DNA of 35,280 nt from a virus. Under the pieces are notes generated by a model that saw only the letters and a program-made list of their open reading frames with translations, did not search any database and had not been told where the DNA came from. This document shows, in pieces, positions 1-35,280 of this stretch (the stretch's first letter is position 1; the number at the start of each line of letters is the position of its first letter). Position numbers and translations under genes: made by a program. The DNA is taken from positions 1-35,280 of IMG/VR virus record IMGVR_UViG_3300035661_000194; one strand, given 5' to 3'.

Positions 1-54
1 ACGCATCTCTTTCTCTTCTTTAGAAAGATCGAATGTTCTTGGACTACGTGCCAT
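1..54 (-). CDS. 5' end of the 216-aa basic protein gene (partial, cut by window edge)
   Basis: Reading leftwards from 54, the first 18 codons give M-A-R-S-P-R-T-F-D-L and so on up to the window edge. They are identical to the start of the complete copy at 34557-35207. This is the same gene seen twice because the circular genome is cut here and overlaps by 127 bp, not a second gene. Confidence 0.95.
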   Translation of the reverse strand, partial: MARSPRTFDLSKEEKEMR

Positions 55-127
55 GTTATTTTACCTCTGGGATTTGAGGAGTGTTAAGAGTTTCTTTTGT
101 TTTTCCCCAAGCAGTTATACCAACTAC
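1..127. repeat. Terminal direct repeat, left copy (circular overlap)
   Basis: Bases 1-127 are identical to bases 35154-35280. The reading frames at both ends join perfectly when the copies are merged: the 216-aa minus-strand gene begins in this copy and the holin gene ends in it. A length of exactly 127 equals a common assembler k-mer size, so I read this as the closure overlap of a circular contig of 35,153 bp. A physical short terminal repeat cannot be excluded from the sequence. Confidence 0.97.
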
Positions 128-316
128 GGTTGCCATAGCACCGTGATATAGACCGCCATTGCTTAATGTAAGTGGGACCCATTGCGTTAAGAGACCATTG
201 TGTTTGTCTTGTAGCAATGCCCATCCAATTGGGAAGAGTATGAAGTCAAAGATGCACACCAGCATGTATTGCACTGCCATGTATGATCTCCAATGTTCTT
301 TTATCCAATGATTCAT
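56..316 (-). CDS. Putative holin (86 aa)
   Basis: Small membrane protein, probably the holin that permeabilises the inner membrane at the end of infection so that the endolysin can reach the peptidoglycan. A charged N-terminus (K6, H8, R10) is followed by a long hydrophobic stretch at about residues 14-36 and a second at about 46-70, with a polar charged tail (K-T-K-E and E-V-K). Size, topology and position after the endolysin and spanin genes fit a phage holin, but no family motif proves it. The start at 316 overlaps the stop of a possible 25-aa ORF in an ATGA arrangement. The stop at 56 lies 1 bp from the start of the next gene. The 3' part is repeated at the right window edge. The coiled-coil membrane protein at 33997-34515 is an alternative lysis candidate. 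Confidence 0.72.
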   Translation of the reverse strand: MNHWIKEHWRSYMAVQYMLVCIFDFILFPIGWALLQDKHNGLLTQWVPLTLSNGGLYHGAMATVVGITAWGKTKETLNTPQIPEVK

Positions 317-390
317 TGTAATCTTTTTAATCGCCGTAACATTCGTTTTATGAGATATCGAGCATATAGTAAACGAATAATTTCCACCAT
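313..390 (-). CDS. Possible 25-aa cationic amphipathic peptide upstream of holin
   Basis: Short ORF starting at ATG 390 (M-V-E-I-I-R-L-L-Y-A-R) and ending in TGA at 313-315, which overlaps the holin ATG in an ATGA junction that would allow translational coupling. Eight of its 25 residues are Arg or Lys and one is Glu. The basic residues are spaced among Ile, Leu, Met and Tyr as in an amphipathic helix. No strong Shine-Dalgarno is present; an AGGCGG lies 10 nt upstream inside a possible hairpin. It could be a lysis regulator, a membrane-active peptide, a leader ORF for holin translation, or a chance ORF. The composition and junction are visible; the function is inference. Confidence 0.35.
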   Translation of the reverse strand: MVEIIRLLYARYLIKRMLRRLKRLQ

Positions 391-457
391 AGAATTAGGA
401 CCGCCTATTTAGACTAAGTGCGGAGATTAGTTGGTCCTAGGTAGTAGGACCATTTTT
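391..457 (-). promoter_or_regulatory. Switch-like inverted repeats upstream of holin
   Basis: Three copies of the same 7-mer or its complement lie here: TAGGACC at 396-402, GGTCCTA at 433-439 and TAGGACC at 445-451. The middle copy can pair with either neighbour. Pairing 432-439 with 445-452 gives an 8-bp stem with a 5-nt loop. Pairing 396-402 with 433-439, with CCGC 401-404 against GCGG 420-423, gives the competing fold. On the plus strand the short hairpin is followed by five T (453-457), as in a terminator. On the minus strand, which carries the genes, the longer fold would bury an AGGCGG sequence upstream of the 25-aa ORF and holin. The rest of the gap (317-477) also has ATTCGTTT/AAACGAAT arms. 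Confidence 0.5.
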
Positions 458-477
458 GCGATGGTTTTGATGCAATA

Positions 478-732
478 TTACTTATTCTTCTTTTGTTCGT
501 TATACCATTCAATCCAGCCCTTGGTGACATTGCGGCACTGGTAGTAAGTCGTATAGTTGCGAGCGATGACTTGCTCTGCTTCGCTTAACTTAGTCGTCCC
601 CTCTGGCACCATCTCAAGCACAGAGCATTCATGCATTAACACATCAGACTGTGAGGGCCATTCTCTAGATGTGTATTGCTGTGTAGCGCAAGCGGGTAGC
701 AGAGCAATTAGGAGTGTGAGGATGTATTTCAT
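478..732 (-). CDS. Outer-membrane spanin (Rz1-like lipoprotein, 84 aa)
   Basis: Encodes a short lipoprotein: M-K-Y start, hydrophobic h-region T-L-L-I-A-L, then the lipobox L-P-A-C with Cys15 as the lipidated residue. The mature part would be about 70 residues, anchored in the outer membrane and reaching into the periplasm. It follows the inner-membrane spanin gene with a 4-bp ATGA overlap (729-732). This is the usual order for a separate Rz/Rz1-type pair that fuses inner and outer membranes in the last step of lysis of Gram-negative cells. The mature part is polar (W-P-S-Q-S-D and W-I-E-W-Y-N) and less proline-rich than lambda Rz1. The call rests on the lipobox and the gene order. Confidence 0.8.
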   Translation of the reverse strand: MKYILTLLIALLPACATQQYTSREWPSQSDVLMHECSVLEMVPEGTTKLSEAEQVIARNYTTYYQCRNVTKGWIEWYNEQKKNK

Positions 733-1070
733 TTTGGCGCCTGAGCAGCATCATTAAGTGCTTTAACTGATTCTGGTGTTAACTCGCATTTCTGGTCTAT
801 CACCTGTGCGGTATCGTGGATATATTCCACCACTTTCGCACCCTGTTTCGTTATGATTCTGTCTTGAAACACTACTTTTTCAGTGGTTTGCAGGGTGATT
901 TCTGACGCTTTTTTCTCGGCTACTTCTTTCGCTTGTAATGCTGCATTGATTTCCTTTTCATGCAAGAGATCGCTGTATTCCTTGCCTTTATAGAATGAGA
1001 AGCCCGTGATGAGTGCGAGTAGTAGAGCACCAATCAGAATACGGTATGGTAGTGGAATAAGGTTTAACAT
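729..1070 (-). CDS. Inner-membrane spanin (Rz-like, 113 aa)
   Basis: One N-terminal membrane anchor (about residues 9-28, with L-I-G-A-L-L-L-A-L-I-T-G) is followed by a Lys/Glu/Ala-rich helical stretch (about 35-62) and a short periplasmic C-terminal domain ending near C-E-L-T-P-E-S-V-K-A-L. This is the N-in/C-out layout of i-spanins, which bind the outer-membrane lipoprotein partner encoded just downstream and span the periplasm. The gene overlaps the endolysin stop by 7 bp (start ATG at 1070) and the o-spanin start by 4 bp, so endolysin and both spanins are probably translated from one message. No Rz sequence motif is decisive; topology and neighbours carry the call. Confidence 0.82.
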   Translation of the reverse strand: MLNLIPLPYRILIGALLLALITGFSFYKGKEYSDLLHEKEINAALQAKEVAEKKASEITLQTTEKVVFQDRIITKQGAKVVEYIHDTAQVIDQKCELTPESVKALNDAAQAPK

Positions 1071-1642
1071 AGTTGTGCCTTAAATTTGTCATAGGCTCGG
1101 TGACGTTCCGTGAGTCCATTAGTGCCACCGTTAATACGCTTGCACATACCTATATTGTCACCAATGTCGGCAAATTGGTTTAAGTTATTGTTGGCCCAAA
1201 ACCAGCAAGCAGCATGAGCAGCACCTTCTTTAGTCTCTAAGTAAGCAACAGTCTCATCTGTAGTTTTTCCGCAAGCAAGAGCAAATGCATTATAGTTGGT
1301 TAGTCCCGTAAGTTGGATTAGCCCTCTTCCGCGATACTTCCATCCATCACCCGAAGATTCAGCCCCATTTCCCATACGACCCCCGTAAACGCGATTAGCA
1401 ATTGCTTCTGGCTTATGTGCGTACGAGTCTGCTTCCATCTCAGTGAAATGAGAACCAAATGTTGTTAGCAGCCCATGAGCGGAGTAATTGAGGTTTTCGC
1501 TAAGTGCTGTGAAGTGTGCGGATTCGATATCTACTTGAGATAAAAAGCCCGCAATGCGCTGTGGCGTGTCAATGTTGTATTGACTTAGGAGTGGTTGAAG
1601 TATTACTGCCCACTCAGCAGGAATTAAATTTGATAGGTCCAT
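1064..1642 (-). CDS. Endolysin, GH19 chitinase-like muramidase (192 aa)
   Basis: Glycoside hydrolase family 19 type endolysin, expected to cut the glycan strands of peptidoglycan. With the start at 1642 (M-D-L-S-N-L-I-P), the catalytic-acid region D-I-E-S-A-H-F has Glu40, and L-S-E-N-L-N-Y-S has Glu49. The GH19 signature G-W-K-Y-R-G-R-G-L-I-Q-L-T-G is at 100-113 and the C-terminal R-I-N-G-G-T-N-G-L-T-E-R at 169-180. The frame is open up to ATG 1720, but that would overlap the previous gene by about 70 bp and adds 26 residues unlike the family, so I prefer 1642, 8 nt after the previous stop. There is no signal peptide or SAR anchor, so export depends on a holin. The end overlaps the i-spanin start. 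Confidence 0.93.
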   Translation of the reverse strand: MDLSNLIPAEWAVILQPLLSQYNIDTPQRIAGFLSQVDIESAHFTALSENLNYSAHGLLTTFGSHFTEMEADSYAHKPEAIANRVYGGRMGNGAESSGDGWKYRGRGLIQLTGLTNYNAFALACGKTTDETVAYLETKEGAAHAACWFWANNNLNQFADIGDNIGMCKRINGGTNGLTERHRAYDKFKAQLC

Positions 1643-1649
1643 GCAGTAT

Positions 1650-1988
1650 TTAACACTGCAAATTTCCTTGACTAATATCCCGCTTGAACCGATACACTGA
1701 CCCAAAGATGTTGTTGTCATCTTTTGGGATATTTCGGTCTTTCATTGCCCGTTCTGTTGCTTTGTAGATTTCCGTAAAGATTACATCAGATGGATTGATC
1801 TCACCTTCGATCGCATCAAAATTCAACTTTCTCTCTAACTCAAGTATCTCTTGGATTGTCATAATACCGGTTAAGTAGCAAGAGTAGATATTTCGACGAT
1901 GTTTGAGTTTCTTCCCATTAAATCCGTAATCGAATCCCGTAAGTTGCTTCAAAACACGTATTTGGTCAACTGTAAGTTTGGCCATCAT
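1650..1988 (-). CDS. Unknown protein (112 aa), between polymerase and lysis genes
   Basis: Not recognised. The product begins M-M-A-K-L-T-V-D-Q-I and is mixed polar with a basic patch (G-K-K-L-K-H-R-R, about residues 26-33) and a predicted helical segment I-Q-E-I-L-E-L-E-R-K-L. The frame is open upstream to 2012, but a GGAA at 4-7 nt from the two ATGs at 1988 and 1985 favours the shorter form. The first ATG overlaps the TGA of a 24-aa ORF as ATGA, suggesting coupled translation. The basic patch could bind nucleic acid, but nothing further supports a function. Confidence 0.7.
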   Translation of the reverse strand: MMAKLTVDQIRVLKQLTGFDYGFNGKKLKHRRNIYSCYLTGIMTIQEILELERKLNFDAIEGEINPSDVIFTEIYKATERAMKDRNIPKDDNNIFGSVYRFKRDISQGNLQC

Positions 1989-2059
1989 GCAGTTCCAAAA
2001 GAAGTAGCGCAATAAGCATTAATGCTATTAGCATTACTATAAAGTATCAGTGTTTTCAT
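1985..2059 (-). CDS. Possible 24-aa ORF copying an internal polymerase peptide
   Basis: ORF from ATG 2059 to TGA 1985-1987, starting 3 nt after the polymerase stop and ending in an ATGA overlap with the next gene. It starts M-K-T-L-I-L-Y-S-N-A-N-S. From I-L-Y-S-N-A-N onward it is nearly the same peptide as polymerase residues 119-137, because the 53-bp repeat here and inside the polymerase lies in the same frame (offset 819 bp). It may be a coupling leader, a duplication remnant or a real micro-peptide. Confidence 0.3.
   Translation of the reverse strand: MKTLILYSNANSINAYCATSFGTA
1996..2048. repeat. 53-bp direct repeat, copy 1
   Basis: Matches 2815-2867 at 51 of 53 positions (differences at 2022 and 2042). 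It holds GTAGCGCAATA, then a self-complementary centre in which AATGCT pairs with AGCATT, then ACTATA. It lies just after the polymerase gene. A shortened inverted relative without the central 22 nt sits at 3230-3248. Confidence 0.92.
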
Positions 2060-2062
2060 TTG

Positions 2063-3220
2063 TTATACCCAACTAACCAAGCATACATCTTCAAGTATCA
2101 CTTCGCTTGTCTTAATCACAAACCCTGTTTGTTTTGCAATCAACTCGTTTAGTTCTGTTTGATCTACTTTCTTACTCGTAGTCCACCCGTCATGTTCAAG
2201 TATACATGAGTTACCAGACTCGCTAAGATACTCGCGCACCACATCTAACACCTGACGCTCTAGTTCGAAGTAAACACACCACTTGGTATGTGAACTGATC
2301 TTAGTCTCACGAGTAACTTTATCTCGCTTGTATCTGACACCTATTACTAGTTTGATCTTCTTCCACATCTTAGTGATGTCCTTCTTGAGGCCACAGATGA
2401 ATTGATTATTTGCGAGTGCTTTGTTCTTAATGGGGTCATTAACTTTTGCAGCAATTGATTTATCAAAGCGAGCACCCGCAAACATCGAAGTAATTACTTC
2501 TTTAATGATTTTAATATCAATACTGTAATGGGTTGCAAGTTCATTACGAACTGCTGATTTGTTATTCAAGTAATACGTGATGTATTGGGATGATTTGAGT
2601 CCGTGTTTGGTTGCGTATTGATACAGGAGGGTGGGTGCACATGCCTCAATGTCATATTCATAGGAATAGTTGTGTTCTGCATACAATTGCTGCTTTACTT
2701 CCTTCTTGAGGTTTTGCATATTGGTCCACAAACGATTCTTCTTATCGTTGTACGGGATAATACCAGATGAAAGCATGGGACTATATGCTTCACGAGCAAA
2801 TTCGAGTGCTAGTTCAAAAGAAGTAGCGCAATAAGCATTACTGCTATTAGCATTACTATATAGTATCTGCTTTCTCTTTGTCTCTTTGTGTTTGATGTCT
2901 GCTTTGATCGCAGTTATTAACTCATTAACACCCGCTGTATTCTTCTTATATGTCTTGCAGTAAGACGTAACAGTCTCTCTGCCTAATTGCTTTGCTATTG
3001 AGTTCTTGCTGAATCTGTAAGATGAATCGCAAACAATGAGACACTTACTCCTCAAGTAATCTGTTAGTGGGTTCCCTTGTTTACCAAAGACTTTATCTAA
3101 GTAATGCCTGCTGAGTTGTTGGGGTTTGGTCTCGGATACTTGGGCACACATAAACTTTAAGACTTTGAGGGTTCGTGAGTGAACGCGTTTATCAGTAAAT
3201 TCTGGCTGATAGTTATTCAT
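2063..3220 (-). CDS. Putative minimal palm-fold nucleic-acid polymerase (385 aa)
   Basis: Most likely the phage replicative polymerase, strongly reduced. Three motifs of the family A DNA polymerase / T7-type RNA polymerase fold appear in order. Motif A is Y-D-I-E-A-C-A-P-T-L-L with Asp190. Motif B is K-E-V-I-T-S-M-F-A-G with Lys240 and Gly249, the same K-x8-G spacing as in Pol I and T7 RNAP. Motif C is L-E-H-D-G-W with His343-Asp344. The A-B and B-C distances (50 and 104 residues) are close to those of Klenow-type enzymes. No 3'-5' exonuclease domain is visible and the protein is far shorter than normal family A enzymes. It could also act as a primase or RNA polymerase. A 53-bp repeat lies within the gene. 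The motif match is by eye, so the assignment is inference. Confidence 0.55.
   Translation of the reverse strand: MNNYQPEFTDKRVHSRTLKVLKFMCAQVSETKPQQLSRHYLDKVFGKQGNPLTDYLRSKCLIVCDSSYRFSKNSIAKQLGRETVTSYCKTYKKNTAGVNELITAIKADIKHKETKRKQILYSNANSSNAYCATSFELALEFAREAYSPMLSSGIIPYNDKKNRLWTNMQNLKKEVKQQLYAEHNYSYEYDIEACAPTLLYQYATKHGLKSSQYITYYLNNKSAVRNELATHYSIDIKIIKEVITSMFAGARFDKSIAAKVNDPIKNKALANNQFICGLKKDITKMWKKIKLVIGVRYKRDKVTRETKISSHTKWCVYFELERQVLDVVREYLSESGNSCILEHDGWTTSKKVDQTELNELIAKQTGFVIKTSEVILEDVCLVSWV
2815..2867. repeat. 53-bp direct repeat, copy 2, inside polymerase gene
   Basis: Second copy of the 53-bp repeat, in the same orientation as copy 1 and 819 bp away, a multiple of three. It encodes polymerase residues of about 118-136 (I-L-Y-S-N-A-N-S-S-N-A-Y-C-A-T-S-F). 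Two mismatches separate the copies. Confidence 0.92.
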
Positions 3221-3229
3221 TTGGTTTCT

Positions 3230-3248
3230 CTTTATAGTATTGCGCTAC
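3230..3248. repeat. Short inverted relative of the 53-bp repeat
   Basis: CTTTATAGTATTGCGCTAC reads on the plus strand the two ends of the repeat found on the minus strand at 1996-2048, with the central 22-nt self-complementary block missing. It sits 9 bp upstream of the polymerase start codon. Confidence 0.6.
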
Positions 3249-3279
3249 ATTTACAATCTTATACCTCTGATATTAGGGC

Positions 3280-3307
3280 GAACAACCGGATATCAGGCCG
3301 GTTGTTC
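3280..3307. repeat. Perfect 10-bp stem hairpin in polymerase leader
   Basis: GAACAACCGG (3280-3289) and CCGGTTGTTC (3298-3307) form a perfect stem with an 8-nt loop in the 185-bp gap between the endonuclease and polymerase genes. No U-tract follows on either strand, so it is not a simple terminator. It lies in the 5' leader expected from the promoter at 3358-3386. It may be a regulatory RNA structure, a protein site or part of a replication origin. Confidence 0.75.
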
Positions 3308-3357
3308 TTGACTATAAAGACGCTAGTGAACACCATTGCAGTGCCCACATGTTATTT

Positions 3358-3386
3358 AGTGTACGCTCTTCAAATCAGTATTGCAA
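3358..3386 (-). promoter_or_regulatory. Candidate promoter for the polymerase gene
   Basis: On the minus strand TTGCAA (3381-3386) is followed after 17 bp by TACACT (3358-3363), a plausible sigma70-type promoter. It would give a leader of about 130 nt containing the 3280-3307 hairpin before the polymerase start at 3220. The -10 box matches consensus at four of six positions. Confidence 0.45.
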
Positions 3387-3405
3387 GCGTTTCTTTTGGA
3401 TGATT

Positions 3406-3819
3406 TCAGATAAACTTGCCAACTTTGGCTGATATCCACAGATTGTAATATTCTGGACTATGGAGAACTTTACGATTTACCTGCTCATTAAGTTCCATAT
3501 AAGTCATTTCCGCCTTTGATTTGCAAAAATGGAGAATCTCTCTTTTGAAGTGTTGCTTTCCAAACTTGATTACATCACTATTTAACTCTTTGGATGAGCC
3601 ATAATAGGACTGCCAATCAGACTCCACTTTTATTTTAGTCGCCTTACGTTTCTTGTTTCCGTTTTTAAGTTTGACCATCTTGTAAGTGGTTTTGGTAAAC
3701 ATAGCGATCTTCTTACCTACGTATTTGCGGTTAGTGAAGGTACAAGTTATAAGGTAGACGAACCCGCAATAAGCGGGGTCGATTTGGTCTATTGGTTTAT
3801 TGAGGTAAGTCCAGTGCAT
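3406..3819 (-). CDS. GIY-YIG endonuclease, free-standing (137 aa)
   Basis: GIY-YIG family nuclease, probably a free-standing homing-type endonuclease. Visible motifs are G-F-V-Y-L-I (residues 19-24) and K-Y-V-G-K-K (32-37) for the two halves of the signature, a basic insert (K-N-G-N-K-K-R-K, 52-59), D-W-Q-S-Y-Y-G-S-S (68-76) as in many phage members, K-R-E-I-L (92-96), the metal-binding Glu region Y-M-E-L-N-E (107-112) and the closing Asn in Y-Y-N (124-126). No DNA-binding module such as NUMOD3 or an intron-encoded domain follows the catalytic part. Its place next to the polymerase gene is typical of phage homing nucleases. A role in host DNA degradation is also possible. Confidence 0.85.
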   Translation of the reverse strand: MHWTYLNKPIDQIDPAYCGFVYLITCTFTNRKYVGKKIAMFTKTTYKMVKLKNGNKKRKATKIKVESDWQSYYGSSKELNSDVIKFGKQHFKREILHFCKSKAEMTYMELNEQVNRKVLHSPEYYNLWISAKVGKFI

Positions 3820-3837
3820 ACTGTTATGTATGCATTG

Positions 3838-4209
3838 CTATTTTATCTTTTCAAGTAAGTCTGCCATACAAAGGATTCCGTTCTGCTGAGTTTCTGGGTG
3901 AAAATCATCACTGGAATCTAAATCATCAATCATCCTTTTTAGGTGGCGGCGATAACATTCTTTATCAGTTAGATGCAGTGTAGCCAACATCTCGTCAATT
4001 TTATACTTAATAAACTTAGATGCTATATCATTACCAGTCACTAACTTGAAGTAGAGTGATTGCCGCATCTCTTCAATGCTAGATACTAATGGTGTTAACA
4101 ACTCGTATGCTGCAAGTATGTCTTTATCGCAGTTTTTAATCCTATCAGCATCAGTCTTATTGCGAGTGGGCCTAGAGACCGAATATTCAACCCAATCATC
4201 TTCTGTCAT
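3838..4209 (-). CDS. Unknown acidic helical protein (123 aa)
   Basis: Not recognised. The product starts M-T-E-D-D-W-V-E-Y. It is rich in Asp, Glu and Lys and looks mostly helical (D-K-D-I-L-A-A-Y-E-L-L and R-R-H-L-K-R-M-I-D-D-L-D). The start overlaps the helicase stop by one base (TAATG), so it is probably translationally coupled to the helicase. It sits between helicase and endonuclease/polymerase, so a replication accessory role such as a loader or polymerase partner is possible, but no motif supports one. Confidence 0.75.
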   Translation of the reverse strand: MTEDDWVEYSVSRPTRNKTDADRIKNCDKDILAAYELLTPLVSSIEEMRQSLYFKLVTGNDIASKFIKYKIDEMLATLHLTDKECYRRHLKRMIDDLDSSDDFHPETQQNGILCMADLLEKIK

Positions 4210-6083
4210 TATATTGCCTTAATTAACATCTTTGAACGACTAATAAACAACTTGCTACCACTAAAGTCTGGACGACCCTTGTCCAGGGTTATATTGTACT
4301 GTACACGGGTTTGTCCGGGCATCTTATTAATCAGATACATATGGTACTTACCATTAACCTTCGTCCAATGTAACTTAACCAACTTAGCATTAGTATGGTT
4401 AGTGAATGCTTGCCGGGCAAACCCGTCGTTTGCATAAGTTGCATCCTGACGAATTTCCCAATCTTTTGCATCTGTACTTTGTGGTACAAATCCATGCTTA
4501 ACTGCAAGTTTAATGGACCCAGCAACATCATACCGCAGTGCTTTATGTTCTGCGGCTGATATCTGGATCAACATGTCAGACTCAATAGCAAGTCCACGAT
4601 CAGAATTTGGGATCAATCCGCCTTTGGCTTTACCTGTCGCAAAATAGTGCTTATGTACTTTACCTTTGGCAAACGGACGTTGACCAGCAACCCAATCAAT
4701 GATTTGAGTTTTATCCATGGTACCAACTTGGTTCAAGTGCGAGATGAATATTGCAATTTGATCACGATAGTTCTCAATGTCCTGCTTAGTTTCATCTGTA
4801 GTCCACATAACATGCTTCTTCAATGATGGCCGGATACCAGTACAACGCATTGCTTGAATTGCAGTAGTGACATTCTCTTTAACTGACGAGTAATAAGCAG
4901 TAAAGTTACAGTAGTATCCAAACTCTGGACTATTGATATTAAAGCAATCTTCGCACTCAACAGTGATACTCTTACCAGTCATAATCTTAGAGATAATAAG
5001 AACTGCTTTGGGTTGATTACCAATGCGGCTCCAGGCAACTTGCTTTAACTTATTAGCAATGGACAAGTCTTTGGCGCTACCATTATGTACAATAATTACG
5101 ATCTCATTTTTTGCACAAGAGTGAATATCTTGTTTGTCCCATACTGTAACCGTATAACCTTTATTAGTGAAGGCTCGCTCCATTAAGTTAGCAACCTTAA
5201 GGTGCCCAATTTGAGAACGACCAAGTACAATATTACCTACTTGTACCATCTTACTATTAGTAATCAATTCGTCTACAGCATCAACAATAATCTTAGGGTT
5301 GCATGTATTGCGCAGGGTCGCATCCTTGGTATAAGTGTCACTCTTAAACTTAGCCTCTTCAAGAAGAAGTGGCTCGATAAAGTTAGGCGTATCTAGTCCC
5401 TTGTAGTCTGGGTGATTGGGGATTGAGAATATTTGATGAGAGGTTAAGTATCCAAACATATTTGCAAACTCGTTATGAATCATAATATGACTTAGCAAAG
5501 TTGCACTTACTTTAACCGTAGACACTGTCCTCGAGTTAAGCAGGTTGCCCAATGCAGTATCGCAGGCACTAAGTTCAGTACCTTCGTGGAATTCTTCTCC
5601 CTCGTCAATGATGACCATTAAACGCGGTGCTGGCTTGTTAAGTTTTGCTGCAACTTCTTCTGCACGTTCAACAATCTTATCAATTCGATTTGTACGTTTT
5701 GCATTTGTCATATTGACGAAGATGTCGCCCTTAACCATGTAAGCGAGTTTATCATCTGTGTTCTTGACTTGCATACCCAGAGATTCTGCCCAGACTTGGC
5801 AACGCTCAAACATCTGATCCATTGCACCAGATAGATTCGTGGTACTGATGATTACATTGTCGATCAGACCAGATGCGATTGCCATTTGTGTTAATGCTAA
5901 CTTATAGCGAGTCTTACCGCTTTGAGTATCAGCATGAATGTAAATCGTTTGGTGATTTTTAATGGACTGTTCAATACTCCCCCAGTTTGCTTGCAAGTAG
6001 CGTTGGGCGAGAATGTCCAAGTCACCAGCAGGAGAATTTCTCCGCTTCTGGAAGTCTGACAGTACAGTTTTTAGATTTGCCAT
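4209..6083 (-). CDS. SF2 helicase with DEGE box (624 aa)
   Basis: Superfamily 2 ATP-dependent helicase, the likely motor of replication or recombination in this phage. Motif I (Walker A) is A-D-T-Q-S-G-K-T at residues 51-58. Motif II is I-I-D-E-G-E-E with D160-E-G-E163, replacing DEAD/DEAH. Motif III is S-A-T at 193-195. A motif V-like T-G-K-S-I-T lies near 369-374 and motif VI is Q-A-M-R-C-T-G-I-R at 410-418. The C-terminal 200 residues carry no motif I know and may bind the substrate or a partner. The start is supported by AGGAG 6-7 nt upstream. It follows the 258-aa gene by 10 bp. The polarity and exact role (replicative, branch migration or recombination) cannot be told. Confidence 0.85.
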   Translation of the reverse strand: MANLKTVLSDFQKRRNSPAGDLDILAQRYLQANWGSIEQSIKNHQTIYIHADTQSGKTRYKLALTQMAIASGLIDNVIISTTNLSGAMDQMFERCQVWAESLGMQVKNTDDKLAYMVKGDIFVNMTNAKRTNRIDKIVERAEEVAAKLNKPAPRLMVIIDEGEEFHEGTELSACDTALGNLLNSRTVSTVKVSATLLSHIMIHNEFANMFGYLTSHQIFSIPNHPDYKGLDTPNFIEPLLLEEAKFKSDTYTKDATLRNTCNPKIIVDAVDELITNSKMVQVGNIVLGRSQIGHLKVANLMERAFTNKGYTVTVWDKQDIHSCAKNEIVIIVHNGSAKDLSIANKLKQVAWSRIGNQPKAVLIISKIMTGKSITVECEDCFNINSPEFGYYCNFTAYYSSVKENVTTAIQAMRCTGIRPSLKKHVMWTTDETKQDIENYRDQIAIFISHLNQVGTMDKTQIIDWVAGQRPFAKGKVHKHYFATGKAKGGLIPNSDRGLAIESDMLIQISAAEHKALRYDVAGSIKLAVKHGFVPQSTDAKDWEIRQDATYANDGFARQAFTNHTNAKLVKLHWTKVNGKYHMYLINKMPGQTRVQYNITLDKGRPDFSGSKLFISRSKMLIKAI

Positions 6084-6093
6084 CTAATTCTCC

Positions 6094-6870
6094 TTAAGTA
6101 GAATACCAATAAGAGTGGTATCGGTTGTAAGCGTAATCGCCTTCTTTAATAGGCTCATCATTCTTCGCAGTAAAGCGACAAGTCTTAGTCTTACCCATTG
6201 TGAAGTATTGCTCGTTACCGCGAATCGCAATAGTTACAGACCCATCGTGATCATCACCCACCACAGTGCAGTTAGCAGCATGGCGCATATTATGACGATT
6301 GAAGTATGCCTTAGGATTCCACGCACGGTATTGATAACCAGCCTCGGTGATTTTAGTAATTTGTGCATTAGTGGTTTCGAGCCATCCATTGGTTACAGAG
6401 ATAATGTCGCCAACTTTAAGATTGGTATTGTTGCAGTATTTAGGGCGCTCAATCTTAACATCTTCCTGCACTTTAGTGACAGTATTCTCTACTGCCTGGA
6501 GCAACTCAACATCATATTTGCGTTTGGTTGCATAATCCATGCGACGATATTCTGGATTGGCGTTTACTTTGTTTATTGCATCACTAAGAGCATCACGGTC
6601 CACAGTAAGTAGCGGGCGGAACTCCAGTGTCGTGCGGAGTGCAATCATTGTTGCCATTTGCGGGTCAGTCAGTTCTGCGAATTGAGTCTCGTCAACAACA
6701 TAGAAGTCCAACCGTGCACCTTTTTGCGATGCTTTGATACCCAACTTAATGGCCACCTTACGGAGGGTTTGGGCCATCTTTTGGTTGAGGTAAGGGACGC
6801 TAGATACATTGAGTGCAGTTGCCATCTCGCTGGGTTTGAGACGGGTTGCAATGTAATACGATTTTGCCAT
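6094..6870 (-). CDS. Unknown early protein (258 aa) upstream of helicase
   Basis: Not recognised. The N-terminal half is helical and basic (M-A-K-S-Y-Y-I-A-T-R-L-K-P-S-E start; T-L-R-K-V-A-I-K-L-G-I-K). The C-terminal half, from about residue 150, looks like beta-strand barrels, with L-K-V-G-D-I-I-S-V-T-N-G-W and later I-K-E-G-D-Y-A-Y-N-R-Y, resembling small SH3-like or OB-like folds. That would suit a nucleic-acid binding role such as an SSB-like or primer-handling protein, but this is inference from general sequence character. The start has AGGAG 9 nt upstream. The gene is driven by the promoter at 6929-6957 and heads the replication genes. Confidence 0.8.
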   Translation of the reverse strand: MAKSYYIATRLKPSEMATALNVSSVPYLNQKMAQTLRKVAIKLGIKASQKGARLDFYVVDETQFAELTDPQMATMIALRTTLEFRPLLTVDRDALSDAINKVNANPEYRRMDYATKRKYDVELLQAVENTVTKVQEDVKIERPKYCNNTNLKVGDIISVTNGWLETTNAQITKITEAGYQYRAWNPKAYFNRHNMRHAANCTVVGDDHDGSVTIAIRGNEQYFTMGKTKTCRFTAKNDEPIKEGDYAYNRYHSYWYST

Positions 6871-6928
6871 TTTTACTAACTCCTGTAAGTAAGTGCGCTG
6901 CTTATGCTCGCATTCCCTACTTAATTCA

Positions 6929-6957
6929 ATTATACAATAAGATGATTATTGGGGCAA
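6929..6957 (-). promoter_or_regulatory. Leftward promoter P2 (for the replication genes)
   Basis: On the minus strand TTGCCC (6952-6957), a 17-bp spacer, then a perfect TATAAT (6929-6934). The -35 hexamer overlaps the last codons (Leu-Pro) of the upstream 100-aa gene. Together with three flanking bases, the 32 bp 6929-6960 match the other leftward promoter (7280-7311) at 29 of 32 positions, including the spacer, so one arose by duplication of the other. Confidence 0.85.
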
Positions 6958-7248
6958 ATCAATGATTTGCGCTTTCTTCTGCGCTAGTGCAAATTCGATT
7001 GCAGTTAGGCAATTAGCATTGGTTATGTGGAAGTTCATAGCGGTTTTGGCAGCAGAATCTTCATTCCATTCTTTGCATACTTCTAGATAAGCATCCAGGA
7101 AGTCTTGACCTTGCGCAGTATACCAATCGATATAAGCAAATTTTGCCAATGCTTCGTATTGATGAAACACCGGCTCATTGCCATCATAAGAGCAACCACA
7201 TTGCTCTTTGATAAAGTTTACCATTGCTTGTTTGTTTTTGAATGCCAT
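6946..7248 (-). CDS. Unknown early protein (100 aa)
   Basis: Not recognised. I place the start at ATG 7248 (M-A-F-K-N-K-Q-A-M-V) because AGGAG lies 8 nt upstream and the strong promoter at 7280-7308 would lie inside any longer form; the frame is open up to 7386. The product is soluble, aromatic and acidic (Y-I-D-W-Y and V-C-K-E-W-N-E-D), with C-G-C near residue 19. It is the first gene of the leftward arm and lies exactly between the two near-identical promoters, so it behaves as a separate cassette. An early host-takeover or regulatory role is possible but unsupported. Confidence 0.78.
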   Translation of the reverse strand: MAFKNKQAMVNFIKEQCGCSYDGNEPVFHQYEALAKFAYIDWYTAQGQDFLDAYLEVCKEWNEDSAAKTAMNFHITNANCLTAIEFALAQKKAQIIDLPQ

Positions 7249-7274
7249 TTCATTTACTCCTGTTTGTTGACCAT

Positions 7275-7294
7275 ATCTTATTATATAATAAGAT
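7275..7294. promoter_or_regulatory. 20-bp perfect palindrome on the leftward promoter (operator candidate)
   Basis: ATCTTATTAT followed directly by ATAATAAGAT is a perfect 20-bp palindrome that covers the -10 box (7280-7285) of the leftward promoter. A dimeric repressor bound here would block RNA polymerase. The second leftward promoter (6929-6957) keeps only about one half-site. No gene for a recognisable helix-turn-helix repressor was found in the window. Confidence 0.65.
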
Positions 7295-7308
7295 GAATAT
7301 TGGTGCAA
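7280..7308 (-). promoter_or_regulatory. Leftward promoter P1 (divergent region)
   Basis: On the minus strand TTGCAC (7303-7308), a 17-bp spacer and a perfect TATAAT (7280-7285), followed by AGGAG and the 7248 start. This is a strong sigma70-type promoter. It is the best candidate for the main early leftward promoter and faces away from the rightward promoter at 7350-7379. Confidence 0.88.
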
Positions 7309-7349
7309 ATCTCGTTTTGCAGCGTTTTGGGCGCATTTCACCACTCTTC

Positions 7350-7379
7350 TTGCAAAATCTGCTAAATAAGTTATATACT
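7350..7379 (+). promoter_or_regulatory. Rightward promoter of the small-gene operon
   Basis: TTGCAA (7350-7355), 18-bp spacer, TATACT (7374-7379), then CGGAG 7 nt before the ATG at 7407. It is a sigma70-type promoter placed back to back with the leftward one, making 7249-7406 the main divergent control region. Confidence 0.75.
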
Positions 7380-7406
7380 TAAACATAACTTAACGGAGTA
7401 AGTAAA

Positions 7407-7799
7407 ATGGCAAAAATGGTTATCCAATACACCAGGCGCAATGTAAATGCAGGTACAGAATATCGCAGACCATCACTGCAAGATAAAAAAGCAGTGTTAG
7501 ACTACTTTGAACGAGCAATGGTTCGAATGGATGATTTGTGCGGGCATGAGGTTGATGATGTTCGTAAATTAGCAGATGGTATTTGGCGTACACCAACCAG
7601 TAGGTTACCGTATGGTAGAACTGCTGGTAAAAATTCATACGAGACAATGACAGCAGGAATACTTGCAAACATGAAGTATGACGAGGCAAAACAGGACGAC
7701 TTCTCTAAGCCTCAATGTGATGCAATCGAGACCATGTCTAAGACGTTAAACGAAATTTTTGACGAAGAGTTCCCAGAGATAAAGTTTGAGAAGAAGTGA
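7407..7799 (+). CDS. Unknown protein (130 aa), first gene of rightward operon
   Basis: Not recognised. It begins M-A-K-M-V-I-Q-Y-T-R-R with GGAG 9 nt upstream of the ATG. The sequence is polar, with a basic N-terminus and an acidic C-terminus (I-F-D-E-E-F-P-E-I-K-F-E-K-K), and looks mainly helical. It heads five tightly packed rightward genes. Its stop overlaps a possible GTG start of the next gene. Location next to a divergent promoter suggests an early gene; a regulator or host-takeover protein is possible, but no helix-turn-helix or catalytic motif is evident. Confidence 0.8.
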   Translation: MAKMVIQYTRRNVNAGTEYRRPSLQDKKAVLDYFERAMVRMDDLCGHEVDDVRKLADGIWRTPTSRLPYGRTAGKNSYETMTAGILANMKYDEAKQDDFSKPQCDAIETMSKTLNEIFDEEFPEIKFEKK

Positions 7800-7801
7800 T
7801 C

Positions 7802-7996
7802 ATGGACCTGTTTGAGCAAGCAAAGAATCAACTAATCATAGCAAGCCTATTTGCACAGATGCAAACACTAAGCGATGCTGTTGAGTCAGTTGATAGAAAT
7901 GATCCTAGACACGCAAGCATTTACTTGCGTTATATGTTACTAGAATTAGAACTTAAAGAAATTGTAAAGGCAATAGGAAATTATGAGCGAAATTAA
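7802..7996 (+). CDS. Unknown small helical protein (64 aa)
   Basis: Not recognised. It starts at ATG 7802 (M-D-L-F-E-Q-A-K); an in-frame GTG at 7796 would add two residues. The product is almost wholly helical with a leucine-rich C-terminal part (Y-M-L-L-E-L-E-L-K-E-I-V) suited to coiled-coil or helix-bundle contacts. The end overlaps the start of the following gene by 14 bp. Confidence 0.65.
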   Translation: MDLFEQAKNQLIIASLFAQMQTLSDAVESVDRNDPRHASIYLRYMLLELELKEIVKAIGNYERN

Positions 7997-8300
7997 GAAA
8001 TGGGGGACACCCAAGGGTGCCAGTTTTTGGCATAGACAAGTAGATGGCATTTTTGAGGAGATGAGATTAGATCCAGGACAACCACTACCTGACAATAGTT
8101 GGATCAAAGGTCACATTCCCAAGTCAGACGACGAGCGTGCTCGCATCTCCGCTACTAATACTGGTCGTGTTATGTCGCCTGAATGGCGTGCTAAGATGAG
8201 TGCAGCCTCGAAAGGTAAGCCCAAATCAGAAGCACATAAAGCAGCGATGAAGGCTGCTACTGCTGAGTATCATCGTAAACGTAAGGCAGGTGAGTTATAA
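7983..8300 (+). CDS. NUMOD3-type DNA-binding protein without nuclease domain (105 aa)
   Basis: The C-terminal two thirds consist of repeated NUMOD3-like units: S-D-D-E-R-A-R-I-S-A-T-N-T-G-R, then S-P-E-W-R-A-K-M-S-A-A-S-K-G-K, then S-E-A-H-K-A-A-M-K-A-A (about residues 48-95). NUMOD3 motifs are helical DNA-contacting modules normally found C-terminal to GIY-YIG or HNH homing nucleases. Here no nuclease domain is present: the N-terminal 45 residues (W-G-T-P-K-G-A-S-F-W-H-R) carry no catalytic motif. It may be a remnant or a working DNA-binding protein, perhaps a regulator. The only GIY-YIG gene of this genome, at 3406-3819, lacks such a module. Confidence 0.75.
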   Translation: MSEIKKWGTPKGASFWHRQVDGIFEEMRLDPGQPLPDNSWIKGHIPKSDDERARISATNTGRVMSPEWRAKMSAASKGKPKSEAHKAAMKAATAEYHRKRKAGEL

Positions 8301-8536
8301 TGGAAAGCCTTAAACAAACTAAGACACTTACCATCTACCAATTGCTTAGGCAAGATGGTATGAACTTCACACAAGTGATGGTATCCGCAACACCAAGCAT
8401 GGGCAATGGCATGTTTTGGAAACAAGAAGATGCGGAAATGCACCGCACATTTGAGTACACTAAGTTACCTGCGGGGACTAATTCTACGTTCCATGTATTT
8501 GAACTTACTGTGCTTAATCCAGCATATAGGGAATGA
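8300..8536 (+). CDS. Unknown small protein (78 aa)
   Basis: Not recognised. The start ATG at 8300 overlaps the previous stop (TAATG), so translation is likely coupled. The sequence is soluble, with beta character in the second half (F-E-Y-T-K-L-P-A-G-T and F-H-V-F-E-L-T-V). It ends just before the last gene of the operon. No motif indicates a function. Confidence 0.7.
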   Translation: MESLKQTKTLTIYQLLRQDGMNFTQVMVSATPSMGNGMFWKQEDAEMHRTFEYTKLPAGTNSTFHVFELTVLNPAYRE

Positions 8537-8537
8537 T

Positions 8538-8843
8538 ATGAGTGATCAAAAGAAATTCTGTGACTTATTCCGCTGTGAAATGAAACCAGGTAGACGCTAT
8601 TACAAGAGACTACCTATGTCCTTCTCGTCCAGCATACATGCAAGCCCATCCATTATGGATTTGCAAACGCAAGAGGAAGAAGGAGTTAACCTTGATATGG
8701 CAGCAAGTGATTTTGAGAGATTGATGATAGCAGCAAGTGAGGGAATGTTACATCAGAGATTCAGGCAACTCAACCCAGCAGCACAAGAATTATACGAAGC
8801 GTATCAAACAATGTATTTGTTAACAAGGAAGTACGAGGAATAA
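8538..8843 (+). CDS. Unknown protein (101 aa), last gene of rightward operon
   Basis: Not recognised. I place the start at ATG 8538 (M-S-D-Q-K-K-F-C-D-L-F), one base after the previous stop; the frame is open further upstream, but that would overlap the previous gene by more than 130 bp. The N-terminal part is basic with two Cys (F-C-D-L-F-R-C-E-M-K-P-G-R-R-Y-Y-K-R). The rest is helical and acidic (S-D-F-E-R-L-M-I-A-A-S-E-G-M). It is followed by a structured untranslated stretch and a strong terminator. Confidence 0.72.
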   Translation: MSDQKKFCDLFRCEMKPGRRYYKRLPMSFSSSIHASPSIMDLQTQEEEGVNLDMAASDFERLMIAASEGMLHQRFRQLNPAAQELYEAYQTMYLLTRKYEE

Positions 8844-8850
8844 ATACTTA

Positions 8851-8913
8851 GTAGGACGAGGGCATTGTTCCTAAACCTAATGCCATTGGTAATTACTCCG
8901 GCCTAAGTCCTAC
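8851..8913 (+). ncRNA. Structured 3' untranslated region, possible small RNA
   Basis: GTAGGAC (8851-8857) pairs with GTCCTAC (8907-8913), enclosing a second stem GGCATT (8861-8866) with AATGCC (8879-8884). The outer pair recalls a 7-bp tRNA acceptor stem, but there is no T-arm or normal anticodon arm. It lies between the last rightward gene and the terminator, and so would be part of that message. The same TAGGAC sequence recurs in the hairpins at 396-452. Confidence 0.4.
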
Positions 8914-8960
8914 ATTCGTATTCATGTTTGATAATACCCAATAGGTTGTCATAAACCTTT

Positions 8961-8998
8961 AAGCCCCACTATTCCGCAGTAGTTGGGGCTTTCTTTTT
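8961..8998 (+). terminator. Rho-independent terminator of the rightward operon
   Basis: AAGCCCCACTA (8961-8971) pairs with TAGTTGGGGCTT (8980-8991, one bulged T), followed by a T-rich run to 8998. The hairpin also carries the last six codons and the stop of the converging 44-aa minus-strand gene. In the leftward direction it is a hairpin with only a weak T tract. Confidence 0.88.
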
Positions 8999-9103
8999 GA
9001 CTAACTTTTTCTTCTTGGGATAAAATGGAATGCCACAAGCATAGCGGAGTGGATAGACTGTAATATATTGTTCAAACAACTTAGCAAGTTCTTCCTTAGA
9101 CAT
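8969..9103 (-). CDS. Unknown small basic protein (44 aa), end of the fibre operon
   Basis: Not recognised. It starts at ATG 9103 (M-S-K-E-E-L-A-K-L-F) with AGGAG 7 nt upstream, 20 bp after the fibre gene stop. An open frame extends to 9292, but that is antisense overlap inside the fibre gene. The C-terminal half is Lys-rich (Y-P-K-K-K-K-L-V-K-K-K-A-P). Its final codons are read from the shared terminator hairpin. It might be a chaperone or packing factor for the fibre, but only position suggests it. Confidence 0.65.
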   Translation of the reverse strand: MSKEELAKLFEQYITVYPLRYACGIPFYPKKKKLVKKKAPTTAE

Positions 9104-9123
9104 ATCACGTCTCCTTTTGGTAT

Positions 9124-12100
9124 TTACAATCTTATAGTGGTCTTTTCTACTACTGGTAATTGTATCGTAGTGTACACTGGCACATCGCTTACTGACAATG
9201 TACTGGAGTTTGTAACTTGCACTTTGCCACGAGTAATGAAGTCCTTGATTGTTACATAGAATGCAATCAGTACTGGAGCAGTTGTAATCCAACGAGTGAT
9301 AGCAGACACAATTGAACCAACAGTAGCACGTGACGCTATGTCCACAGCCTTTTGTAATGATGCAATAGTGGATGATGTAACATCCAGAACCAACTCAAAC
9401 AAATCTGACTTGTATGCTGTGGCAATGGACAAAGCAGATGTTATTATGTTGATGCTTTGGTTATATACAGCATTAGTAGTTGAAGTAACAGTATCAAAAG
9501 CATGAGCAAATAGTTTAACAATAGACCCTAATCCAGTTGTTACTGTGCTCTTAGTTGTAGTCATTGCTTTTTGTATGCTTGCATTGGATGCAACTAGTAA
9601 CTCAATCACCATCTCAAATGTCTCAGACTTGAATGCAGTTGATGTAACGATTACAGAAAGTACACTATTCATCGCCTTCTTAATAGTAGAAGTTGAATTC
9701 ACTACTACATTCTTTGTTGCATACATTGCTCTAGTAAACGATGTAGAGTTAGCAATCACAACATTCTTGTTCAGCAATGCTGCCTTACTACTATTAGCGA
9801 TACTAGGCTGTGCTAGAGATTGAGTCCAATTAATTACACGTTTGATATTAGCCACAGATCCAACGGATACCATTGCATTCACAAATTTAGTAAGAGTAGC
9901 ACCAGAGAAGAATACAGCATTAGATGCAGCGGTTACAAATTTAGTAAACGTAGATGCCTTCAACAAGATTGGAATCGCTGCGGATGACCCAATCTTTGCT
10001 GTTTGCATTACCTTTGCATTAGTTGCAGAGTTAGTTGATGCAAGTAACTTAGTAGTTCTAGTTGTAAGTTGCTTAGTAGTTGTATTCGCTACTGTTAAAG
10101 ATTTAGTAGCAGATACATTAGATGCTTTAGTAGCAGTTGACGTAGATAACAAACTCTTAATCGCATACATGAACTTAGTCAGTGTGGCAGTAGATGCCAC
10201 AGTAGCCAATGCAGTTAGATACTGAATTGCAATCGCAAGAATCGCAGCCGCATATCCCGTACTGATTGATACTGCTGATTTGGTAGGCTGTGCTTGAATC
10301 ACTTTAACGGAAGTAGACGCAGATGATGCAGACTTAGTATTGTTGACTGCCCATGCTTTGCTTGCTGCAGAAGTAGGTACTGCTAATCTCTTGCTATTGC
10401 TTTGGCGTAAGAAAGACATGATAGCCGTTGACGCAGCATTAACTACTTGCGTAAATGTAGTTCCTGACGGTAGTCTCCATGCTGACCACATAGGGTTAGA
10501 TCCTAAAGAAGTTGCTCCGGTTCTTGTTGTCCAAGTGATACCGTCCGGAGAGGTAGCAACCACAGTACTAGAAAAAACACCTGCAATAAACATTACTCCA
10601 TTCCATGCTACACCGGCAATCCAACGCCTTGACGTACCGTCCATTGTTTGGCTTGCAAAAGATACACCGTGGTTTGTTGATATAGCGCATGTAGATGATG
10701 AGTCTTTAACTGCAATAATAGTGCCTGAACCGTTACATGCAGAGTACCAATATGCACCAGACGGCATAGTGACTTGTGACCAGGTAATACCATCAGTAGA
10801 ACGAAGACAGCGAGTCGTAGTTGCTTGGTCGAATGTAACAAATGCTGTTCCTGTCCAGACAACGCTATTCCATGTTCCCGCGATAACACCGCTAGATCTT
10901 GTAGTCCAAGTAATGCCGTCAGGTGATGTTGAAAAATTAGCAGAGGTACGGGATACTGCCACAAATAATCCATTGCCCCATGTAACTGCTCCCCAGAATT
11001 GTGAAGCAATAGATGGTGTACGTGATGCCCAAGTGACGCCATCAGTTGATGTGTAAATTTCACCTGTCTGTGCCATCCCACAAAATAAATTAGCAACTGG
11101 ACTATATGCAATAGAGTACCAGTTCTTAGATACTGCTGTGCTATAGTTGGTCCACGTGATGCCATCTGTAGACTTACCTACAGTTGCGGTACCAATGCCC
11201 AATCCAATCCAATACGATCCATTATATGCCTTAGAATAAAATGCAGTAGGCATTGTTGCTGTAGCATATGCAGTTCCGTTAAGTGTATATTCAAGAGTTG
11301 TACCATTATGTCCGGAAACTAATTTTGTGTTAGTGACTGTATTACTAAACGATGCATTACTTCCTGGTGTAGCAGCCGCAATTGTAGGACGGTAAGTTAT
11401 ACTCAGAACAGTAGAACGTGTGCCAGTAGATGTTGCAGTAGCACCAGCATTGACTGTTAATAGTGAACCAAATACTTTTTGTCCATATACATACCAAAGA
11501 TTATACGTACCCGAAGAGAAAGTCCCACCAGTCCAGGTAATACCATCTGAAGATGTTGCATAGTGAGTAGCAGAATTGGTAGTTGTATACTCAACTGCCA
11601 GGAATAATCCAGATACTGCATCATACGATACATCACGCCACAATACATTGTATGGCATAGTAGCAGAATTCCAAGTAGTACCATTATCAGTAGAATACTG
11701 AGCAGAGCCACTAGTGAATACACAAACAATAGTTCCGCCAGAACCAGGGACAACCTTACAACCTACACCCCAAAAATTAGAACTAGCACCAGGGGGACTT
11801 ATAGTAGTCCAAGTTATACCATCAGTTGACCTAGATAAACTTGTTGCACAGTATGCAAGGAAATATAACCCGTTCCAGGCCATTTCCGTATTTCCCGTGG
11901 ATGCTAATGTTCCCCCGTTATTCCAGGTTAACCCATTATCTGTAGAATATACAGTACTGGTGTTTGTTTGGTTCATTGCAACCCAACGACCAGTCCTATT
12001 AGTGCCTATCGCAGCACCAGTTGGCATAGAAGTAGATAATGTACCGCCAGCAGTCCAAGTGGTACCATCAGTTGAATACCAACTCTGTGAGCCTGCTACA

Positions 12101-12378
12101 AATACAAATCTAATACCATCGCAGTCACCAGTTAAAACACCAGATGTACCAACAGACCATGTACGTGAGGTCCAGGTTTGCAAGTCAGTTGATGTGTAGT
12201 AAGTAGTAGATGACGATTTACCAGTTGCTACATAAATGCCATTAGATATTAATGGCCCAGTAATGGTCCAATCTGACGTCGAACCAGCAAAAGTTTTATC
12301 AGCAAAAGTAGATCCATTAGCAGTGTAAACACCCGTGCCATTATTGGAATATGCTGACGGCGCAATGAAAAAAGCCAT
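9124..12378 (-). CDS. Tail fibre/adhesin with Asp-box propellers and 18-residue repeats (1084 aa)
   Basis: Large virion surface protein, probably receptor-binding. Residues from about 40 to 630 carry some twelve Asp-box repeats (such as S-T-D-G-I-T-W-T and S-P-D-G-I-T-W-T), spaced about 40-50 residues apart and in two groups, as in sialidase-like beta-propellers. From about 650 to 1030 the sequence changes to low-complexity Ser/Thr/Ala/Val/Lys repeats with a clear 18-residue period over at least nine units (for example V-V-I-A-N-S-T-S-F-T-R-A-M-Y-A-T-K-N). The C-terminus (from about 1040) returns to a beta-rich end. No catalytic sialidase residues are apparent, so binding rather than cleavage is likely. 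The start overlaps the previous stop (TAATG). The paralogous 634-aa protein shares the Asp-box type. Confidence 0.82.
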   Translation of the reverse strand: MAFFIAPSAYSNNGTGVYTANGSTFADKTFAGSTSDWTITGPLISNGIYVATGKSSSTTYYTSTDLQTWTSRTWSVGTSGVLTGDCDGIRFVFVAGSQSWYSTDGTTWTAGGTLSTSMPTGAAIGTNRTGRWVAMNQTNTSTVYSTDNGLTWNNGGTLASTGNTEMAWNGLYFLAYCATSLSRSTDGITWTTISPPGASSNFWGVGCKVVPGSGGTIVCVFTSGSAQYSTDNGTTWNSATMPYNVLWRDVSYDAVSGLFLAVEYTTTNSATHYATSSDGITWTGGTFSSGTYNLWYVYGQKVFGSLLTVNAGATATSTGTRSTVLSITYRPTIAAATPGSNASFSNTVTNTKLVSGHNGTTLEYTLNGTAYATATMPTAFYSKAYNGSYWIGLGIGTATVGKSTDGITWTNYSTAVSKNWYSIAYSPVANLFCGMAQTGEIYTSTDGVTWASRTPSIASQFWGAVTWGNGLFVAVSRTSANFSTSPDGITWTTRSSGVIAGTWNSVVWTGTAFVTFDQATTTRCLRSTDGITWSQVTMPSGAYWYSACNGSGTIIAVKDSSSTCAISTNHGVSFASQTMDGTSRRWIAGVAWNGVMFIAGVFSSTVVATSPDGITWTTRTGATSLGSNPMWSAWRLPSGTTFTQVVNAASTAIMSFLRQSNSKRLAVPTSAASKAWAVNNTKSASSASTSVKVIQAQPTKSAVSISTGYAAAILAIAIQYLTALATVASTATLTKFMYAIKSLLSTSTATKASNVSATKSLTVANTTTKQLTTRTTKLLASTNSATNAKVMQTAKIGSSAAIPILLKASTFTKFVTAASNAVFFSGATLTKFVNAMVSVGSVANIKRVINWTQSLAQPSIANSSKAALLNKNVVIANSTSFTRAMYATKNVVVNSTSTIKKAMNSVLSVIVTSTAFKSETFEMVIELLVASNASIQKAMTTTKSTVTTGLGSIVKLFAHAFDTVTSTTNAVYNQSINIITSALSIATAYKSDLFELVLDVTSSTIASLQKAVDIASRATVGSIVSAITRWITTAPVLIAFYVTIKDFITRGKVQVTNSSTLSVSDVPVYTTIQLPVVEKTTIRL

Positions 12379-12683
12379 TAGATACCGCCTCCAAGAATAA
12401 CATTACCTAATGTAGAATCAAAGTAACTAACATTAGATAATGAACCATCTGTGTTAATAAATGTTGTTCCGGGTTCGACAGTGAATGCTTTTGTTCCCGA
12501 AGCAATGTTTGCTTCTAACTCTTGTTTAAGAATTAAGTATTCAAAATTAGTAATTTTGCTGCTATGAGATGCTATAAGATTTCCGAATACTGAAGGTTCA
12601 ACCCCGGATACTGTAAAAACTTCCCCATTTGAATTGATACAAGTAATAGTATCTTGCCCTGTGGTATCTTTAATAGTTAACAT
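12378..12683 (-). CDS. Unknown small structural protein (101 aa)
   Basis: Not recognised. It starts at ATG 12683 (M-L-T-I-K-D-T-T-G-Q-D) with AAGGAT 6 nt upstream. The product is beta-rich at both ends with a central helix (N-F-E-Y-L-I-L-K-Q-E-L-E-A-N-I), and ends L-G-G-G-I. Its stop overlaps the start of the 1084-aa fibre, so it is probably a fibre partner, attachment or chaperone protein. It lies after a terminator, so its level may be controlled by read-through. Confidence 0.72.
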   Translation of the reverse strand: MLTIKDTTGQDTITCINSNGEVFTVSGVEPSVFGNLIASHSSKITNFEYLILKQELEANIASGTKAFTVEPGTTFINTDGSLSNVSYFDSTLGNVILGGGI

Positions 12684-12710
12684 ATGAAAATCCTTTACTT
12701 GTATAAACGT

Positions 12711-12752
12711 TAAAATAAAAGGCGAAGCAAAGTGTTACCTTCAGTTCGCCTT
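12711..12752 (-). terminator. Rho-independent terminator within the tail region
   Basis: On the minus strand AAGGCGAA (12745-12752) pairs with TTCGCCTT (12719-12726), followed by a T-rich tract (TTATTTTA, 12712-12718 and beyond). It lies between the 129-aa and 101-aa genes, so the downstream fibre gene is reached by read-through or a nearby promoter. Confidence 0.8.
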
Positions 12753-12778
12753 ACGCAGGTATTGCTACCTGAACAAAA

Positions 12779-13168
12779 TTAAGAGTATTGAACTTTTAAT
12801 GTTGCTTGGATCGAGTCACCACTGGACAAGTTCACAACTGGGAAAGTTGCGGACAAGTACATATTACCAGCAGTGCTTGCATCAAACAAACCTGCTTCGT
12901 CAACTGCACGAGATGCAGTAGCGGTAACAGTACCAACAACTTGATAGGTGTCGTTTGTTACGGTTGTAGTTTGCTGAGTAGAAGTACCTGCCACACGAGA
13001 TTCAACTGCTGTAGACAATGCTGTGTCACCTACAACTGCTGTACGTGCTGCACCTGTTGCGCCTGTACCAACACCAACGTAAAGTGGTTCTGTACCTGCA
13101 CCCTTAATGCGGTTTGTTGTGATTGCCTTACCTGCGTTTGTTAAAACGGTTGCTGTTCCGAAAGCCAT
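12779..13168 (-). CDS. Tail fibre-associated protein (129 aa)
   Basis: Begins M-A-F-G-T-A-T-V-L-T with AAGGA upstream and is rich in Thr, Ala, Val and Gly. The pattern Y-V-G-V-G-T-G-A-T-G-A in the first half and A-V-D-E-A-G-L-F-D-A-S then F-P-V-V-N-L-S-S-G-D near the end is the kind seen in small phage tail-fibre or baseplate decoration proteins. It is probably a virion structural protein near the fibres, beta-sandwich in character. The exact role is not known. A strong terminator follows. Confidence 0.65.
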   Translation of the reverse strand: MAFGTATVLTNAGKAITTNRIKGAGTEPLYVGVGTGATGAARTAVVGDTALSTAVESRVAGTSTQQTTTVTNDTYQVVGTVTATASRAVDEAGLFDASTAGNMYLSATFPVVNLSSGDSIQATLKVQYS

Positions 13169-13180
13169 GATTTATTTCCT

Positions 13181-13381
13181 TTATGAAATGTTATTTGTTT
13201 TATTCTTAAGAATACCTTTTACTCTTAAGAATTGTTTGATCCTGAAGATCATTGTTTTGAGAGGGTTTCTATTGTAGTATGATACCACACCCAAATCTTC
13301 CCGACTGCCGTTAGCACGAATTACCACCATATGGACTTCTGCTGACTCACAGTCACTAATTCCTGTTATCTTACCTACCAT
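13181..13381 (-). CDS. Unknown small protein (66 aa)
   Basis: Not recognised. It starts M-V-G-K-I-T-G-I-S-D-C at 13381 with AAAGG about 10 nt upstream. A short beta-like N-terminal half (H-M-V-V-I-R-A-N-G-S) is followed by a basic C-terminal tail (R-I-K-Q-F-L-R-V-K-G-I-L-K-N-K). It sits in a tight run of fibre genes. A nucleic-acid or membrane-surface contact by the basic tail is conceivable but unproven. Confidence 0.65.
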   Translation of the reverse strand: MVGKITGISDCESAEVHMVVIRANGSREDLGVVSYYNRNPLKTMIFRIKQFLRVKGILKNKTNNIS

Positions 13382-13394
13382 AATCTATAAACCT

Positions 13395-13796
13395 TTATAT
13401 TCTTGTAATTCCGCGTTGGATAACAAAGTTACCAGATGCAACCTTGATAGCATTGCTTGAACTTAATAGCACGTTCATGTCATACAAATAGTTAATGTAT
13501 GGGCCATTGAATGCGATTAAGTTTAAGTCAGTTGGGCCAATGCGAAGTTCAAACGTGCCATTTGCAGCATCAGTTTTAACAATCTTACCATTTAGATCAG
13601 TTGCAGTTAGTGCTACTGTAGAAGTGGAATAAGTTTGACGAACTTGCATTTGAATGGATGCAACGGTTAGGTCAAGAGGGATATAAGGGTTTGTAGTCGC
13701 ATCAAAGGGTAGAAGTGGGTTCGTAAGAACCTCTAATGTAAATACCTCAACGTGGGAGGCGCCTTGAGCGACAGTGATATCTTTTGTAATTGCCAT
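13395..13796 (-). CDS. Baseplate/tail protein with BppU-like N-terminus (133 aa)
   Basis: I choose ATG 13796 (M-A-I-T-K-D-I-T-V-A-Q-G) because AGGAT lies 6 nt upstream; the frame runs open to 13859 but would overlap the previous gene. The layout, an opening strand with Q-G-A-S-H-V-E-V-F, then S-I-Q-M-Q-V-R, a D-x-N-G-K turn and T-F-E-L-R-I, is that of small beta-sandwich domains found in baseplate upper proteins and fibre-anchoring proteins of siphoviruses. It is probably a structural piece linking fibres to the tail tip. The similarity is general, so the name is tentative. Confidence 0.6.
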   Translation of the reverse strand: MAITKDITVAQGASHVEVFTLEVLTNPLLPFDATTNPYIPLDLTVASIQMQVRQTYSTSTVALTATDLNGKIVKTDAANGTFELRIGPTDLNLIAFNGPYINYLYDMNVLLSSSNAIKVASGNFVIQRGITRI

Positions 13797-13846
13797 AATA
13801 ATCCTATTAAATCGTCTAACCGTTAAATCTGCTTGCGCACATTTAT

Positions 13847-14542
13847 TTATGCTGGCCAAGTCACGCTTATTTGCGGGCTGCCCATTAAACCGTAACTTGC
13901 TACATTAGCAGAGGAAACGACTGTGTTTGCATACTGCACTTGAGCATTAGCGCCCGTGTATCCAGGAAAAGTATATGTTGTCTCTAAGTGACCTGTTGGA
14001 ATATAAGTAACTGGTCCAACACTATGGACCCATGCATTACCACTAGTCCAGGTTCCAATTGTACCCAATGATGTAGCCACAATGGTTGTTCCATTACTGT
14101 TTACGCCATCAATAGCAGCGGCACTAACTTGTACTGGCACACTATTATTGACTGCCAATCCACCACCAGCAGGTACAGACAATGATAAATCCGTAGAGAC
14201 AAGTTGATTCCTAACGGCAATGTAATACGTTGAATCATGTTCAACGGAATAAGGGCGTATATCAGCAGTGCTTAGATTTGATGGTGCAATGTTCCATCCA
14301 GACGAATCTTTAACCCATACCAATTTAATGGATGGGGTAGTTGCATTAGATCCAATACCTAATCCCACAATTTTTCCATCATTGGTCTTAACTAGGGTGG
14401 ATATTTCCAACATATCCCAACCAATTTGATTAGTTGCGCTTGTATTTGCAATTGCAGATGTGCTGCCATTGTTATCAGTCATCAGCATTATTGGGTTACC
14501 ATTAGCATCAACTCCTGTAACAGGAACTCCTACATAACTCAT
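13847..14542 (-). CDS. Fibre-region structural protein (231 aa)
   Basis: Begins M-S-Y-V-G-V-P-V-T-G-V-D-A-N-G-N and is beta-rich throughout. The N-terminal G-V-D-A-N-G-N-P-I-M and later T-D-N-N-G-S-T are typical of short fibre attachment segments. The C-terminus (S-Y-G-L-M-G-S-P-Q-I-S-V-T-W-P-A) has a jelly-roll flavour. No Asp-box runs are present. The start overlaps the upstream gene stop by 4 bp (ATGA). Probably part of the fibre assembly; specific function unknown. Confidence 0.65.
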   Translation of the reverse strand: MSYVGVPVTGVDANGNPIMLMTDNNGSTSAIANTSATNQIGWDMLEISTLVKTNDGKIVGLGIGSNATTPSIKLVWVKDSSGWNIAPSNLSTADIRPYSVEHDSTYYIAVRNQLVSTDLSLSVPAGGGLAVNNSVPVQVSAAAIDGVNSNGTTIVATSLGTIGTWTSGNAWVHSVGPVTYIPTGHLETTYTFPGYTGANAQVQYANTVVSSANVASYGLMGSPQISVTWPA

Positions 14543-15069
14543 AGACTATTTCCCTTTGTAAATGCTGATGCAATATTCGTAACCAGTGCCTTAACCGCAA
14601 ATAAAAGTTTTTTTGCAGGAACTTTAATGTAAGCATGTGAATTAGAAACATCACTCAATGTAATGTAGCGAATAAAGTTTGCGTATTTCGCAAATGTTGC
14701 TTTAGTAACGCTCTTTGCAGTGATGCTTATTTCATACATGAAAGGCAGAGGCTTGCTCGACTTGAATGAATAACCATCGAATGATGTATAAAAATATTGG
14801 TCATTCTCAGCAATAGCAACTATGTTTACACTAGACGGATTTGGAAGCACACCGCCAACCCATGTTGTTCCGCCATTAAACGTGGAGTAAACTACATTAG
14901 AGTAAGGTGTACGTGTATCATATGCCTCATACAGATATTGTCCAGGCGCACCAGCAATGACTTTCCACTTAACATATGGTGGGTTAGTTTTCTGAATCCA
15001 GGTAGATCCATTGTAACTAACCGCAGACATATCACTGCCATCAACATAAGCAACAATGTTATTAGACAT
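14539..15069 (-). CDS. Short Asp-box fibre paralogue (176 aa)
   Basis: Starts M-S-N-N-I-V-A-Y-V-D-G-S at 15069, overlapping the end of the 634-aa fibre gene by 8 bp. It has a single Asp-box-like turn (N-G-G-T-T-W-V-G-G) and a C-terminal half with Lys/Ala/Thr-rich segments (S-V-T-K-A-T-F-A-K-Y and L-L-F-A-V-K-A-L-V-T), like short versions of the repeats in the 1084-aa protein. It may be a decayed or truncated member of the same family, or a small fibre tip subunit. Confidence 0.65.
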   Translation of the reverse strand: MSNNIVAYVDGSDMSAVSYNGSTWIQKTNPPYVKWKVIAGAPGQYLYEAYDTRTPYSNVVYSTFNGGTTWVGGVLPNPSSVNIVAIAENDQYFYTSFDGYSFKSSKPLPFMYEISITAKSVTKATFAKYANFIRYITLSDVSNSHAYIKVPAKKLLFAVKALVTNIASAFTKGNSL

Positions 15070-16966
15070 TTGGAATACCTACTCCAGGGCCAACACCAGT
15101 CCAGTTTGCACTTTGTGGCATGTAAATTCTATTCCAGTTTACACCATCAGAAGATGTTGCAGCCAAGTTAGTTGGACCGGCGGCTACGGCTGTAAATTGA
15201 CCCAACGCCCATGTAATACTGGTATAGTTAATGTTGTCAGGCATGTAATGCTGTGTCCAGGTAATACCATCGCTAGAAGTGGCACAAACGTTACTATTTG
15301 TTATTGCACAGAATACAGAACCATTCCGGGAAATAGCATTCCACCCAGCCGCAGTTGGCATACTACGTTCTGTCCATGTGATACCATCTGTGGATGTAAT
15401 GCATTTGTTAGAATTAGATGCAATACCAACAAAGGTAGATCCACCTGCAACTATTGCATGATATGCATTTGTATTAGGCAATGTACGTGTAGTCCAAGTT
15501 GCACCATCAGTAGATGTTGCTGCTTTACCATCTGTGGATAATGCTGCAAATATAGTTCCATTGTGCGCAATACCAGACCAAAAACTAGTTGTAGGCAATG
15601 TACGTGTGGTCCAGGTTGCACCATCTGTAGATGTTGCTGCGACTGCGGTATTGTTCTTAACACCTACCCACTTGCTTGCTGCATATATAATCGACCAAGG
15701 CTTCTTCCAGATTTTATTCACAAATGATAATATCGACGACGACGTTACACTGGCATTAGATGTAATAGAGGTTAAAAATATTTTGTCACTGAAAGTTATA
15801 GGACTTGCTGTCATTTCTCTATAGTAAGATGCAATCCTATCATAAAATGCTGCGGATATAGACAATGCTGCATCTACAAAAACTATCCATAGTTTACCAG
15901 CAATCGCGATTGCGTTCGATGCCGAGACACCTGTCCAAGTATTATTCATAAAAAAATTATTGCTACCGAAACTTAGTGACCTACCAGAAATAGTCCACTT
16001 AGAAGCCTTTGACATTACACTATTGGCGGTGCTATTTGCCATATTAGAGATGGGATTAATAGGTGCATTGTTCCCATATATAAATCCCGATCCGGTAACA
16101 TTAGGAATAGTTCTTGGTCCCCAGGATGTACCATCCGTTGAATGTAAGGCATTTCCGTAATCATCAGTAAGTAAAAATCCTACATCCTTGTCCCATGTAA
16201 CTTTGTTCCAATTTAAGTTAGACCCAGTACCAGGTGCCGTCGCGACGGTAACTTGTGTCCAGGTTGACCCGTTATTATTTGTATACCTAATAGCATCTTT
16301 CCAGGCTAAAACAACAATAGTCCCACTGCCAGATGCTTTATATTGGGCTGCCATTGAAAGATTAGGAAATAAAGGACTGCCTGAAGGACTATATGTATCT
16401 CCGGTGTATGGCATCGATGACCAGGAAGATCCGTCAGTTGATTTTTGTATGTCCGAAGCCGTAATAAGAAAAAATGACCCATTATAATAAATTGGCCCAG
16501 AGCCTCCTGTGGCAATTGCCGACGACCAGGACGTACCATTGTTCGTACTATAGCACGCTTGGCCATTCATCGACGCAATCCATCTGCCATTGGCATACAT
16601 TAACTGGTTAGGGGCAGATGATAACGTAGTATTTGCAACAGAAGAATAAGTAGTGCCATCAGTAGTTATATAAGCATTCTTAGTGCTATTAACGATCATG
16701 ATTCTAGTGCGGTCAGATGCTCCGACCCAGGTATTGGCACCTAAATTCCTGGATGTCCAGGATGTTAAATTAGATGAATATTCTACATTCGAAGCACCTA
16801 TCCCGTTAGGGCCATCATATCGAACGTAAATTCCGCTAGATGTTGGTCCAGCAATGCCACCATCAAGACTATTATTTGTTGTTGCAGTAGACCAATTAAT
16901 TCCATTAGAGGAATATGCAATTTTATTACCAGTGCCGTCACCTGTTTTTCCATTAACTATAATCAT
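15062..16966 (-). CDS. Asp-box repeat fibre/adhesin (634 aa)
   Basis: Starts M-I-I-V-N-G-K-T-G-D-G with AAGGA upstream. About seven Asp-box motifs lie in the first 300 residues (S-S-N-G-I-N-W-S, S-T-D-G-S-S-W-S and others) and five in the last 200 (S-T-D-G-A-T-W-T twice, S-S-D-G-I-T-W-T). A non-propeller linker of Ser/Ala/aromatic character separates them (about 300-428). This suggests two beta-propeller lobes binding a surface glycan or protein. Two DNA repeats of about 48 bp with a 117-bp (39-codon) offset (near 15478 and 15595) show recent repeat duplication. It is a paralogue of the 1084-aa fibre and the C-terminus of the hub protein. A receptor-binding role is inferred. Confidence 0.8.
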   Translation of the reverse strand: MIIVNGKTGDGTGNKIAYSSNGINWSTATTNNSLDGGIAGPTSSGIYVRYDGPNGIGASNVEYSSNLTSWTSRNLGANTWVGASDRTRIMIVNSTKNAYITTDGTTYSSVANTTLSSAPNQLMYANGRWIASMNGQACYSTNNGTSWSSAIATGGSGPIYYNGSFFLITASDIQKSTDGSSWSSMPYTGDTYSPSGSPLFPNLSMAAQYKASGSGTIVVLAWKDAIRYTNNNGSTWTQVTVATAPGTGSNLNWNKVTWDKDVGFLLTDDYGNALHSTDGTSWGPRTIPNVTGSGFIYGNNAPINPISNMANSTANSVMSKASKWTISGRSLSFGSNNFFMNNTWTGVSASNAIAIAGKLWIVFVDAALSISAAFYDRIASYYREMTASPITFSDKIFLTSITSNASVTSSSILSFVNKIWKKPWSIIYAASKWVGVKNNTAVAATSTDGATWTTRTLPTTSFWSGIAHNGTIFAALSTDGKAATSTDGATWTTRTLPNTNAYHAIVAGGSTFVGIASNSNKCITSTDGITWTERSMPTAAGWNAISRNGSVFCAITNSNVCATSSDGITWTQHYMPDNINYTSITWALGQFTAVAAGPTNLAATSSDGVNWNRIYMPQSANWTGVGPGVGIPNV

Positions 16967-16995
16967 TTTTTTCCTTAAATCTGTAAAGTATTTAT

Positions 16996-19900
16996 TTAAG
17001 CAGGAAGCATGCCTGATACTGCGGTATTCATTAAATCAATCTGTGCACTTAGACTATCATAATTTGTGGAAGAAATCTTCTGCGAAGCATTTGGATCGCT
17101 TAATTGATTAAAAGCAGTCCAGGTTGTTCCATTTGTTGACGTATACATTGCACTACCAACATTATTCATCATCTTGCTTCCGACTAACCATTGCGATCCA
17201 TCCCACACAACAGAAGTAACATTGTACCCATTAAATGCTGCATAGTTTACAGGTGCAGTCCACTCAATTCCATCGGAACTGGTTTGTATACCTGCTGGGC
17301 CAACCGCCATTAAATTAGATCCAGACGATGCAACTTGCCTAGTTAACTGGTCAATGCCCTGGCTTGGTTTATGTTCAGTCCATACCTTACCATCACTACT
17401 CGTAGCACATCCATTTTGTGTATCCAATGCAATAAATTGACCACCGCTATAGATGATGAACTCAAATGCAGACGAAGGAATCCAACTAACTACATTAGTT
17501 ACTGCTGAATCTAACTTAACACGATCAAAAGTCATACCATCATCAGACCAATACACAGAACTATCAGTTGCACTTATAGCAACAAAACGACTTCCGTTAT
17601 TTGCAACTTGTTTGAATGCACGGCTATCTGGATATGTATTGATAAAGTGAGGGGTTGCATGACCAAACACTGTATTGCTACTTACTGCGGTTGCAGTAGG
17701 AGCATTGAACACAGATATACCAAACATAATAAGATTAGTTGACCCACCAGGAAACGTAATTGTTGTCCCTGTATTACCTACCGCAATAGATGTTGCCTTA
17801 GTTAAGTTGTTAGACACTGTAGTAACATCATGAGCAGGGATAGCATCAGCGACTTTATTGACTACTAAGACATTAGCCTTAAATGGATCGTAACTTAGTA
17901 ATGGATTACCAGCATCTGGAAATGTTCCACTAGTATAAGCGTTAGCCTTAACTTCTTCTACAATGTATGGTGCATCAGCAATACTGGTAACTGTAGGTTG
18001 TGGATTGCTCCAGTAATTAGCATAAGTTGCAGGAACTTCAGGAACAGTTACAGTTACCGTACCATTAAAGCCAGTTACTCCATCATTGCTACCCACTAAA
18101 GTCCATGGACTCCAACTTTGTTGATCTAAATTACCACTAGTGTATGTAGCAGTAGAGTAGTACAAAGTTAATTTTGAATCATATGTAAACTTGTTACCAT
18201 CGTAATAGTTATACCATGGTGTTTGAGACCAGGACCCAGTACCTAAGGACTCAAAGTTATAGAAGTCTCGAATCAAACCGTTAGTAGATATAACTAAATC
18301 TTTGCTACTCGTAATGACATTATTGGACTTAATCAGCCCACCAACATTAGCGCCAGCAAACACCATGTGGTCATGCGTAAAGATACCTGCACGTGAGTCG
18401 ACCTCACCGTCCTTTGGTCCGGACCCAAACACCATTGGGAAAGTAGTACCAACTAATGAAGATGTATAGGATGTGACTGGCGGAGTGACATTACCATTAC
18501 CACCAATGTTGCCATTACCACCAATGTTGCCATTACCACCGTCTGGGTCAATTAGGTCAATAATAACTGTATTGCTACCAGGATTGCTTGTAATGAAAAT
18601 CTTAGCACCATCAGCAGTACCTGGACCAGCAACAAACGTAATTGACGAACCGTTGCTTGAAAGGATATTTGATGTTGTACTGACTGTGTTACCAGCCTTA
18701 ACAATCGAGAATCCCGGAGTTACATTAGCAGTGCCCTGTGATACATTTCCTGTTAGAGATATTATACCTGTAGTATTATCGTATGCCAATCCAGGACCAG
18801 CGACTAAATCTAAAGTGATTTGATCAGTGAATGCACCGTCAAACTTAATACCTGTTCCAGCAGTATAAGAAGCGGATATGATATTACCCGTTAAATCTAT
18901 ACCGTGACCAGCAACATAGTTTGCGGCTGCAACATCAGAAATTTGTTCAGCACCAAGACCAAATATAGACTCTAAGTTACCTGTACCGGACAAGATACCA
19001 TTAGCACCAAACCAGTTTAACTTAGTTGCAACGTAACCAGCCAGCAAGCCCATGCTCATACCACCAGCAACTGCCACTCCATTAGTGTCTAATACTGGAG
19101 TGTTGTATGGCAATACATCAGGAGCAGCAACCGCAGTGTATGGTGTTGCAGCACTAGGTGGGCTGAATTTACTTGATCCACTTGCGTTTACGCCACGGAC
19201 CTTAAAGTAGTAAGTGCCGCTCTTAAGCAATACTGTCTTAAACGCAGGGGCATCACCTGTTGTAAAAGGACCACTGTTAGTTGCTCGCATAGAGCCCAAC
19301 AATGTATAGTTACGAGCATTGTCATCAGTTGTGGTATCTTTAGTGTACCAGAATTCCATCTCATTAACAACCCCTGCTGGCACAGTGCCCGTAATGGTTA
19401 AGGATGGCTGGCTAGTGATAGTTGTACCCGTTGATGTCAATGCAACTACAGTAGGGGCAATAGGTTGCTGAATAGGAGCCAGGGATGGCAGCGAATGACC
19501 AACACCAATCAATGGCTTAAAGTCAGAGATGCTATCAACAATGTAGACATCAGCATTATATGCCTGCCCCATGATCTCAACAGTGATTTGACCAGCGTCA
19601 GACTCTGTTTTCTTAATACGGATAGCGCGGAATAACTTATTAGTCCACCCGAAGACGCTATTTGTAACTCCAAATACATCACCAATCTGCACGTTATACT
19701 TGCTATAGTCCGTTGTAAACGTGATAACCATATCATCACGGGACTGGCGTAAGTCTAAATTAGCCAATACGGTCGCTTGCACTACATTGTTACATAACTC
19801 ATAAGTGACTTGGTAGCGATTAGGCGATTCATTGATACCCATCATACTCGTTGGTAGATCTACATGAACAAAGTTCATTTGATCCTTCAAATAAGCATAT

Positions 19901-20979
19901 GGGAATTGTGCTTCTACTTGGTTGTGATACGAGTCTAAATTAGTTGACGCAATGCTAATCTGACCAAGGATATTGCTATCATTGAAGTCTAATGACTTGC
20001 TTGTAGGTTGCTGAATCAATACGGACCACTTGCCCGTAGTAACATCGTAACTTAAATATGAGCCAGCAGTAGCAGCAATACGCTGCAAGTTAGCCATTAC
20101 ATTCTCAGTCGTGCGCAATAGACCATTACAAGTATAACGTGGTTGAGCAGGGTATGTACCTAATGTGATGCTTTGCGCACTATAGGTATTCAATGCTGTG
20201 ATACTTGCTGTATCAATGATATCAGTTGTAAGGCCAGCACCATATAAATCATTAACCATGTAATCATACAATGCATCACCAGGCTTGTTTATTGTATTGC
20301 GGACATGGAACTTAAGTTGAGGAATCGAGTGAACACCCTTACTTGGGTCATAGTTCATCTTCACAATAGCAAAGACAACATTCTCCATGATGTAGGTGTT
20401 ATCCCAGCCAGGCATAATGCTATATGCTACGGGAGGAACAGTGCCCGCAATAGGAGTAGTTGTTCCAGTTGTGCAAGGCAACATAGGGGCATTACTATTG
20501 CCCTTGTATAGATAGATACCAACTAATGCATCAGCATTATGATCAACTACACCCGTATCATCCGTTGTGTAATCAATAGTTGTACCATCTGCTTTAAAGG
20601 TAACGCGATTGTTGCTTAGATATACATCATCAATAGTGATATTACTAGCAGCACCAGAAGAAAATAAGTTGCCTGTAGTTTCGCATAATGCTAACACGGC
20701 ATACATCTGCTTATTGGAGTTAGTTAACTGTACATCAACTATAGTTCCGCTAAAGTACGAATCGCCATAAGCAACAGGGATCTTATTATCTGTTGCTGGC
20801 TGAATTTGTTGACGCTGCCCCTGTGGTGTAGATACAGAACCACTAGCATTGGCATTTTCGTTTTGCTTGTTTAGGTAGTTTGCAATACCCAAACCAATAG
20901 CAATACGTGCCAAGGATGCAGCAAAGCCTTCGCCACCTAACCAACTAAATGCTGTACTAATTGCGGATAACCAACCCAT
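16996..20979 (-). CDS. Tail hub / host-specificity protein, gpJ-like (1327 aa)
   Basis: Central tail-tip protein that closes the tail tube and carries receptor-binding parts. The N-terminal segment is hydrophobic (M-G-W-L-S-A-I-S-T-A-F-S-W-L-G-G) and is followed by a gpJ-like region (I-P-V-A-Y-G-D-S-Y-F-S-G-T-I and L-Y-D-Y-M-V-N-D-L-Y-G-A-G-L, up to about 500). An FN3-like domain covers about 510-615 (F-K-V-R-G-V-N-A-S-G). A Gly-Asn hinge encoded by an 18-bp tandem repeat is at about 813-830. Four Asp-box motifs lie near the end (about 1140-1290, such as S-S-D-G-K-V-W-T). The hub thus shares its tip module with the two fibre genes downstream. Order after the tape measure and two distal tail genes matches siphoviruses. 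Confidence 0.85.
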   Translation of the reverse strand: MGWLSAISTAFSWLGGEGFAASLARIAIGLGIANYLNKQNENANASGSVSTPQGQRQQIQPATDNKIPVAYGDSYFSGTIVDVQLTNSNKQMYAVLALCETTGNLFSSGAASNITIDDVYLSNNRVTFKADGTTIDYTTDDTGVVDHNADALVGIYLYKGNSNAPMLPCTTGTTTPIAGTVPPVAYSIMPGWDNTYIMENVVFAIVKMNYDPSKGVHSIPQLKFHVRNTINKPGDALYDYMVNDLYGAGLTTDIIDTASITALNTYSAQSITLGTYPAQPRYTCNGLLRTTENVMANLQRIAATAGSYLSYDVTTGKWSVLIQQPTSKSLDFNDSNILGQISIASTNLDSYHNQVEAQFPYAYLKDQMNFVHVDLPTSMMGINESPNRYQVTYELCNNVVQATVLANLDLRQSRDDMVITFTTDYSKYNVQIGDVFGVTNSVFGWTNKLFRAIRIKKTESDAGQITVEIMGQAYNADVYIVDSISDFKPLIGVGHSLPSLAPIQQPIAPTVVALTSTGTTITSQPSLTITGTVPAGVVNEMEFWYTKDTTTDDNARNYTLLGSMRATNSGPFTTGDAPAFKTVLLKSGTYYFKVRGVNASGSSKFSPPSAATPYTAVAAPDVLPYNTPVLDTNGVAVAGGMSMGLLAGYVATKLNWFGANGILSGTGNLESIFGLGAEQISDVAAANYVAGHGIDLTGNIISASYTAGTGIKFDGAFTDQITLDLVAGPGLAYDNTTGIISLTGNVSQGTANVTPGFSIVKAGNTVSTTSNILSSNGSSITFVAGPGTADGAKIFITSNPGSNTVIIDLIDPDGGNGNIGGNGNIGGNGNVTPPVTSYTSSLVGTTFPMVFGSGPKDGEVDSRAGIFTHDHMVFAGANVGGLIKSNNVITSSKDLVISTNGLIRDFYNFESLGTGSWSQTPWYNYYDGNKFTYDSKLTLYYSTATYTSGNLDQQSWSPWTLVGSNDGVTGFNGTVTVTVPEVPATYANYWSNPQPTVTSIADAPYIVEEVKANAYTSGTFPDAGNPLLSYDPFKANVLVVNKVADAIPAHDVTTVSNNLTKATSIAVGNTGTTITFPGGSTNLIMFGISVFNAPTATAVSSNTVFGHATPHFINTYPDSRAFKQVANNGSRFVAISATDSSVYWSDDGMTFDRVKLDSAVTNVVSWIPSSAFEFIIYSGGQFIALDTQNGCATSSDGKVWTEHKPSQGIDQLTRQVASSGSNLMAVGPAGIQTSSDGIEWTAPVNYAAFNGYNVTSVVWDGSQWLVGSKMMNNVGSAMYTSTNGTTWTAFNQLSDPNASQKISSTNYDSLSAQIDLMNTAVSGMLPA
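18487..18540. repeat. 18-bp tandem repeat encoding a Gly-Asn hinge
   Basis: About three head-to-tail copies of an 18-bp unit (CCAATGTTGCCATTACCA on the plus strand). In the tail hub gene they encode repeated G-N-I-G-G-N units after D-P-D-G, a flexible hinge that can change length by slippage in steps of six residues. Confidence 0.88.
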
Positions 20980-20993
20980 ATCTTAATCCTCTG

Positions 20994-21662
20994 TTAACCT
21001 GTTACGGTATTTGTTACTGTCTTACCACCACTTGCTGCTATCGTTGCACTAGGAGTAGTGCCACCAAAGTCGAATATTTGATTACTAATAACTGACACGC
21101 GATTGAATGCATTGTCACCAGGGAACCAATAGTTTTGATCATCCTGATTAGTTCTACGACCTGCTACTTTGTGCATCAATACTGACATAGTAGAACTGCA
21201 AATAAGAGAGATACTGGTAGTAACTGATTGATTACTACCTTCCTTCCAACCTTCATCTAACGCATAGTTATTTACTATACCTACAAACTCAAGGACGGGA
21301 TTGCCAGCAATAGCAAGCATATCACCAGTGTCGGCATTAAAGAAAGCACGACGTATTTCAACTGGGTTCCCCTTAATAGGTGCAGAAATAATATCAGCAA
21401 TGTAATTGTTGCCGATGCCAGATAAAGTAATAGTGACGTCATTTTGTGTTGCCTTCATGTCTGCAGATACGCCTGTGACATTTAATAGATTGCCATTAGC
21501 CGCATAAGTGTATGCAATACCATCACGCTCTGTAATTTGCACGGGTACATTGTTAGATGACATACGAACAATCACGGGATTACCCGCTTCCATAACTGTC
21601 ATCTTAACAAAGGTTGCTTGGCGTAGAGATGAATAACTTGTTAAGTCTAAACCTGATGCCAT
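20994..21662 (-). CDS. Distal tail/minor tail protein (222 aa)
   Basis: Lies between the tape measure side and the gpJ-like hub, where siphoviruses encode distal tail and hub-adaptor proteins. It starts M-A-S-G-L-D-L-T-S-Y and is beta-rich: Y-A-A-N-G-N-L-L-N-V-T-G-V, then V-T-I-T-L-S-G-I-G-N, then P-V-E-I-R-R-A-F-F-N. The C-terminal W-F-P-G-D-N-A-F is followed by a short Ser/Thr-rich tail. This layout resembles DUF2163-like hub adaptors, but the match is only by pattern. It abuts the 205-aa gene, sharing coordinate 21662. Confidence 0.68.
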   Translation of the reverse strand: MASGLDLTSYSSLRQATFVKMTVMEAGNPVIVRMSSNNVPVQITERDGIAYTYAANGNLLNVTGVSADMKATQNDVTITLSGIGNNYIADIISAPIKGNPVEIRRAFFNADTGDMLAIAGNPVLEFVGIVNNYALDEGWKEGSNQSVTTSISLICSSTMSVLMHKVAGRRTNQDDQNYWFPGDNAFNRVSVISNQIFDFGGTTPSATIAASGGKTVTNTVTG

Positions 21663-22279
21663 TATGCAAGTTCCTCAAATAGTTGGAATGCACCACTCCA
21701 CTTAACGCAACGATCAGTTGGGTCAATTTTCCACTCTGGGAATTGTGTACATATGATCTTAAAGTTACAAGCAGATCCATATATAGGTGTTGCACTGCCA
21801 CTTGCTTCCAATACAGGGCGATTAAGAATAGCGACAGTATCCGTGTATAAGACATCAGTAGCAAAAGAGTAAACACGATCACTACCTGTAAATTGCACTA
21901 AGTCACCGGCGCGAAACTTATAGCCACTAGTGCATGTTCCGCCTGTTAATGCGACTACACTGCTACCTTGTGCATATGCAATGCTTGTTGGCATAACAGA
22001 TGCATTACCTTGATAACCAAACAAATAGTTATAGGCAGTCTTGTTAAAGTTGATGTATGAACTGAATATGCGATCAGCCTTATCTAATTGCTCAACGTAT
22101 GGTCGAGCATCAACCCAAAGTGTACCAGGTGATGGTGTAACTGTAAAGCGCCATACTTGACCACCGCGACTTGTGGCACGAACAGTTTGATCACGTGCCA
22201 CAGTTTGTGCCACTACAGCACGTTTGTTAATAGTAACGTCAACAGCGTTATCTATGATCCATTGAAACGGATTACTCAT
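21662..22279 (-). CDS. Minor tail protein (205 aa)
   Basis: First gene after the tape measure, with a 3-bp gap. Starts M-S-N-P-F-Q-W-I-I-D-N. Likely beta-rich, with Y-K-F-R-A-G-D-L-V-Q-F-T-G-S (about 120-135), a region often seen in tail-tip proteins, and three Cys near the C-terminus (S-A-C-N-F-K-I-I-C and D-R-C-V-K-W). The position implies a distal tail protein at the tube end. No specific family is recognised. Confidence 0.68.
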   Translation of the reverse strand: MSNPFQWIIDNAVDVTINKRAVVAQTVARDQTVRATSRGGQVWRFTVTPSPGTLWVDARPYVEQLDKADRIFSSYINFNKTAYNYLFGYQGNASVMPTSIAYAQGSSVVALTGGTCTSGYKFRAGDLVQFTGSDRVYSFATDVLYTDTVAILNRPVLEASGSATPIYGSACNFKIICTQFPEWKIDPTDRCVKWSGAFQLFEELA

Positions 22280-22282
22280 TTA

Positions 22283-25240
22283 TTAAGCCCCTCCTGGCAT
22301 TGATCGTGCTCCACGCTGAACTACAGCATGAAGGAAACTTGGGTCAGCAGCAACTAACTGCTGGAAACTACGTGCATCTACTGCATTGATATTGTATGTT
22401 ACATTTTGTGCAGCACTGCCTGTACTTGGACCAACACGAGCAGGTCCTTGCACTACTTCAGGACGAACTTCACCAACAATACCCATCTGACCAGCAGGAA
22501 TATCACCACCGGATGCATGAAATAGTGAACCTATTCCAGACCAAATACTAGATTTGCCACCAGCAGTTGGTGCCATCAGATCAGCGAATAAACGCTTAAC
22601 ATCCGACTTCATCATTGATGCAACCATATCAGTAAGCAAACTATTCCAACTTACTTTGCCAGTACGTACCATCTGATCGAATGCACTTTCAAATGCATTA
22701 GAGAATGTACCAAACATATCAGAAGCACGTTGACTTGCATTAGTAGCAGCATCACTATAATCCTTCCATGCTTTATTCCATCCCGTAGAGAACTCACGGG
22801 ACTTATCTATTAGATGTTGCATTGCAGTTGCTTCAGACAAGTGAGCATCAAGGATACGTTGTGTAACACTAGCACGTTCATCTTCTGCTGCCTTAAGGCC
22901 AATAGACTCTGCTCGCATCTTAATGTATGAATCAATTTCTGTTTGTGCTGCTCGACGAATGGAGTTCATCTTGACCTCGTCATTGGTCATCGTCAACTCA
23001 TCTGTGCTCATCTTTAAGTCACGGATGTTAGCAGCAATTTTAAATGCTTGCTCTTCGTAGAACACTCGCTTCTTACCAGCAGCCTCGGCAGAATTTAGAT
23101 CACCTACACTACCTGTAACCGCAGCAAATTTAGGTTTAATCTCTGCTTCGATAGATGTCTTTTCTGGATCTGTAAGTTGGCGACCTAACTGTGCTGCTTT
23201 TAATTTAACTGCACCATCAACAGCAGCACGATATTGTTTATTAATCGCGTCGAGTTTCTTTTCATCACCAGTCATTGTTGATTGATTGATCTGGTCTTGA
23301 ATATCTGCTTGATCGGACTTTAACTTGTTATTCAAGTCAGTATAGTACATCTGCAACTTTTGTTCGTTAGTTGCTTTAGTTAACTCGGCTGTCCCTTTGG
23401 CTATAGCATCTACTTGCCCATCGTATAATGCACCTTGTTGTTTTAATGCAGTAACTTGTGCACCAAGTTCAGACATCTTCGCAGTATCATGCATCTTACT
23501 AGCATTGCTAATCTCAATACCAAGAATCTTAATTTGACCTGCGATTCGTAACTCTTCAGTTGCCTTCTTTGCTTTAGCATCAAAAGCGGCTAATGCAGAA
23601 GTTGATTCAACGTTAGTTTTATCAGCAAGACTTGTTTCCAATGCCAAACGTTGTACTGCAAGACTATTGTTCAATCGTAATGCATCAGTTTGATTCTTAA
23701 GACCTTGAACCGCAGCGGCACCTAAGTCGACTTCTTCTGTTGATATTGTAGACCCTTCTGGTTTGTGATCATGCACAATGGCCCAGGCATCCTTCATCTT
23801 CTTACCAGCCGCAAGCATATCAGTAATACGCTTCTGGTCAGCAGCAGACATTTTAAAGAATTCTTCTTGTTGAGTCTTAGTTAGATCCTTAAATCCATCT
23901 TCCATCTTGTGTTGTGCACGTAAGGCTGCATCTTCACCCATGTTTAAATTATCAGTTGCTGTCATCAGAGCAATGAATAGCCCAACAGTACGGGCAGCCA
24001 ATAATGTAGCACTGTTCAATCCAGTCATTGCACCAGACAATGCAGTAACTGGCACAACCGCAGCACCGCTTGCCATACCCATAGCAGATATTGCAGTTCC
24101 GGACCCCGCCATGGTTGCGGCCGCGGCAGCGGTTGTGATAGCCACTCGACCCTCTGCTACAGCGATAGCATTTTGTGCAGCAGCCAGGGCGGCTGACTCA
24201 GGTACACCCACTGCCATAACAGCATTCAATTCAGACTGTGCGGTTGCTAATGCCGCAGCGGCAGTACCAGCACGTCCCAAAGCACCAGCCATATATGTGC
24301 CAACAACACGACTGTTTACTAACATTGCTTCAGTGTTTAATGCTGTGGCCGCAGTTGATGCAGTCATAGACGTGAACAATGCACTTACACCGCTGACGAT
24401 TGTACGAATAGCACCAATGATACCAGACACAGCAAATAATCCCATAGCAGCGGCCAATGCTTTAGCAGCGATCGCAGCACCATTCATGCCATTCATCATA
24501 GGAGCAACAAAGTCCAGGATTGGTTTCGCCAACATTACGAATTGATTCTTAACTTCCTGGGCTTTAATAGCCATCTCGTCCATGATCTTCTTAGCAGCCT
24601 CAGTTGCCTCAGCAGCATCTTTCTGTGAACCGGCATATTTGTCAATGTTACCAGCCATGTCCTTCCAGTCGATCTTCGTACCACCCTTGCCAGTTGCTTC
24701 TAATGCTAGTGCGGCACGTTTACCTGGATCTTCGATTGCTGCCAATGCGTTAGCAACCTTCTTAAATGTTTCCTCAGTGCTGTGAGTACGTAGATATTCG
24801 TTGGTAACACCTAATTCATTCAATGCTGATCGTGCCTTAGTATTACCCTCAGCAGCATTTTGTGCCGCTAAGTTCATCTTCTGCATCATGTTGGCTACAT
24901 CAGCACCAGACTTGCCAGCAGCAAGACCTGCTAATTGGAATTCCATCATTGATTGTGTAGCAATACCAACAGTATTGGCAAGGTCAACCATCTCTGACAC
25001 TGATTCTAAACTAGACTTGATGAACTCCGCAAATCCTAAACCAACAATAGCAACTCCCAGGCCTTCCATCTTGGACTTAACTGATTCAGCAGCCTCACCC
25101 AACTTGACCATTGCTTCCTGGCCTTCTTTACCAGCACTATGTAGTTTGCTTCCAAGCAATCCAGCAGCCGCTTGAGCAGCAGCAATACGTGATGTATATT
25201 GATTGTCGTCTAAGACGAGTGTTGCACTAATATCAGCCAT
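22283..25240 (-). CDS. Tail tape measure protein (985 aa)
   Basis: Sets tail length and is released on infection. The N-terminal part (M-A-D-I-S-A-T-L-V-L-D-D-N-Q-Y) is followed by long helical, Ala/Lys/Glu-rich stretches. A hydrophobic Ala/Gly-rich middle (about 245-420, possible membrane segments such as M-G-L-F-A-V-S-G-I-I-G) fits the membrane-inserting part. The C-terminus has F-H-A-S-G-G-D-I-P-A-G-Q and G-I-V-G-E-V-R-P-E-V-V, common in tape measures. At about 1.5 angstrom per residue it predicts a tail of roughly 150 nm. It follows the chaperone and gp10-like genes, the expected order. No peptidoglycan hydrolase domain was seen. Confidence 0.93.
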   Translation of the reverse strand: MADISATLVLDDNQYTSRIAAAQAAAGLLGSKLHSAGKEGQEAMVKLGEAAESVKSKMEGLGVAIVGLGFAEFIKSSLESVSEMVDLANTVGIATQSMMEFQLAGLAAGKSGADVANMMQKMNLAAQNAAEGNTKARSALNELGVTNEYLRTHSTEETFKKVANALAAIEDPGKRAALALEATGKGGTKIDWKDMAGNIDKYAGSQKDAAEATEAAKKIMDEMAIKAQEVKNQFVMLAKPILDFVAPMMNGMNGAAIAAKALAAAMGLFAVSGIIGAIRTIVSGVSALFTSMTASTAATALNTEAMLVNSRVVGTYMAGALGRAGTAAAALATAQSELNAVMAVGVPESAALAAAQNAIAVAEGRVAITTAAAAATMAGSGTAISAMGMASGAAVVPVTALSGAMTGLNSATLLAARTVGLFIALMTATDNLNMGEDAALRAQHKMEDGFKDLTKTQQEEFFKMSAADQKRITDMLAAGKKMKDAWAIVHDHKPEGSTISTEEVDLGAAAVQGLKNQTDALRLNNSLAVQRLALETSLADKTNVESTSALAAFDAKAKKATEELRIAGQIKILGIEISNASKMHDTAKMSELGAQVTALKQQGALYDGQVDAIAKGTAELTKATNEQKLQMYYTDLNNKLKSDQADIQDQINQSTMTGDEKKLDAINKQYRAAVDGAVKLKAAQLGRQLTDPEKTSIEAEIKPKFAAVTGSVGDLNSAEAAGKKRVFYEEQAFKIAANIRDLKMSTDELTMTNDEVKMNSIRRAAQTEIDSYIKMRAESIGLKAAEDERASVTQRILDAHLSEATAMQHLIDKSREFSTGWNKAWKDYSDAATNASQRASDMFGTFSNAFESAFDQMVRTGKVSWNSLLTDMVASMMKSDVKRLFADLMAPTAGGKSSIWSGIGSLFHASGGDIPAGQMGIVGEVRPEVVQGPARVGPSTGSAAQNVTYNINAVDARSFQQLVAADPSFLHAVVQRGARSMPGGA

Positions 25241-25536
25241 TACTTCTTCCCTATTCTGTTAATGTATTGATTAACTAATTTAACTAATTGCTGTAAGGCA
25301 GGTTTTGTCATACCATTGGGTGCTTGTTTACTTGATCCACCATCTAACTTGCCAGCATAAGCATAGTTAGCGTCGATCTCACCATTATTTAACGATGTAC
25401 TCCTGCGAGCATTACCAGTTTTAATAGGTGTAGTCTTAACAAAGAATTCGAATGTCGGGTCCATCACTTCTTTCTTAAGTGCTCTAGACTTTTTGAACTT
25501 TTGTGTTAGTCCTGACATGTCGAATTGTATACTCAT
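25240..25536 (-). CDS. HK97-gp10-like tail completion protein (98 aa)
   Basis: Carries the signature T-P-I-K-T-G-N-A-R-R (about residues 36-45), then A-N-Y-A-Y-A-G-K-L-D-G-G-S (56-68) and A-P-N-G-M-T-K-P-A (72-80), as in HK97 gp10-type proteins that complete the tail or neck. The ATG overlaps the stop of the GT-extension frame by 4 bp (ATGA, 25533-25536), suggesting coupled translation with the assembly chaperone. Placed between chaperone and tape measure, not before the tube gene as in some phages. Confidence 0.78.
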   Translation of the reverse strand: MSIQFDMSGLTQKFKKSRALKKEVMDPTFEFFVKTTPIKTGNARRSTSLNNGEIDANYAYAGKLDGGSSKQAPNGMTKPALQQLVKLVNQYINRIGKK

Positions 25537-26080
25537 TTCTTCTTTTTCGCCTTATTCATCAAATCCTGCATTTGGTCTATACTTAACTTAGGAGGCGGAG
25601 GACGACCGTTCTCTTTAATGTAGTTTTGGTATCGCACAAAACTCTCCGTAATATCCATAATCTTAAAGTCGGCAGTTGTTGCTTTAGCAAGTATTTCAGA
25701 CGGTAGCATCCCGTAACGCTGAGCCATCTTATCTATAATTAAAGCAACACTGACCTCATCAGATTCTGGACTTAACTCGCCTCCGCTAAGTTTCCCATTT
25801 CGTTAAGTATCTTAGTTGTCATTTTAAGCAAGACAACTAAGTCTTTAATTGTATTTCCTTCAGTGATAACTTTCGCGCCAGCCTCATCCAACACAACCTC
25901 TTTTAGGATGTTGATAGTGTTAGCCATATCTTTGGATGTTTGTAGTTGTAAGTATAAGTCGATCGACATAGGCTGCATTAGATAAAATTCCAATGGCTCT
26001 TTATACTTCTTAACAATGTCCTCGTCATCAAGGATCATTTTTGTAAGGGCGGGTTTGACAATTAAATCGCTAAGTTTCAT
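25533..26080 (-). CDS. Tail assembly chaperone GT fusion via -1 frameshift (182 aa)
   Basis: Long form of the tail chaperone, made when ribosomes slip -1 at GGGAAAC (25790-25796) near the end of the G frame. The G part contributes 97 residues up to G-N. The shifted frame then reads L-S-G-G-E-L-S-P-E-S-D-E-V and continues through M-A-Q-R-Y-G-M-L-P-S-E to the Lys-rich end, 85 residues. The short downstream ORF with its ATG at 25727 has no clear ribosome site, supporting expression as the fusion. In siphoviruses such G/GT pairs bind the tape measure and recruit tube subunits. The gene sits between tail tube and tape measure, as in lambda. Confidence 0.88.
25772..26080 (-). CDS. Tail assembly chaperone G, short form (102 aa)
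   Basis: Main product of the chaperone gene, without frameshift. Starts M-K-L-S-D-L-I-V-K-P with AGGAG 6 nt upstream and is helical and acidic, ending L-N-E-M-G-N-L-A-E-A-S before TAA. Expected to be made in large excess over the GT form and to coat the tape measure during tail assembly; it should be absent from the virion. Identified by position and by the slippery site, not by sequence similarity. Confidence 0.85.
   Translation of the reverse strand: MKLSDLIVKPALTKMILDDEDIVKKYKEPLEFYLMQPMSIDLYLQLQTSKDMANTINILKEVVLDEAGAKVITEGNTIKDLVVLLKMTTKILNEMGNLAEAS
25790..25796 (-). promoter_or_regulatory. -1 programmed frameshift site GGGAAAC
   Basis: Heptamer on the minus strand placed exactly as G-GGA-AAC relative to the G frame, the X-XXY-YYZ form. 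A -1 slip gives GGG-AAA and opens the T frame, which has no stop until 25533. The G stop follows five codons later. Lambda uses GGGAAAG at the same place. Confidence 0.9.
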
Positions 26081-26092
26081 CTTAAACTCCTG

Positions 26093-26266
26093 TTAAACTT
26101 TTTGTTTTGCACGTAACTCGTTAATGAGAACTAATGCAAACGATAATCTACTTTGTACTTTAGCAATGTCTTGCTGAGCACATTTAATTTCATTACTAGA
26201 CTTGGCTACTTCAGCCATCAGTGAGTCGAGTAATTCTTTGTCTGTCTTTTTATCTAGTAATTCCAT
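26093..26266 (-). CDS. Small coiled-coil protein (57 aa) between tail tube and chaperone
   Basis: Short gene with ATG at 26266 and GAGG 7 nt upstream. The product starts M-E-L-L-D-K-K-T-D-K and is one continuous helix with heptad-like spacing (L-L-D-S-L-M-A-E-V-A-K-S and I-A-K-V-Q-S-R-L-S-F-A-L-V-L-I). Its end lies just before the chaperone start and shares its AGGAG region. The strong terminator just upstream (26301-26316) separates it from the tail tube gene. It could assist tail assembly; no family was recognised. Confidence 0.75.
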   Translation of the reverse strand: MELLDKKTDKELLDSLMAEVAKSSNEIKCAQQDIAKVQSRLSFALVLINELRAKQKV

Positions 26267-26290
26267 CTGTAAACCTCGTAATGTATTTAT

Positions 26291-26335
26291 ATAAGAAGAA
26301 AGGGGCCGAAGCCCCTAATCCTCAACTTAGTTGAG
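26291..26335 (-). terminator. Terminator after the tail tube gene
   Basis: On the minus strand AGGGGC-TTCG-GCCCCT (26301-26316), a very stable UUCG tetraloop hairpin, followed by TTCTTCTT. A second hairpin, CTCAAC-TAA-GTTGAG, lies just before it (26321-26335). It would lower expression of the tail genes downstream relative to capsid and tube, as is common in siphoviruses. Confidence 0.88.
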
Positions 26336-26341
26336 TAGTGA

Positions 26342-26863
26342 TTAACCACCAATAACTGTATCAGCAGCAGTGTAAACAAAGTCACCATCAACTACTAGAG
26401 TCATTGGAGTTGTCCATACAGGCTGGTCAGCAGATACTGTAGGTGCAAGTTGGGTGATATAACCAACGCCAGAGATTGTATCTCCTGCACCAGTCGAATC
26501 GCCATCTACGCGAACCTTAAATGCAAGTTTAGTCTTGTTAGACTGAACGTTCAAGATACCTAACTTAGCCATCGACCCAGCAGTAGCCGATGTGTTACCA
26601 AAGAATGTTGGTTGGTCAACTACAATGTCAGTAACTAAACTGTTTGTAGAGACGGTAGCAACAACCTTCTTAGCACGGCTATCTAACTGTGCCCATTCGA
26701 ATGTACCATTGCTGGTGTTGATCGTCAACTTTTGGATTGCTGGAACTGTGATAGAACCAGATGTTAAAGCGATGTTACCTGTCAATGTAGCAGCGGATGC
26801 AAGATCCAATTCTACGATTACTTGACTGTGTGCAACGCCTGGTGTTGGGTTAATGTAAGACAT
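26342..26863 (-). CDS. Major tail tube protein (173 aa)
   Basis: Likely the tube subunit. Beta-rich, Ser/Thr/Val-rich sequence starting M-S-Y-I-N-P-T-P-G-V, with N-T-S-N-G-T-F-E-W and G-S-M-A-K-L-G-I-L-N-V, and a C-terminal M-T-L-V-V-D-G-D-F-V-Y strand. It lies after the tail-completion gene and before chaperones and tape measure, where tube genes always lie, and has a good AAGGA site and a strong terminator behind it, both fitting a highly expressed gene. The fold is inferred from position and composition. Confidence 0.78.
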   Translation of the reverse strand: MSYINPTPGVAHSQVIVELDLASAATLTGNIALTSGSITVPAIQKLTINTSNGTFEWAQLDSRAKKVVATVSTNSLVTDIVVDQPTFFGNTSATAGSMAKLGILNVQSNKTKLAFKVRVDGDSTGAGDTISGVGYITQLAPTVSADQPVWTTPMTLVVDGDFVYTAADTVIGG

Positions 26864-26875
26864 TATATATTTCCT

Positions 26876-27280
26876 TTATGGTATGATTTGTAATTGTGTA
26901 AGGCTAAAGATAATGCGATAGCACTCACTGTTCTTCCTGTATAACTGCTCTACTGTGAACTCTCTTTTGAAATAGTTCACAAAGATCGGGTCGTCAATTA
27001 GATCTGAAATTGTGTTAAGAAACTCATCTGTATGAATATTTAACTGTCCCTGAATCAGGTACAATTCCAATCGATCTACTTTGTCGTATACGCTGCCGCT
27101 TGTCCCCATCGTCAATGCTTTGTTCTGTCTACCCTCAGAATAGAAACGTGCTACATACAACCCTTCAGAAGTTTGTGCTTCATCAGATGGGAATTCTGTA
27201 AACACTTCCAGGTCTTGTGACTTGGCAGTTAGTGCATTGTTGATGACTTCAACAATATCAGCAGAAGTTACTAAAGGCAT
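26876..27280 (-). CDS. Tail terminator/completion protein (134 aa)
   Basis: Placed between the connector and the tail tube, where siphoviruses encode the tail terminator that caps the tube and joins it to the neck. Starts M-P-L-V-T-S-A-D-I-V-E, with a helix, then strands (L-E-V-F-T-E-F-P and G-L-Y-V-A-R-F-Y-S-E) and an alpha/beta C-terminal part (F-L-N-T-I-S-D-L-I-D-D-P-I-F). The alternation and length suit that family. The start overlaps the upstream stop (TAATG). Confidence 0.65.
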   Translation of the reverse strand: MPLVTSADIVEVINNALTAKSQDLEVFTEFPSDEAQTSEGLYVARFYSEGRQNKALTMGTSGSVYDKVDRLELYLIQGQLNIHTDEFLNTISDLIDDPIFVNYFKREFTVEQLYRKNSECYRIIFSLTQLQIIP

Positions 27281-27846
27281 TAGAAGTATCTCCTATCTTC
27301 GGAAAAATAATTAAGATCCATCTCATTATTTTCTTCAATCTTGGAAATAAGTCCATCATTGTTCACATCGTAAAAATGTGACGCTTGATATACATCATTC
27401 CACTTATTCAAGAATCGTTCCGAAGCGACTTTATAGTTGTATTGATCCTTCTCGTTAATGTTAGCATTATCGCTGATGATAGATTCATAGAACTTCTCAA
27501 CAACTTTGAAGGTCTCTAGTTCAACTAGCCATTGATTAGTCTTCACTAACAACTCAGGCTTGAAACCAGTAACCAATTGTCCTTGCTTTGTCTGCCACAA
27601 AATAGTCATTGCTGCTTTTGTTGTGTAGTACGGCCACCAGGACTCTTCTAACATCAAGAGAATCTCAATCGATGCTTTAGGAAACATCGTGTTGATCAAC
27701 ATATCGTCTTGATTACCTTTATAAACTTGTTCCATACGACGATACGCAGCAGCATTGTAATACTGCACGTCAGACAAACCAGCAGTGGACACTCGTAGAT
27801 TTTGTGAAATCACTAAGTCCGGGGTTAAGAATGATGCTATCGCCAT
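27280..27846 (-). CDS. Head-tail connector with EF-hand-like loop (188 aa)
   Basis: First gene after the capsid gene, where head-completion or adaptor proteins are encoded. Mostly helical, with many aromatic residues (E-E-S-W-W-P-Y-Y). Near the C-terminus residues 160-171 read D-V-N-N-D-G-L-I-S-K-I-E, an exact match to the canonical EF-hand calcium loop (D1, N3, D5, G6, I8, E12). A calcium site here could stabilise the neck. Only one loop is seen, and the flanking helices are plausible (W-N-D-V-Y-Q-A-S-H-F-Y before, E-E-N-N after). The head-tail role rests on position; the loop is directly visible. Confidence 0.72.
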   Translation of the reverse strand: MAIASFLTPDLVISQNLRVSTAGLSDVQYYNAAAYRRMEQVYKGNQDDMLINTMFPKASIEILLMLEESWWPYYTTKAAMTILWQTKQGQLVTGFKPELLVKTNQWLVELETFKVVEKFYESIISDNANINEKDQYNYKVASERFLNKWNDVYQASHFYDVNNDGLISKIEENNEMDLNYFSEDRRYF

Positions 27847-27864
27847 TTGTTTAAGTCCTTAAAT

Positions 27865-27887
27865 TGGGAGAGCGTTGTGCTCTCCCA
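27865..27887 (-). terminator. Hairpin after the major capsid gene
   Basis: TGGGAGAGC (27865-27873) and its exact complement GCTCTCCCA (27879-27887) around a 5-nt loop, just after the capsid stop. The T-tract on the minus strand is weak (ATTT), so it probably works as a partial terminator or a 3' stabiliser of capsid mRNA. Confidence 0.72.
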
Positions 27888-27894
27888 GTTCACT

Positions 27895-28890
27895 TTAAGC
27901 AATGTTAATTGCCATACCACGTGCTGTCGATCCAACACCAGCACCCATCAAACCAGTTCCAGTTAAGGAATAGAATGCTGGGTTAGGCATTTCACGTAGT
28001 TTCATTGTCAATCCAGCAACCATTACAGAGTAGATGGAGCGAGGACCAAAAGCACCGCCAACGTGTACAGTAGCAGCAGAACCACCATTTGTAGCACGGG
28101 ATGCAGTCGACAAGAATGTTGTGAACTTGATAGTAGCACCGTACAAGTTACGGATCATACCAGTGTTCTGCAACTCCTGACCAGCAGCGGACAATGCACC
28201 GATACCAACAGTACCGTTACCAACGCTTGCAGTTACAGTCAATTCGCCAAGCAAACGACTTTCTTCTGCAGGGCTCAACACGATCAATGGAGCACCAGGG
28301 TTACGGGCAAGTTTCCACTTCTTGATGATCAACTGGATCAAACCAGTTACGGAAGCAGCGGATACGCTTGCATCAGCAACAGTTGCGCCAGCAGCCAAGA
28401 GTTCAACAGCACCAATAGCGGATACGCGAGTGAAACCGTCACCATATGTTGCGTGAGCATCAGTATAGTTGGTATCGCCAGTTGTAGCCTTAAAGCCTTG
28501 GAATGCTGCTAGAGCACGTTGATCAACCTTTTCACTGTAGGACTTAGCCATGTCGCTACCTAAGGAAGCAGCAAAGTCGAACGATGTAACTTCGTCGTAG
28601 AACGAAGAGAATGTTGTTTGAGCAAGCATAGGAGTAGCAGTGATGCTAGAACTTGTCAATGTTGGGTTCTGGGAAAGCAATGTCATGCCATCACCAGTGC
28701 TATCGCTGTAGTCACCGAAGGACACTGGTGCCATTGCTGGAACGCGGTATGTAGTACCTTGCTGTGGTGTTACGATTTCAGTATCTTGAACGATACCAAG
28801 GTTTTCGTGCAATACTTCGATTGCGAAGTTTGCGATTGTTTTCTCGAACGCCGATGCTTCGCCGTTGCTTCCGCCAATTACATAAGACAT
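27895..28890 (-). CDS. Major capsid protein (331 aa)
   Basis: Expected to form the head shell, HK97 fold. Starts M-S-Y-V-I-G-G-S-N-G-E with AAGGA upstream. An N-terminal arm is followed by V-T-P-Q-Q-G-T-T-Y-R-V-P (about 41-52), helical F-A-A-S-L-G-S-D-M-A-K (about 106-116) and a central P-G-A-P-L-I-V-L-S-P-A-E-E (about 197-210), the typical strand-turn-helix of the P domain. The C-terminus is G-S-T-A-R-G-M-A-I-N-I-A. It follows portal and scaffold, and a strong hairpin follows it. No protease gene is present, so a separate scaffold with no delta-domain processing is likely. Confidence 0.85.
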   Translation of the reverse strand: MSYVIGGSNGEASAFEKTIANFAIEVLHENLGIVQDTEIVTPQQGTTYRVPAMAPVSFGDYSDSTGDGMTLLSQNPTLTSSSITATPMLAQTTFSSFYDEVTSFDFAASLGSDMAKSYSEKVDQRALAAFQGFKATTGDTNYTDAHATYGDGFTRVSAIGAVELLAAGATVADASVSAASVTGLIQLIIKKWKLARNPGAPLIVLSPAEESRLLGELTVTASVGNGTVGIGALSAAGQELQNTGMIRNLYGATIKFTTFLSTASRATNGGSAATVHVGGAFGPRSIYSVMVAGLTMKLREMPNPAFYSLTGTGLMGAGVGSTARGMAINIA

Positions 28891-28918
28891 AATATTTCCT
28901 TTGTGTTAGTCTTTAATT

Positions 28919-29689
28919 TTAACCTAAGGTCCTACGACTCATTGTTACACCAAACTTACCTTGGGTCTTGGGTCCTACGCCATTAGCGTTTTTCCAGGCT
29001 TTCCAACCCTCAGGGTCTGTTGCTGCATCAGGCATATCACCACCGGGACCCATCACAGAGGAGCGAACTCCAAACTTTGTGCCAGTACCAGTGCGACTTT
29101 CTTCTGCCGCCAACTTTGGTCGAGACTTTAGAATCTCTTGGGCAAGTTTGTCCAGCGTGTATGGATTGCCATTAGCATCCAACTTAACTTGTCCATCCCC
29201 ACCCTTAACATAGAAACTACCATCATTATCGAAAGCGATTTGCTGTTCAAAAAGGCTTGTTGCTAGATCTAGCATACTAGGATCAAACCCAGTCTTAATT
29301 GCGGAATCTTTAATCTGAGAAGCGAGTGAGGTCTTGCGTACTGCTTGATCCTTCTCTACCAACTGAGATTGCATATTCTGCAATTGCTTTTGCAATTCTT
29401 GAACTGTACTCTCTAAACGATTACTTGTTTCTTTTACTTTTGGTTGTGCGCCACCAGCGTTAGCATTATTTGCTCCATCGTTTCCACGAGCGCCAAGCAA
29501 TTGTTCAACGAAAGCAGCAGCATCTCGAGTGCTACCAAATTGTTGTCCTGTTACTTTAGCAAGAACATCTAATACTTCTTTTTGCCCCGCCTTACGAATT
29601 GCTCCGAGATTTGGTGCTTGTTGCTGTGTATCGCCTTCAGCAGTTGCGTTTGTTTGACTAGCGGAGTCACCGGTATCCATTTCGGACAT
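28919..29689 (-). CDS. Capsid scaffolding protein (256 aa)
   Basis: Internal scaffold for head assembly. The N-terminal 30 residues are polar and disordered (D-T-G-D-S-A-S-Q-T-N-A-T-A-E-G-D). A coiled coil at about 89-125 contains V-Q-E-L-Q-K-Q-L-Q-N-M-Q. A C-terminal region with a basic end (V-T-M-S-R-R-T-L-G) suits contact with capsid subunits. Position between portal and capsid genes is standard. No protease motif is seen. Confidence 0.82.
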   Translation of the reverse strand: MSEMDTGDSASQTNATAEGDTQQQAPNLGAIRKAGQKEVLDVLAKVTGQQFGSTRDAAAFVEQLLGARGNDGANNANAGGAQPKVKETSNRLESTVQELQKQLQNMQSQLVEKDQAVRKTSLASQIKDSAIKTGFDPSMLDLATSLFEQQIAFDNDGSFYVKGGDGQVKLDANGNPYTLDKLAQEILKSRPKLAAEESRTGTGTKFGVRSSVMGPGGDMPDAATDPEGWKAWKNANGVGPKTQGKFGVTMSRRTLG

Positions 29690-29732
29690 TTATATTTCCT
29701 TTGAGTTTGAGGGGCACTCACCCCAGTTTTGC

Positions 29733-31226
29733 TTATTCAGCAGTGTTAACATTAGTTTTTCCACTAGCCAGGTTCTTTTCAGTAACTGTAGTAGTTTCGC
29801 TCATGTCATCATCACCAGTAAGACTTGCATCATTATTTATACTTAATTTTACCTTGCCGACAAGTTGAAGATATTTAGTTACTTCATCTGGTGGAGCAAT
29901 CATACGAATTACTTCTGCATCAATTAAACCTTGTACAACTGGGTTAGGACTCAATGCCTTAGCAGAGGTCAATAACGAAAGTTTATATTGTGTATCGCGA
30001 GACTCATAGTCGCTATTATATTCAACATCACCAACCCATATAATGCCCATCATGTAGCAAACAAGATTAAGAATATTCTCTTCAATCTTCTCTAATTGCC
30101 GAGCACGAGTTTGAGCCTTCTTGTGCAATGCTTTGCGTTCCTCAACAATGGAAACGCCAGACTGGATAGTCTCAGCAACATTACGTGTACCAGCACGCCC
30201 AGTAAAACCATCAAATTGTGTGATAAGACCGTTTTGCTGTTCGCGAATCTGTTGCACGTCCATAACAGGAATAGAAAATACTTCTACTTGGTCCTTAGTA
30301 GCACGAATAATACCACCACCACCAGCAGGAACTTTAATGCCGCCATCAACACGGATCATAGGCTTACTGAAACGAATAGAATCATATGCTTCTGCTTCCA
30401 AACGAATCCACTCACGTTGCAAGTCAGCAATGTCAGTTAAATCACTAATGCCAATCATGTTGTTCTGTGTGTCTGGCTTAGGCATTGCCTGGATGATTGG
30501 GATTGGATATGTGTCTGGAAATTCAAACATATCGCATGGCTCAACAGTTGCCACAGATGGAGTGCCAGTAACACATGGGATTTCATAAGCGATAGCAGTA
30601 GTTGGGATGGATGGCAATTCGTTACCTTCATCGTCTGTCATCGCAGGTTGTCCACGAGACCAGATCTTAATACGCATGATGTCATTGTCACGGTATTCCA
30701 TAATCTTAATGTATGTTAAGGTAACTACGCCATCTTCTTCGTATACTTTCCAGTCCAATACGTGCTGTGCAGGTATAACTGTTAAGTAAGGTCGATTCTT
30801 AGGGTTAGGATTTTCAGGTAAGTCGCATACAATCCAGCACCAACCTTCAACAGCAGTCATCTCTGCTACTTTTTCCATAACATCCGTAAACTCATTGTCC
30901 TGCATGTCAGAATTCTCAATGAAATCTTCAAACCAGGGTGGTGTAGGAATAGGTTGATTGTTTTGATTTAGGAATGCTACTGTACGAGTTGGGTCTTCAT
31001 CAAATATAATGTCATTCAACTCCCCAATCATGCTCTTGCAGATAGGTAAGTTTGCTACATTGAGTAACTTGTCCTGGTAAAGCATTGGGCTTTCACTAGG
31101 TTTCTTAGTGAGAACTAATCGCTTGAATGCGGTTCCACCTTCAAAGGCGATACGCATGTTGCTTAGTTGTGGTGCCAATGCCTGCATTAATGGGCTTGGC
31201 TTAATTAAATCGTTAACGATCGTCAT
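29733..31226 (-). CDS. Portal protein (497 aa)
   Basis: Forms the dodecameric DNA gateway of the head. It lies right after the large terminase and before the scaffold. Features match portals of the DUF4055 kind: an N-terminal helical part with Y-Q-D-K-L-L-N-V-A-N-L-P, a middle domain (G-W-C-W-I-V-C-D-L-P, P-Y-L-T-V-I-P-A-Q-H-V-L-D-W), a stem-like helix D-L-T-D-I-A-D-L-Q-R-E-W-I-R-L-E-A-E-A-Y, and C-terminal helices with R-A-R-Q-L-E-K-I-E-E-N-I-L-N-L. Size is typical. The C-terminus ends in an acidic, Thr-rich tail. Confidence 0.87.
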   Translation of the reverse strand: MTIVNDLIKPSPLMQALAPQLSNMRIAFEGGTAFKRLVLTKKPSESPMLYQDKLLNVANLPICKSMIGELNDIIFDEDPTRTVAFLNQNNQPIPTPPWFEDFIENSDMQDNEFTDVMEKVAEMTAVEGWCWIVCDLPENPNPKNRPYLTVIPAQHVLDWKVYEEDGVVTLTYIKIMEYRDNDIMRIKIWSRGQPAMTDDEGNELPSIPTTAIAYEIPCVTGTPSVATVEPCDMFEFPDTYPIPIIQAMPKPDTQNNMIGISDLTDIADLQREWIRLEAEAYDSIRFSKPMIRVDGGIKVPAGGGGIIRATKDQVEVFSIPVMDVQQIREQQNGLITQFDGFTGRAGTRNVAETIQSGVSIVEERKALHKKAQTRARQLEKIEENILNLVCYMMGIIWVGDVEYNSDYESRDTQYKLSLLTSAKALSPNPVVQGLIDAEVIRMIAPPDEVTKYLQLVGKVKLSINNDASLTGDDDMSETTTVTEKNLASGKTNVNTAE

Positions 31227-31261
31227 GAATGGAATCCTTATAAGTTATTTAGTATTGAGGA

Positions 31262-32722
31262 TTAGCCCCAATATTCGTCCTGCTGTGCTTCAATGACTTC
31301 ACGCATCATCTCTTTAACGATGGAAGCCGCGGTGGGTAATCCTGTAACTGGATCTCTGTCTAACTTGTCAATGTACTCTTGTCCAGGTTGAACAAAGTGT
31401 CTATCGTCGCTATCAATATATTCTGGCATTAGATTATCGTTTGCATGTTGCATAGGGAACAGATGATGAATACCATAACGCACACAGTCTCCCAATCCGT
31501 CGATATGTGCTAAGTCTGCTTCCATATATTTCACTAATGATTTGCGAGTAGCATCCTCGTAGTGATATGTTTCCATAGCATCCAACAGTTGGGTCTCACC
31601 AATGGGAACTAAAAGTCTCCCCTGATTAATAAAAGCATTAGCACTATTATCAGTATCGCTAATAAGAGGATTGGACTTGCGGCCATTAACAACTCGAAAA
31701 CCATATTTCTCCAAAATAGTTCTATCAGTGACACCAAATACAGATGTCGTATCACGGTTAACTTGTGCACCAGACATGTCCATAATGGAATTGATCTGAC
31801 GTTTAGGGAAGTCTACTCGAATTGCTTGTGCTAGTTGTTCCGTACCACAATCCTTAATAGCATAAGACTTAAGTATTTCTATCTTACCTTTGCTACTATG
31901 AGTCTCACCAACCACTTGAGCAACTACCGCACACATGACACGCTTGTTAAAGTCGTGGAAGGTATATAAATCATTACCTCTGTCTTTTGTCTCAAGCACA
32001 GCCATACTACGCTTCCAGGAATAGTAGAATTGATCTTCTACTGCTCCCCACCCGCACATTAAGTCCTTCTCAAACTTAAGTGGGCTTAGTAGATAACGTT
32101 GCTTCTCTACCCAGGCTTTACTTTGAGACTTCATTTGCTCGTATGTATAGTGGAATACGATCCATTCATCTGGATGTAGCAATGCATTCTCATACATTTT
32201 ATGAAACGCATTCTTACCCTCAGGCGTTGATATAAGAATCATTCTACCACCTGACGTGGGATCACCTACTGCCGGACGAATACGGTTTGTTAACTCTTGT
32301 AATGACTCTTCAGAGAACTCAGCAGCCTCGTCGCATACAATTAAGCCAGCGTTGATACCTTTCAATCCTGTCTCAGCAGAGAGGCACATAATACGACCAG
32401 CATCAGGGAAGGTGATAATCTTCTTAGAGTTGTTTATATGTTGTTCATCCTTAAGTCCGTATTGCTCCATGCAAACTTTCTTTAAGGGGTTCCACATGAT
32501 GCGGTCTATCATAGGGTAGGTTGGTGCAGTGTAAACTACATCACGACCTTTACTCAATGCTGGGGTTGTCGCTACAATAGGCAATAACAATGATGCTAGG
32601 AATGTTTTTCCAGATCCAACAGGCACTACCGCTATGATGTTCTTGCGTGAGTTGATCATAGCGTCCCAGATATCTGCCTGGGCACCATACAACTTGATGT
32701 TGTGTGTATTACTTCCAGTCAT
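31262..32722 (-). CDS. terL: Terminase large subunit (486 aa)
   Basis: Packaging motor with ATPase and nuclease. Walker A is V-P-V-G-S-G-K-T at about 33-40, Walker B G-L-I-V-C-D-E-A-A-E at 126-135 with catalytic Glu132, and the coupling motif L-I-S-T-P-E-G at 163-169. The nuclease domain follows with Asp257 in F-H-D-F-N, Asp314/316 in I-M-D-M-S-G-A-Q, and D-L-A-H-I-D-G-L-G-D-C-V near 403-413. The start lies 14 bp inside the end of the small-subunit gene, so the two are coupled. Sequence and order (TerS, TerL, portal) leave little doubt. Confidence 0.95.
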   Translation of the reverse strand: MTGSNTHNIKLYGAQADIWDAMINSRKNIIAVVPVGSGKTFLASLLLPIVATTPALSKGRDVVYTAPTYPMIDRIMWNPLKKVCMEQYGLKDEQHINNSKKIITFPDAGRIMCLSAETGLKGINAGLIVCDEAAEFSEESLQELTNRIRPAVGDPTSGGRMILISTPEGKNAFHKMYENALLHPDEWIVFHYTYEQMKSQSKAWVEKQRYLLSPLKFEKDLMCGWGAVEDQFYYSWKRSMAVLETKDRGNDLYTFHDFNKRVMCAVVAQVVGETHSSKGKIEILKSYAIKDCGTEQLAQAIRVDFPKRQINSIMDMSGAQVNRDTTSVFGVTDRTILEKYGFRVVNGRKSNPLISDTDNSANAFINQGRLLVPIGETQLLDAMETYHYEDATRKSLVKYMEADLAHIDGLGDCVRYGIHHLFPMQHANDNLMPEYIDSDDRHFVQPGQEYIDKLDRDPVTGLPTAASIVKEMMREVIEAQQDEYWG

Positions 32723-33062
32723 CTAGTTTTTCAGACTTAAAGATTAGTGTGGGTGCTTTAAGTGTTTCACCATTGCTTGTTACATCAACAGTATCTTGAG
32801 GTTTGCCTATCATACGATCAAACACAGTTGCTAAGGCATGTGCATCACCGTCTGACACTGCTTTGTTTAATACTGCGATCATAGCAGAGTTGATTTGCGA
32901 TAGCCACTTCTCTTGCTGTGCTGCTACCATCTCTTTGTAAGCATCCTTCATGGATTTGCGATTCTTACGCTCTTCCTTGTGATCTTTTAATTCTTCTGGT
33001 GTAAGTGTTTTAAGCCATTCGCCATAAGCACTTTTACCAGGTTCCCAAATAGGTTTAGCCAT
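32709..33062 (-). CDS. Terminase small subunit (117 aa)
   Basis: Expected to recognise the packaging site and regulate the large subunit. Starts M-A-K-P-I-W-E-P-G-K-S. The basic helical middle (E-E-R-K-N-R-K-S-M-K-D-A-Y-K) suits DNA contact. The segment K-A-V-S-D-G-D-A-H-A-L-A-T-V-F-D-R-M-I-G followed by K-P is the C-terminal pattern of many TerS proteins (D-R-M-x-G-K-P). It overlaps TerL by 14 bp and the preceding small gene by 8 bp. Confidence 0.8.
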   Translation of the reverse strand: MAKPIWEPGKSAYGEWLKTLTPEELKDHKEERKNRKSMKDAYKEMVAAQQEKWLSQINSAMIAVLNKAVSDGDAHALATVFDRMIGKPQDTVDVTSNGETLKAPTLIFKSEKLDDWK

Positions 33063-33246
33063 GTAAATCCTTGTAAGATGCTAGTAAAATTTCCCTAACG
33101 GCCTCTGGCGACAAGTACAGATCATTTTGCTGTAATTCAGCAGGACGAGTATCAACGGTCTCACCAGAGTTTGATTCCGTATTGATACCAAACAACTCTG
33201 CTAAGTTTTGATCTGTGTTTGTTTTATTCTTAAAGAATGTTGCCAT
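33055..33246 (-). CDS. Unknown small protein (63 aa) before TerS
   Basis: Not recognised. Starts M-A-T-F-F-K-N-K-T-N-T-D; the acidic middle (T-E-S-N-S-G-E-T-V-D-T) looks disordered and the C-terminus (S-P-E-A-V-R-E-I-L-L-A-S-Y) is helical. It overlaps the terminase small subunit by 8 bp and abuts the gene before it, so it belongs to the packaging operon. A packaging accessory role is inferred from place only. Confidence 0.65.
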   Translation of the reverse strand: MATFFKNKTNTDQNLAELFGINTESNSGETVDTRPAELQQNDLYLSPEAVREILLASYKDLHG

Positions 33247-33731
33247 TACTTAGGTACCTTAATAAGCATGTATCCATCTGGGTTGCGGCTCATTTCGCCT
33301 TCGTGCAATGGTTCACGTAATGTTAGTTTGTTAATCCAGACTTCCTTTAGGTCTTCTGGTTTGTGCATCGACGCAATAGTTCCTTGGTTATCAAGTATCC
33401 ACAGGTTACGAATTGTATCATAACGATCAACACCTAATGTATCCTTAAAGAATTGAATGCAATCGCCTAATGTCCAGTTGCCCTCAAGTTTGGACTTAGT
33501 TCTAATTTCCATTTGCTTAACAATATTGTCTACCTCAGACATTGTTAAGAATTCTGCCATCTGGTTAAGTAACTTATCCATAATAGCAAACTTGTTTGTA
33601 AACGCAGTGGAACGATCAAGGAAGGGGTTTGCTCCTACTTGCCTTGTGTTAGCATTGCTATAACTAACTCTTGGTAGTCCATCATTGATGTTACCAGAGC
33701 CTTTACTTGTTAAATTAGTGATTATCGCCAT
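33246..33731 (-). CDS. Unknown protein (161 aa) upstream of packaging genes
   Basis: Not recognised. Starts M-A-I-I-T-N-L-T-S-K-G. A Gly/Asn-rich flexible beginning (G-S-G-N-I-N-D-G) is followed by a helical body (N-K-F-A-I-M-D-K-L-L-N-Q-M-A-E-F-L) and a C-terminal part with N-P-D-G-Y-M-L-I-K-V-P-K. It stands directly before the packaging genes on the same message. A TATAAATA motif and a small hairpin (33749-33771) lie upstream. Confidence 0.72.
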   Translation of the reverse strand: MAIITNLTSKGSGNINDGLPRVSYSNANTRQVGANPFLDRSTAFTNKFAIMDKLLNQMAEFLTMSEVDNIVKQMEIRTKSKLEGNWTLGDCIQFFKDTLGVDRYDTIRNLWILDNQGTIASMHKPEDLKEVWINKLTLREPLHEGEMSRNPDGYMLIKVPK

Positions 33732-33748
33732 GTTTTTCCTATAAATCT

Positions 33749-33771
33749 TAGTCGCGATTATGCTGCGACTA
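33749..33771. repeat. Intergenic hairpin upstream of the packaging genes
   Basis: TAGTCGC (33749-33755) and GCGACTA (33765-33771) form a 7-bp stem with a 9-nt loop in the 51-bp gap before the 161-aa gene. No U-tract follows in the direction of transcription. TATTTATA at 33775-33782 lies next to it. Could be an mRNA processing or promoter-linked site. Confidence 0.5.
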
Positions 33772-33782
33772 TTGTATTTATA

Positions 33783-34031
33783 TTAAATCAACGAGCGGAT
33801 ATTTGTAGGGTGGTAGTCCAGATTGAGTACAACCCATTCAGGATTGTCTAAACAAGGGACTATGAAAGAGACGTTGGGATGATCTTCTGGCACTGCATAC
33901 CACGATGCACGTATATCAAACCAAGTTAGATCAGACTCTGGACCCCACATCAGTGTAAACAATGCGGGGTTGTGTACTAGATCAAATTCAGTAACTTTAA
34001 GGTAACTGTGTATCGCTTTTGATTGTTGCAT
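33783..34031 (-). CDS. Unknown protein (82 aa)
   Basis: Not recognised. Starts M-Q-Q-S-K-A-I-H-S-Y-L at 34031 and overlaps the end of the previous gene by 35 bp in another frame. No strong ribosome site is visible. The product is aromatic and acidic (W-G-P-E-S-D-L-T-W-F-D-I-R and N-P-E-W-V-V-L-N-L-D-Y), probably a small soluble domain. Without a clear start it is less certain than its neighbours, but it fills the gap left between them. Confidence 0.6.
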   Translation of the reverse strand: MQQSKAIHSYLKVTEFDLVHNPALFTLMWGPESDLTWFDIRASWYAVPEDHPNVSFIVPCLDNPEWVVLNLDYHPTNIRSLI

Positions 34032-34515
34032 CTTGCATTACATGAGCAGGTATATCTGCTAATGCTACTTTGTCGTGATGATTTGATTCAACCCAGGTAA
34101 ACACGGACCACGCAGCACCAATAACTATTGCACCCATTGCTGCTAACTTAGCAATCGTGGAGATGATAGTATTCCACTTAAGTATCTCTGAGTGGGACTC
34201 GCTAGCCATCTTAGCGATTTCCTTAAGCGTAGTGTTCGTCTCAGATACTGTGCCAGATAAGACTGTTACTGCTGTAGTAATTTGCCCTATGGTTTGTTGT
34301 AGGTGCTGATCTCTTGCGGTAGATTGCTGAATGTGTGCATCAAGTCTACCAATGATCTTGTCCGTGGTGTCAGCATGATCATCAATACGTTGAGTATTGT
34401 TATTCATTTGAACTTCTAATACTGACACACGGGCATTCATATCTAATCTACGATCAAAGGCTACAGATTGTTGTGCTATACGGCGATCTTGTTGTATTTT
34501 TTGGTCGTCGGTCAT
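33997..34515 (-). CDS. Coiled-coil protein with C-terminal membrane anchor (172 aa)
   Basis: Starts either at ATG 34515 (M-T-D-D-Q-K-I-Q-Q) or six codons earlier at 34533 (M-L-Q-R-I-P); neither has a strong ribosome site. Long coiled coil over about residues 25-110 (V-S-V-L-E-V-Q-M-N-N-N and T-T-L-K-E-I-A-K-M-A-S), then a single membrane segment (L-A-A-M-G-A-I-V-I-G-A-A-W-S-V-F) and a short tail. This arrangement recalls XhlA-like lysis accessory proteins and membrane-tethered phage proteins of unknown role. It follows the 216-aa gene and the holin across the circular join, so a lysis role is possible. Confidence 0.72.
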   Translation of the reverse strand: MTDDQKIQQDRRIAQQSVAFDRRLDMNARVSVLEVQMNNNTQRIDDHADTTDKIIGRLDAHIQQSTARDQHLQQTIGQITTAVTVLSGTVSETNTTLKEIAKMASESHSEILKWNTIISTIAKLAAMGAIVIGAAWSVFTWVESNHHDKVALADIPAHVMQDATIKSDTQLP

Positions 34516-34556
34516 AGGAATTCTTTGTAACATACATGTATTTAGTTTGCCCTAGA

Positions 34557-35207
34557 TTAAGAATACTTTGCAAGTGTCTTTGGGTCAGGGGCTAACTTAG
34601 TTTTCGTGCGTATGTTAAATGCTTGATAACTATGTGGTTTAACTTTCGCTAACTCTTGTATCTTAGTGTTTAAGGGGTTAGTTGAGTTTTGGTAGAACAA
34701 TTCAACTGCTAGATCTGCCTCACTAAACTTTTCCTTATCTTTCGCTTTTGCTTTTTCTAAGTTACGTTGTGCGGTCATGATTTGTTTAAGTAGTTGCTCG
34801 TCAGACTTCTTGTAAGGCTTGTAGACATTAACTTCTCTTTTCTTACGTGGAGTCTTGGGTGGTTTAGGTTGTTTGACTGCCTTAGGAGGCTTTGGTTCCT
34901 TTGGTGGAAGCAATGCCCTCTTCAATTGTTTATCCAAACGCGATCCTTCTTTGGGTTCTCGCTTGATTATTTTGCAGTCATGAATAGTTATTTCAGGTAG
35001 AGACTGATCATATGTTAGAGTGTACTGCCCAACATTTTGACCCTTGTTTGCCCATTGTCCCGAGGCAATCCATAGTTGTGCATATTCACGAGTTGTGATA
35101 TTAACTATAGTTCCTGTGTTCTCACGAGACTTTTTCCAGGGACCATAGAGTTTACGCATCTCTTTCTCTTCTTTAGAAAGATCGAATGTTCTTGGACTAC
35201 GTGCCAT
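34557..35207 (-). CDS. Unknown basic protein with Pro-Lys linker (216 aa)
   Basis: Not recognised. Starts M-A-R-S-P-R-T-F-D-L at 35207, 1 bp after the holin stop (position 56 in the other copy). The N-terminal part has alternating strands and helices (W-K-K-S-R-E-N-T-G-T-I-V-N-I-T). Residues about 100-125 are a Pro/Lys linker (P-P-K-E-P-K-P-P-K-A-V-K), followed by a basic helical C-terminal part (E-K-A-K-A-K-D-K-E-K). The basic linker suggests nucleic-acid or anionic-surface binding. Unclear whether it is late, packaging-related, or tied to the holin. The first 18 codons recur at 1-54 because of the terminal overlap. Confidence 0.75.
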   Translation of the reverse strand: MARSPRTFDLSKEEKEMRKLYGPWKKSRENTGTIVNITTREYAQLWIASGQWANKGQNVGQYTLTYDQSLPEITIHDCKIIKREPKEGSRLDKQLKRALLPPKEPKPPKAVKQPKPPKTPRKKREVNVYKPYKKSDEQLLKQIMTAQRNLEKAKAKDKEKFSEADLAVELFYQNSTNPLNTKIQELAKVKPHSYQAFNIRTKTKLAPDPKTLAKYS

Positions 35208-35280
35208 GTTATTTTACCTCTGGGATTTGAGGAGTGTTAAGAGTTTCTTTTGTTTTTCCCCAAGCAGTTATACCAACTAC
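35154..35280. repeat. Terminal direct repeat, right copy
   Basis: Identical to 1-127. It contains the 5' end of the 216-aa gene (35154-35207) and the 3' end of the holin gene, proving continuity across the join. Confidence 0.97.
35209..35280 (-). CDS. 3' end of the holin gene (partial, cut by window edge)
   Basis: The last 23 codons and stop of the holin gene, identical to 56-127. The complete copy is at 56-316. Confidence 0.93.
   Translation of the reverse strand, partial: VVGITAWGKTKETLNTPQIPEVK

Follow-up and report, generated by a model that had tools for sequence, protein, structure and literature searches.

A small family A-fold polymerase of tailed phages with direct repeats around its core, and its possible role in starting genome replication

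The stretch of viral DNA analyzed here (the window) comprises the 35,280 nucleotides of IMG/VR record IMGVR_UViG_3300035661_000194. The 127-bp direct repeat at its ends is consistent with a complete genome, and its genes for terminase, portal, major head protein, tail proteins and endolysin are those of a tailed phage. A 385-aa ORF with an ATG start occupies positions 2063-3220, the coordinates at which the initial annotation had placed a putative polymerase, and lies on the minus strand, the plus-strand frame there being riddled with stops. The features of this locus are as follows.

2063..3220, minus strand: gene for a predicted mini family A-fold polymerase of 385 aa (ORF, alignment, model and fold matches)
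2882..3220, minus strand: N-terminal domain, residues 1-113, with a winged-helix-like succession of helices and strands (predicted secondary structure)
2815..2879, minus strand: internal copy of a 65-bp direct repeat, encoding a low-confidence linker at about residues 114-136
2084..2833, minus strand: predicted polymerase core, residues 130-379, with thumb-like helix, beta-hairpin, palm and fingers (model and alignment to T7 DNA polymerase)
2732..2734, minus strand: Arg163 in the predicted beta-hairpin, invariant and paired by HMM with the TGR arginine of Pol I
2651..2653, minus strand: motif A Asp190; Ala195, at +5, aligns with Klenow Glu710 (sugar gate)
2501..2503, minus strand: motif B Lys240, with Gly249 at 2474-2476
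2189..2194, minus strand: motif C His343-Asp344, located at a predicted beta-hairpin turn
1996..2060, minus strand: 3′ copy of the 65-bp direct repeat, immediately past the stop codon
4209..6083, minus strand: SF2 helicase-like protein of 624 aa, three genes upstream of the polymerase (DEAD E=1e-3)

Consistent with the earlier claim that this protein is the only polymerase candidate in a complete genome, no DNA_pol_A, DnaB or other polymerase family, including B and C, was found among the window proteins. The initial annotation had also placed the polymerase in a module with an SF2 helicase. The neighbor is real in the window, where its DEAD match lies below the Pfam cut-off, but the module is not conserved, as the ResIII helicase profile is found in 2 of 27 family records, the window (G000) and, weakly, G023. 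DNA_pol_A (PF00476) is present in 0/27 family records and DnaB_C in 0/13. Two relatives of about 35 kb, G013 and G004, also possess terminal repeats (109 bp and 153 bp, respectively). No second replication enzyme was found among their scanned ORFs, in a scan that divergent or small replication proteins could escape, and the P-loop ORFs longer than 150 aa amounted to just the terminase in G013, with none flagged in G004. Elsewhere in the window, a SegE-like GIY-YIG endonuclease, possibly a homing endonuclease, is encoded directly upstream of the polymerase (3406-3819; Pfam E 8e-31), and a short protein matching part of homing endonucleases lies in a small plus-strand gene group (7983-8300). In addition, SSDGITWT-type repeats are numerous in two tail proteins (9124-12378 and 15062-16966), and at the DNA level 9-14 related copies are present.

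The 385-aa protein has no match in Pfam, PHROGs or PDB sequences by direct sequence and profile searches, and a search for related viral loci with this protein by itself returned nothing. Its relatives were reached through a single tblastn match among 50,697 phage records (E=10), to a hypothetical protein of 617 aa from Vibrio jumbo phage GR11A. In a pairwise comparison with the window protein, the GR11A protein contains the three motifs in order (E 8e-6), and it leads to proteins of phage GR7B and of Alexandravirus phages of Erwinia and Dickeya. The jumbo-phage alignment recovered four IMG/VR contigs with close relatives and, from these, 46 viral loci; the same chain led to four bacterial genome contigs from Caballeronia, Janthinobacterium and Xenophilus, two of them from one Xenophilus strain. 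About twenty further contigs were added by searching with the N-terminal domain only. In total, about 57 relatives were analyzed, belonging to small tailed phages and three prophage-bearing bacteria, and these bear out the earlier suggestion of a divergent polymerase group, one that lies beyond standard profiles. Among 369 genomes of the Caballeronia host's class, just the known prophage was found. Three of the recovered loci have features of their own. The Janthinobacterium prophage copy (L055:7965-9332) has a C-terminal extension and totals 455 aa; in L047/L148 (IMGVR 3300032239_000321) the polymerase ORF is split into 229 and 166 aa with both repeat copies intact; and the jumbo-phage polymerase relatives at L003:3038-4891 and L007:4983-6839 lie directly upstream of RNase HI, a neighborhood that suggests processing of RNA-DNA hybrids.

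The family proteins are 342-468 aa long. In the window protein, D190 lies within YDIEACAPT, K240 and G249 form K-x8-G, and H343-D344 lies within EHDGW. In an alignment of 39 sequences, R163, Q169, Y189-D190-I191, R225, K240, G249, Y317, E321 and E342-H343-D344-G345 are invariant, so the motif residues are not chance. The catalytic residues had been placed correctly from the start, and the Klenow-like spacing proposed for motifs A, B and C agrees with the alignment, where the three occur in order with mostly 50-64 residues between A and B and 97-114 between B and C. In the wider member set, the residue before HD can also be I, V or L (I/V/L-HD-G/A), while HD itself is kept. Position 236, four residues before the invariant K240, is variable and Arg is absent there; R225 is invariant elsewhere in the 39-sequence alignment. 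No nuclease domain was matched in the family proteins, in line with the described lack of an exonuclease. We also considered motif A as a family B motif (DxxSLYPS-like), but the HD of motif C and the fold matches, all of them family A, spoke against it.

Structure prediction and a fold search had been named as the check on the polymerase assignment, a fold without a palm being the adverse outcome; they returned palm and fingers of superfamily A. An AlphaFold2 model built from the 39-sequence alignment has a pLDDT of 86.6 and a pTM of 0.82, compared to a useless pLDDT of 37 for single-sequence prediction of the same protein. The top Foldseek matches of the model are exclusively family A polymerases, Klenow, Bst and Taq (E 2e-4). 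VIA-align superposes residues 131..379 on 391..702 of T7 DNA polymerase (Z 12.7, 238 residues, 4.2 Å), and further fold matches are Pol theta (Z 12.5), PolG (11.8) and yeast mitochondrial RNA polymerase (11.4). Against a viral structure library, virophage helicase/primase/polymerase proteins, which are TV-Pols, rank highest among the named matches. Within the model, D190 closes the strand 187-191 and H343-D344 sits in a beta-turn between strands 339-341 and 345-348, a palm-like arrangement. A beta-hairpin of strands 158-160 and 163-165 carries the invariant R163, and the predicted helices 95-113 and 130-152 are a candidate for a TV-Pol-type thumb of two antiparallel helices. The modeled fold thus makes a genuine family A-fold polymerase a well-supported reading of the 385-aa protein. 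The N-terminal domain is joined to a polymerase in 18/18 complete ORFs from the N-domain search. It has no sequence match to any DNA-binding family, and the pattern of predicted helices and strands would fit a winged helix.

To place the family within superfamily A, profiles were compared by hhalign with divPolA2 and its relatives, Ma-LMM01 gp030, Pol I from 30 genomes, T7 DNAP and T7 RNAP; E-values refer to single comparisons, and column-shuffled profiles served as controls, with best control scores of 19-23. From its transposase neighbor and its motifs, we infer that gp030 is the TV-Pol of Microcystis phage Ma-LMM01, and this protein represents TV-Pol in the comparison. The family aligns with the jumbo-phage group at a score of 48.2 (E 2.5e-5; best of 20 shuffled controls 21), and the jumbo group aligns in turn with gp030 (59.1, E 4.7e-7). 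By itself, the family scores 29.7 against divPolA2 (E 0.007), a weak 29.2 against gp030 (controls 23) and 26.6 against Pol I (controls 21.3), and the merged profile reaches 43.9 against divPolA2 (controls 20.7, E 6.4e-5). The merged profile also pairs R163..QN..D190IEACA with TGR..LQN..DYSQIE, and EHDGW with VHDEL, of Pol I. With T7 RNAP, represented by a single sequence, the family is unrelated at this level (E 0.33). The profile search proposed earlier thus tied this divergent group to jumbo-phage proteins, but the PF00476 (DNA polymerase I family) profile itself does not match the family proteins. A search for divPolA2 in viral contigs starting from one protein returned nothing, as did an uninformative search for the Ma-LMM01 protein in 398 genomes of its phylum. 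Because these scores link the family to the others via the jumbo-phage proteins, we view it, on sequence grounds, as a probable new, previously unnamed subfamily near the TV-Pol/divPolA2 part of superfamily A. Iyer, Abhiman and Aravind defined TV-Pol in 2008 as a minimal superfamily A group of 400-600 aa, a predicted primase-polymerase that includes the N-terminus of Sputnik V13 (PMC2579912). The divPolA2 of phages, reported in 2024, has about 430 aa and lacks a normal thumb and exonuclease, its function as DNAP or RNAP being unknown (PMC11348598). The description of the window protein as far smaller than known family A enzymes was too strong given these published sizes.

The sugar gate distinguishes the family further. 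The residue five positions after D190 (A195), where hhalign puts Pol I Glu710, is Ala in 37/39 sequences, and the family does not show the Pol I pattern of Glu at the sugar gate (E710) together with R754. T7 RNAP has Gly542 at this position. The sugar-gate Glu is kept in divPolA2 P0007, and likewise in CcPol (PMC7581432). As aligned, Ala195 at the sugar gate predicts that ribonucleotides are tolerated.

The most distinctive feature of the locus, which the initial annotation had missed, is the pair of direct repeats flanking the polymerase core. In the window, the 65-bp copies are 89% identical, with a 53-bp core at 96%, and are spaced 819 bp apart. Relatives show the same arrangement, with repeats of 20-77 bp at 90-100% identity and a spacing of 757-958 bp. 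No more than about 110 bp separate the second copy from the stop, and this copy is read as a C-terminal tail in some members but not in others. Given this variable translation of the 3′ copy, and a spacing that is not always a multiple of three, it is the DNA and not the protein that is conserved. Other members have their copies arranged in tandem at the 3′ end; three copies are present in L008, and in L144 the first copy lies upstream of the gene. Under a fixed criterion, repeats occur at 24 of 37 family genes, compared to 2 of the 136 remaining ORFs with 250 aa or more on those contigs (Fisher p 6e-18, a value that overstates independence because family members are related). Five loci found after this count have repeats as well. 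The repeats are present on deep tree branches, including that of the window and L008, and the paired or tandem form occurs in 33/57 members, leaving about 24/57 tree members with no repeat by the criterion used. Genes of the jumbo-phage group, Ma-LMM01 gp030 and divPolA2 have no repeats.

Distant members share the core ACCCTAKTGTAnnACAAGTC. The core CCCTAKTGTATTACAAGTC is found in ten viral contigs, nine times beside a member gene and once cut by a contig end. Checked complete genomes with the pair contain exactly two copies, and some without the pair retain a single 3′ core; in G012 (L024/L142), a perfect 3′ core CCCTAGTGTATTACAAGTC is kept and the internal copy is absent. There is no clear enrichment of DnaA boxes (9, with 5.6 expected), and Rfam searches of the window and four loci returned nothing. 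The identity between the two repeat copies is long and specific to each genome, which suggests that one is copied from, or converted by, the other. We have not found this repeat architecture at a polymerase gene described.

Taken together, we tentatively propose that the family is a minimal, exonuclease-less polymerase that starts and performs genome replication in small (33-40 kb) tailed phages. The parts of this proposal differ in strength. Judged by its sequence and model, the protein is very probably catalytically active, and it probably has a role in replication; the repeats may be an origin or iterons, which is plausible without being the safer bet, and primase activity with ribonucleotides is a still more tentative suggestion. 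The homology, the fold, the invariant residues, the small sugar-gate residue and the restriction of the repeats to this gene are the starting points from which repeat binding, priming and origin function are proposed. Mechanistically, the N-terminal domain would bind the direct-repeat element at the 3′ end of its own gene and, in the majority of repeat-bearing members, also the intragenic copy in the linker ahead of the core. The polymerase core, delivered to the opened strand, would then make a primer and extend it with host help, perhaps assisted in the window phage by the SF2 helicase. Against an origin, the genome-specific identical stretch of 45-77 bp exceeds a typical iteron, and a spacing of 757-958 bp is wide. 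The members and more distant relatives without repeats, the DnaA-box count and the lack of a DNA-binding match for the N-terminal domain also weigh against the proposal. A bolder version, which we regard as rather doubtful, is a self-contained replicon protein in which one small family A enzyme recognizes its own part-intragenic origin, primes and copies the genome, while concerted evolution keeps the two origin copies identical. A family A initiator-primase-polymerase of this kind was not found in the literature searched.

Several alternatives assign the enzyme or its repeats to other work. A single-subunit RNA polymerase that serves phage transcription, resembling a pared-down T7 RNA polymerase, would fit the small sugar-gate residue, the mitochondrial RNAP among the fold matches, and the small tailed phages with terminal repeats in which no other polymerase was found. 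We nevertheless consider it unlikely, since the repeat core occurs only twice per checked complete genome, both times at the polymerase gene, which is no promoter set; the protein also lacks both profile similarity to the single T7 RNAP sequence compared and space for a T7-sized promoter-recognition domain. Somewhat more credible, though still improbable in our judgment, is a DNA polymerase that extends primers during repair or as replication is completed, with repeats that serve, for example, gene regulation. Published precedents exist, as divPolA2 has been read as a repair DNAP or an RNAP (PMC11348598) and CcPol alone just extends primers (PMC10061031). However, divPolA2 phages encode a regular polymerase too (PMC11348598), whereas none was found here in the 27 family records searched with PF00476, and the family has Ala at the sugar gate where divPolA2 P0007 and CcPol have Glu.

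The repeats could also mark the boundaries of a polymerase cassette that is mobile or can be excised, as a duplicated target or LTR-like sequence, so that the domain is lost, gained or copied. They bracket the polymerase domain, are homogenized within each genome and differ between genomes, and tolerate shifts of frame, altered stop codons and, in L144, even placement upstream of the gene. The extended genome-specific match between copies keeps this model alive, but its probability is low: no empty site was found, the N-terminal domain stays attached to the polymerase in every complete ORF counted above, other members have tandem copies solely downstream, and the core pattern appears in viral contigs only beside the polymerase gene or once at a contig cut. 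Two near-identical copies beside a polymerase, one of them at the 3′ end of the gene, also recall the template and variable copies of a diversity-generating arrangement. This is very improbable, as mismatches between copies are few (24/807) and not concentrated at adenines, and the enzyme is no reverse transcriptase.

Phages of about 35 kb often seem to bring no replication enzymes. Our analysis indicates that some such phages carry a tiny superfamily A polymerase overlooked by standard profile libraries, and consequently that their replication strategies are under-annotated. The family extends the TV-Pol/divPolA2 group toward a minimal polymerase core, for which the sugar gate predicts use of ribonucleotides. 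Should the repeats prove to be an origin, recognition, priming and synthesis would be joined in one protein of 342-468 aa. If true, this would be useful for minimal replication systems and would bear on the question of primase origin from family A polymerases.

The proposed arrangement has analogs among unrelated initiators. ColE2 Rep, an AEP primase, has its origin directly 3′ of the initiator gene, and lambda O, a non-enzymatic initiator, has its origin inside the gene; a repeat at the 3′ end or within the gene is the likeness, and it is an analogy only, as these proteins are unrelated to the family. Among polymerases, TV-Pol shares with the family an exonuclease-less minimal core, a beta-hairpin with an invariant Arg, two catalytic Asp residues and a setting in viruses or mobile elements, and the strings YDxxxCxxT, K..xNGARL and HDG align with gp030. 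However, the family has its own N-terminal domain and direct repeats and lacks the RxxxK arginine at K-4, and because RxxxK is absent from the fingers we do not file it as TV-Pol proper. A D5/S3H helicase was also not seen in the family (P-loop scan, ten records), whereas the window has an SF2-like helicase. The divPolA2 of barbaviruses, ICP1-like phages and Vibrio phages is likewise phage-encoded and exonuclease-less, with an intact palm and an N-terminal globular domain in place of the normal thumb. It differs in that P0007 (430 aa) has FDE instead of HD as motif C, and keeps the sugar-gate Glu, and in that divPolA2 lacks repeats and coexists with a regular DNAP. The GR11A/GR7B and Alexandravirus proteins (e.g. 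QJT71104.1) have the same R...Q...D...K...HDG series, but are 525-618 aa long, belong to jumbo phages, have no repeats and, in the Vibrio phages, neighbor RNase HI. CcPol-MP of SCC elements primes (PMC7581432), and offers a precedent for an A-family polymerase acting as primase whose operon helicase binds motifs beside its own gene (PMC7581432, PMC10061031); in contrast to the family, it requires an MP/SSB partner, keeps E174 and F225, and retains a partial exonuclease domain.
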